A stretch of 45,797 bases of DNA from Candidatus Methanovirga aequatorialis. Its GTDB lineage: Archaea; Methanobacteriota; Methanobacteria; Methanobacteriales; Methanobacteriaceae. Under the pieces are notes generated by a model. It made no database searches. It had not been told where the DNA came from and worked only from the letters and a program-made list of their open reading frames with translations. Location: assembly GCA_031282205.1 (NCBI GenBank), contig JAITEE010000051.1, positions 1 to 45,797 on the forward strand. Direction: 5' to 3'. Positions 1 through 45,797 of this stretch are shown here, piece after piece. The first letter of the stretch is position 1. Each line of letters begins with the position of its first letter. Made by a program: the position numbers and the translations under genes.

Positions 1-120
1 TAGAAGAAAATGATAAATTAGAAGAAAATGATAAATTAGAAGAAAATGATAAATTAGAAGAAAATGATAAATTAGAAGAAAATGATAAATTAGAAGAAAA
101 TGATAAATTAGAAGAAAACG
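1..120 (+). repeat. 18-bp tandem repeat, six exact copies plus a partial one
   Basis: The unit TAGAAGAAAATGATAAAT is repeated exactly from 1 to 108 and continues degenerate to about 120. It is in frame with the protein ending at 524 and encodes EENDKL. The array may extend left of the window. Exact identity between copies suggests recent expansion by slippage or unequal exchange. Confidence 0.95.
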
Positions 121-524
121 AAGAAGAAGATAATGAATCATTACCCTTTGCTAAAGCAGAAGTTGTTAGACTCATGAAACAAAATCTTGATAAAGACAAG
201 ATGATAAGAGAAAGGGTTAAAGTAGAAATGAACAATTTTTTAGGAGACGTCCTTAGAAAAGTTTGTAAACAGTTGAATGAATATCCCTATACAACAATTG
301 AATATGAAATGTTTAAAGAGTCAGTCTATCCCTATACAAACATTGAAAGAATAAATCAAGAAAAAGAAAGAATTTTATTACATTTAAATGCTATTAAAGC
401 AGACTGTGATGCTTTATCTGCTGATGTTATAAAAACTTTAAAAATTAAAGATGCCTTAGAAGAAGATGAAGACTTTAAGACAATTGGTGAAGTCACCAAA
501 GAAGAATACAATATTCAGCTTTAA
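3..524 (+). CDS. Histone-fold-like protein with acidic hexapeptide repeats and helical tail (5' end outside window)
   Basis: The reading frame is open from the window edge, so the start lies upstream and this is a C-terminal part. It begins with six copies of the hexapeptide EENDKL and a degenerate seventh, a very acidic low-complexity stretch. After it comes a block beginning [13 protein letters not shown], then a long helix ([19 protein letters not shown]), then [12 protein letters not shown]. The spacing matches the helix-loop-long helix-loop-helix plan of archaeal and NF-Y-type histones, including the basic first helix and the T-I at the second loop. About 50 residues of predicted helix rich in E, K, L and I follow. 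I infer a histone fold with a C-terminal coiled coil, perhaps the class described as coiled-coil histones. An ATG at 174 lies inside the putative first helix, so it is not the true start. Function is unproven. Confidence 0.6.
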
Positions 525-576
525 TGTCTGATTTCAGATCTAAGAAGTATGATTCTAAAATTTTATCTTTTTTGTT

Positions 577-743
577 TTACTTATTTTTCATGAATTTATC
601 TAACCTCTCATCAACACCATTTAACTTATATTCAAGCAAAAATAACCTGTCACTTAAACTCTTTTCAGTTTCCTTTTCAACTCGCTTGGTATAAACATTA
701 GTTATACTACTCGTTAAAGTAGCAAACAAGATAAACCCAACAT
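577..743 (-). pseudogene. Decayed small membrane/coiled-coil protein, copy 1
   Basis: Read on the minus strand from an ATG at 743, this encodes a protein of about 55 residues beginning MLGFILFATLTSS, then VYTKRVEKETEKSLSD, ending DKFMKNK. One base is missing near codon 4, so the frame from the ATG stops early. The same protein is recognisable at 38581-38750, which carries a different frameshift. The product would have a short hydrophobic N-terminus and a charged helical tail. I do not recognise the family. Two separately damaged paralogues suggest a formerly functional multicopy gene. Confidence 0.6.
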
Positions 744-748
744 AACAA

Positions 749-952
749 GTGAATGAAGATATATTGATTCATGAGTATCTCATGACACAAAAGTTCATAT
801 ACTTCTTGAAAAAATATGTAGAAAAGCCTAAAATGTCGAAAAAGTATGAAAAAGCCAATAAAAAGAAACTTGGAGAAATATTAGAAATAGTTTATAAAGA
901 ACTTTTAAAGCCATTAGAAAGCATATTTAAAGAAGAAAATAGAATATATTAG
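749..952 (+). CDS. Short open frame, uncertain gene
   Basis: The frame opens with GTG and could encode 67 residues rich in lysine and glutamate (YLKK, KKYEKANKKK, PLESIFKEEN), probably helical. It begins a few bases from the start of the decayed minus-strand gene and ends inside the transposase remnant. It has no good Shine-Dalgarno sequence and no motif I recognise. It may be a gene fragment or chance coding in AT-rich decayed DNA. Confidence 0.2.
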   Translation: MNEDILIHEYLMTQKFIYFLKKYVEKPKMSKKYEKANKKKLGEILEIVYKELLKPLESIFKEENRIY

Positions 953-1273
953 TCATATTAGATAATTATCCTGTTCATCATGGGATAACTTTGAAAAAAT
1001 CTTGTAAATATCTTAATATAACTCTTATACATTTACCCCCATATTCTCCTAAATTAAGTCCCATTGAACAGGTTTGGAGAACTATAAAAAGAGAATTATC
1101 CTCAGAATTTATTGTAAATGAAAAATTCTTAATAGAAAATTTTGAAAAATTATTTTATGAAAAAATTGATAAAAAATCGTATACAGAACAATGGATTTGA
1201 TAAATTTATAATTGATAAAAATAACGATTTATTAATTGCTGATATGTGTGAATGTGCAGAGTTACTAGTGTAA
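943..1273 (+). pseudogene. IS630-family transposase, C-terminal remnant
   Basis: The translation holds LDNYPVHHG followed by LIHLPPYSPKLSPIEQVW, the standard C-terminal signature of IS630/Tc1-type DDE transposases (the D of LDN and the E of PIE are catalytic). The first frame stops at 1200. Reading continues one base out of frame as DKFIIDKNNDLLIADM to a stop at 1271-1273, so one base appears inserted near 1199. The N-terminal half and the first catalytic Asp are absent, so this cannot be an active transposase. Confidence 0.8.
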
Positions 1274-1576
1274 AAATAAATAATAATCATTTTCATGATT
1301 TATTTTTAAACTTTTCAAGATAAAACTATATAACAGTGAATATCGATATAATAAAAAAATATATTCAATGATTTTACTGGAACTCCATTTGAAAAAAGTA
1401 GAATCCGTTTGGACAAGTACTTTGGATTTTAACCTTCATTTGATGGTGAGTTCGAGTTGATGAATATACACAAAGTTTTTAGTTTTGGAAAATCTTAGAG
1501 GAAAGGTTTCAAAAATTGTAGATAAAATCTGTAAAACTAAGTTTTGATTTTCACAGACGTAATCCACAACAATTAT

Positions 1577-1613
1577 ATTAGATATTTTATAAATTGATAA
1601 ACTTTTCAAAGAG
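1577..1613 (+). repeat. Dispersed intergenic element, core-only copy
   Basis: The core GATATTTTATAAATTGATAA followed by ACTTTTCAAAGA is shared with the right part of the copy at 25141-25260 and, with small changes, the copy at 34389-34507. The upstream portion of those longer copies is not recognisable here. Confidence 0.65.
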
Positions 1614-1645
1614 GAACATAATATCCTCTTTATTTTCTTTTTTTA
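1608..1645 (+). terminator. Hairpin followed by T-run
   Basis: Arms AAAGAGGA (1608-1615) and TCCTCTTT (1624-1631) pair perfectly around an 8-base loop and are followed by a T-rich tract on the plus strand. This resembles an intrinsic terminator for rightward transcription, and it would also shield the convergent pan gene. Hairpins are not required for archaeal termination, which relies on T-tracts, so its role is inferred. Confidence 0.45.
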
Positions 1646-1772
1646 GATACAACTTATCAAACCCTTTTCTTTATAATTCAATAGATGTGTCTATCAATGA
1701 AATTAAACGTCTCAGATCGCCCATCAATCATCACAAATCAGAGCTCATAGGGTTCATCACAGACTTTTAATA

Positions 1773-3020
1773 TTATCCAAACATTACTCCAGCTTCTCTT
1801 CTAAACTCTTCATCATGACTCATGACCATGACCTTATTAACAGCATCCATAAAGTCTGAAACTGTGACTTCATCACGTTCTTCTCTAATAGCAAACATTC
1901 CTGCTTCAGTACAAATGGACTTAATGTCTGCACCAGAAATACCATCGGTTAAATTCGCTAAAAGATCCATATCAACCTCTGGTGATAAAGACATTTTTGC
2001 AGTATGGATTTTGAATATCTCTTTTCTTCCATCTTCATTAGGAGCTGGAACCTCAATAAATCTATCAAATCTTCCTGGTCTAAGTAAAGCAGGATCTAAA
2101 ATATCTGGTCTGTTGGTGGCAGCAACAATACCTATATTTCCTCTGGATTCAAAACCATCAAGTTCTGCGAGTAACTGCATTAACGTTCTTTGAACTTCTC
2201 TATCTCCACTTGTAGAACTCTTAAGTCTTTTAGCTGCAACGGCGTCAAGTTCATCTATGAAAATTATACTTGGTGCCTTCTCCTTAGCTAACTCAAAAAC
2301 ATTTCTAACAAGTCTTGCTCCTTCACCAATGTATTTTTTAACAAATTCAGACGCTACAACTTTAATGAATGTGGCTTTAGTCTCATGTGCCACCGCCTTA
2401 GCAAGTAACGTCTTTCCAGTTCCTGGAGGACCATATAGTAGAACACCTTTTGGTGGTTCAATACCTATTTTTTCAAATAGTTCTGGTTTTTTAAGTGGTA
2501 GTTCAACGGTTTCTTTAACTTCTACTATTTGTTCATCAAGACCACCAATGGTATCATATGAAATATTTGGTCTTTCTTCAATTTCCATCCCATTAACATT
2601 AGGGTCTTTTTCAGAAGGAAGAACCTCAACCACACCAAAGGTCTGTTGATTTAAAGCGACTCTTGAACCAGGTACCAACAATTTTGAATCTAAAAATTTA
2701 GAGTAGTTTATAAGAAAATGGGGTCCAGTACTACTTTTTACAGCCAACCTATTATTGTCTAAAACTTCTGTAATTGTCGCTAAGACCAATGGAGGGGATC
2801 TAAATCTTTCTACTTCTCCCCTTAAAGATTTAACTTCACGTTCTAGTCTAATTTTCTCATTTTCTGTGAAAACTTTATCCTTCTCTAATTTTCTAACTTT
2901 CCACATTAAATTTCTTTTAGTTTTAGTGTTTTCCTCTTTTAACATTTGAATTTCTTTTTTAAGATCTTCTAATTTGTCAACTTCAGGATCAAATGGAATC
3001 GTTTCCATACTATTAATCAC
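1773..3020 (-). CDS. pan: Proteasome-activating nucleotidase PAN
   Basis: This is the hexameric AAA+ ATPase that unfolds proteins and feeds them into the archaeal 20S proteasome. Order of parts in 415 residues: N-terminal coiled coil (about 15-73), SPP at 75-77 (the cis-proline region), OB domain to about 140, then the AAA+ module with Walker A GPPGTGKT near 197-204, Walker B FIDELDA near 255, sensor ATNRPD, and arginine fingers in LLRPGRFDR. Length and domain order match the family. The C-terminus is VMFG, so the proteasome-docking HbYX motif has Phe in place of Tyr. The gene stands alone, with no proteasome subunit gene beside it. Confidence 0.95.
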
Positions 3021-3132
3021 TCCTATCCTATCAAAGATAAACGATATTTTTTTGATAATTTGTACTATGATTTATTTAGATTACAAAAATATATTTATGG
3101 TAAACTATAAATTTATTTTATTACATGCTTTT

Positions 3133-3324
3133 AACTAAAGTTTGCAAGAGATCAAATTAATTAGCTTTCATGAAAATTATCCATTTAAGATTTTATAAAC
3201 TAAAATAGCTATTTTAATAAAATTTATAAATAAATAGCTATTTAATAAAATAAAGTGATATTAAATGGCTGTTTTAAAAAAATTAAAATATTTTCAAAGT
3301 TCAAAACTTGCAAAAACTTAACTT
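3133..3324. repeat. Element A, short copy with terminal inverted repeats
   Basis: The ends are AACTAAAGTTTGCAAG (3133-3148) and CTTGCAAAAACTTAACTT (3307-3324), which are inverted relative to each other. Inside are two AATAGCTATT palindromes around an AT-rich spacer. The same sequence in reverse orientation forms the outer frame of 27200-27647. This copy lacks the two inserts found there, so it serves as the unoccupied site. It lies between pan and the MATE gene in a 600-base gene-free stretch; the remainder (3325-3600) shows nothing else I can name. Confidence 0.75.
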
Positions 3325-3621
3325 TCATGCCTGTAGTTATAAAAATATTAATCCTCATTTAATAATAGTGTTATCTCTTATTTATAACTATCATATACAA
3401 CGTCCAATTAATTTATTATCATTACCATCAACTAATCATAGTTAAGTTGTATTTCTGATAATATTTAAGTCTTTTGTTTATCCAAACGACGATATTTAAA
3501 TCCAAGTTTTTAAATTTTCAAGAAAACTTTATTGAAGTATGTCAAATCGTGCAAATTCCTTAACATCTAACTATTTTAATAAGTAATTAAATATCAATTT
3601 TTTCAATATAGAGGTGACCTA

Positions 3622-4983
3622 ATGACTGAGAACACTACTAAAGGAGTATCAATTTTACATGGTGATCCTAAAAAAGCTATTTTAAAGTTATCAGCACCGA
3701 TGATGTTTGCAATGTTTGTAGGCTCCCTTTATGCTCTTGTAGATGGGATTTGGGTTGGTGGTTTAGGTGATTTATCACTCGCTGCAGTTGGCTTTATAAA
3801 TCCACTTTACTTGATAGTATTTGGATTCTCAAATGGTCTTGGAGCAGGTGCAACATCTGTGATATCAAGATACATTGGTGCAGAAGACAAAAAACAGGTT
3901 GATAATGCTGGAATCCACGTTCTACTTTTAATAGCTATTTTATCAATATTGTTTACATCAATCTTAGTCTTATTTCTTCAACCAATTCTTACATTTATGG
4001 GTGTTGATAGTAGACTAATGGATATTAGTTTAAGCTATGGTCAAATACTCTTTTCAGGTTCCATATTCATAGTGTTTACATCAGCGTCCTATGGAATACT
4101 TCGTGCAGAAGGAAATGTTACAAAAGCAACCTACGGATTATTAATCGGATCCATAATTAACATTATTTTAGACCCTATTTTCATATACCCTATGGGAATG
4201 GGTGTTTTTGGAGCAGGTCTCGCATCAGTGTTATCTTTGGCTTTTGTATCAGTGTTGTTAGTGTATTGGTTTAAAAATGAAACGTACATCAACTTTTCAC
4301 TCAGAAACTTTAATTTTCAATTGATCTTAATTAAAAAAATACTATCTGTTGGTATACCAGCGGGAGTTGAAATGTTAATAATTGCATTTTTAAATCTTTT
4401 CCTAAATCTTATTCTATTAACTGTGGGTGATATTCAAGGAGTAGCTGTTTACAATGCAGGTTGGAGAGTGGTGATGACCGCTCTTGTCATTCCAATGGCT
4501 ATTGGTGTTTCAACTGTGGCCGTTACAGGTGTAAATTATGGGGCAGGGAAATTTGAAAACCTAAAAGTGATCCATAACTACTCGATCAAATTTGGTTTAT
4601 TAATGGTCACATTAATGGCAGTGATTATATTTATTTTTGCTCCGCAGATAAGTTATCTTTTTGCATATTCCCCTGATTTAATAGATATCAGGAATTTAAT
4701 CTCTGAGTTTTTACGAGTAACTTGTTTATTTTACGTTTTCGTGCCCCTAGGAATGTCTGCAAGTTCAATTTTTCAAGGAGTTGGAAAAGGTTTGAGTTCA
4801 CTACTTATTACAGCGATTAGGTTGTTAATATTTGAAGTTATCTTCACCTACGTTTTAGCTATCATATGTGGATTTGGCCAATACGGTGTATGGTATGGAA
4901 TTATCTTAGGAAATGGATTTGGTTCAATATTAGGATACTACTATTCAAGAAGATATATCAAAAAATTAATAGAAAAAGGATAA
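3622..4983 (+). CDS. MATE family multidrug/sodium efflux transporter
   Basis: The product is a polytopic membrane protein of 453 residues with about twelve hydrophobic segments. It resembles MATE (NorM/DinF-type) antiporters, which export cationic compounds in exchange for Na+ or H+. Recognisable pieces are the N-terminal PMMFAMFVGSLYALVDGIWVG, the GLGAGATSVISRYIGA loop, and GADP-like ILDPIFIYPMGMGVFGAGLAS. The start is well set by GAGGTGA eight bases upstream of the ATG. It is monocistronic. Both flanks carry a 37-base direct repeat (3232-3268 and 4982-5018), a possible trace of acquisition. Confidence 0.93.
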   Translation: MTENTTKGVSILHGDPKKAILKLSAPMMFAMFVGSLYALVDGIWVGGLGDLSLAAVGFINPLYLIVFGFSNGLGAGATSVISRYIGAEDKKQVDNAGIHVLLLIAILSILFTSILVLFLQPILTFMGVDSRLMDISLSYGQILFSGSIFIVFTSASYGILRAEGNVTKATYGLLIGSIINIILDPIFIYPMGMGVFGAGLASVLSLAFVSVLLVYWFKNETYINFSLRNFNFQLILIKKILSVGIPAGVEMLIIAFLNLFLNLILLTVGDIQGVAVYNAGWRVVMTALVIPMAIGVSTVAVTGVNYGAGKFENLKVIHNYSIKFGLLMVTLMAVIIFIFAPQISYLFAYSPDLIDIRNLISEFLRVTCLFYVFVPLGMSASSIFQGVGKGLSSLLITAIRLLIFEVIFTYVLAIICGFGQYGVWYGIILGNGFGSILGYYYSRRYIKKLIEKG

Positions 4984-5018
4984 ATAGTTATTTAATAAAA
5001 TAAATTAATATTAAATAG
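4982..5018 (+). repeat. Partial copy of element A after the MATE gene
   Basis: The sequence AAATAGTTATTTAATAAAAT and the following 17 bases match 3232-3268 at about 33 of 37 positions, in the same orientation. The repeat overlaps the last base of the MATE stop codon, so the two copies bracket the gene. Confidence 0.6.
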
Positions 5019-5298
5019 TTTAGTTCCTATATTTTTGGAAAAAATTGACCAGTTTGGTGTCTCATTTACTATGTTTAAGGTTCATTGTATCATTGCCTTA
5101 TAAAAATACAAATTATAGTACTCGACATTTGATTTGAAAATGATGATAATTTTAAACTTGTTTAAAATCTTTTAAATCATTAATTAAATAAAACTAAATA
5201 AAATAGTATTTTCAAAAGCTGTGTCCGATACTATATTTGATTTTTTTTAATGAAAATTCTAAAAGTTAAAGCTTTGATTTTTAATAGAATAAAAGAAA
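5019..5298. other. Intergenic, convergent genes
   Basis: This lies between the 3' ends of the MATE gene and tgtA. It is AT-rich with T-runs near 5240 that could end transcription from the left. I see no gene or structured RNA in it. Confidence 0.4.
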
Positions 5299-7278
5299 TT
5301 AAAGATACCCTTTTCTATTTTTAATAGCTTGTCCTACATTAAAATTCATCATTTCATTGTGATTAAGTAACGATCTACCAAAAGCCAATAAATCATCATT
5401 TTCATTAACAATTAGAACCTCATCTTTGGCACGGATGTTTGAATCGCAATCTAAAACAAATTTTGAAAAGACAGATCTACCTTCACGGGTAAAAGGCTCA
5501 CTGTCGGCGGTCACAACAACTCTATTTTTAGGAAATTTAATAGCTTTATGTAATCTTCTTGCTCCTTCTTTTGCAAGAACAAAATAAGAATCTGAAGCTC
5601 TCATATTTGCTACAAGTTCGCCATCACAGTATACGTGCCTAATTTTCCCAGTTTTCTTACTCTTTTCAATTTCAATCTCTCCGTTAAATAGAGAGTCACC
5701 AGCTCCATTACCAAATTGATAATCAGCAATGGCCTTTATTTTATCTTGGTCATTAATTTTAAAGTTGATAATATTGGATTGAGGATGTTTTCTATATAGG
5801 CCTAGCTGATAGTCTTCAGCCACATGGGAATGGATTAGTATCTGTGAATAATTATGGGCAAAATCCAACAAAAAGTTTTTAACAAACTCGATCCCATCAA
5901 CATCCTTTATCTTCGGAGATTCATGTTGAGATAAAGGATAGGCTTCATCAACATTTAGGGGAACTAAACAAAATGGAATATCAACAACCATAAAATCCGT
6001 TTCATCTAAATCTATCTCCATTTCATCACCATAAACATAAAAATCCCCTGAATTATCAGGAAGATGATTTGAGTATGGTTTCCTGTAAGGAGGTAGAATA
6101 GCTAAATCCCTCTTTTTATCCATTTTTTTTAGTTTTATTAAATGCCTTGTTACTTCTGGTCTTTTTAAAGATTCAGAACCCGTGTAAAAAAATGCTGATT
6201 TTTTAACTCGTGGTTCATATACCTCTAAGTCATTTGAATAATCTCCAAGTTTCCTATATGCATCTAACAACGTTGGATGTGCTCTTGACCTTTCTTCAAC
6301 AAGTTCCATTAGATTCCCATCTATTATTGCCTGTCTTATGACCCTGATTTCTGCAAAACTAATATGTAAATTATGTTCAGCAATTAATTTCGTTCTTTCT
6401 TTCTTATCCATAGCCCTTAAATCATCAGGAGTGTATTTACTACAAACTTCACAAGAACATGGCATTTCATGTAAATTTTCAAGCTTATATGTTCCTCTTA
6501 TGGTTAAAAACCTATCATTTTCAGCGTATAATATGTATGCTGCAGAGTCAAACAAATCACACCCCATTGCAACGGCTAAAGCAAATAACATAGGATGCCC
6601 AGCACCCATTAAATGTTTTGGTTTTGAGTCTGGTAGATTAGACACGGAGTTCATCACCACATCGACCAAGTCACTATAACAGTAGGATTCCATCAAAGGA
6701 ACAACAGCTCCAATAGGATATAAATCACAATCCAAAGCAGACAAATCTTTTGCAGACTTAGCTCTTAAATCTGAAAATGTTGAACCTTGTACTACAGAGT
6801 TAAGTAACATCTTCATTTCTCTATTATCCCTAATTTCTTTACCTTCCTTAGCACGGTTTAAAGTAATTTCTAAATCTTTTTCTGTTTTAGTTCTTGTTGA
6901 ATATGGTGGTGTTGGAATATCCAAAGATGTTCCAATATCTGTTTTTATTGCCTCTTGAAATTCAATTATCTCCCGATTGCTTACTTCAACATCCCCATAC
7001 ACTGAAAGTTGATAAGATCCAGAATCTGTCATGATAGTTCCATTAAAATTTATTAAATCATGAATCCCATTATTTAAAGCCCTGTTCCTTAATTCTTCAT
7101 CTTTATAGATGAGATATGCATTGGTGATCACAATATTTGCACCAAACTTATTAATATCAATTCTTTGCTTTCTTGGATGAATAACAGGCATTAAATTAGG
7201 GGTTTTAACAACACCATGTTCCGTTTCAAAAACACCTGTTCTTCCTCTTGAATCCTTATCTTTAATTGTAAACTTCAA
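5299..7278 (-). CDS. tgtA: tRNA-guanine(15) transglycosylase (archaeosine biosynthesis)
   Basis: The enzyme swaps guanine-15 of archaeal tRNA for preQ0, the first step of archaeosine formation. The N-terminal TGT barrel shows NLMPVIHPRKQRID, MTDSGSYQLS and SLDIPTPP. A zinc site follows as CSCEVC with a distal His near residue 305 (AEHNLHISF). The C-terminal extension of about 300 residues includes a PUA domain (VVVTADSEPF...DEVLIVNENDDLLAFGRSLL), as expected for the archaeal enzyme; 659 residues is usual length. The start at 7278 is followed directly by the conserved TGT N-terminus. No other archaeosine gene is adjacent. Confidence 0.95.
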   Translation of the reverse strand: MKFTIKDKDSRGRTGVFETEHGVVKTPNLMPVIHPRKQRIDINKFGANIVITNAYLIYKDEELRNRALNNGIHDLINFNGTIMTDSGSYQLSVYGDVEVSNREIIEFQEAIKTDIGTSLDIPTPPYSTRTKTEKDLEITLNRAKEGKEIRDNREMKMLLNSVVQGSTFSDLRAKSAKDLSALDCDLYPIGAVVPLMESYCYSDLVDVVMNSVSNLPDSKPKHLMGAGHPMLFALAVAMGCDLFDSAAYILYAENDRFLTIRGTYKLENLHEMPCSCEVCSKYTPDDLRAMDKKERTKLIAEHNLHISFAEIRVIRQAIIDGNLMELVEERSRAHPTLLDAYRKLGDYSNDLEVYEPRVKKSAFFYTGSESLKRPEVTRHLIKLKKMDKKRDLAILPPYRKPYSNHLPDNSGDFYVYGDEMEIDLDETDFMVVDIPFCLVPLNVDEAYPLSQHESPKIKDVDGIEFVKNFLLDFAHNYSQILIHSHVAEDYQLGLYRKHPQSNIINFKINDQDKIKAIADYQFGNGAGDSLFNGEIEIEKSKKTGKIRHVYCDGELVANMRASDSYFVLAKEGARRLHKAIKFPKNRVVVTADSEPFTREGRSVFSKFVLDCDSNIRAKDEVLIVNENDDLLAFGRSLLNHNEMMNFNVGQAIKNRKGYL

Positions 7279-7672
7279 TATATCAACTCCTATTAAATAA
7301 ATAATTAAAATAAAAAACAGAGAGGGTTAGTATGTATTAAATAATTAAAATTAATAATTGATCAATTAATTGCAGTGATTATTTATCCAGTGAATTATTT
7401 AAATAATAATAAATGAATTTTAAATTACAATTAGATAAAGAACACTTTAACAACATTCAATTATTTTATCAAATAAAAAAAAACTGAAGATGCTTATCAA
7501 TTAACGGTATTTAAGTAACTAATTAATACATGTTATTAAAAGTGTTTTCCCATGTTCATAAACTTAAAGACAAAATTAATACATTAACAGTACAACGTAC
7601 CATCAAACCAATTAATTTTCGTACTGTAAATTAGCGTGGGGGATTAGTACGTTACAACCTAATAAATTTTAG
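7279..7672. other. AT-rich intergenic stretch
   Basis: This is the upstream region of tgtA. It contains a short GC-richer patch near 7590-7660 with GTAC motifs (AACGTACC, TTCGTACTG, AGTACGTTACAACC). The last of these includes CGTTACAACCTA, which recurs twice near 7880-7910. No gene is apparent. Confidence 0.4.
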
Positions 7673-7880
7673 TTAGAAATTATTTATGATATAGAACTCG
7701 TAACTCCCAGAAAGCAGGAAAAGATGTTCATTAAGAACTACAGAACAATCCCTTCATCAAGGAAAAATTCAAAGTAAAAATAAAATAAGAACCCAAAAAA
7801 AATCTAATAGGAGAGTTATATTAATGATTTCAATAGCTTCAACAGTTGCTGAAAGAGTCCATTTCGTGAGTTTAATATAA
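7673..7880 (+). pseudogene. Possible decayed gene fragment (transposase-like?)
   Basis: Following a TAG, the frame reads ELVTPRKQEKMFIKNYRTIP to a stop at about 7777. One base out of frame it continues as KIRTQKKSNRRVILMISIAS then TVAERVHFVSLI and stops at 7880. The higher coding quality and the basic, VAERVH-like ending resemble the C-terminus of some DDE transposases, but I cannot assign a family. AGGAGAG precedes an ATG at 7824, so an 18-residue peptide is the alternative reading. Confidence 0.25.
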
Positions 7881-7910
7881 TCGTTACAACCTATAATCGT
7901 TACAACCTAT
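7880..7910 (+). repeat. Tandem ATCGTTACAACCTAT repeat over a stop codon
   Basis: Two tandem copies of ATCGTTACAACCTAT occupy 7880-7895 and 7896-7910; a third partial copy (CGTTACAACCTA) is at 7650-7661. The stop codon of the methyltransferase gene (7900-7902 on the minus strand) lies inside the second copy, so the duplication touches that gene's 3' end. Confidence 0.7.
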
Positions 7911-9093
7911 TTTCAACGATCATTTGAAGATTTTTACTCATAGTCAGGACTCTATCTCTTGAATTGTTAATAAACGTTTTACTACTACTTTTATCCTGTG
8001 GAGAAATAAGAAAGATAGCTTTTTTTGAACATGTAGAAGAAATATTTAATGCGTTTAAATTCTTTAAAACTCTTCTTTCAAGTTTTTCATCTCCAATATT
8101 CCTTCCAAGAAATACGGGTGTTTTAACAGCTGAAGAAAGTTTATAATTAGATCTTGCATTCAGACGTTCATTTTTCCTAATATTTAAAATTTCATCAGAA
8201 GTTAAATTTAAATTAAAATCTCTAAAAGGAACACCTAAATCAGATAAAGCTATTAAACGTTCATTATCAAAAAATAACTCATTCTTTATTTTTGATAAAG
8301 ATAAAGAAGCTACTACACCACCAGTTTTTCTTCCAAAAATAGGACCAACACCAACATGAAATCCTGCTTCAATTAATCCTGATTTAACAGGAATAGACGA
8401 GGTATAACTTGTTAAAATTCCATCATTCTTAATAATTCTCTTTAAGTGTTTAAAAAAATCGATTGTAAAAAGTTCAGGACACAAGTCAGGAGAAAAAGGA
8501 TCCAAGAATATTCCATCGTAATAATCTGAAGGAAGTTTCTTAACCCTTAACCTCACGTCTTCACAAAATAAATTTAAATATATATTTTCAGGTATTGGAG
8601 TTTCATTTAACCTTAAGGATAAGAAACCATCTTCCATTAACTTATCTTCAATAACCCTTTGAACAATGTTATGAGAACCAATAGGACTTGGAATTAGTAA
8701 TCCAACGGCTAAAATATATGGTGAAATTTCAACCATATCAACATGAAGACTACTTTCTAAATCAAAAACATTTTTTGATCTATTAAGAAACTCATGAATT
8801 AAAGCAGATGAATTATAGCCCAAACCACTACAGATATCCAAAACATTTAAATTACTTTTAAACTCCAAAGGTTTTACAAACTTTTCAAAAGATTCACTAA
8901 TAGCACCTTTAACCGTATGCATTCTTTGATAGGTGTTGTTGGTCACTTCAACATTCAGTGTAAAAGAGCCATCCTCAGTTTTATATAAGTAATCTAATAG
9001 CTTACATTGTTGTAAATCATGACGATATTTACTACTTTTAGTTTCAGCTTCTTTTAAAAAACAATTTTTAATTAAATTAGACAGATCGTCCAT
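7900..9093 (-). CDS. MnmC-like SAM-dependent tRNA methyltransferase
   Basis: The centre carries a class I methyltransferase fold: LDICSGLGYNSSAL near residue 105 is the SAM loop. The later block IFLDPFSPDLCPELFTIDFF, then LTSYTSSIPVKSGLIEAGF and GPIFGRKTGG, is diagnostic of the MnmC/DUF752 family, where D-x-F-x-P and the GFGRK motif mark enzymes that methylate aminomethyl-uridine at the tRNA wobble position. The bacterial FAD oxidase domain is absent, as in archaeal members. The last 100 residues are lysine- and serine-rich and less conserved. Its upstream region is occupied by a MITE-like element (9130-9275), which may affect expression. The precise tRNA substrate is inferred. Confidence 0.85.
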   Translation of the reverse strand: MDDLSNLIKNCFLKEAETKSSKYRHDLQQCKLLDYLYKTEDGSFTLNVEVTNNTYQRMHTVKGAISESFEKFVKPLEFKSNLNVLDICSGLGYNSSALIHEFLNRSKNVFDLESSLHVDMVEISPYILAVGLLIPSPIGSHNIVQRVIEDKLMEDGFLSLRLNETPIPENIYLNLFCEDVRLRVKKLPSDYYDGIFLDPFSPDLCPELFTIDFFKHLKRIIKNDGILTSYTSSIPVKSGLIEAGFHVGVGPIFGRKTGGVVASLSLSKIKNELFFDNERLIALSDLGVPFRDFNLNLTSDEILNIRKNERLNARSNYKLSSAVKTPVFLGRNIGDEKLERRVLKNLNALNISSTCSKKAIFLISPQDKSSSKTFINNSRDRVLTMSKNLQMIVENRL

Positions 9094-9129
9094 ACAAATA
9101 ATCTATGTTTTAATGAGATATTTAATTTT

Positions 9130-9275
9130 CGCTCATGCACCTAACTGGTACAATTTCATTAAATATGTTTTAATCAAAACGTAGGTTTATTAAACTAATG
9201 ATATGAAAGTATTACTTATAATATTTAACCATTAAATTGATTTATAAGATTTGCACCATAATAGTAGCATGAGCG
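9130..9275. mobile_element. MITE-like element, copy 1
   Basis: This 146-bp element ends in perfect inverted repeats CGCTCATGC (9130-9138) and GCATGAGCG (9267-9275). The whole element is closely similar, in reverse complement, to 15471-15627; shared blocks include CAATTTCATTAAATATG, ATAATATTTAACCATTAAA and TTTATAAGATTTGCAC. No open frame of useful length lies inside. The flanks TTAATTTT and TTGATTTT match 7 of 8 and may be a target duplication. It sits 37 bases upstream of the methyltransferase start, in its promoter region. Confidence 0.8.
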
Positions 9276-9383
9276 TTGATTTTATACCCCCCCCTTGAAA
9301 TTTTTATGTTGAATATACAACAAAATTTTCTTATTTTCGACGAGGATACAGTTATTATGTCCTACAGTTCTTCATGAACCAAA

Positions 9384-9665
9384 CTACATTTCATTTAGAA
9401 TATGTTCTATTTCTTCCTTTTTGTAACCCAACTTTAAAAGGAGATGATGAAAAGAATCAATATTATCATCTTCTCTAAGTTTATTCCAATTTTTAAAGTC
9501 GTTGTTTAAAATAGCTGCTACCACTATTTCCATTCCAATTAAAGTGTCACTATCAACACCCACGATGTATTCATCATTTTCAAAATGGTCGTTTGGATCT
9601 ACCAATTGAAAACTTTCATCAAGGCTGTCTCTTTTAAGTATAGAATGTTTTATTTCAAAACTCAT
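9384..9665 (-). CDS. Hypothetical acidic protein
   Basis: The product has 93 residues and is acidic (many D and E). It has a central hydrophobic helix TLIGMEIVVAAIL and a C-terminal stretch LLLKLGYKKEEIEHILNEM that resembles a small helix-turn-helix or UBA-like helical pair. I do not recognise the family. There is no signal peptide. It is followed downstream by a C-tract (9287-9294) and the MITE-like element. It may be conserved in Methanobacteriales, but that would need a search. Confidence 0.6.
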   Translation of the reverse strand: MSFEIKHSILKRDSLDESFQLVDPNDHFENDEYIVGVDSDTLIGMEIVVAAILNNDFKNWNKLREDDNIDSFHHLLLKLGYKKEEIEHILNEM

Positions 9666-9862
9666 GACCTTCCAACTCTTGAACTACTACGACCCAAAAA
9701 AGCTGTAAATTTTACTCCCAAAAAATTCATCTATACCCAAAACATCAGAATTTTTTGGATATGGAACCCTTTTGGGATTAATCGTTAAAAAATTTTCTGT
9801 TAGGTTTTATCTGGAAGAAAGTTGAAAACCATTTATCAGATAATAAACAGAACATGAACTCG

Positions 9863-10021
9863 TTAATCACCTATATCTCCTTCAACAAGACCACATTCAC
9901 TTAAAATCTCATAATATTTTTCTGAATATCTTTCTACTCCAAAATCTTCAATCATTGATTTTGCTATCGAAACGTTCATTCTATATACATCCATCATACA
10001 TTCGTTGACCATTTCAATCAT
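9863..10021 (-). CDS. Small 52-residue protein
   Basis: A minus-strand frame starts at ATG 10019-10021 with AAAGGTG immediately upstream and ends at 9863. The product begins MIEMVNECMMDVYRMNV, continues with helical SIAKSMIEDFGVERYSEKYYE and ends LVEGDIGD. The amphipathic pattern, the ribosome binding site and codon use like that of neighbouring genes support a real gene, although it is short. An ATG three codons later (10010-10012) is an alternative start. No function is assigned. Confidence 0.55.
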   Translation of the reverse strand: MIEMVNECMMDVYRMNVSIAKSMIEDFGVERYSEKYYEILSECGLVEGDIGD

Positions 10022-10350
10022 CACCTTTTTTTATACAATATCGCATTAATACGTTTAAATAATTATTTATGACTATATAAATGTTTTGATTTCATTTTTC
10101 AATCACAACTCGATCAATCTTAATCGTGTATCGTATCTCAAAACTTTTATAGATGGTCGTGTCTATAATTTATTAAAAAATGATGAACTATAGCTAATAT
10201 ACACAACAACCAGCTAAATGAACATTTGAACGTGTGTCTCAAAAGTTAAGGGAAATGTTACATACAACAAAAACAAAGTTAAACTTGTGTTCTTTCTTTA
10301 TATGTTAACTAAAAATAAGCATTTAAAACAACGAATAAAAACAATCAAAA
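10022..10350. other. Intergenic, no gene seen
   Basis: This AT-rich stretch separates the 3' end of iorB from the small gene. It contains TTTATATGTTAAC near 10295 and T-runs, but no structure that I can assign. Confidence 0.4.
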
Positions 10351-11010
10351 TTAAAAATTTGTTAAGGATTTTACATTTTCATATCCTTTTTCAATGGCCC
10401 TAATGTTCATTTCATGGGCCTTTGGTTTTAAATTATCTTTCATTGAAGATATAATATTATCTTTAGATATTGGAAAGGTTTCATCCGCCGTTGCAGCACC
10501 TAACAAAACCATGTTTAAGGTTAATAGGCTACCCACTTTTTTAGCTATTTGATTACCATCTATCGTGTGTACATGATTGTAGTTATCTTTTAAAATAGCT
10601 ATTGTCTCATCAATGTTTGGATAGCTATTTTTTTGGGAGCCGATGTTAGGCGGTATTATTGGATTGATATTAATCAATATTTTAGTATCTTTATTCGCTT
10701 TATTTAAACTTCTAACAACTTCAATTGGTTCAAAACCAATGATCATATCTGAACCAAATTCCTCAATAAGTGAACTTTTATAGTTTCCAATCTTAAGTTC
10801 TGTAGATACAACACCTCCTCTTTGAGACATTCCATGAATTTCACTCATTACCACGTTCTTTCCTTCATTCATAGCACCATTTCCAATAATAGCTGAGGTC
10901 TTTATAATCCCTTGACCTCCAACACCACAAACGTAAATTGTGTATGAATCTTTATAAAATTCAGGATTTTTTGAGAAAACATCTTTCATAACGATCATCT
11001 TCCAATTCAA
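10351..11010 (-). CDS. iorB: Indolepyruvate ferredoxin oxidoreductase, beta subunit
   Basis: IorB pairs with IorA to decarboxylate aryl pyruvates oxidatively to aryl-acetyl-CoA with ferredoxin as electron acceptor; methanogens can also run it reductively to make aromatic amino acids from aryl acids. The product (219 residues) is the gamma-type 2-oxoacid:acceptor oxidoreductase domain, with YVCGVGGQGIIKTS near residue 26 and SEIHGMSQRGGVVSTEL near 57, both typical of IorB. The gene follows iorA by 34 bases on the same strand. The usual N-terminus starts nearer YTIYVCGVGG, so the first 20 residues may be partly spurious; ATG codons at residues 5 and 8 are alternatives. Confidence 0.93.
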   Translation of the reverse strand: MNWKMIVMKDVFSKNPEFYKDSYTIYVCGVGGQGIIKTSAIIGNGAMNEGKNVVMSEIHGMSQRGGVVSTELKIGNYKSSLIEEFGSDMIIGFEPIEVVRSLNKANKDTKILININPIIPPNIGSQKNSYPNIDETIAILKDNYNHVHTIDGNQIAKKVGSLLTLNMVLLGAATADETFPISKDNIISSMKDNLKPKAHEMNIRAIEKGYENVKSLTNF

Positions 11011-11044
11011 AACTTTAAAACACTAAAACGAATTGTTTTTAGTT

Positions 11045-13054
11045 CTATGTCTTTAAAAGTTTGACTTTAATAGCTTGTTCTCTACACACTTGAGTGCAGG
11101 TGGTACATCCTCTACAGTTAAAATAGTCTATAAATGTTCTTCCATCTTTAATTGAAATAGCTGGACATGCAAGAAGTTTAACACAATCTAAACACTGATT
11201 ACATTTATTATAATCAATTTCCATAGGTTTTTTCTTTTTTAATCCCTTTATTAATGTGCATGGATATTTAGCTATTATAACACTTACACCATCAAAATTA
11301 ATTGCTTCTTTATAAGTTTCAATGGTTTTTTTTAAGTTTAATGGGTTTATCAGCTTGACAAATTCAGCCCCTGTGCTGATAGCTATTTTTTCGATGGATA
11401 CCTCTGGAGCAGGATCTCCCATACCGTCTACATCAATTCCTGGATTTGGTTGACCTCCAGTCATTGCAGTAGTTCTATTATCCAAAATTGTGAGAACGAA
11501 TTCGTCTTTGTTATGAATTCCATTTATCAACGGAGATATTCCACTATGGAAGAAGGTAGAGTCCCCAATAAAACTCATAACCAACTGGTTTGTTGCCTTT
11601 GAAAATCCTCCACCATCTCCAACACTTGAACCCATGGATAGTAGATAATCGGCCGTTTGATAAGGTGGATTAATACCTAAGGTGTAACATCCAATATCCG
11701 ATGCAAATACCACGTCGTCCTCAGATATCTCAAGTTCTTCAATTGCTCTTTTAGCTGCAAAATATGTTGATCTATGTGGACATCCAGCACATAAAGTAGG
11801 TGGTCTATTTGGAAGGTTTTCAATTAGACCATCAAGTTCAATGTTCCCTACCCTTGTACTTCGATCGTATTCGTTGATGTTAATCTCTTTTTTAGAGAAC
11901 TCATCTGCAATCTTTTTAATATCATGAGTTCTATCGGCCACCTTATAAAAGTTTTCAAATGAGTTTAAGATTATATCTGGACTAAATTCATAGATCATTG
12001 GAAATATACTGTTCAACTTCCCAAAAACGGATATTTTAAGTTGATTTTTGCCTATTATTGATAAAACTTCATTTTCCATTATGGGATCCACTTCTTCGAC
12101 TACGAAAACCCCATCTAAATCTTTAATGAATTTTAAAACTTCTTTTTCAGGGAATGGATAGGTAAATCCTAACTTAAGAATATCCATATTTAAGTTATAT
12201 TTATTAACAAAATCGTATACGTAGTTAAAGCTACTTCCACTTGAGATAATTCCCAATCTAAATTTAAATTTTTTTTTTGATGTGTTTGAAGATGGATAAA
12301 TCCTATTTAATTTAGTATCCAATTTTTTAATGTTTTCAAGTTTTAGAATCAAATTTTTATGCATTTTAGCCGCATTTCCAGGAACAGGAACATATCGATC
12401 TGGATTTTTCTCAAAAAATCCTTTCTTCCACTGGACGTTATCAAAAAGTTTAAGAGTATTATCAACTGGTTTTTTTATTTCACCTAATTCTACAATTCCT
12501 CTCATATGAGATATACGAGTGGTTGTACGGATTATGACTGGGATTTTAAATCTTTCAGAAAGTTCAAAACCATAAATCATCATATCCTTTATTTCTTGAG
12601 GATTTGAAGGTTCTAAAACAGGCAACTTAGCCAATCTACCATAATGTCTATTATCTTGCTCATTTTGAGATGAGAACATTGAAGGATCATCGGCAGTTAA
12701 TATTATCATTCCACCATTAACACCACTATAAGCAGTTGTCATGAATGAATCAGAGGCGACATTTAAACCTACATGTTTCATAAAAGTAAATGATCTAAGT
12801 CCTGATACCGCTGCTGTTGATGTGATTTCCATTGCAACCTTTTCATTAACAGAAAATTCAAAGTACATATTAGCGTCTTTTGCTATGTGATATAGTATGG
12901 TTCCTATCTCTGATGATGGAGTTCCAGGATAGGTGGCTGCAATAGAAACTCCTGCTTCAACAGCTCCACGAACAGCAGCCTCATTACCCAGTAAAAATAG
13001 TTTTTTTCCAGGATTATCAGTTAAAAGTTTTTTTAATTCCATTACGTACACCAA
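11045..13054 (-). CDS. iorA: Indolepyruvate ferredoxin oxidoreductase, alpha subunit
   Basis: The 669-residue catalytic subunit binds thiamine diphosphate and iron-sulfur clusters. In order: a pyrimidine-binding domain (FLLGNEAAVRGAVEAG, YPGTPSSEIGT), a middle domain, a TPP domain with LCAGCPHRS near 420 and GDSTFFHSG near 495, and a C-terminal ferredoxin-like pair of cysteine clusters (CNQCLDCVKLLAC and CRGCTTCTQVC). Cluster one lacks the exact CxxCxxCxxxC spacing, as is usual in IorA. ATG at 13054 gives the extra MVYV; the second Met (13042) is an equally good start. It forms an operon with iorB and probably the small regulator upstream. Confidence 0.96.
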   Translation of the reverse strand: MVYVMELKKLLTDNPGKKLFLLGNEAAVRGAVEAGVSIAATYPGTPSSEIGTILYHIAKDANMYFEFSVNEKVAMEITSTAAVSGLRSFTFMKHVGLNVASDSFMTTAYSGVNGGMIILTADDPSMFSSQNEQDNRHYGRLAKLPVLEPSNPQEIKDMMIYGFELSERFKIPVIIRTTTRISHMRGIVELGEIKKPVDNTLKLFDNVQWKKGFFEKNPDRYVPVPGNAAKMHKNLILKLENIKKLDTKLNRIYPSSNTSKKKFKFRLGIISSGSSFNYVYDFVNKYNLNMDILKLGFTYPFPEKEVLKFIKDLDGVFVVEEVDPIMENEVLSIIGKNQLKISVFGKLNSIFPMIYEFSPDIILNSFENFYKVADRTHDIKKIADEFSKKEININEYDRSTRVGNIELDGLIENLPNRPPTLCAGCPHRSTYFAAKRAIEELEISEDDVVFASDIGCYTLGINPPYQTADYLLSMGSSVGDGGGFSKATNQLVMSFIGDSTFFHSGISPLINGIHNKDEFVLTILDNRTTAMTGGQPNPGIDVDGMGDPAPEVSIEKIAISTGAEFVKLINPLNLKKTIETYKEAINFDGVSVIIAKYPCTLIKGLKKKKPMEIDYNKCNQCLDCVKLLACPAISIKDGRTFIDYFNCRGCTTCTQVCREQAIKVKLLKT

Positions 13055-13076
13055 AAAATGTATCTCTTAGATGATA

Positions 13077-13274
13077 CTAAATTTTTTCATCACCTGCTCT
13101 TTTAGCTTCCAACAATATTTTAGTCACTTCTTTAGACCTTGCACCTTTATCTAATCTCCAATTCTCAGATGCTCTTTCATCTAACCAATTGGCTAACTCT
13201 TCTGGTAATGATATGTTCATTCTTGATTTTTCTGATAGTTTCCAAATTTTGTCAACTTCGTCTTTTTCAACCAT
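13077..13274 (-). CDS. Ribbon-helix-helix-type small DNA-binding protein
   Basis: The product has 65 residues. The segment SRMNISLPEELANWLDERAS followed by a helix ending VTKILLEAKRAG has the beta-strand, helix, helix pattern of CopG/MetJ-like regulators, where MNISLPEE would form the DNA-contacting strand. It ends 22 bases before iorA on the same strand, so a shared transcript and a role in controlling ior are plausible inferences. A TATA-like ATATATATAAA lies about 20-30 bases upstream of the ATG, compatible with a short or absent leader. Confidence 0.65.
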   Translation of the reverse strand: MVEKDEVDKIWKLSEKSRMNISLPEELANWLDERASENWRLDKGARSKEVTKILLEAKRAGDEKI

Positions 13275-14169
13275 GTTAGTTAATTATATTTTTTTATATA
13301 TATCTATTTTCTAATTATTTTCTGATGGTGTAATTAAATAATTTTTTATTCAAATATTTATATAAATATTTAATGAAGTACTATTTAAAGTAACCACTTT
13401 TTTATTTATATATATTTTATATAAAAATAAACATTCTTGTGTGTATGTGTGTATGTACTCAATTATTATTATATTCCTTATAAATAAAATCATATATTTA
13501 TAAAAATAACCTATTTAAAATAATTATTATTCAAAAATAAGATATAAAAATAAATATTTAATTATTTAACAGCTTTTATAGCATATAAATATCTAATAAA
13601 TTAAAATAATTAACTTTTAAAACAAAATTTATGTGCATGTGTGTACACAATTACACAAAGAATAAAGTATATATAGAATTATAATAATACAATAACTTAA
13701 TCATATGGAAATCATGTAAAAAGAGTATTTTGATTTCAAATAATATTCTTTTATCAGTTATAATACATATGATTACTTTGAATAAGTTCTATAATCTATT
13801 AGTTATATGGTTACTTCAAACAACGTGTATGGATATAAAACAATGAAAAATAAAATGAATGAACGTTACTCATCATAAATTTTCACCTATATAAATCACT
13901 CCTCAAAAAAATCAAACAATGAATACTAACTCAACAAGAAAATCACATCCATAATCCATTCTAAAAGTGAAACAATATTCATATAAATGATTAATTTTGA
14001 ACTCAACCCATTAATTGTAGATTTTAGAACATGTTTCTTTGAATAAAAGTAGATGAAAACTAAAATTGTGATTCGATTAAACAAATCAACGAATATTAAT
14101 TATTTGAAAAACCGAATCTATACAAATGTAGTATATATCTAAATAGACAGTTAAAAAAAGAGTGTTAAT
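13275..14169. other. Long AT-rich gene-free stretch
   Basis: About 900 bases hold no credible gene. It has the GTGTGTATGTGTGTATGTAC tract near 13438 and a related ATGTGCATGTGTGTACAC near 13631, both unusual against the A/T background. It lies between divergent transcription units, so promoters are expected at both ends. I found no Orc1/Cdc6-type origin boxes by eye. Confidence 0.4.
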
Positions 14170-14268
14170 ATGAACGTGTATAGTCAAGGAAAAGTTATAT
14201 TGATCTTAGTTCTTCTTTTAATATCATTTGGAATTGGATCAAGCATTGGAATATCAATGGGAATATGA
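14170..14268 (+). CDS. Predicted 32-residue single-span membrane peptide
   Basis: ATG at 14170 opens a frame encoding MNVYSQGKVILILVLLLIS then FGIGSSIGISMGI. The N-terminus is short and polar with one Lys; residues 9-32 are uninterruptedly hydrophobic with small residues (G, S) spaced as in helix-packing motifs. A TATA-like TAGTATATATC lies about 35-45 bases upstream, suggesting a short leader. It is isolated in a gene-poor region. The clean hydrophobic pattern favours a real small protein, but no homologue is known to me. Confidence 0.5.
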   Translation: MNVYSQGKVILILVLLLISFGIGSSIGISMGI

Positions 14269-14579
14269 AAAATGGTTAAAGCTGCAAAATGATCAAAAAT
14301 AACTTAAATAAATTCAAAACAGATAAAATTTAATTCATCTTTGAATTTTATATGAAGCTTAACTTGTCAAAGATTATCTTGTGTTAAGCTTAAGTAGTAA
14401 ACAGATTGGTTTATGTCAAATTTGATAGTCTTATTGAAATAGACTATTTTCTCTAAACTTAATTACTTTAGATAGTTCTATTAACTTCACTTTTAGTAAT
14501 ATCAACGAAATTCAATATTTATTAAAAACTCTTTATTTATTGCGAAGTGAATAAACATTAAAACTTAAAATTTCATTAA
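14269..14579. other. Gene-free stretch with a repeat
   Basis: No gene is seen. An inverted pair GAAGCTTAACTTG and CAAGATAATC...TTAAGCTTAAG around 14353-14393 could fold, and a 64-base repeat shared with 36683-36746 lies at 14478-14541. Confidence 0.35.
14478..14541 (+). repeat. Dispersed 64-bp repeat, copy 1
   Basis: The sequence starting CTATTAACTTCACTTTTAGT and ending TTTATTAAAAACTCTTTATT is about 80% identical to the reverse complement of 36683-36746. It stands just before the broken AAA-ATPase gene and might be part of that gene's former upstream or N-terminal region. Confidence 0.5.
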
Positions 14580-15193
14580 CTGAACCAGAACACCATCCTA
14601 TTTAGAAATGGTGAAACTAGTCATGATTATCCTTTAAATTTGAAAATATCTCTCAATAAATTCTTAAAAGATATCGCAATAGATTATGATATTGAATTAG
14701 AAGATATAGATTTACTATCAGATAAGTTTGCAGAATTAATTAAAAAAGTACATGACAAGTTTTCAATAAAAGTTGTGTTTCTAGTTGATGAATACGACAA
14801 AACCATAATCAAACACTTAGATGATATCAAATTGGCAAAAGATAATCGTGATGTTCTAAGTAGTTTCTATCAAGTTTTAAAAACAAACGACAGATATTTA
14901 CGCTTTGTTTTTTTAACAGGAGTTTCAAGCTACAAATAATAGGATTTAACGCCACTTACGAAGACAAAACCCTAAGAGAGGATTCAGACGCCGTACTAAG
15001 GTTAAACAACTTAGTAATGATTCTCGAATACAATTACAGTACTAAAAAACCTATCGACCAAATGTTAAACGAAAGTATGGAACAGATGAAAAACAAAGGA
15101 TACTACAAAGCCTACCAAAATAAAACCATAATCCTAGTCTCAATCGCAACAAAACCCAAAAAAATATCCTGCAAAATAGAAAAAATCAACTAA
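14580..15193 (+). pseudogene. Broken AAA-ATPase-like / PD-(D/E)XK nuclease family gene
   Basis: The first frame (to 14939) gives FLKDIAIDYDIELEDI, then KVVFLVDEYDKTIIKHL and DRYLRFVFLTGVSS. That is the Walker B and sensor part of the AAA-ATPase_like (PF09820) proteins common in gut methanogens. A second frame (14938-15193) gives VMILEYNYSTKKPIDQML and KGYYKAYQNKTIILVSIA, the C-terminal PDDEXK_9-type domain of the same family. The Walker A half and the roughly 200 residues between the two parts are gone, and the frames differ, so the gene is deleted and frameshifted. Codon use in the second part (more C-ending codons) differs from its neighbours, pointing to transfer. Confidence 0.75.
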
Positions 15194-15470
15194 TAACGAA
15201 TTAAAAAAAAATAGCAGTACGTAACTACACTGGAAAAATAATGTCTAAAATTAAAATTTTGATAATTCTATCCTTGAGCTGATTTAAGTGATTTGCATAA
15301 ATTTTTTATTCTTATTCATGAAATATAATTTAATTATATCTCCAATATCTTTTAACTAATATTACCCTTGTTCAATTAGAAAAAACTTGTTTTTTCTTTA
15401 ATTAAAACTTTGTTTTAAGTTAAAAAATCTATTATTTTCTCTATTTTTAATTTTAATACTATAAAAATAT
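15194..15470. other. Intergenic, no gene seen
   Basis: This AT-rich stretch runs between the broken AAA-ATPase gene and the MITE-like element. It includes a short inverted sequence around 15375-15420 (AAAACTTGTTTTTTC and AAAACTTTGTTTTAAG), with no further assignable content. Confidence 0.35.
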
Positions 15471-15627
15471 CGCTCATGCTACTATTATAGTGCAAATCTT
15501 ATAAATTAATTTAATTGGTTTAATGGTTAAATATTATAATTAATACTATCATTGGCATTGATTTAATAAACAGATGTTTTAATTAAAGCATATTTAATGA
15601 AATTGTACTAAGTTAGGTGCATGAGCG
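15471..15627. mobile_element. MITE-like element, copy 2 (reverse orientation)
   Basis: This 157-bp element ends in CGCTCATGC and GCATGAGCG, identical to copy 1, and is its reverse complement with scattered substitutions and a few small indels. It is flanked by AAATAT on both sides, a possible 6-bp target duplication, though chance is not excluded in AT-rich DNA. It lies downstream of rfcL. Neither copy encodes a protein. Confidence 0.8.
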
Positions 15628-15790
15628 AAATATTTATTTTAAAATTTTATTGAATTAAAAATAATTATTTTATATCATAAAAGAATTTATATTTATTGAA
15701 TACAATTTTAAAGAATTTATTTTACAAGAACGTTATCAAATTCACTACAAATAATAAAAAATCACACGTTATTTAGTTCTTAAAAGAGTT

Positions 15791-17242
15791 TTACTGAAAG
15801 TTAAATAAAGACGTTTGTCTGGAAACTTTCTTGTCTTTATCATCAGATTCAGATTTCTTCTTATCCTTAGATGAAATCCTTTTATCATCTGATGTTTGTT
15901 TTTTCTTGTTGTTTGTTTTTGAATTTTTAATATCTAATGAATCAAACAACTTATTTTCATTAACACTCCCAGTAAGTTTATGTTTTGTTAGTGTTTCAGC
16001 TTTTTCTTTTTCTTTTTTTGTTATAACCTTTTTTGAAATTTTCTTTTTTCTAAACCTTTTTATTTCATCATCATCAAGAGATAGAAAATCAGAAATATCC
16101 CAGGCTAACTCATCATCTTCAAACATGGCCTCAAAGTATGGAAAAGTTGCAATAGCTTCCGAATTAGAAATATGAAGTTTTTCAGAGATTTTTCCTGCAA
16201 TACTATCTCTTAAAACCCTTTTACCTTTTGTTCTTCCCATATAAGTAAATGCTGTTGGTCCCGTTAGTTTAGTAAATTTTTTATATGTTTCATCTTTGGA
16301 TGAAGCAACACCAACTCCCATAAAATCACTGGCATATCTCCAGTATATGTAATTTCTTGTGTTTCTTGCTCTTGAAAAGTAAACATCAGCTTTAGAAACC
16401 ATATCATAAGCCTTTTTTAGTTCACTTTTTTTCTCATATTCCCTTGGAATGTTCTCAGAAATATACTCCAAAACAAGTGTTGGATCCTCATCAAGACGAA
16501 GAGCCTCCTTCACTTTAACCAAATCCTTACTTTTTAAAACTCTTTGCACGGCATCAAATATTGTAGAGACATTGTCCTTCTTTGAAACTTCAGCTAAATC
16601 GTCCATAGTTAAAGTTCTACTTCCTTCAGATGTAGCTTGGAAAGTGTTAAGAGCATATCTCATATCTCCATTAGAATTTAAGGCTAATTGTTTAATAACT
16701 TGTGGGTCTGAATCAATTCCTTCTTTAATAGCTATTTTTTTAAGTAATGCATTGATAGAATTGGTATGAACCTTGTTCATTTTAATAACTAAAGTTTTTG
16801 GTTTAATTGATGTTAAACGTTTACTATAAAAATCATTTGCCATCATAACCATAGGATGTTTAGTCTCTTTAATTATATTTCCAATAGCTTTTGTCCCGCC
16901 TCTATCATTCGTTCCATGCATACCATCTATTTCATCCAAAATAATCAATTTATGTCCTTTCTTAAACAAAGATTGAGTGTTTGATGACTCCCCTATTGTT
17001 CTTTTAATATCATCGTATCTACGTTCATCACTTGCATTCAGTTCTACATACTCACTGAATTCATTGGCTATTATATGTGCCATGGTCGTTTTACCTATTC
17101 CCGCTGGACCTATTAAAAGAAGTGGTTTCTGCACTTGATTATTTTTCCAGTTATCAACCCATGTTTCAATTTCTTTTTTCGCTTTACCATTCCCAATAAC
17201 ATCTTCAAAAGATTTAGGCCTATATTTTTCAGTCCATATCAT
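15791..17242 (-). CDS. rfcL: Replication factor C large subunit
   Basis: RFC-L works with RFC-S to load the PCNA clamp at primer ends. The N-terminus [18 protein letters not shown] is RFC box II. Walker A is GPAGIGKTT near residue 44, Walker [13 protein letters not shown] near 98. The clamp-loader collar follows, then a highly charged lysine/serine tail from about residue 400. The last residues, RQTSLFNFQ, form a PIP box (Q-x-x-L-x-x-F) for binding PCNA. Length 483 is typical. It lies 195 bases downstream of rfcS on the same strand, and the spacer carries decayed copies of this gene's own 5' end. Confidence 0.96.
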
Positions 17243-17273
17243 AATTCTACTCCCCGATCAAAGAACACAGACG

Positions 17274-17387
17274 GCAAATATCTCTACCCCTATTTCTCAA
17301 TCCAGATCACAAATATAATTACCAAAATAAATATCAGAGTCTATTGCAAATATCTCTGCCTATATTTCTCAATCCAGATCGTAGTCC
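17274..17387 (-). repeat. Two decayed tandem copies of the rfcL 5' end
   Basis: The blocks CAAATATCTCTACCCCTATT plus TCTCAATCCAGATC (from 17275) and CAAATATCTCTGCCTATATT plus TCTCAATCCAGATC (from 17345) repeat each other at about 70-bp spacing. On the minus strand the second reads IWIEKYRQRYLQ, clearly like the rfcL start IWTEKYRPK; the first reads IWIEK then stop. They appear to be partial duplications of the gene start, left upstream of the functional copy. Confidence 0.65.
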
Positions 17388-17437
17388 CGTATTCAACGAT
17401 CATTCAGCCAAAATTTTTTCTAAAAAGGTTAGGTTTA

Positions 17438-18388
17438 TTATAAAAATTTAATTAGCATAGCTTCTAGTTGTATTCGTGGATTGGCTCCTTCTCTAATTCT
17501 AAAATCTGTATTAGCTATTCCATCGATTAAATTAATATATACCTCAGAATCCATGTTTCCTTCCATGGCTCTTCTTGATACGTCCCTATATATCTGATTT
17601 ATTAAATCTTCTCCACTTGTTCCCTGCAATATGAGGATTTCTCTTAAAATTTCCCTTGAACCCATAAAATCACCAGTCAATGCTTTTGTTATCATATCAG
17701 TAACATCTTGTGGTTTTGCCTTGGATATAACCTCATAAATAGTATCGTTATTAATTTTATCACCTATTGAAGCAGAAGCTTGTAAAATATTTATTGCCTT
17801 TCTCATATCACCTTCTGCAAAGTATACAATAGATTCAATAGCTGAATCTTCATATTCCACCTCTTCTTCATCGGCAATAGTTTTTAGTCTATTGATAATT
17901 TCTTGACCTTTAATTGGAGTGAATCTAAATATGGCACATCGTGATTGAATAGGATCAATTATTTTAGATGAATAGTTACAGGAGAGTATGAATACAGCCG
18001 TTTTAGTGTACATTTCCATTTCACGTCTAAGAGCATGTTGAGCATCCTTTGTCATGTTATCCACTTCATCTAAGAATACGATTTTAAATGGGGCTCCAAC
18101 TGGTTTTAATCTACAAAAATCTTTTATATTTGTTCTTACCGTATCTATTCCCCTTGCATCGGATGCATTTAATTCAAGAAGGTTTTGACGCCAATATTTC
18201 CCAATAGCTGATTTTACAAGTGCTAAAGCCGTCGTTGTTTTTCCAACTCCAGCAGGTCCAGTAAACATTAAATTTGGCATTCCATCATCATTTCCAATAT
18301 ATTTTTTCAATCTGTCCGTCACGTGATTTTGACCGACTATCTCATCTAAACTCTGAGGTCTGTACTTTTCTACCCAAGGACCATTCAT
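17438..18388 (-). CDS. rfcS: Replication factor C small subunit
   Basis: Four RFC-S subunits and one RFC-L make the archaeal clamp loader. The 316 residues show [17 protein letters not shown] (box II), Walker [12 protein letters not shown] near 44, Walker [10 protein letters not shown] near 105, the SRC motif with its arginine finger ([10 protein letters not shown]) and a helical collar. The size is that of an intein-free gene; many archaeal rfcS genes contain inteins and this one does not. The start has GGTGAT nearby (CCTGGTGATGTAATG), which fixes it. It is first in the pair with rfcL. Confidence 0.97.
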
Positions 18389-18730
18389 TACATCACCAGG
18401 AATTAATTAAAAATAAAATATCTCTTTTTAAATTAAATTATTGCAAACATTATTATTTTGTATAACTTCTTATTTAAATAATATTTTATATATAAATTTA
18501 ACAACGTAGTAGCTATTTAACTAAAAATAAAAAAATAATCATATAAAAATGTTTTTCAATTTTATATTTATTATGGTTTAATAGTTAGTTATATTATAAC
18601 ATATAATATTTTTAAATTATATATGATTAATTAACAGTTAATTAGTACGTTTAATCAATATTACGCCATACTGTCAATTATTATCTTTTAGTTAAACAAT
18701 TAACTTAAATTCAGAAAATATGAGCAAAAA
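18389..18730. other. Divergent promoter region
   Basis: This separates rfcS (left) from the ModE-like gene (right), so it should hold both promoters. It is AT-rich with several TATA-like strings. A GC-richer patch, ATTAGTACG...TATTACGCCATACTG (18636-18675), stands out about 60-95 bases before the ModE-like start and could bind a regulator. No symmetry is clear. Confidence 0.4.
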
Positions 18731-19621
18731 ATGAAATATATGAAGTTTAAAGCTGAAATTGGAATGGAGATCAATGGGAAAAAGTATGATCACAGATTAT
18801 TTAAAACATTAGAAACAGTAGCTAAAACTTTTTCTCAAAGAAAATCATCGAATGAGTTAAACGTATCCCATAGTGTTCTTAATCGTAGAATTAAGAATGC
18901 TGAAGATAAATTAGGTTTTAAATTAGTTCAAACTACTAAATCTGGAACAGAATTAACAGCCCAAGCTAACAAATTACTTGAAAAATATTTTGAATATGAA
19001 AATAAGGTCAACGAAGTAAATAAAATCATGATCTATGGAGGCCCAATTACAGTAGGACTTTTAGAATATTTAAGTGCTGATTTTCCAATGGATATTGGAC
19101 TTTATAGTTGTAGTGATGAGGACTCCTACGGTCTAGGAAAAAGGAGTTTGGTCGATATTTTAGCTTTAGATGACCCCTTGTTAGGATTTAAAAAAGATTT
19201 GGAATTCATTCCAATAGCTCATGACCACCTTGTTTTAGTAACAAATGACGAAAAAAGGAATATAAAATATTTTGATGATTTAAATGGTCTTGACTTTATA
19301 TCTGTGAATGGTACGGCTCAAAGGTTGGCATGGCAAACTTTAAAAGATAACGATATAAATTTTAATATTGTAAAAACTTTCAACTCTCAATATGATGCGT
19401 TTAAATTGGTTAAAAATTCCAAATCTACTTACACATTTCTAAATGGTAGTTTTTTTAAGGGAAGCAATATATTAAAAAGAGAAACAGAACATGTTATCAG
19501 TTTAGTACCATTAAACGCTGACAAAAAGGGAGTCAATGAATTTATAAATTATGTATTAAGCTATGGTCAGAAAAAAATAGCTGAGCAAGGATTTAAACCA
19601 ATAAAACCATGGAAAACATAA
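18731..19621 (+). CDS. ModE-like winged-helix regulator with periplasmic-binding-like domain
   Basis: The N-terminal 90 residues form a ModE/LysR-type winged helix-turn-helix (RLFKTLETVAKTFSQRKSS, then VSHSVLNRRIKNAEDKLGFKLV, then TTKSGTELT). From about residue 100 the protein resembles a PBP-like ligand-binding domain: IMIYGGPITVGLLEYLSADF, IPIAHDHLVLVTND, FISVNGTAQRLAWQTL. This combination is found in methanogen regulators thought to sense molybdate or tungstate, but no oxyanion-binding TOBE (molbindin) domain is present. The ligand is therefore unassigned. It is a single gene with a long upstream region. Confidence 0.8.
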   Translation: MKYMKFKAEIGMEINGKKYDHRLFKTLETVAKTFSQRKSSNELNVSHSVLNRRIKNAEDKLGFKLVQTTKSGTELTAQANKLLEKYFEYENKVNEVNKIMIYGGPITVGLLEYLSADFPMDIGLYSCSDEDSYGLGKRSLVDILALDDPLLGFKKDLEFIPIAHDHLVLVTNDEKRNIKYFDDLNGLDFISVNGTAQRLAWQTLKDNDINFNIVKTFNSQYDAFKLVKNSKSTYTFLNGSFFKGSNILKRETEHVISLVPLNADKKGVNEFINYVLSYGQKKIAEQGFKPIKPWKT

Positions 19622-19797
19622 TAGTTGTTATCTATGTTCAACCATTAGCGTTTATTTGTTGGAACCTTTCAAACATAATCTTTTTAAAAAAAGGATTAAA
19701 ACAATTAACTCACAATTAAACCTTAAAACCTAAGTTTTTTCAGAGATAAACCAGTGATTTCACTAATTTAATATTTTTTTGAAAATAGGACGTTATG

Positions 19798-20697
19798 CTA
19801 CGTATTTAAAACGAGTCTTGCAAGCTCTTCTTTTATGTTCATACTTGTCATTTTAGTGTTAGCTATTTCTACATCCTTAACTATTCTTTCTATTTTCATT
19901 TTAAGTTCAACATCTTCCTTATCAATAATAAATTTATTTAAGAAGTTACTATACATGGAAGCTACTCCATAAGGAGACACTTCGTATCCTAAGGCCTTCA
20001 TAAATTTGCCTGTTGGACCACTTACAGGATTGTTACCTATAATAGGTGATATGGCTACAACATAAGCTTTCTCCAATGCTTTTTTAACATCTTTCATTGA
20101 TATAATTGGTAGAATTGATGTAATTGGGTTTGATGGTCCAATTACAACCATATCAGATTTTTCAATAGATGGAATAACTTCTTTTGATGGTTTAACATTA
20201 TCGAATACAACATCTTCAACTTTGGGTTCTGATTTTTCTTTTATTAAGAATTGATGAAATTTTAACTCCCCAATATCTGTGACTATTTTTATCTGAGATT
20301 TTTCATCACTCATTGGAATTATTTTTGCTTTGATGTTTAAGCTCTTTCTTTGAATATCCACCACTTCGGTAAGGCTGTGGGTTTTTAATAGTTGTGTTTT
20401 TTGTATTTTTATTGCTCTATCCTTATCACCAATTCTAAGTAGTTCTGGAGAATTTAGTCTATTAAGTTCTTCATTCGTGATAAACGTATCGTTTTTGATT
20501 CCATACCATGTTTCATCATTGATCATATCTGCAAATGTGTACATGACCGTGTCAATATCTGCAGCAATGTAGACTCCTGAAAAGTAGTCGTTTTCCAAGG
20601 TGTTAACTACGACTTTTATTTTTTTTTGGTCGTGTATTCTTTTAATACCTTGGATTAGTTTGGGAGTTCCTGTTCCACCAGATAGAATCGTAATCAT
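19798..20697 (-). CDS. cofD: 2-phospho-L-lactate transferase (coenzyme F420)
   Basis: CofD joins the phospholactate moiety, from its guanylyl-activated form, to the deazaflavin Fo to give F420-0. The N-terminus MITILSGGTGTPKLIQGIKR is the family's nucleotide-binding glycine loop. VVNTLENDYFSGVYIAADIDTVMYTFAD and DMVVIGPSNPITSILPI are further hallmark stretches. The 299 residues are full length. It is 18 bases after cofE on the same strand, so the two F420 genes are probably co-transcribed. Confidence 0.96.
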   Translation of the reverse strand: MITILSGGTGTPKLIQGIKRIHDQKKIKVVVNTLENDYFSGVYIAADIDTVMYTFADMINDETWYGIKNDTFITNEELNRLNSPELLRIGDKDRAIKIQKTQLLKTHSLTEVVDIQRKSLNIKAKIIPMSDEKSQIKIVTDIGELKFHQFLIKEKSEPKVEDVVFDNVKPSKEVIPSIEKSDMVVIGPSNPITSILPIISMKDVKKALEKAYVVAISPIIGNNPVSGPTGKFMKALGYEVSPYGVASMYSNFLNKFIIDKEDVELKMKIERIVKDVEIANTKMTSMNIKEELARLVLNT

Positions 20698-20715
20698 TTT
20701 GATACCTTCAATATT

Positions 20716-21480
20716 TCATTTTCTAAAAACATCTTGTTCTTTTGGTCTAAGTAGTGATTTGATTCCTTTTTCAGCATTTCGAAGATTTTTAAAGTTTTTA
20801 AATCCTTTTATGATGACAATAGGTATTCCTTCATTGGCTTGACCCATGATTAGTGATGCTGCAGCTGATAATTCATCAGCAATCGCTATTTCAGTGGTTT
20901 GAAGCTCTCTGCCATATAAGTCCTTTTCCCCTTTTCTCTTCCATAACGGATCAATACCAGACGATCCAATGGCTACTCCAACGGCACCATTTCTAAAGGC
21001 ACGTCCTTGTGTATCAGTAATTATAATGGCTAATTTAACATCATATTCATTTTCTAATGTTTTCCTAATTTTTAAAGCTGATTCATCTGGGTTGGTTGGA
21101 ATGGGTGTTGCAAATCCTGATTCAACGTTGGATTCATCAATTCCTGCATTTGCACAAACGAAACCATGTTTAGTTTCAGTTATTATGAAGTCTTTTCCAA
21201 TAGCTACCATTTCTTTGGATTCTTTAAGAATGGACTCTATAAGTTCAGGACTTTTACCAACTTTTTTAGCTATTTTGATTCCTTTTTCACTTGGTTTGAT
21301 TTTGTTTAATTCAATGATGTTGTTCTCTGATTTTGATATTAAGGTTTCGGCTATTAGTATAACGTCTCCATCTTCAACAGAATGTTTTTGTTTTTCAAGG
21401 GTGTCTATGATTACTTTGGATAGATCTACTTTTTCATTTATTATAGGGATATTCTCTAGTCCAATCAGTTCAATTTTCAT
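20716..21480 (-). CDS. cofE: F420-0:gamma-glutamyl ligase
   Basis: CofE adds the gamma-linked glutamates to F420-0 using GTP and Mg2+/Mn2+. Recognisable segments in 254 residues are [50 protein letters not shown] (metal-binding) and [21 protein letters not shown]. Length matches the archaeal enzyme, which lacks the bacterial FbiB nitroreductase extension. It is upstream of cofD in the same transcript. Confidence 0.97.
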
Positions 21481-21624
21481 GTTATCTTCGATATTTTAAT
21501 TTGGTTCATTGATAAAATAAATCTTTGTTGAATCGTCTTATTCAATTATTAAGGTGTTTTTCAATTAAATAGTAGTCAAATTAAAGTTGCTTTATTCGGT
21601 GATTGTCACCTTTAATTGAATATA

Positions 21625-22236
21625 TTAGTTGATAGAATCTATTGTCCATTCACCATTATAAATGGTTCCAACAGATGAAACTGGATTTGTAAAGTTTTTA
21701 AATTCTCCTTTATTAAAAATGAATTCTGCAACATCTTTAGAACTTTCGACTGGAAATTCAACTGATTTTGGACATTGTTGTTGATATGTTGATATGAACT
21801 TAGCTGTTCCATACTCTACTTTTTCAACTAAAATTTTTTCATGAGTTATAATGCCAATGTAAGCTTCATATTCATCTGGATTAACAACTCCAGCTATTCT
21901 TGGAGTGTTATACTTGTCTTTTTCATAATCCATTGTAAAAAGAGACAAAGTTAAGGCATCTTTTAAATTCATTCCAGAGTTTATTTTATCGGCAATAACA
22001 TCTGTGTGAGAACCGTTCGTCATAACAGCTATAACATCAACGATTTTTAAACAGTTATATGCTATATACGGATTTTCAAAGATATCTTTTTCATGTCCCT
22101 CCTTTGGGACTATTGAGGCGGTTTTTTTAGATATCTTAGTTCTTCTATTTGGAAAAGACCTGCTTGATACCCTGTAAGCTAAAAAAGGCTCATCTTCTTT
22201 ACTCATTCCTACCGCTAATATTCTACCTAAATACAT
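21625..22236 (-). CDS. purO: IMP cyclohydrolase, archaeal PurO type
   Basis: PurO closes FAICAR to IMP, the last step of de novo purine synthesis in many archaea, replacing the C-terminal half of bacterial PurH. The 203-residue product begins [10 protein letters not shown] and has [13 protein letters not shown] and [15 protein letters not shown], conserved PurO segments. Ending and length are normal. It lies 144 bases upstream of cofE on the same strand; the gap makes co-transcription uncertain. Confidence 0.95.
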
Positions 22237-22578
22237 TAGAATACACCTTAAGCTAATGTAATAATTAACTCTTCATCTACACCCATTGAAATGTTTTAGA
22301 GTAATTTTAAAAACAACCTATTAACGGATACAATAAAGCATCCACATAAATTATTTGGAGTTTAAAATGTAGTGAGACTGTCAAATTAATTTTTTTTAAA
22401 TTTAAACACTTTTTATTTTAAGAGTGTTATCATGATGATTTTTTAATCATTGAAGTGTCATTACTTATTAAAATATCATTACCACCGAATTAAATTAAAA
22501 AAAAATCATGTTTAGTTGGAAATTAATTTTGCAAAACACTATGAGAGAATAAAAAATAAAAAAAGTAAATGTTGTTGG
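22237..22578. other. Intergenic with hairpins
   Basis: This lies between the purO start and the histone 3' end. It contains an inverted pair AACACT/AGTGTT (about 22406-22428) followed by ATGATGATTTTTTAATCAT, so several small stems are possible. A mono-exonic ncRNA or histone 3' processing signals cannot be told apart by eye. Confidence 0.35.
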
Positions 22579-22803
22579 TTAACATTTACATGTTTGTGAT
22601 TTAACGGCTAATTCAACATCTTCAGCTTTAACGGTTTTACGACCAGCATGTTTTGCATAAGAAACAGCTTTTTCTGCTACTGCAGTAGCACATCCTTCTA
22701 ATACTTCAACTAAGACTTTTTTTGCTTCTTCACTTATTCTTTCAGCACCAGCATTTTTAACTATTCTTGCAACAGGTGCAACGGGTAATTCATTTTTCAT
22801 CAT
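22579..22803 (-). CDS. Archaeal histone (HMf family)
   Basis: The product is a 74-residue histone-fold protein that wraps DNA as dimers polymerised into hypernucleosomes. It has the canonical features: ELPVAPVARIVKNAGAERIS (helix 1 and loop 1, with RIVK), the long second helix, and KHAGRKTVKAEDVELAV (loop 2 RKT and helix 3). Cys residues at EGCATAV and the terminal SQTCKC are unusual. I chose ATG at 22803 because a GTGAG lies 5 bases before it; an upstream ATG at 22821 would add MWRCEI and overlap the ribosome binding site. Confidence 0.95.
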   Translation of the reverse strand: MMKNELPVAPVARIVKNAGAERISEEAKKVLVEVLEGCATAVAEKAVSYAKHAGRKTVKAEDVELAVKSQTCKC

Positions 22804-22821
22804 AATCTCACATCTCCACAT

Positions 22822-23264
22822 TTTTTATATAAACTATTTTTTTTACTTAATAATAATAAGCATTAATGTAACGTTGCTTATTATCATGATTAGTTAGTGA
22901 TTTATTATATTTAAATGTATCTCTTAATTTTTGAAAAATATATCGGACGTTTGGAATATGGATGACAATTTGGATTTTCAAGAGACTGTTTAAACAATTC
23001 CTTTACTAAATTTTTTAAAAACCTTTTTTTGATAAATGGTTTAATAAATTTTGATTATAAATTAAATCAATAAAAATTATAAGATATATAATAATGTGAA
23101 TAATACATGAAAAAGTTGTAGCACATTTATACAGTCAATCATAGTGAAAAAGATGTAGAATCAATTATAAATCAGATTCTAATAGACGTTATCATTGTAA
23201 TATTTTACAGACTGTGTCAAAAATTTTTAATCCCCAAGCTAATCCCCAAGTCAAATTGGAAAAA
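22822..23264. other. Histone upstream region, no gene seen
   Basis: A TATA-like TTTATATAAA at about 22823-22834 (minus strand) lies close to the histone start. The rest, down to the Fic remnant, is AT-rich with GACTGTGTCAAAAATTTTTAATCC near 23212 and two AATCCCCAAG direct repeats (23229-23249). No gene is apparent. Confidence 0.4.
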
Positions 23265-23719
23265 TTAAATTAATACGTAGTGTGTGTTTCTACCTTTAAC
23301 TACTCTTTTTATAACATTTAACTTTTCTAACTTATGAGTTTCCTCTCTTGCAGCAGTATCTGAAATGGAAAACATTTTTTGAATAGTTTTATTCATTATT
23401 TTGCCTTCAGATAATATTTTTTCAACTATAGCCATCTGTCTTTCATTTAAAGCAATTTGACCTTTTTCTTTTAAAAATTTGGCGTCTTTACTAAGGCTAA
23501 GTACTCTTTCCTTAACACTATTTATACTAATTGCAACACCTTCAGTAAAATACTCTAACCATTGGGTTAAGTCAAGAGTGTCTTGATTAACACTTCTCAA
23601 TGCAAAATAGTAACTTGGTCTATCCCTGTTGTAGTAGTCATCTAACCCAAAAATATTAAATACTATTGGTAAAATAGCTAAAACCGTCTATCCCTGTCGT
23701 AGTAGTCATCTAACGTAAA
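23265..23719 (-). pseudogene. Fic family protein, C-terminal remnant
   Basis: The in-frame minus-strand sequence reads LAILPIVFNIFGLDDYYNRD, then YYFALRSVNQDTLDLTQWLEYF, the end of the Fic domain and its downstream helix. It goes on into a winged helix (LNERQMAIVEKIL, MNKTIQKMFSISDTAAREET, VIKRVVKGRNTHYVLI). The catalytic HPFxDGNGR core is missing upstream, so AMPylation is impossible. A 30-bp stretch encoding LDDYYDRDR is duplicated 67 bases upstream (23690-23716) and ends in a stop. An ATG at 23600 could still drive a 111-residue wHTH protein, but there is no evidence that it does. Confidence 0.8.
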
Positions 23720-23780
23720 AAAAACCTTTTCAATTACTAAATTATGTTGTCTTGACACCAGAATATAAATTAAAAATACT

Positions 23781-23892
23781 TGAGAGGTGGTCAAAACTAA
23801 TTTTTTTTAAGAAAAAATTTTCTTATTTTCTAAATTAAAGCATTTTTAGAGCTTTTTAATTTTAAAATTTAGACTTTTGTCCACCTCTCAAA
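23781..23892. mobile_element. Element D, hairpin with long terminal inverted repeats
   Basis: Ends TTGAGAGGTGGTCAAAACTA and (reverse complement of the right end) TTGAGAGGTGGACAAAAGTC pair almost perfectly over about 17 bases. The 112-bp element has an AT-rich centre that can extend the stem. No open frame lies inside. It sits in the gap between mfnD and the Fic remnant. It may be a MITE, or a strong terminator-like hairpin; only one copy occurs here. Confidence 0.55.
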
Positions 23893-23966
23893 TTACTTAC
23901 TTTAAAAAATAAACTGTCATTAAAAATTTTCAAATCAACTTCCATGCCTACAAGTTAGCAGTTATG

Positions 23967-25001
23967 TTATGAAAATTTTGGGAACTCCACTACATCTAAA
24001 TATTCTCCTTTTTTTATGAACCTAACCTCACCATTAAATTTAAAATTTATAGAATCTAAATCTATTTGATTAGTTAACAACTTTACTATAGTCTCACCAA
24101 TATTTATATCGACCACTTTAGTCAATCCAACATAAGAAGTCGTAAACCTGGAATTAATCTCTAAAAAATAAACTCTATCATCAGATAATATTAAATCAAC
24201 ACCAACAAAACCTTTAAGACCTCCAATAGCTTCAATAGCTGTTTTAGCTACTTCAAAAGCATCATGTTTTAAGGGATGGTTAAAGGGGATCTCCCCTCCA
24301 AGATAGCTAAATTCACTATCACGGACAGCTATTAATTGTTTATTTAAACTAATTGGTAAAGATTCATTTCCATCTGATATTAAACTAACACTTACAATTT
24401 CACCCTCAACAAATTCTTGAACCAAAAAATCATTTTCATAATCATTTAAATTACATATATCTTTTTCATCAGATACTAGAATGGTATCTTGACAATCAAC
24501 ACCACAGACAGGTTTAACTACCAAATTGGAGTTAAATTCACTGAAAAGTTGTTCAACGAGTGAATGGTGATCATTGTTATCAGCAGTTATTTTTATTGTT
24601 CTAGGTTGGGTAACCCTATCTTTTAAAAGTAGATATGTATCATGTTTATTAGAACATTTTAAAACTCCTTTAGAATTGGATCCCAATATTTCCACACCTT
24701 GATCTTCAATTAACTTAGTTAACTCATATAAAATCATGTCCTCTTCTGCTCCAATGAACATGACCTTATTAAACTTAGAGACGTTAATCTCTAACCAAGT
24801 GAATAGATCTTCCTCAATAGATATTATACTAACGAAGTCGTAGCCCTTAAAAAATGAAAGAAAATTTTTAGAAATAAGTAGATGTACTTCAAAATTTTTT
24901 AATTCATTTAAAAGACCTTCTATCATTGCTTTAGCTTCAGATATTATGGAGTGATCGTCACTCTTAGAGGCAGTGAAATATTCAAACAATAAAATCTTCA
25001 T
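23967..25001 (-). CDS. mfnD: ATP-grasp ligase, probable tyramine-L-glutamate ligase (methanofuran)
   Basis: MfnD links gamma-glutamate to tyramine early in methanofuran synthesis. The 344-residue product is an ATP-grasp enzyme: N-terminal MKILLFEYFTASKSDD, nucleotide-binding segments NLVVKPVCGVDCQDTILV and DFLVQEFVEGEIVSVSLI, and the metal site VYFLEINSRFTTSYVGL. The opening FEYFTAS and general layout resemble archaeal MfnD, and methanogenesis cofactor genes fit the context. Related ATP-grasp enzymes (for example PylC- or RimK-like) cannot be excluded without alignment. It is transcribed alone. Confidence 0.7.
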   Translation of the reverse strand: MKILLFEYFTASKSDDHSIISEAKAMIEGLLNELKNFEVHLLISKNFLSFFKGYDFVSIISIEEDLFTWLEINVSKFNKVMFIGAEEDMILYELTKLIEDQGVEILGSNSKGVLKCSNKHDTYLLLKDRVTQPRTIKITADNNDHHSLVEQLFSEFNSNLVVKPVCGVDCQDTILVSDEKDICNLNDYENDFLVQEFVEGEIVSVSLISDGNESLPISLNKQLIAVRDSEFSYLGGEIPFNHPLKHDAFEVAKTAIEAIGGLKGFVGVDLILSDDRVYFLEINSRFTTSYVGLTKVVDINIGETIVKLLTNQIDLDSINFKFNGEVRFIKKGEYLDVVEFPKFS

Positions 25002-25140
25002 AACGAGAATCCATCCATTTTATACTACACTTCATATCCACTTTACTACCATCAATAAAATATTATGAATATTTTAATTTAAAAATTAAGTGTTTATCTT
25101 TATTTATAATTTTAATATGACAGATAAACCATCTATTTTA

Positions 25141-25260
25141 TAGTGATAACTGTAACGTTTATCAACTATTAATTATTATTTTTTATAAAAATTCTCTAAA
25201 ATAAGTTTAAATAGATAAAATTGATTATTAATATTTTATAAATTGATAAACTTTTCAAAG
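25141..25260 (+). repeat. Dispersed intergenic element E, copy 1
   Basis: The 120 bp begin TAGTGATAACTGTAACGTTTAT and end ATATTTTATAAATTGATAA plus ACTTTTCAAAG. They are roughly 75-80% identical to 34389-34507, and the last 30 bp recur at 1577-1613. The TTTAAATAGATA inside resembles a TATA box; with the conserved segment 3' of it, a small RNA gene is conceivable. It occupies the gap between mfnD and truA. Confidence 0.65.
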
Positions 25261-25365
25261 ATGACTACAATCAAAATTTTAAAATTTTTTTTAATTGAAT
25301 TACACAACAGAATATATAACTTCAATTTTTAAGAATTCGTTTAAGTTTCCAACATCCACACTCAC

Positions 25366-26202
25366 CTAGTCTTTGTCAACTTCAGGAACACTGAACAATA
25401 TATTCCTTGTTGAAGAGTAGGATTTTTCATATTCCAACATCTTTCTTTTTAGAACCCTTTGAAATCTTTCCATAGCGTAATCATCATATTGAAATTTAAT
25501 ATTCTTATAATGAACATCGACTAAGATCAAATTTTTTGGGGATGATGCCCTAATGTTGGCTTTAAAAGAAGGATTAAAATAATTAACTACCTCGTCTAGA
25601 TCCAATTTACCTCTTCCCACATCACGAAAAACCGCCATCATCTTCCTAATCATGTTCCAAAGAAAACTTTCTCCAAAAACATCAACATAAATCTGATAGC
25701 CTCTATCATCACCATCAACTTTATTAACTTCAATTTTATCGATTTTACGAATTGGTACCCTTTGATTTCTCTTTGTAAAGTTTGTAAAATCATGAACTCC
25801 TTCAAATAGCTTAGCTAACTTTCTAATCGAATCAATATCTAAGTCAAGATCATGAAAATTCTTTAAAAAATATCTGTAATGTTTATTCGATGAATATCTT
25901 GGTTTAAATCCAAAATGAACAGAGGTTTTAGCTATTATTCGAATATCTTCACTTAAAAAATCATTAATTTGATTGATTATAGGTTCTTTCTCTGAATTAA
26001 AAGATATCACATTTCCTAAACTATGAACACCCTTATCCGTCCTACCAGCAATAGAAAATTTGGAATCGTGTACGTTATCAATTAGTTTTAAGTCCGTTAA
26101 TGTGTCTATGATTTCCCCCTCAATGGTTTTAAAGTTTGGTTGTCTTTGAAACCCGTAAAATTCAGACCCGATGTATGCAACCTTTAAAGCAAATCTCTTC
26201 AT
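25366..26202 (-). CDS. truA: tRNA pseudouridine synthase A (positions 38-40)
   Basis: TruA isomerises uridines of the anticodon stem-loop. The product has 278 residues. The catalytic aspartate is in the motif SIAGRTDKGVHSLGNVISF near residue 52-57. Others are FKPRYSSNKHYRYFL, the GVHDFTNFTKR loop, and FLWNMIRKMM near 175, all conserved in TruA. It follows the phosphopantothenate synthetase gene at 112 bases on the same strand, so a shared transcript is possible. Confidence 0.95.
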   Translation of the reverse strand: MKRFALKVAYIGSEFYGFQRQPNFKTIEGEIIDTLTDLKLIDNVHDSKFSIAGRTDKGVHSLGNVISFNSEKEPIINQINDFLSEDIRIIAKTSVHFGFKPRYSSNKHYRYFLKNFHDLDLDIDSIRKLAKLFEGVHDFTNFTKRNQRVPIRKIDKIEVNKVDGDDRGYQIYVDVFGESFLWNMIRKMMAVFRDVGRGKLDLDEVVNYFNPSFKANIRASSPKNLILVDVHYKNIKFQYDDYAMERFQRVLKRKMLEYEKSYSSTRNILFSVPEVDKD

Positions 26203-26314
26203 AAAATCACACTGAAAACTATTTACTCTCCAATATTCCTGCTCTTTTTATTTGTTTTAAACGATGATAACACGGTACACAAAGATAGACAAAATATCAC
26301 TTGAATCCGTTAAT

Positions 26315-27055
26315 CTACATGTTACCTAGATCCATACAATTTAACGATTCTTTTAAATTGTCTTCATTTGAAAAATCCTTAATGATATCCTTTAGTTTTT
26401 CTTCATTGTAATCTTTAAATTTTTTTGTTGTTTCAATCATTAAAGGTATTGCACGTGTTATGTTATCCACTATTGTGATATTTGCTTTTTTCGATGTTCG
26501 TGATAGTGGATTTAAGTCGATAGCTATTACCTCCTTACCACTATCCACTAAAATTTCTGTTCTATCTCCATCCTCAAGAGGGACCAGAATTAAATCCGAC
26601 GAAAATATGCCATTTTTACTTGCCGTTGCTCTTGGACTTTTAATATCTTTTATATATAACAATTCATCTTCATTTGTTCCTAAAACATTGTTATACCCTT
26701 TTTTATTTACAATATCTTTTATAATATCCACTCTTTTTTCCGTTCTATAGAAAAGATTGATCTCAATTTTAGCAGGGATTAATTTAGCCAACTGAATAAC
26801 TTCATCAACTACCAACGCTGTTGTGTTACCATTAATTGAAATAACTGGATTTTTCGCTAAAAGAAGTTTAGCAACACCTATCTTAACAGCCATTTCACTT
26901 GGTTCTGTTGACTTTTCACCTAACAAATAGTCAAAGGCTTCTCCTCTCCCATGTGCTATCATTCCAGAGTCAGATAGATAACCTTCTTCATGAGCATTTT
27001 TTATTTTTTCTCTAAGAATCAACGATTCATATCTTGGATGATTTTTAGGTATCAT
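26315..27055 (-). CDS. 4-phosphopantoate-beta-alanine ligase (archaeal coenzyme A pathway)
   Basis: This archaeal phosphopantothenate synthetase (DUF137 family) joins 4-phosphopantoate to beta-alanine with ATP, in place of bacterial PanC. The 246-residue product starts IPKNHPRYESLILREKI and has GMIAHGRGEAFDYLLGE, NPVISINGNTTALV, SPRATASKNGIF and AIDLNPLSRTSKKANITIVD, the characteristic blocks of the family. Length is normal. It is likely the first gene before truA. Its upstream region is the composite insertion block at 27200-27647. Confidence 0.93.
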   Translation of the reverse strand: MIPKNHPRYESLILREKIKNAHEEGYLSDSGMIAHGRGEAFDYLLGEKSTEPSEMAVKIGVAKLLLAKNPVISINGNTTALVVDEVIQLAKLIPAKIEINLFYRTEKRVDIIKDIVNKKGYNNVLGTNEDELLYIKDIKSPRATASKNGIFSSDLILVPLEDGDRTEILVDSGKEVIAIDLNPLSRTSKKANITIVDNITRAIPLMIETTKKFKDYNEEKLKDIIKDFSNEDNLKESLNCMDLGNM

Positions 27056-27245
27056 AAAAACACCAACTTCAACATCTTCAACTGAAGTTCATGAAATAAT
27101 TTTTTTTGATTTTCGTTTCTAATTGAACGAGTTCAACAAGGAAGTAATGAAATTTTTTAAATTTTTATTATTGATCATTAAATTAATTTGTAGGTATGAA
27201 AGTTAAGTTTGCAAGTTTTGAACGTTAAAAAATATTTCAATTTTT

Positions 27246-27344
27246 GAGGGTGTAAAAAAGTGTGGAGTTTTTCATAAAAATCAGCATTTACTTATAAAGA
27301 AAATGTGAAAAATTGAAAAAACTCCACAAAATTTTACAGTCTCC
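27246..27344. mobile_element. Element B, 99-bp insert inside element A
   Basis: The ends GTGTAAAAAAGTGTGGAGTT and (right end reversed) CTGTAAAATTTTGTGGAGTT form an imperfect inverted repeat of nearly 30 bp. AATTTTT stands on both sides (27239-27245 and 27345-27351), while the matching place in the short copy near 3283 has this sequence only once. That is the pattern of an insertion with a 7-bp target duplication. It has no coding capacity. Confidence 0.65.
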
Positions 27345-27422
27345 AATTTTTTTAAAACAACCATTTAATGTTAGTTTGTTTTATTAAATAACTATTTATT
27401 TATAAATATTTTGTTAAAATAG

Positions 27423-27564
27423 TGTCATGACAATTTAATTTTAAATGTTTATATGGTTGAAGTTACATGATAATAAATAGTAAAATAAGCTGGAATTTCA
27501 CAAAATAAAACACATATGAAAATATTATGTTCGAATTAAACAATAAGAATTAAGTTGTCTTAAC
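27423..27564. mobile_element. Element C, 142-bp insert inside element A
   Basis: The left end TGTCATGACAATTTAATT and right end AATTAAGTTGTCTTAAC are imperfectly inverted (about 13 of 17). AAATAG stands on both sides (27417-27422 and 27565-27570). The short copy of element A lacks this block. Evidence is weaker than for element B because the direct repeat is also part of A's own AT-rich palindromes. Confidence 0.5.
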
Positions 27565-27682
27565 AAATAGCTATTTTAATTTATAAAATATTGAATGGAT
27601 AATTTTCATGAAAGTTAAAATAATTCAATATCTTGCAAACTTTAGTTAAAATCCTATAAAATGAATGTGGATGGAATCAAAA

Positions 27683-27826
27683 TTAATAGTTCAAATATGA
27701 CTTATTTAAACGCTCTAAGAAGTCATAAATTAATAATGCAGATGCAAAAACCATTAAACCATAATAGATTATTCTCGTCCTATCTACACCTACGGTGTAA
27801 GTACCATATCCTGGAATAAATTCCAT
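27683..27826 (-). CDS. Small predicted membrane protein (47 residues)
   Basis: A minus-strand frame from ATG 27824-27826 encodes MEFIPGYGTYTVGVDRTR, then a hydrophobic span IIYYGLMVFASALLIYDFLE and a polar tail ending KSYLNY. The single span with charged flanks (positive-inside at the R's) is a convincing membrane segment. It starts 13 bases after the out-of-frame stop of the broken HEPN gene. The Shine-Dalgarno sequence is poor. I do not recognise the family. Confidence 0.5.
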   Translation of the reverse strand: MEFIPGYGTYTVGVDRTRIIYYGLMVFASALLIYDFLERLNKSYLNY

Positions 27827-27838
27827 TATGATCTGTGA

Positions 27839-28137
27839 TCAAAAGCCAATAACAGCAGCCATACTAAAAGAAGAATATTCCTTTAAAAATTCTATTGAGG
27901 TTATATGGGAGCTTTTTGAAGAAGCACTATAACTTCACTACACATCAAAGCTTTAATTGCTTGTAAAATCGAATTATATATTATATTATACGCCCAATCA
28001 TTATTATCACAAAGCATACTTTTAGCTACTTTTAAGTCTCTTTTAACTAAATCAATGGAATTTTTCATCTGTTTTTCCCTATTTTTAATTTTTTTAATCA
28101 ATCCTTTTTTTTCAAGATCATCTATCATACATTTCAT
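27839..28137 (-). pseudogene. HEPN domain protein, frameshifted (toxin of HEPN-MNT pair)
   Basis: The first frame reads SIDLVKRDLKVAKSMLCDNN, then DWAYNIIYNSILQAIKALM, the first helices of a HEPN domain. It then shifts to CSEVIVLLQKAPI and stops at 27901. Restoring one missing base (SEG-YSASSKSSHITS, then IEFLKEY) restores the family pattern, ending at 27839. The C-terminal helix with the RNase motif (R-x4-6-H) is absent, so the product should not be an active RNase. The MNT gene ends 4 bases upstream, the standard arrangement for this two-gene system. Confidence 0.75.
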
Positions 28138-28141
28138 CTTT

Positions 28142-28729
28142 TTAATATCGATTAATTTTTAATATATTTTCACTATCCTCAATTAAAAATATTTTAGGAT
28201 TCTCAACGACTTCTAATATAAAAGAATTTTTATCTTTTAGACCTTCTTTAATTTCTTTCCTTGTGAATAACACATAATTTATTTCTTTTGAATATTCTTT
28301 TTCAAGTTCATAAAATTCTTCTACCAAAAAATCCTCATTAATCTCCCCTACTATGAATAAATCCAAATCACTATCAAATTTTTGAGACCCAGAAGCATAT
28401 GAACCGTAAATAAATGCAGTATCAATGTTTTCATATTTTTTTAGATTATTTTTAATAACACTTAAAAGACCTTTTGTTTTTAAGAAAATTTTAGTTATTT
28501 CTTCATAAATTGGAGAGTGGTTATTCATTTTATAATATTTTAGATTACTTTCTTCTTCTACAATCAAAAGTCCAATGTTTTCTAAGTTAATTAATTCTCT
28601 TCGAACCGAATTTATATTTTCATTGATTATTCTACTAAATTCTCTAATATAAACTCTTTTTTCAGGATTTAATGAGAAATAACTCAAAATTTTCACTCTT
28701 GTTTTGGAGTGAAACAAATTTTCTAACAT
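28142..28729 (-). CDS. MNT-type nucleotidyltransferase with N-terminal winged helix (antitoxin)
   Basis: The 195-residue product starts with a winged helix (NLFHSKTRVKILSYFSLNPE, VYIREFSRIINENINSVRRE). It then has a minimal nucleotidyltransferase motif, FIYGSYASGSQKFDSDLDLF (G-S-x10-D-x-D), near residue 107-125. In HEPN-MNT modules such enzymes add AMP to the HEPN toxin and silence it; the N-terminal domain suggests it also represses its own promoter. Two palindromes lie 23-63 bases upstream of the ATG. The partner gene is broken, so the antitoxin is apparently orphaned. Confidence 0.85.
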   Translation of the reverse strand: MLENLFHSKTRVKILSYFSLNPEKRVYIREFSRIINENINSVRRELINLENIGLLIVEEESNLKYYKMNNHSPIYEEITKIFLKTKGLLSVIKNNLKKYENIDTAFIYGSYASGSQKFDSDLDLFIVGEINEDFLVEEFYELEKEYSKEINYVLFTRKEIKEGLKDKNSFILEVVENPKIFLIEDSENILKINRY

Positions 28730-28751
28730 GATTTATAATATTAACTCCTTT

Positions 28752-28792
28752 TGTATAAATACTTTATACATTTGTATAATTGAATTATACAA
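28752..28792. promoter_or_regulatory. Two tandem palindromic operators upstream of the MNT gene
   Basis: The first site has arms TGTATAAA and TTTATACA around TAC (28752-28770). The second has arms TTGTATAATT and AATTATACAA around one G (28772-28792). Both are perfect and share a TGTATAA half-site; their centres are 21 bp apart, two turns of the helix. They lie just upstream of the MNT start, where a winged-helix autorepressor would act. The role is inferred; the symmetry is directly seen. Confidence 0.7.
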
Positions 28793-28920
28793 CTATTTTT
28801 TATTAACTATTTTTTGTTAATAATCAATAAACTTACATTTCATTAAACAATATATTAATCTTCTTTAAGTTAATAAAAATAAAAAAATTTTAAAAAGCAA
28901 AAATTGGTCTTAGATATAAA

Positions 28921-28990
28921 TATTGAATATATAAAGTTCAATGACCAATTTATTTAAATAGTAACCATGTTTTATTGAATATATAAAGTT
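28921..28990. repeat. 18-bp direct repeat
   Basis: TATTGAATATATAAAGTT occurs at 28921-28938 and 28973-28990, 52 bp apart, between the CoxE-like gene's 3' end and the MNT operators. It may be an old short duplication or a paired binding site. Confidence 0.6.
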
Positions 28991-28998
28991 ATTGAGTG

Positions 28999-30138
28999 TT
29001 AAATTTCAACAATTAATTCTGCCAACTGTTCAAGATTTCTAACTTCAAACAATTCTGCACCTGCATCTTCATAATTGGAAACACAACTGTCCGCTACATT
29101 CCATTTCTTTTTTTCTTCAGGATTTAGTATTAAAACTCTTTTTGACTTTTTAACCATGTTTTCAATTATTTCAGCACTTTTTGGTATTCCATTTTCTTTT
29201 TTACCTGCCCAATCTCTACAGTCGCTTAAAATCAATAGATATGATTTACTGTTTATGTTCGTATGGCCTTGAAATTCTTTAAATGCCATGTACATATTAG
29301 ATTTGCCATGAATCATGGAATTTTCATGTCTAATTTTCATTACTTTAATGAAAGCATCTATTAAATCTGGTTCATAAAGTGCAGAGGTAATATCAACGGT
29401 TTTATTGTCAAACTCATATACTTTAGCTTTTGAAAATGAATTTTGTGAAGCATAAACCATGCAAAAAAACCATATACTGATCCAATCACAGGAAACACTT
29501 ATATCCGATAGGAAGTAGTGGTCGTGTTTCTTGATCTTTGGTTTAGTTTTTATAAGTTCAAGAAAAGTTCCACCATGTTTAAGGTTTTTTCTGATACTTC
29601 TTCTAATATCTATTTTTTGTGTTTTAACCATTTTCAATTGTCTTGATCTTTTTGTAGCTATTTTATGACCCAATTTCTGACAAAGATCAACTAGTTCTAC
29701 TTGTAAGCTGTTCATATTCTTTATATCGTTTTTTAAAAGCTTTGAATTTCCCTCGTATGCTCCATCATTGTTCATATTGTTTAAACTATTTTCAAGGTAG
29801 TCTATTCTGTAGTATTTGCTGTCACGGTCAAAATAACGTTTTGAAGTTCTTCTACTTGTTGAAGACCCAATGTACGTCTTGAAGGGAGTTTTTCCTTTAT
29901 TTTGAATATTTTTATTTTCTTTTTCTTCCTTTTTATTTATAAAAAAATCTTCATAAATTTCGTCAAATTTATTCCTAAATCTTTGATCTTTTAAGTAAAT
30001 GGATGCCATCGCATCTTTTAAATTTCCATCATTTTTTATCAGTGTTTTGGCTTTACATGCCAACTTGGTACTTCTAACACTTGCAGGAATTCCATTGTCT
30101 CTAAGTTTTCCTGAAAATTTGACGATGTCTTCTATCAT
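28999..30138 (-). CDS. CoxE-like von Willebrand factor A domain protein
   Basis: The 379-residue product has a helical N-terminal half with a basic, poorly conserved linker (about 75-110). Its C-terminal VWA domain has the MIDAS metal site D-x-S-x-S in FLSDISVSCDWISIWF near residue 218 and a second acidic strand LLILSDCRDW. Such proteins pair with MoxR AAA+ ATPases in chaperone or cofactor-insertion systems, for example CoxD/CoxE in CO dehydrogenase maturation. It lies 14 bases downstream of the MoxR gene. The client protein is unknown; no target enzyme gene is nearby. Confidence 0.85.
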   Translation of the reverse strand: MIEDIVKFSGKLRDNGIPASVRSTKLACKAKTLIKNDGNLKDAMASIYLKDQRFRNKFDEIYEDFFINKKEEKENKNIQNKGKTPFKTYIGSSTSRRTSKRYFDRDSKYYRIDYLENSLNNMNNDGAYEGNSKLLKNDIKNMNSLQVELVDLCQKLGHKIATKRSRQLKMVKTQKIDIRRSIRKNLKHGGTFLELIKTKPKIKKHDHYFLSDISVSCDWISIWFFCMVYASQNSFSKAKVYEFDNKTVDITSALYEPDLIDAFIKVMKIRHENSMIHGKSNMYMAFKEFQGHTNINSKSYLLILSDCRDWAGKKENGIPKSAEIIENMVKKSKRVLILNPEEKKKWNVADSCVSNYEDAGAELFEVRNLEQLAELIVEI

Positions 30139-30152
30139 TTGTTTTTTTTCCC

Positions 30153-31001
30153 TTATTTTATTTTAATATTACCCAACACCTTTCGTTTATATTCTTCATT
30201 TTTTATTGCAACATTTATAGTTTTTTCAAAGGTTTTTTCGTCTAAAACTTCTTTATTAAGAACAATAAGACTTTTAACCCAGTCTACCGCCGCCCTAATA
30301 GATGGTGTTTTTGTAAGTTTGAGCCTTCTAATATTCTGTATTGTTTTGACAACATTTTTTATTAGTTTTCCAGAGGCAGTTGGGATATGAGATTTTACTA
30401 TCTCCACTTCACGATCAAATTTTGGGTAGTCAATGTATAGGTAGAGGCATCTATCTTTTGTTTCATCAAGTAACAGTCTTTGGGAGTTAGAAGTTATTAT
30501 AATAAGTAAATCATTATTTAAGTTAAACGTTCCGAGGTCATTTACAGTTATTTCTTTTTCTCCAAGTGCTTGTAATAGAAAACTTTCAACTTCTTCATCA
30601 GCTTTATCAATTTCATCGATTAAAATTATAGAATCCTTTTTGTTCATGAAGGCTGATAACAATGGTCTTTTTATAAAAAAATCTTCTTTGAAGACGTCGT
30701 CTTCAGTTTTGTTTGTTTTAGAAACCTCAAGAGATAGAAGTTGTTTTTGATAGTTCCATTCCCCTACGATCTGTTCAAAACTAATTCCTTCGTAACATTG
30801 TATCCTAAAAAAATCCCTATCAAACGCTTTTGAAATGGACTTAGAGAGTTGAGTTTTACCAGTTCCAGGAGGACCTTCAATCAAAATAGGTTTTTTAAGT
30901 TCAAGAGATAAAAACACGACCATAGTTATATTGTCATCTGGAATGTAGTTATTTTCAGTTAAAACTTCCTTGATTCCATTTATATTTATGTTTTCTCCCA
31001 T
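30153..31001 (-). CDS. MoxR-family AAA+ ATPase
   Basis: The product carries Walker [16 protein letters not shown], Walker [22 protein letters not shown] and a sensor-1 region [17 protein letters not shown], the hallmarks of MoxR ATPases. The frame opens further upstream at 31067, but I chose ATG 30999-31001 ([14 protein letters not shown]): family members begin there and the extra 22 residues are rich in aromatic residues and unlike coding sequence. It heads a probable two-gene operon with the CoxE-like gene. Confidence 0.88.
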
Positions 31002-31108
31002 CGTATCACTTTCCAAAACAAAAATTTGGCCACTTTGGAAAAACATATAAAAGTATTTTTTTTTCATTGAAAGTGGTCTTATAAGTAACCAAGGTTACCA
31101 AAAAATTT

Positions 31109-31966
31109 TTAAAATTTATACTTTCCTAAAAGGATATCCTCTTTCCTATATGGTTTTAAAATAGCTTCAACATAATCTTCTCCAATTTCATAGGTATTAA
31201 ATGAATTAGGACAAGATCCTCTTAATTTAAGAGAAGAAAAAGAACCAGCAGTGGCAAAAATAGTATTTTCAACTTTCCATAAATAGGGCACGTGTTTATG
31301 ACCAGAAAGAACCATATTAACCTCAAAATCTGTTAATGATTTCAAAATATCCCCAGCATCGAATAATATATTGCGTTCCCTCCCTGTTTTAGGAATAGGC
31401 AAAACATGATGATGAATAGCTACAATGGAAAAAGTAGAATTCATATAAGAGTCCGCTAAAATCTCCTCCATCCACAACTGTTGAGGACGACCAACACTAC
31501 CATCACTAATATCTGGTTCTGAACTGTCTAAACCAACCAATGTGATATTATCAATATCAACAGAACATTTTGGTCCTTGTACTTTGATCCAATCCTTTAT
31601 TTCCTTATTTTTTAATGTACATTCCCCATTTAAAGTATCATCATATTGTATTTTATTGTTAACTTTATTGTTAGAACTTAAATTTTGAGCCCAGTTACGT
31701 TCACCAATGAGTTTTTGGAAGGTCTCGTAGCCTAGATTACGAGCGTCGTGGTTTCCAGGAATAGAAAAAAACATAGATTTAAAAAATTTTATGTACTCAA
31801 TAGCCTTTATATACTCTGCATAATATCCATGATTTGTAAAATCTCCAGTAAAAATTATAAAATCAGGATCCAAATCGTTGACCTTATCGATGCTATTAAA
31901 AAAAACATCTTCACTAAAGTCTGTACCTCCAACATGAAAATCAGAAATATGTACTATGAACGTCAT
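31109..31966 (-). CDS. Calcineurin-like metallophosphoesterase
   Basis: All five metal-binding motifs of the family are visible in 285 residues: HISDFHVGG near the N-terminus, FTGDFTNHG, IPGNHDARN, AIHHHVLPI and LSGHKHVPY. A two-metal phosphoesterase, such as a cyclic-nucleotide (CpdA-like) enzyme, is expected, but the substrate cannot be read from sequence. It lies 13 bases after nac on the same strand and so is probably transcribed with it; it also lies 107 bases upstream of the MoxR gene. Confidence 0.92.
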   Translation of the reverse strand: MTFIVHISDFHVGGTDFSEDVFFNSIDKVNDLDPDFIIFTGDFTNHGYYAEYIKAIEYIKFFKSMFFSIPGNHDARNLGYETFQKLIGERNWAQNLSSNNKVNNKIQYDDTLNGECTLKNKEIKDWIKVQGPKCSVDIDNITLVGLDSSEPDISDGSVGRPQQLWMEEILADSYMNSTFSIVAIHHHVLPIPKTGRERNILFDAGDILKSLTDFEVNMVLSGHKHVPYLWKVENTIFATAGSFSSLKLRGSCPNSFNTYEIGEDYVEAILKPYRKEDILLGKYKF

Positions 31967-31979
31967 TTTAATCGTGATT

Positions 31980-32330
31980 TTATTGGTTTAATCTTAAAAT
32001 TGCTTCTGCTAAGTCTCCATCAGTAGCTATTAAAGCTTTTTCAGCTTCTTCTCTAGAAACTTGCCCTTGACTTGCCACCATTTCTATATCTTCATCAGGA
32101 ATAACTAACTCCTCTTCAAAGTCAATTTCAATAGCTGTACCCGAGATTTGATATGTTTCTTGACCCATCACTTTCGTCAAATTAACTTCTGCATTAGGAA
32201 TAATCAATTCTTTATCTTCAAATCTAATTATAACCTCTTTAACTCCAGGAAGGTCCTTTACATCCATTCCCATTTTTTTCATTTGTCTTTTCATTTGCTT
32301 CATCTGTTTTGGATTCATACCAGGTATCAT
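31980..32330 (-). CDS. nac: Nascent polypeptide-associated complex protein
   Basis: Archaeal NAC is a homodimer that binds nascent chains at the ribosome exit. The 116-residue product starts MIPGMNPKQMKQMKRQMKKM, has the NAC beta-barrel (EVIIRFEDKELIIPNAEVNLT, QTYQISG) and ends with a UBA domain (VSREEAEKALIATDGDLAEAILRLNQ). This is the full archaeal layout. Confidence 0.97.
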   Translation of the reverse strand: MIPGMNPKQMKQMKRQMKKMGMDVKDLPGVKEVIIRFEDKELIIPNAEVNLTKVMGQETYQISGTAIEIDFEEELVIPDEDIEMVASQGQVSREEAEKALIATDGDLAEAILRLNQ

Positions 32331-32661
32331 ACAACCACTACTTCAACTAAATTTATCATGACTAAATCTCAATTAGATAACATTTATTAAATTATAGTTA
32401 CCTATTAAAGATGTATTTAATATAATTTGTATTAATATGTTATTAAACTTATTTTAAATATTTTTTTATCAAAAATTATATTTTCGATTATTATACCACA
32501 TATATGAATATAAAGAATTAGAATATCTTATTACGTTCTAAATAGATGTGAAATTTCTTATTTTAGCAGTTAAATAGATTATAATAATTTTTTATTGGAT
32601 TTTACAATATGAACACAAAAATTATGATGTCGATAAATAAAAATAAACAACAGGTGATAGA
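32331..32661. other. Divergent promoter region
   Basis: This separates nac (left) from the tRNA-binding protein gene (right). It is AT-rich, with TATA-like strings such as CACATATATGAATATAAAG near 32498. I see no RNA gene. Confidence 0.4.
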
Positions 32662-33015
32662 ATGTGGGATACAACAAAAGATTATAGATTACTGGTAGCT
32701 CAAGAGTCAAAGGAATTATATAAAAAGACCATAAATAATGGAAGTTTTAGAGGCCATTGGAACAAGAAAATGGCTCTTGAAGTCGCAGAAAATATGAATA
32801 GTGACCTCCAAGCCTTAACGTACTCTTACTTAGATCCTAAAGATCTAGCAAGTGCACCAGAGGTAGGTCATCTGAGAGAAAAGATTGAAAAGATTGTTGG
32901 ATATTTAGGTGGAGATGACTGGGCTAAAACATTTCTAGAGAAGACCCCTAAACAAGAAAGAGAAAGACTGGAAGAAAATATTGCAAAAGTTAAATTCTTC
33001 ATTAGGACGATCTAA
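32662..33015 (+). CDS. N-terminal part of an interrupted tRNA-binding-domain protein
   Basis: ACAGGTGATAGA lies just before the ATG, a good ribosome binding site. The 117 residues (MWDTTKDYRLLVAQESKELY, then WNKKMALEVAENMNSDLQAL, ending KVKFFIRTI) form a helical domain I believe is the N-terminal half of a Methanobacteriales protein related to the C-terminal region of methionyl-tRNA synthetase. It stops at TAA 33013-33015. The same frame stays open immediately beyond and reads NLKDRIIIGPIPDPIVGVD into the next feature. A single TAA therefore splits what looks like one protein of about 240 residues. Confidence 0.7.
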   Translation: MWDTTKDYRLLVAQESKELYKKTINNGSFRGHWNKKMALEVAENMNSDLQALTYSYLDPKDLASAPEVGHLREKIEKIVGYLGGDDWAKTFLEKTPKQERERLEENIAKVKFFIRTI

Positions 33016-33060
33016 AATTTAAAAGACAGAATTATAATAGGCCCAATTCCTGATCCAATA

Positions 33061-33381
33061 GTGGGAGTAGACATCGTCGTTGGGGAGATAATGAGTGTCA
33101 GTAAACATGGGGACAGCTTAATGATCACCAACGTAAACACTGGTAAACATGCCATTAAAGTCATTACCAATGATTTAAATGTGAAAGAAGGAGATCATGT
33201 TGGAATAGCTATGCTTCCTCCAATGAACTTTCTTGGAATATTAAGTGAAGGAATGTTTTTAGGTAATGGTTCAAATATTTTAAAAGAGGTTGAAGGTGAA
33301 CTAGGTTCCATGCCTAAGGGTATTCCAATAAAATCATTAAATGGAACAAGGAACTTGGTTGAAAACTTTTTAAAAAAGTAA
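33061..33381 (+). CDS. C-terminal part: tRNA-binding (MetRS-C/Trbp111-like) OB domain
   Basis: The segment VGVDIVVGEIMSVSKHGDSL, then TGKHAIKVITNDLNVKEG and MLPPMNFLGILSEGMFLG, is an OB-fold tRNA-binding domain like those of MetRS C-termini and Trbp111. GTG at 33061 is only the first candidate start; it has no ribosome binding site, and the conserved-looking sequence begins 15 codons earlier, directly after the TAA that ends the preceding frame. Either the two halves are one gene with a nonsense mutation or error, or the second half depends on read-through or reinitiation. I favour a damaged single gene. Confidence 0.6.
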   Translation: MGVDIVVGEIMSVSKHGDSLMITNVNTGKHAIKVITNDLNVKEGDHVGIAMLPPMNFLGILSEGMFLGNGSNILKEVEGELGSMPKGIPIKSLNGTRNLVENFLKK

Positions 33382-33552
33382 TTCAATTCCCTATTTTCAG
33401 ATTAGAGTTATAATGAGATAAACAAACTCAAAAACTTAGTTACCACATTTTTTAACAAGTCGATATGGATTTTATCCTCACTTCATTTTCCTCTGTAAGC
33501 TAAACCTACCTAAAATTTTATATGGTATTGATAATAATAGAGTGTATGTGAG

Positions 33553-33795
33553 GTGACAGTTATTGGAGAGACAACCAATTTATATAAAGAAATTCAAACC
33601 GTGGTTCATTCCAAGATTAAAAAGAAACTCAATTTAGATTCAGATTACATTGCAGAATGGAATGTTAGTGAAAATAACAAAGTTGAAGTTGAATTTAGAA
33701 AAAAAGCTATTATTTTTATCGAAGTACTCAACACACTAAGAAAATTCAAAGAAGTTAAACCAATATTCGTTGAGAGGTGTATTTTTTGGAGATAA
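33553..33795 (+). CDS. AbrB/SpoVT-like small DNA-binding protein (uncertain start and end)
   Basis: The frame opens with GTG (MTVIGETTNL), but GAGGTGA overlaps that codon as if it were a ribosome binding site. Residues 11-50 (YKEIQTVVHSKIKKKLNLDS, then DYIAEWNVSENNKVEVEFRK) match the swapped-hairpin AbrB pattern of archaeal regulators. The last 29 residues (AIIFIEVLNTLRKFKEV, PIFVERCIFWR) are unlike AbrB tails, so a frameshift is possible. It overlaps the SIS gene by 19 bases. Confidence 0.45.
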   Translation: MTVIGETTNLYKEIQTVVHSKIKKKLNLDSDYIAEWNVSENNKVEVEFRKKAIIFIEVLNTLRKFKEVKPIFVERCIFWR

Positions 33796-34385
33796 TCAAG
33801 AAGAGTTTGGACATGTTCACTTCCAAGATTAAGTTAATGCAAGAAAGTTTAGTTAGTGAGGATTTTGAGCGTTTGTATGAGTACATCCTTAAGGCTGAAC
33901 ATATTCATTTGTATGGTTCTGGCAGGTCTTTGAATATTATAAAGTGTTTTGGGATGCGTTTAATGCATTTAGGTTTTCCTGTTATTATCGTTGGTTCCAC
34001 TACGAGTCCTCATGGTAAAAAAAGTGATGTGTTGATCTGTATGTCTGGGTCTGGTAATACTGTTAATGTTATCACCGCCATGAGGATTGCTAAGGAGAAC
34101 AATATTCCCGTTGTTTTGTTCACACATAACAAGAGTAGTGAAGGTGCCAAGCTGGCTGATTTACTTATTAATATTAATACTGGCGTTGGAAACTGGGAAG
34201 CTGCTATTAACGATCCATTGGAGGTTAGCTTTGGTGGAGATTATAGTGACTCCTGTGTTGCTCCTATGGGTACCGTTTTTGAGATTCTTATGCTTTGTTT
34301 GCTTGATTCCATTATTAACAAGTTGATGATGATGTTGTGTAAGGATTGTAGTGACTTGGAAGATTTGCATAGTCTGTTTGGGTAA
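33777..34385 (+). CDS. SIS-domain sugar isomerase, 6-phospho-3-hexuloisomerase-like
   Basis: The 202-residue product has the SIS fold: IHLYGSGRSLNIIKCFGMRL, GFPVIIVGSTTSPHGKKSDV, CMSGSGNTVNVITA and C-terminal APMGTVFEILMLCLLDSII. These match HxlB-type isomerases, which interconvert hexulose- and fructose-6-phosphate and in methanogens serve pentose supply. Codon use (many TTG, GTT, GGT, AGT) is less A-rich than the surroundings, suggesting a different history. Start: GTG 33777 overlaps the preceding frame; TTG at 33786 or 33807, or ATG at 33813, are alternatives. Confidence 0.8.
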   Translation: MYFLEIIKKSLDMFTSKIKLMQESLVSEDFERLYEYILKAEHIHLYGSGRSLNIIKCFGMRLMHLGFPVIIVGSTTSPHGKKSDVLICMSGSGNTVNVITAMRIAKENNIPVVLFTHNKSSEGAKLADLLININTGVGNWEAAINDPLEVSFGGDYSDSCVAPMGTVFEILMLCLLDSIINKLMMMLCKDCSDLEDLHSLFG

Positions 34386-34388
34386 TTA

Positions 34389-34507
34389 TAGTGATAATGG
34401 TAATGTTTATAAATTATTAATCTAATTATTTCTTATAAAAATTATCTAAATTAAATTTAAATAGATTATATTGGATATTGATATTTTATAATTGACAAAC
34501 TTTACTA
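34389..34507 (+). repeat. Dispersed intergenic element E, copy 2
   Basis: This begins TAGTGATAATGGTAATGTTTAT directly after the SIS gene stop and ends TATAATTGACAAACTTTAC. It aligns over about 120 bp with 25141-25260 in the same orientation. The remaining 34508-34770 is AT-rich with no gene and should contain the promoter of the thiolation gene. Confidence 0.65.
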
Positions 34508-34770
34508 AAATCATTATAATTTATATGCAATAAAAAATATTTGTAGTTATTCACTTGATTTTAAAATATTATTCTTAGTTAATTTTTATTTAAATCTTAT
34601 TAATTATTAAAATAACTATTAAGATACTTTTATTTTTAAAAATATTAATTATAATTTATTTAATTAAAAATTTGATATTTATAATAACAATTATTAGAAG
34701 TTTTATTACTTACAAACATTATTTAATACACCATAGTAAAATAATGTTGTAACCATAAAGGATATATAAT

Positions 34771-35688
34771 ATGGAAGTTTGTAGTAGATGTGGTAGTCCT
34801 AAGATTATTATAAAAAGAAAACAATCAGGTCAAAGTCTGTGTAAAAATTGTTTTATTGAAAGTATCCAGAGAAAAGTTATAAAAACCATTAAAAAAGAAA
34901 AACTCATCGATAAAGGAGACAAGGTTCTCGTCGCATTATCGGGGGGAAAGGACAGTGTCGCAGTTCTTGATATCCTACACACATTTTATGAAAAGAGGAT
35001 GATTGATCTATGTGCAGTCACAATAGACGAAGGAATATCTAACTATAGAGATGAAGGAGTTAAAATAGCCATTAACTATGCTAAAGAACTTGGAATTGAA
35101 CATGAAACAATTTCCTTTAAAGAGTCCTTTGGAACGACGTTGGATGAAGTAATGAAGAAATCCAATCGTAGGGGATCTTGTAGCTATTGTGGAGTATTTA
35201 GAAGATGGATTATAAATAAATCAGCTAAAAAATTATGTGCCGATAAAATAGCTACAGGACATAACTTAGATGATGAAACACAAGCTATTTTAATGAATTA
35301 TTTGGAGGGAAACATTCGTAATCTTTCTAAAATAGGACCTAAAATAGAGTCCAAAGTCTTCACACCAAAAATTAAACCTCTTCGTGAAGTCCCAGAATAT
35401 GAAGTTGGTCTGTATGGAGTGGCAAAGGATCTAAATATTCACAGGGCAGCTTGCCCATACTCCGACACATCGTTTAGAATGGAGGTATCACGGATCATGA
35501 AAAGGTTAAGTGAAACCCACCCAACGATCATGTACTCAACTCTTAGAGGTTTTGACAAAATCAAAATAGCCATTAAAAACCAACACAACAATACAAACAA
35601 TTTTAGCAGATGTGAAATCTGTGATGAACCATCATCAGGCTCACTATGCCAAGCCTGCACTTTTTTAGAAGAACTACAAAACAAATGA
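34771..35688 (+). CDS. tRNA 2-thiouridine synthetase, TtuA/Ncs6 family
   Basis: This PP-loop ATP pyrophosphatase adenylates and thiolates a tRNA uridine. In order across 305 residues: an N-terminal zinc finger with CSRCG at 4-8 and CKNC at 24-27; PP-loop SGGKDSV near 57-63; the catalytic cysteine region [10 protein letters not shown] near 134 with Fe-S or zinc ligation; [14 protein letters not shown]; and a C-terminal zinc ribbon CEICDEP...CQACTF. The set is characteristic of TtuA/Ncs6/TIGR00269 enzymes. Whether it modifies wobble U34 or U54 is not decided by sequence alone. It is a single gene, convergent with the methyltransferase gene. Confidence 0.92.
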
Positions 35689-35740
35689 TATTCAAGAAAA
35701 TTAAATCATTAGAAAATATTTTGCTTTCAAATTTCTCATT

Positions 35741-36463
35741 CTACTTTAAACATGTAAATTCCAGATTTAGTTTATTTAAATCATATAAATACATGAATTT
35801 ATCTCTTTCAATATTATTCCACTCATTCCTGTGTTCATGTATTTTTTCCATTGGTTGAGGTAAAAAAAATGGTTTTTTTCTTAAATTCAATGGACGATAA
35901 TATCCTGTGTGTATATCCCAATTTTTAAGAGTCAGAGGGTAACATGTAACCAATAAATATTTAGAATTAGATTTTTTAAAATTCAACAAAACCTTATAAA
36001 CATCTTCATAAGATAAATGTTGTAATAAATCCTTACAAAGAATCAAATCCACTTTAGGCAAGACATCTTTTGTAGCGTCTATAATCTCAAATTTAACATG
36101 ATTACTATCCTTGTATTTGCAATTGTTGTCTTCTATTATTTTTTCTACAATATCTCCACCAGTATAATTAACATCAAGCATATTTACTTTAGCCATAAAA
36201 TTAAAATCACCACAAGGAACATCTAACATTGTTTTAATATTATATTTAGAAAAAATTTGCGGTAACCTACTCCTTAAAACCCTGGTGTTATTTAATTCAC
36301 TTCCTAAACCTGAAAAAGATTCTTCAGAACCCCAATAATTCGTCTTGTATATTGCCTTAAAAATGCTGTGAGAATTGAAATTATTAGGATTTGAAAATTT
36401 CCGATAAGGGACAATCGAAATAATATAAAACCCCAATCGTAATAGACTTTCTATTGTATTCAT
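35741..36463 (-). CDS. Class I SAM-dependent methyltransferase-like protein
   Basis: The product is about 240 residues. SAM-binding motif I is MLDVPCGDFNFMAKV near residue 95; motif II/III YTGGDIVEKIIEDN; then VDLILCKDLLQHLSYEDVYKVL and YLLVTCYPL. The family resembles glycan- or lipid-associated methyltransferases with the tail HTGYYRPLNLRKKPFFLPQP, but the substrate is not clear. I chose ATG 36461-36463 (MNTIESLLRLGFYI). The frame could extend to 36520, but that stretch crosses a C7 tract. The N-terminus is hydrophobic and may be membrane-associated. Confidence 0.8.
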   Translation of the reverse strand: MNTIESLLRLGFYIISIVPYRKFSNPNNFNSHSIFKAIYKTNYWGSEESFSGLGSELNNTRVLRSRLPQIFSKYNIKTMLDVPCGDFNFMAKVNMLDVNYTGGDIVEKIIEDNNCKYKDSNHVKFEIIDATKDVLPKVDLILCKDLLQHLSYEDVYKVLLNFKKSNSKYLLVTCYPLTLKNWDIHTGYYRPLNLRKKPFFLPQPMEKIHEHRNEWNNIERDKFMYLYDLNKLNLEFTCLK

Positions 36464-36936
36464 AAATCGATCTCTGAAAAAGTAGATTGTATAACCCCCC
36501 CTGAAAAATATACTTGTCATTCGAGGTATATAAACTTTATGGTACTGAAAGAATCATGATCAAATTGATCCAAAAGGTGAATCAAAATTGAGTAAAAGGT
36601 ATTTAAACCTAGAAATATTAATAAAAATCATTAGTCTAATGTAAACAACCTACATTTTAATGAACGTGGTAGAATAAATTTTCAACAATAAAGAGTTTTT
36701 AATAAACATCGGGGTTCGTTGATTTTACTAAAAATGAGGTTAATAGAGACTCTCTCGTGTTGTTATCTATGGATAAATTAATATATAAATATATCAGTAT
36801 ATTAAGGAGCCAATATAGAAAATTATAAATAACTATAAATATAAAATTATTGTATTATATTTTATATACTCAACACAAGTTCAATGTATGGTAACATAAC
36901 AATTCAATATTAATTAATCAATAGAAGTCGTTTTGT
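36464..36936. other. Divergent promoter region with a repeat
   Basis: This region separates the methyltransferase gene from egsA. It contains a C7 tract (36495-36501), the 64-bp repeat copy at 36683-36746, and a TATA-like TTTATATACT near 36861 upstream of egsA. I see no gene. Confidence 0.4.
36683..36746 (-). repeat. Dispersed 64-bp repeat, copy 2
   Basis: This is the reverse complement of 14478-14541 with roughly 80% identity. It may mark the place of another AAA-ATPase-family gene that has been lost, or be a promoter module copied with such genes. Confidence 0.5.
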
Positions 36937-37983
36937 ATGGATTCTAAAAAAATTCAAATGCCACGAACAGTACATATTGGTTCTGGTGTAATAAATGAAA
37001 CTGGAGAGATATGTAGGGATTTAAAGATAAAAGGTGATCTTTTAATTGTTACTGGCGACGTGACCCAAAAAATAGCTGGAGCTTTAGTTAAAGAAAACCT
37101 TGAAAATTTGGATTACAACGTTTCATTGGTTAAAATAGATGATGCAACAGAAAAATCGGTTGAATACGTCGAAGATAAGGTAGAGGATGCATTATTAATC
37201 TTAGGAGTTGGTGGAGGAAAGGTTATAGATGTTTCTAAGATGGCATCCAAAAATAAAAATATAGATTTCATATCCATACCAACGTCAGCTGCTCATGATG
37301 GAATAGCTTCTCCTCTTGCCTCTATAAAACAAAAAAATCAGGAATCTTTATCATTATATGCTCAGGCCCCAATTGGGGTAGTAGCTGATACAGATATTAT
37401 TAGAAAGGCACCTTTTAAATTCTTATCTTCAGGGTGTGCTGATGTGATATCAAATTACACAGCTATTAAAGACTGGCAATTAGCTCATAGATTACGCAAT
37501 GAAAATTATAGTGAATCTGCAGCTGCGTTATCCAAAATGACGGCTAAACTTATTATAAAATCATCTGATGCAGTTAAAAAAGGGTTAGAAGAAAGTGCAA
37601 AGTTGGTTGTGAAGTCTTTATTCAGTAGTGGAATGGCCATAAGTATCGCTGGATCAAGTAGACCAGCAAGTGGTTCAGAACATAAATTTAGTCACGCCCT
37701 CGATAAAATCACAAATAAATCAGCTTTACATGGACATCAATGTGGTGTTGGAACTATTATGATGATGAATTTGCATGGAGGAGATTGGAAATTTATTAAA
37801 AACGCATTAAAAGATATTAATGCACCTACAACAGCTTATGACTTAGATATTGACCCTGATGATATTATTGATGCATTAACAATAGCTCATGAAATACGTA
37901 AAGAACGTTACACTATTTTAGGAGAAGGAGGACTTTCAAAAAGTGCTGCTAAAAACTTAGCTATTAAAACTGGGGTAATTTAA
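36937..37983 (+). CDS. egsA: sn-glycerol-1-phosphate dehydrogenase
   Basis: The enzyme reduces dihydroxyacetone phosphate to sn-glycerol-1-phosphate, setting the stereochemistry of archaeal membrane lipids. The 348-residue product has a nucleotide-binding GVGGGKVIDVSKMAS, then ISIPTSAAHDGIASPLASI, and the metal-binding histidines in SGSEHKFSHALD and ALHGHQCGVGT. All are as expected in G1PDH. It starts at ATG 36937; UPF0179 follows by 15 bases, so the two are probably co-transcribed. Confidence 0.97.
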   Translation: MDSKKIQMPRTVHIGSGVINETGEICRDLKIKGDLLIVTGDVTQKIAGALVKENLENLDYNVSLVKIDDATEKSVEYVEDKVEDALLILGVGGGKVIDVSKMASKNKNIDFISIPTSAAHDGIASPLASIKQKNQESLSLYAQAPIGVVADTDIIRKAPFKFLSSGCADVISNYTAIKDWQLAHRLRNENYSESAAALSKMTAKLIIKSSDAVKKGLEESAKLVVKSLFSSGMAISIAGSSRPASGSEHKFSHALDKITNKSALHGHQCGVGTIMMMNLHGGDWKFIKNALKDINAPTTAYDLDIDPDDIIDALTIAHEIRKERYTILGEGGLSKSAAKNLAIKTGVI

Positions 37984-37998
37984 TTAAATGGTGATCTT

Positions 37999-38436
37999 AT
38001 GATAACATTAATCGGTGAAGATTTGGCAAAAAAAGATTTGGTATTCTTATTTAACAAGGCTGCTGAAGAATGTGATGATTGTAAATTTAAGACTTCTTGT
38101 GTAGAATCCTTGGAAGAAGGAAGAAAGTATAAAATATTGGATGTGCGAGATAATCAACAACCTTGTCCAATACATGACAAAGAGAAAGTTAACGTTGTTG
38201 AGGTTGAAAAAGCAAATATAACCACGTTTATCGATGTGAAAAAGTCTTTTCAAGGTTCTACAGTTAATTATACTCCTCCTGATTGCAACATCAAATGTAT
38301 TTATCATGAATTTTGTTTTCCAGATGGATTGAAAGAGAGTGATAAATGTACAATTGAAGAGGTTATAGATGATCATATCAATGAATGTGCCAAGGGATAT
38401 TCTCTCTCTAAAGTCGTTTTAAAAATTAAAGAATGA
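37999..38436 (+). CDS. UPF0179 family protein
   Basis: The product of 145 residues is rich in cysteine, with CDDCKFKTSC, a central CPIH, CNIKCIYHEFCFPDG and the C-terminal NECAKGYSLSKVVLKI. It is a conserved archaeal family with likely metal or Fe-S binding, but no known function. GGTGATCTT precedes the ATG, a clear ribosome binding site. Co-transcription with egsA is likely. Confidence 0.9.
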   Translation: MITLIGEDLAKKDLVFLFNKAAEECDDCKFKTSCVESLEEGRKYKILDVRDNQQPCPIHDKEKVNVVEVEKANITTFIDVKKSFQGSTVNYTPPDCNIKCIYHEFCFPDGLKESDKCTIEEVIDDHINECAKGYSLSKVVLKIKE

Positions 38437-38580
38437 TATCCTAATTAAAGACACTCCATCATAATTTAATAACCTTTGCTCTATCTCTTAAATTTATTCT
38501 CGTTTTGTTTTTAAATTCTTCATCGATTATAATTTCATTGATTATAATAATATTAATTTGTCTATTTTTAATTTGATTGC

Positions 38581-38750
38581 ATGTTGGGTTTTATTTTGCT
38601 TGCTACTTTAACGAGTGGTATAACTAACGTTTATACAAGACGCGAGTTGAAAAGGAAACTGAAAAGAGTTTAAGTGATAAGTTATTGTTGCTTGAAGAGA
38701 AGTTGAATGGTATTGATGAGAAGTTGGATAAATTAGGGAAATATAAGTAA
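38581..38750 (+). pseudogene. Decayed small membrane/coiled-coil protein, copy 2
   Basis: ATG at 38581 gives MLGFILLATLTSGITNVYTR and then the frame breaks. Two extra bases near 38642 divert it to a stop; removing them restores VEKETEKSLSDKLLLLEEKL, then DKLGKYK and a stop at 38748-38750. This is the paralogue of 577-743 on the opposite strand. The product would be a roughly 55-residue protein with a hydrophobic N-terminus and coiled-coil tail. It lies just upstream of the longer coiled-coil protein. Confidence 0.6.
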
Positions 38751-38846
38751 ATTATATTTATTGGTATTATTATAAAATATTGTTATATATAAACAATGTA
38801 AACATTTGCATACTAAAAATGATTTTTTTTTTGGGAGGGTTATATA

Positions 38847-39248
38847 ATGAACTATGAGGAGTTAGTAATTGAGAAGTTAAACGATATTAAAGAGGATCAA
38901 AAAAATCTAAGAAATGATATTAAAGAGGATCAAAAAAATCTAAGAAATGATATTAAAGAGGATCAAAAAAATCTAAGAAATGATTTTAAAGAATTGAAAC
39001 ATGATTTTAAGGAATTGAAACATGATTTAACTGAAAGAATTAGTCATGTTGAGGATGATTTGATTAATATTAAGGAGAATCATTTAGATCACCTTGAAAA
39101 AGATATTATCGAAATGAATAGTAAGATAGATCTTGGGATGAATCAAATGAATACTAAGATGGATCTTAATTTTAAGTGGATGTATGGAATATCGATAGCT
39201 ATGTTCACTATGTTAGGAGCAATAATGATAAAATTATTTTTTAATTAA
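38847..39248 (+). CDS. Repeat-rich coiled-coil protein with C-terminal membrane anchor
   Basis: GGGAGGG sits 7 bases before the ATG, a strong ribosome binding site. The 133 residues contain three exact 11-residue repeats DIKEDQKNLRN (33-bp DNA units at 38883-38981), then two heptads DFKELKH. Further helix follows to a hydrophobic C-terminal segment WMYGISIAMFTMLGAIMIKLFF. This is a hendecad-then-heptad coiled coil anchored in the membrane at its C-terminus, with the bulk in the cytoplasm. I do not recognise a specific family. Confidence 0.75.
   Translation: MNYEELVIEKLNDIKEDQKNLRNDIKEDQKNLRNDIKEDQKNLRNDFKELKHDFKELKHDLTERISHVEDDLINIKENHLDHLEKDIIEMNSKIDLGMNQMNTKMDLNFKWMYGISIAMFTMLGAIMIKLFFN
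38883..38981 (+). repeat. 33-bp tandem repeat, three exact copies
   Basis: The unit starts GATATTAAAGAGGATCAAAA and is repeated exactly at 38883, 38916 and 38949. Two 21-bp near-identical units (38982-39023) follow. Exact identity indicates recent expansion inside the coding sequence. Confidence 0.95.
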
Positions 39249-39297
39249 AAAAAAATGTGTAACATCTTTATTCAAGATAAAAATAGGGAACTATTTT

Positions 39298-39507
39298 ATG
39301 ATTCACTCATTATTAGATGATTTTAAAAATTTCATGAAAATTATAAATGAGTATGATGGAGGAAATTCAATAGATTTAACAAGTTATAATTTCTTAGGAA
39401 CAGCTACATTATTGCCTTTATTCGCATATGCAAACCAAAATAATATCAACAAATTGATTTCTCAATCAAACAATCCCTTAACACTATTAAAATTTAAAAA
39501 ATATTAA
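39298..39507 (+). pseudogene. N-terminal fragment of an unidentified protein
   Basis: ATG at 39298 encodes MIHSLLDDFKNFMKIINEYD, then SIDLTSYNFLGTATLLPLFA and stops at 39507. The IDLT-FLGT strand-loop resembles an STAS-like beginning. One frame over, coding-like sequence continues as RIYLYAIERSKTINDQTTRP before another stop. I read it as the start of a larger gene that is now broken, with low confidence. Confidence 0.35.
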
Positions 39508-39779
39508 AAAAATGTACAAGGATATATCTCTACGCCATTGAAAGAAGTAAAACGATAAATGACCAAACAACACGACCGAACCTTGAAAAAAAAGTTAAAA
39601 AGTTTTGAAGAAATGGTAGGAATTTTAAAATAGGTGAAATTGAAAAATAAACAAAAAATAGTAAACCAATGATTATATACAAAATTTTAACAGTTTTAAG
39701 AAGATTAAAACAGAATAATAATTCAATTGAAAAAATGTAAATATAAAATTAGGTAATAAGTCTATTACGCATGATCATG

Positions 39780-41632
39780 TTAAGGAATACCTTCTCCTTC
39801 GTTATCGTTAATTGCAATGCCTTCACAGTAGATAGAGTCATTATTTTTTTCTTCTAATTCCAACATGATTTCTTTTTGGAGATCGACATAAGAGATCTTA
39901 CCAAGTTTTGTGAGAGGTAGTTTTTTTCTAAAAACAAATTCACGAGGAACGCTCCATTTACTTAAATATTCCTTAGATGTGGCTAATAGTTCACTCTCCA
40001 ATTCCTTTGAATATTTATAATTGTCTTTTAAGATTACATAAGCTCGGATTCGTTCGACTTGATAAGAATCAGGAACTCCAACCACACAACAATTGGCTAC
40101 TGCCTCATGTTCGATTAAAACATTTTCAATCTGTGTTGGGAAGACGGAGTACCCTGAGCTTTTTATAATCCTTTTTATTCTTTGCTTAAAATAAACAAAA
40201 CCGTCCTTGTCCATACTTCCTAGATCGCCAGTATGTACCCATGAATGACCATCTTCATGATGTTGAAGAACTAAATCTGTTTCTTCTTTTTCTTTATAGT
40301 ACTCTAACATAACCGAAGGTCCAGATATGCATATTTCACCATTTTCATTGGTTTGACAAGTTTTTTGGGTTCCAATCCTACAAATTTTATAGAGGGTATC
40401 TGGAAATGGAACACCAATACTTCCAAAACGGTATTCTGTTGTGGGAGTTAAACAACTTGCAGTCACAGTTTCGGTTAAACCATAACCTTCTCTTATAGTT
40501 ACATTAGCTCCACGCTTAGTTATAAACTCTTCAAATCGTATTTTAAGATCGTTGGGTAGAGTATCTGCACCAGAAAACACTCCTTTTAAACAAGAAAAAT
40601 CGGCACCCATCATTTTTTTGTTTGTTGTTAGAGCCGTGAATAAAGTTGGAACTCCAGCGATAAATTGAGGTCTATATTTATTAAATGTTTTTGCAAAATC
40701 TTCTGCAGTAAACTTTGGAACAATGATTATATTCCCTCCAAATGATAATATAGTATGCATTGACACTCCAAGACCAAAACCATGGAAAAATGGCATGATA
40801 CACATCATTTTATCGTTGATTTGGATGTTGGCTTGGGAACCAGTTTGTAGAGCAAGTGCATTGAAATTTAAATTGGAGAGAAGAACTCCCTTTTGTTTGC
40901 CTGTGGTTCCACCTGTGTACAGTATAACTGCAGGACTATCATTTTGAATTTTTGGAAAATTTGTGAAGGTTCCATTTTCACCTACCTTTAATAGATCTTT
41001 CCACTTAATTATAATATCTCTTTCTGGTACCTTTGGTATTTTTCTTCCATTTAAAAACCAGTATCCAGTACGTTTTAATGTTTTGAGATAATCTTGAATT
41101 TTACATATTACTATCTTTTCTAATTTTACACTATTTTTTATCTTTTCAAAGTTCTGAAATGCAAAATCGGTTGTAAAAGCGAATTTACTATCAGTCAGGT
41201 TTAAAAAATACTCTATTTCTTTTGGAGCAGATAAAGGGTGTATCATATTAGAAATGGCTCCAATTTTATTGATGGCATAAAAAACAATAGGAGTGTGAGG
41301 AATATTTGGTAGACAAACGGTTACTTTATCTCCTTCCTTAATTCCGATCTTAATTAAAGCCTGAATACAACAGTTAATAATTCTTTATAAGTTAACTGTA
41401 GACCCATGAATTCTAATGCAACAGTATCAGGAATTTTCTTTTCTATAAATTCTATCATTTGATACATGCTTTTATCAGGATATTTTATATTAGGAAAAAT
41501 ATTTTCTGAATAGTATCTTAACCAGGGTCTATCATAGTCTAAATTATCTTCAGCAGATTTCAATATAAATTTATTCAAGCTTTTCATACAATCTCCAATA
41601 CATCGAATGTGGTTTTCAATAATCAACATCAA
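39780..41632 (-). pseudogene. Long-chain acyl-CoA ligase (AMP-forming), single frameshift
   Basis: The first part (41632-41354) encodes the N-terminus (FPNIKYPDKSMYQMIEFIEK, VALEFMGLQLTYKEL), then stops. One base is missing near 41365: beyond it another frame begins QALIKIGIKEGDKVTVCLPN and continues to 39780 as MIHPLSAPKEIEYFL, ILYTGGTTGKQKGVLLSN (AMP motif), YGLTETVTASC, VHTGDLGSMDKDGFVYF and RIKRIIKSSG. With one base restored, the product would be 617 residues with all core motifs. Either this is a young pseudogene or a sequencing error. It lies downstream of the acyltransferase gene on the same strand. Confidence 0.85.
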
Positions 41633-41792
41633 CCTTAATTTAATTGGCTTATATTTTAATTTAATTATTATTAGTAGTTTATTTTTATTTATAAATTGTT
41701 TTTAAATCTTAAACAGTTAAAATATATGATCATTAAAATTTGATAAATAGAGTACGCTACATCTTCTTAAAATCAAATTTCATTTATTATAA

Positions 41793-42770
41793 TTAAACAT
41801 CCATCGGAACTTCTTTTAATCTTTTATTAAGCTGTTCAGGATCGTTTAAAATCTCTTGAAGAACTTTTAAACTATTTATTAAATAAAATCCATCGGTCAC
41901 TCTTTCATCCATAGTGACTGAAATCTCAACTTCATATTTTTTAGATGCGCCTACGTGATCGCTCTTAACTTTTCTAACTTTGCCTACTGTAATGAAAACA
42001 GAACAAGTTCCTCTATCATATAAATGATGAATGGGTACTGTAGCTAAATCGATACTTCCAAGATTTGAAACAAAAGCAGAACATTGCATAACATCCATTT
42101 TTCTTAAAAAAACAGGGCAGTGACCAAGTACAATGAAGAAATTCATTAGAGTTACTACAAAACTAACTATAAAACTTGGAAACTTGAGGAAAGTATTCAA
42201 AAAATCTCCATGCTCATCGTCACTACCATCCTTAACCCCGTTTATAACGGGATTTAATATTTTTACTACATCATAGATATTAGAATCTCTTTCAAATTTA
42301 GATATGGTGACGGATTCTTCTCCATCATCACTAAATTGCTTTTTTACAACGTAAGCCAATTCAATGTTGTGTCTTTGATAAATTTTTTTTCCAGCGATGA
42401 ACCTGTTTAAGTGAGGTCTCATGGCTATTACTCTGGTTATGGCCGTCATGAAAAAATGATTGTAGGTATATTTTTCAGATAACTTAGAATTAAAATTTTC
42501 TTGAATATCTGCGGTGTTACAATCCGAACTGTTGTTAAAAACTTTTTCGTTTAACTCTTCATTCTTTTTATTTAAATATTCAACGATCCTGGTAGCATCA
42601 AAGGTATTTTTAAAATATATACTTGATCCATCACGTGTATTCATTAAATAAGGCATCAACTTCTGGAAAGAGGATGTGCTTCTAATTAAATATCCATCCC
42701 AACGTTCTCCTTTCTGTTTTTCACGTTTATAAGATCGTGATTCATCTTTTAAATCATTACTCTCTTTCAT
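41793..42770 (-). CDS. CAT/E2-like acyltransferase domain protein
   Basis: The 325-residue product shows the fold of the 2-oxoacid dehydrogenase E2 catalytic domain or chloramphenicol acetyltransferase: RMNRFIAGKKIYQRH-like region, SNLGSIDLATVPIHHLYDRG, VFITVGKVRKV, and the terminal active-site strand TMDERVTDGFYLIN. In E2/CAT this last motif is [DH]HxxxDG; here the catalytic His is Glu (D-E-R-V-T-D-G). There is no lipoyl domain and no E1/E3 gene. It has a hydrophobic stretch (FIVSFVVTLMNFFIVLG) near 210 that could be membrane-associated. A role with the adjacent acyl-CoA ligase in making an acylated product is a plausible inference. Confidence 0.75.
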   Translation of the reverse strand: MKESNDLKDESRSYKREKQKGERWDGYLIRSTSSFQKLMPYLMNTRDGSSIYFKNTFDATRIVEYLNKKNEELNEKVFNNSSDCNTADIQENFNSKLSEKYTYNHFFMTAITRVIAMRPHLNRFIAGKKIYQRHNIELAYVVKKQFSDDGEESVTISKFERDSNIYDVVKILNPVINGVKDGSDDEHGDFLNTFLKFPSFIVSFVVTLMNFFIVLGHCPVFLRKMDVMQCSAFVSNLGSIDLATVPIHHLYDRGTCSVFITVGKVRKVKSDHVGASKKYEVEISVTMDERVTDGFYLINSLKVLQEILNDPEQLNKRLKEVPMDV

Positions 42771-43004
42771 ATTATCAACGAATGGTTACATCAAAGTTTA
42801 ACAACAGAACACACACAATATATTAAGTTTAATTATTAATTAAAATATTATAATAGCCACTAACGACATGTACAAATCGATTAATTCATTCAGTATAAAT
42901 ATTAATTAGAACGATAGTATAAATAGTATAATAATTACAACATGTTAAATAAGATAACGTTATATTTTTTTGATTTGGATGTAATATTAACTTAAAGTGA
43001 ATTT
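42771..43004. other. Divergent promoter region
   Basis: This lies between the acyltransferase gene and moaC. TATA-like ATAGTATAAATAGTATAATA sits at about 42913-42932, about 75-90 bases before moaC. No other feature is seen. Confidence 0.4.
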
Positions 43005-43475
43005 ATGCCTAAAAAAAAATTAACTCATTTAAAAGGTGATGGAATTCGTATGGTTGAAGTTGGTGATAAACCACTTCAAAAGAGAGTAGCAAAGGCTTTT
43101 GGTAGAATAATTTTAGATGAGGAAACAATAGCCATGATTGAAAATCATGATATTAAAAAGGGGAACGTTTTGACAACTGCACAAGTTGCTGCAATTAACG
43201 GTATTAAAAACACTTCAAATATGATTCCATTAACTCATCCATTACAAATTACAGGAATAACAGTAGATTTTCAAGTGAAAAAAACTGAAATAGCCATTAT
43301 CGTTGAAGTTAAGACCATTGGACAAACAGGTGTAGAGATGGAAGCTCTCACTGGAGTGAGCACAGGACTTTTAACAATATGGGATATGGTTAAATCTGTT
43401 GAAAAAGATGATGATGGTCAATATCCTAATACAATAATTACTGACATTCAAGTTTTAAATAAAATAAAAGAATAA
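43005..43475 (+). CDS. moaC: Cyclic pyranopterin monophosphate synthase
   Basis: MoaC makes cyclic pyranopterin monophosphate from the MoaA product, an early step in molybdopterin/tungstopterin synthesis needed for formylmethanofuran and formate dehydrogenases. The 156-residue product shows GDKPLQKRVAKAFGRI, VAAINGIKNTSNMIPLTHPL (active site) and TGVEMEALTGVSTGLLTIWDM. These are all conserved MoaC blocks and the length is right. Hel308 follows after 77 bases on the same strand. Confidence 0.97.
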   Translation: MPKKKLTHLKGDGIRMVEVGDKPLQKRVAKAFGRIILDEETIAMIENHDIKKGNVLTTAQVAAINGIKNTSNMIPLTHPLQITGITVDFQVKKTEIAIIVEVKTIGQTGVEMEALTGVSTGLLTIWDMVKSVEKDDDGQYPNTIITDIQVLNKIKE

Positions 43476-43552
43476 TGGTTATAATTTGATTTTAAACCAT
43501 AAAATTACTTAAATACAGCAAGATTTAGCTATCGTTGATGTGAGGAAAATTA

Positions 43553-45619
43553 ATGAATAAGATACCAGAACAAATAAAAGAAGTTATAAATGATTCATAT
43601 CCATATATTAAACAATTAAATCCTGCTCAAAAGGCAGTTATTGATTCTGGATATTTAGAAGATGATTCTAATTATATAATAGCTATTCCTACTGCAAGTG
43701 GAAAGACAGTACTAGGGGTTATGGCGGCTTTACAGTCGATACTTAAAGGAGGTAAAGCTATTTATACGGCTCCCTTAATTTCAATTCAGAATGAAAAAAT
43801 AGCTGAATTTAAGAAATTTGAAAAACATGGAATTAAAGTTGGTAGGCACCCCTCTTCAAATGACCTGTCTGTTATGGTTTTTGAATCTTTCGATGGTTTA
43901 ACTCGCTTTTCATGGGATAGTTTAAAGGAGGTTGACACCCTCATAATCGATGAATTTCACATGATAGGTGAGTTTACAAGAGGACCCACTTTGGAGTGTG
44001 CAATTACACGAGCTAAAATTATTAATCCTTCCATTAAAATAGTGGCTTTATCGGCAACCTTAAATAATATGGATGAAATTAAGAGTTGGTTAAATGCCAA
44101 AGTTGTTGAAGATGATTACAGACCAGTTCCATTAAATAAGGAAGTTTTAAATACAGAAATGTTTGATAGTCAAAATAAAAACGATGCTGTGGTTAAAGTT
44201 GTTGAAAAGAGTTTTGGAGAAGATTCACAGTCCTTGGCTTTTGTATCTACAAGAAGATCCACCGAATCCTTGGCTGAGTACGTTGGAGAAAAGATAGGTA
44301 AAAAATTGAATGACGATGAGAGGAAAAAATTTAAAAAAGTTTCTAATAAGATTTTAGATGTTCCCAAAGCTAAAGGTTCAAATCCAACCTCAACATGTTT
44401 AAGATTAAGTGAATGTTGTGGGAATGGAACTGCATTTCATCATGCTGGGATTTTTAATGAACAAAGGGAGATCGTTGAAGAGGAGTTTAGAGACGGTAAT
44501 CTTTTAATGATATCTGCAACACCAAGTTTGATGTATGGAGTCAACTTACCTTCAAGATCGGTGGTGATTAGAGATTACACTCGATGGACTTCACAAGGAT
44601 TACAGGCTATTCCTGTTTTTGATTATGAGCAAATGTCTGGAAGAGCTGGAAGACCTTTGTATGATGATGTAGGTTACTCATATTTAATAGCTAAGTCTTT
44701 AGATGAGGCATATGAACTTCAAGACAAGTACGTTAATGGAGATATAGAGGATACGACGTCAAAATTAATCGAAAATAAGGACGCTGTTTTAAGACAAATT
44801 ATAGCTCAAATAGCATCTAACCTTTCTAAAAATATTGATGAAATTCAAGACTTCTTTAACAAAACGTTCTATGGATATCAAATGATGAACGATCCATATA
44901 TGAAAGAATTTGCAGATATTGGCTTGAAGTATGAAATAGAAAATTCCATAGAATTTTTAATCGTTAACGGAATTATTCAACCGACTCCAAAAGGATTAAA
45001 AGTCACCAAGTTCGGTGATTTAATAGCTAAATCTAATTATAAAGTTGAAACAGCTGTTAAATTTAAGGAATATGGAAATAATTTAGATGATTTGGATTCA
45101 AATGATGTTATATATGCTCTTTCATCGACTCCTGATTTACCGTTGATCTCATTTAAAGGGAGAAGATCAAAAGATCCCGTTAGAGAAAAATTATCCTCCT
45201 ATGGTTTATTTGCAACAAACGTTGGAAATCCTGAAGCAACAACAGTCTCTTTAATTGAATGGATCAATGAAAGAAATGAGTTTGAGATAGAAAACGCTTA
45301 TCATGTTTACTCTGCTTCAACAAGACGTTCGGCTTATGATGCATCCATGTTGGTTAAATTCTTTAAAGATATTTTGGAGATAAATGGACATTATGGCTAT
45401 TCACAGCAGTTAGATATTCTATCAGCACGACTTTACTATGGGATAAAAGAAGATTTAATCCAGTTGATCATTGGTATAAAACATTTAGGAAGAAAAAAGG
45501 CGAGAACTCTTATTGAAACACTTGGCGATGATCTTAGACCATACACAGAAAAGGATTTTGAGAAAATAGAAGGGATAGGACCAAAACTATCTAAAAGGAT
45601 AAAAGATTATGTGAATTAA
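43553..45619 (+). CDS. hel308: ATP-dependent DNA helicase Hel308
   Basis: Hel308 is a superfamily 2, 3'-to-5' helicase acting at stalled replication forks. In the 688-residue product: Q-motif region QLNPAQKAVI, Walker A AIPTASGKT near 44-52, Walker B LIIDEFHMIGE near 130, motif III LSATLNN, motif IV SFVSTRRS-like LAFVSTRRSTESLA, motif V TPSLMYGVNLPSRSVVI, motif VI QMSGRAGRPLYDD. The winged-helix and ratchet domains follow, and a C-terminal helix-hairpin-helix region (HLGRKKARTLIETLG, FEKIEGIGPKLSKRI). All expected domains are present. GTGAGGAAAATT precedes the ATG. Confidence 0.96.
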   Translation: MNKIPEQIKEVINDSYPYIKQLNPAQKAVIDSGYLEDDSNYIIAIPTASGKTVLGVMAALQSILKGGKAIYTAPLISIQNEKIAEFKKFEKHGIKVGRHPSSNDLSVMVFESFDGLTRFSWDSLKEVDTLIIDEFHMIGEFTRGPTLECAITRAKIINPSIKIVALSATLNNMDEIKSWLNAKVVEDDYRPVPLNKEVLNTEMFDSQNKNDAVVKVVEKSFGEDSQSLAFVSTRRSTESLAEYVGEKIGKKLNDDERKKFKKVSNKILDVPKAKGSNPTSTCLRLSECCGNGTAFHHAGIFNEQREIVEEEFRDGNLLMISATPSLMYGVNLPSRSVVIRDYTRWTSQGLQAIPVFDYEQMSGRAGRPLYDDVGYSYLIAKSLDEAYELQDKYVNGDIEDTTSKLIENKDAVLRQIIAQIASNLSKNIDEIQDFFNKTFYGYQMMNDPYMKEFADIGLKYEIENSIEFLIVNGIIQPTPKGLKVTKFGDLIAKSNYKVETAVKFKEYGNNLDDLDSNDVIYALSSTPDLPLISFKGRRSKDPVREKLSSYGLFATNVGNPEATTVSLIEWINERNEFEIENAYHVYSASTRRSAYDASMLVKFFKDILEINGHYGYSQQLDILSARLYYGIKEDLIQLIIGIKHLGRKKARTLIETLGDDLRPYTEKDFEKIEGIGPKLSKRIKDYVN

Positions 45620-45797
45620 AACTTGTTTTAAGTTAGTTTAAGTTAGAAAATTTTTATTTTCTTTATTTTTAATTTTAAGATGTTGGCCCTTTTATTTACT
45701 GATAATTTTGTAGTAGTATGAATATGTTAATAATTCCTTTAAAGATCATGGAGAACCACCTTAATCCGTACTATTATTCATGGATAAAATAGTATAT
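45620..45797. other. Right edge, no gene seen
   Basis: Following hel308, the final 178 bases are AT-rich with short repeats (TTTTAAGTTAGTTTAAGTTAG) and T-runs that could terminate transcription. I see no gene. Confidence 0.4.

Follow-up and report, generated by a model that had tools for sequence, protein, structure and literature searches.

Short, multi-copy, non-autonomous elements that are mobilised in trans by resident insertion sequences (IS) have been described in archaea, among them the MITEs SM1-SM4 of Sulfolobus (PMC10969869). In the passages of that review that deal with such elements, 25-44 copies are given per genome, a number comparable to that of the Methanovirga families described below, although parents and host differ; the same passages mention no MITEs from Methanobrevibacter-type methanogens, and the review nowhere uses the term 'nested' (PMC10969869).

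The window considered here, that is, the whole stretch of DNA that was analysed, is 45,797 bp long at 29% G+C, and is contig 146 of a 1.98-Mb assembly of 215 contigs. It includes genes for an archaeal proteasome-type ATPase, an archaeosine-type tRNA transglycosylase and a phosphopantothenate synthetase; gene content and repeat distribution together place the host in Candidatus Methanovirga. Members of this genus are termite-gut methanogens that live inside gut flagellates, and the arthropod intestinal Methanobacteriota at large have a low coding density and numerous pseudogenes (PMC13135261).

An intergenic stretch of the window is occupied by a nest of three elements, A, B and C. The locus is an instance of a known phenomenon, nested MITEs: the example is clean, and the families are new. 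Very probably three non-autonomous MITEs are layered here: A arrived first, and B (with an 8-bp target duplication) and C (with an NTAN duplication) were inserted into it, both as IS derivatives. Copies, ends, target duplications, empty sites and parent-type elements are found in the same genome, and two of the three layers, B and C, have identified parent-type elements.

The nest and its empty site

The interrupted copy of A differs from an uninterrupted copy elsewhere in the window by two extra blocks, each with inverted ends and each flanked by direct repeats (Table 1). The sequence-only reading had recognized both inserts and the uninterrupted copy, and had taken at least the first insert for a real transposition with its empty site preserved; this holds for both. 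It had also proposed a formal alignment and a search of the genome for element ends and transposases. The reverse complement of 3122-3335 aligns to 27181-27670 as one unit, in which the short copy has two large gaps; once both blocks are set aside, together with one copy of each duplication, the two A copies agree at 172 of 190 aligned bases. The genome search returned A, B and C as multi-copy families, with ISM1-like and IS630 elements for the ends of B and C. A search of the congeners for the orthologous site found one flanking gene in three of them and the other in one; the intervening stretch is not syntenic.

Table 1. Positions of the nested elements, their target duplications and the empty site in the window
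Feature	Position	Strand	Basis or remark
Element A, interrupted	27189..27658	+	inverted ends 27189-27215 and 27632-27658; alignment to 3122-3335
Interrupted A, pieces	27189-27245, 27352-27422, 27566-27658	+	B, C and the right copy of the B duplication excluded
Element A, uninterrupted; empty site for B and C	3122..3335	-	alignment to the interrupted copy
Element B, 98-bp MITE, ends GAGGGTGTAAAAAAGTGTGGAGTTTTT / GAGACTGTAAAATTTTGTGGAGTTTTT	27246..27343	+	genome copies; ends match the ISM1-like IS of the same genome
B target duplication, left copy CAATTTTT	27238..27245	+	flank comparison
B target duplication, right copy CAATTTTT	27344..27351	+	flank comparison
Element C, 143-bp MITE, IS630-type ends TGTCATGACAATTTAATT / TGTTAAGACAACTTAATT	27423..27565	+	about 12 good copies; ends common to IS630/DDE_3 elements
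C target duplication, left copy ATAG (NTAN type)	27419..27422	+	family comparison
C target duplication, right copy ATAG	27567..27570	+	one extra A (27566) between it and the C end

Several boundaries shifted on closer comparison. The uninterrupted A, first placed at 3133-3324, is indeed there but extends further, to about the limits given in the table. The first block had been described as 99 bp between copies of AATTTTT; the insert is real, but it measures 98 bp and its duplication is the 8-bp CAATTTTT. A C/T mismatch with the empty copy had led to the 7-bp reading; duplications in the B family are 8 bp long. For the second block, read as 142 bp between copies of AAATAG, the string does stand on both sides, but the length is 143 bp and the family target is 4-bp NTAN. 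Exact 4-bp NTAN duplications flank 11 of 14 pairs of C-type ends, where random re-pairing gives 2.1 on average; AAATAG is therefore unlikely to be a genuine 6-bp duplication and is read as ATAG with one extra A at the right junction.

The window has exactly two occurrences of the end motif GAGRSTGTAAA, where 0.09 would be expected. This count, and the tens of unrelated B sites that have duplications of their own, exclude chance for B.

Element B and its ISM1-like relatives

Element B has no coding capacity, and its 30-nt arms are 80% complementary. Its own genome gave 46 matches; 40 candidates were scored, here as in each search, so that the copy numbers of A, B and C in this genome are lower bounds. 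Several B copies are 99% identical to that in the window. Among 28 copies whose flanks were scanned, the 8-bp duplication is exact in 16 and agrees at 7 of 8 positions in one more; when the flanks were re-paired (2000 trials), copies at 7/8 or better averaged 1.06 and never exceeded 5. Ten of the 11 copies that lack a duplication sit inside a larger repeat, D, where the junction is not B's own target; free-standing copies have 8-bp duplications in 17 of 18 cases (16 exact, one 7/8).

Repeat D is a 58-bp inverted-repeat element (ATGCTGTCAAG...CTTGACAGCAT), always with CA...TG flanks. It is found alone at L231 286-343 and L084 2924-2982 (58-59 bp); where B lies within it, the inserted part has TTTGTATT on either side. 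The composite of D and B (about 176-181 bp) recurs at about a dozen sites (L012, L014, L016, L019, L020, L023, L024, L029 and L030 among them), as if the nested pair had been amplified as a unit.

When about 85,000 prokaryote genomes were scanned with a pattern for B's longer end, 65 stretches were found, all of them in Methanovirga procula, M. australis, M. basalitermitum and Methanobrevibacter cuticularis. In these congeners and M. cuticularis, exact 8/8 duplications flank 13 of 18 paired B ends. Copies are abundant in the congeners and form species-specific clusters; in one genome (G038), for example, about 20 are all 83% identical to the copy in the window.

From its ends, B is best read as an internally deleted derivative (MITE) of the ISM1-like IS of its own genome, an element of roughly 1.4 kb (about 1.43-1.47 kb; C163 416-1841, and L186 918-2390 on C25). 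The left 27 bp of B are those of the IS left end (27/27), and the right 22 bp match the IS right end at 95%; the left (AAAAAAGTGTGGAG) and right (AAAGTTTTGTGGAG) versions of the IS end stay distinct in B, and it is the match to both of these that points to internal deletion. The transposition of B, as first proposed, is borne out by an empty site, a matching duplication, some 40 further copies (most with their own duplication) and a parent IS with the same ends. As B keeps only the two end sequences to which a transposase would bind, the ISM1-like transposase could move it in trans.

What is known of this transposase comes from several genomes. Many contigs of M. basalitermitum continue from the B end into a longer element, not into a short hairpin. 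In M. procula, one copy (L086) codes for the N-terminal portion of a transposase, which has a zinc-ribbon-like motif. Of 60 genomes of the family, 30 contain homologues, and the genome of the window has them in at least eight places. An intact relative of 401 aa (in G009) is 65% identical to a C-terminal fragment from the window's genome (C116), and 32% identical over 397 aa (E 9e-57) to the transposase of an element in G021. The latter element is 1381 bp long, with 29 identical bases at its two ends, about 10 copies and a 401-aa transposase; at L196 782-2162 it has the exact 8-bp duplication CCAAAAAT on both sides. It is a candidate for ISM1 of Methanobrevibacter smithii, which its copy number and ends would fit. 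ISM1 is classed in the ISM1 group of ISNCY. The Methanovirga parent is like this element in ends that start GAGnnTGTAAAA, in 8-bp duplications and in a transposase of about 400 aa with the N-terminal zinc-ribbon-like motif; it differs in its greater length and in its end sequence, which departs after the first dozen bases. B differs in turn as a 98-bp deletion derivative with no gene.

Two other families were considered for the mobiliser. IS256 was the first guess, from the GAG ends and the 8-bp duplication; it was rejected, as the window's genome has no match to PF00872 (Transposase_mut). Membership in IS66 was rejected at 51 bits against the NCBIfam cut-off of 180. One of three proteins just exceeds the cut-off of the Pfam model DDE_Tnp_IS66, and on such scores the ISM1-like transposase ranks as a distant IS66 relative only.

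Two minor observations concern the long element. Many M. basalitermitum contigs (JAISZW010000...; L091, L098, L112, L118 and others) end about 97-120 bp inside it, so that ISM1-like repeats limit the k=119 assembly. In the window's own genome, one B copy (L181 310-416, on C163; duplication GATTTTAT) directly abuts the end of a copy of the ISM1-like parent IS.

Elements A and C and the IS630 family

About a dozen good copies of C are present in the genome. The ends of C (TGTYAWGACAAYTTAATT) likewise delimit elements that encode a DDE_3 transposase (PF13358): they surround DDE_3 in a 1171-bp element of G020 (L205 220-1390), and an IS630 element of 1168 bp in the window's own genome (C43, 2633-3800) has GTAT on both sides. 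To judge by these ends, C is a MITE of an IS630-family element (Tc1/mariner superfamily): it lacks the gene, and NTAN/TA targets are common to both. Its origin would parallel that of B from its IS, and IS630 transposases could cross-mobilise it.

Element A, of about 200-215 bp, is non-coding and has inverted ends of about 27 bp (TATAGGCATGAAAGTTAAGTTTGCAAG). At least 20 copies are present in the genome. The ends, TATAGGC...GCCTATA, resemble those of the IS630-type elements of the genus (TATAG...), and TA flanks most copies, though TA may belong to the end itself; A, too, is probably an IS630/Tc1-type MITE that landed in TA. A parent with A's own ends was not found: the IS630 loci of the genus have TATAG-type ends, none of which match A. 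The genome has 32 occurrences of the A ends and five congeners have none, so that A was either amplified after the lineage separated or lost elsewhere.

Nesting is common in this genome. The A copy on contig 154 (C154, L080) has a B insert of its own, at another site and with the duplication TTATTTTA, and two other A copies have taken up a further element, E (131 bp, TATAGTGATAATGG...); both junctions are readable in one of these, and they are compatible with a TA duplication. As with A, no parent with the same ends as E was found. In all, four other A copies are broken by further repeats (L080 on C154, L079 on C178, L239 on C25 and L240 on C190): B in C154, and E or E-like sequence in C154, C178, C25 and C190.

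Alternatives, order and age

A different way to understand B and C is to regard them as elements with a regulatory or RNA function (REP-, ERIC- or riboswitch-like) that spread under selection, transposition being incidental. B lies between genes, and its single-strand fold is very stable (z = -7.7); yet such a fold is what two inverted transposon ends give, C folds no better than shuffled sequences, there is no Rfam match, and the congeners have species-specific clusters of copies of their own. This explanation is very unlikely. Smaller still is the chance that the nest came from a single event or from repeat recombination (gene conversion, template switching) in place of two transpositions. 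The genome is repeat-rich and AT-rich, and the right junction of C is imperfect, but each insert has the termini and the duplication type of its family, and each insert family has its own parent-type IS.

The least probable of these explanations makes the long form the original and 3122-3335, with the other short copies, its deletion derivatives, an outcome that the sequence-only reading had itself set against its own account. Precise deletion could in principle occur between the flanking direct repeats; none of the results favours it. Neither block is present in at least eight full-length A copies, B and C are widespread outside A, at many unrelated sites and each time with different duplications, and other A copies carry B or E elsewhere in the element. 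The long form as ancestor is thus already refuted by the many independent sites.

Under the preferred account, of three successive MITEs, A would have landed first, probably by means of an IS630/Tc1-type transposase; B and C would have entered it later, their order relative to each other being left unranked. Median pairwise identity is 0.90 for A, 0.92 for B (with copies up to 100% alike) and 0.98 for C, and the low value for A is consistent with its being the oldest layer.

What the near-identical copies speak for is recent mobility, not present activity. The active machinery in trans that had been proposed from the nest itself is borne out only in part: the genome has transposases of the matching families, but each copy encountered is disrupted or truncated at the end of a contig. 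The absence of an intact ISM1-like or IS630 transposase from the window's own assembly (stops, frameshifts and contig-end cuts account for the copies seen) is to be read with the assembly's fragmentation at exactly these repeats.

A broader proposal has about an even chance of being right: that A, B, C, the composite of D and B, and E stem from ISM1-like and IS630-type elements in recent, species-specific bursts in protist-associated Methanovirga, with B-in-D amplified as a unit, and that they may still move and drive genome erosion. MITE bursts would then be a concrete, testable contributor to low coding density and pseudogenes. A specialist in mobile elements will find little surprise here; the gain is that short repeats of an uncultured, protist-associated methanogen genus are tied to known transposon families, and that the nest offers layered insertions that can be ordered. 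The window itself also holds, at 901-1110 (+) and thus some 2 kb away from the uninterrupted A, what remains of a transposase gene of IS630 type (DDE_3), which contains stops.
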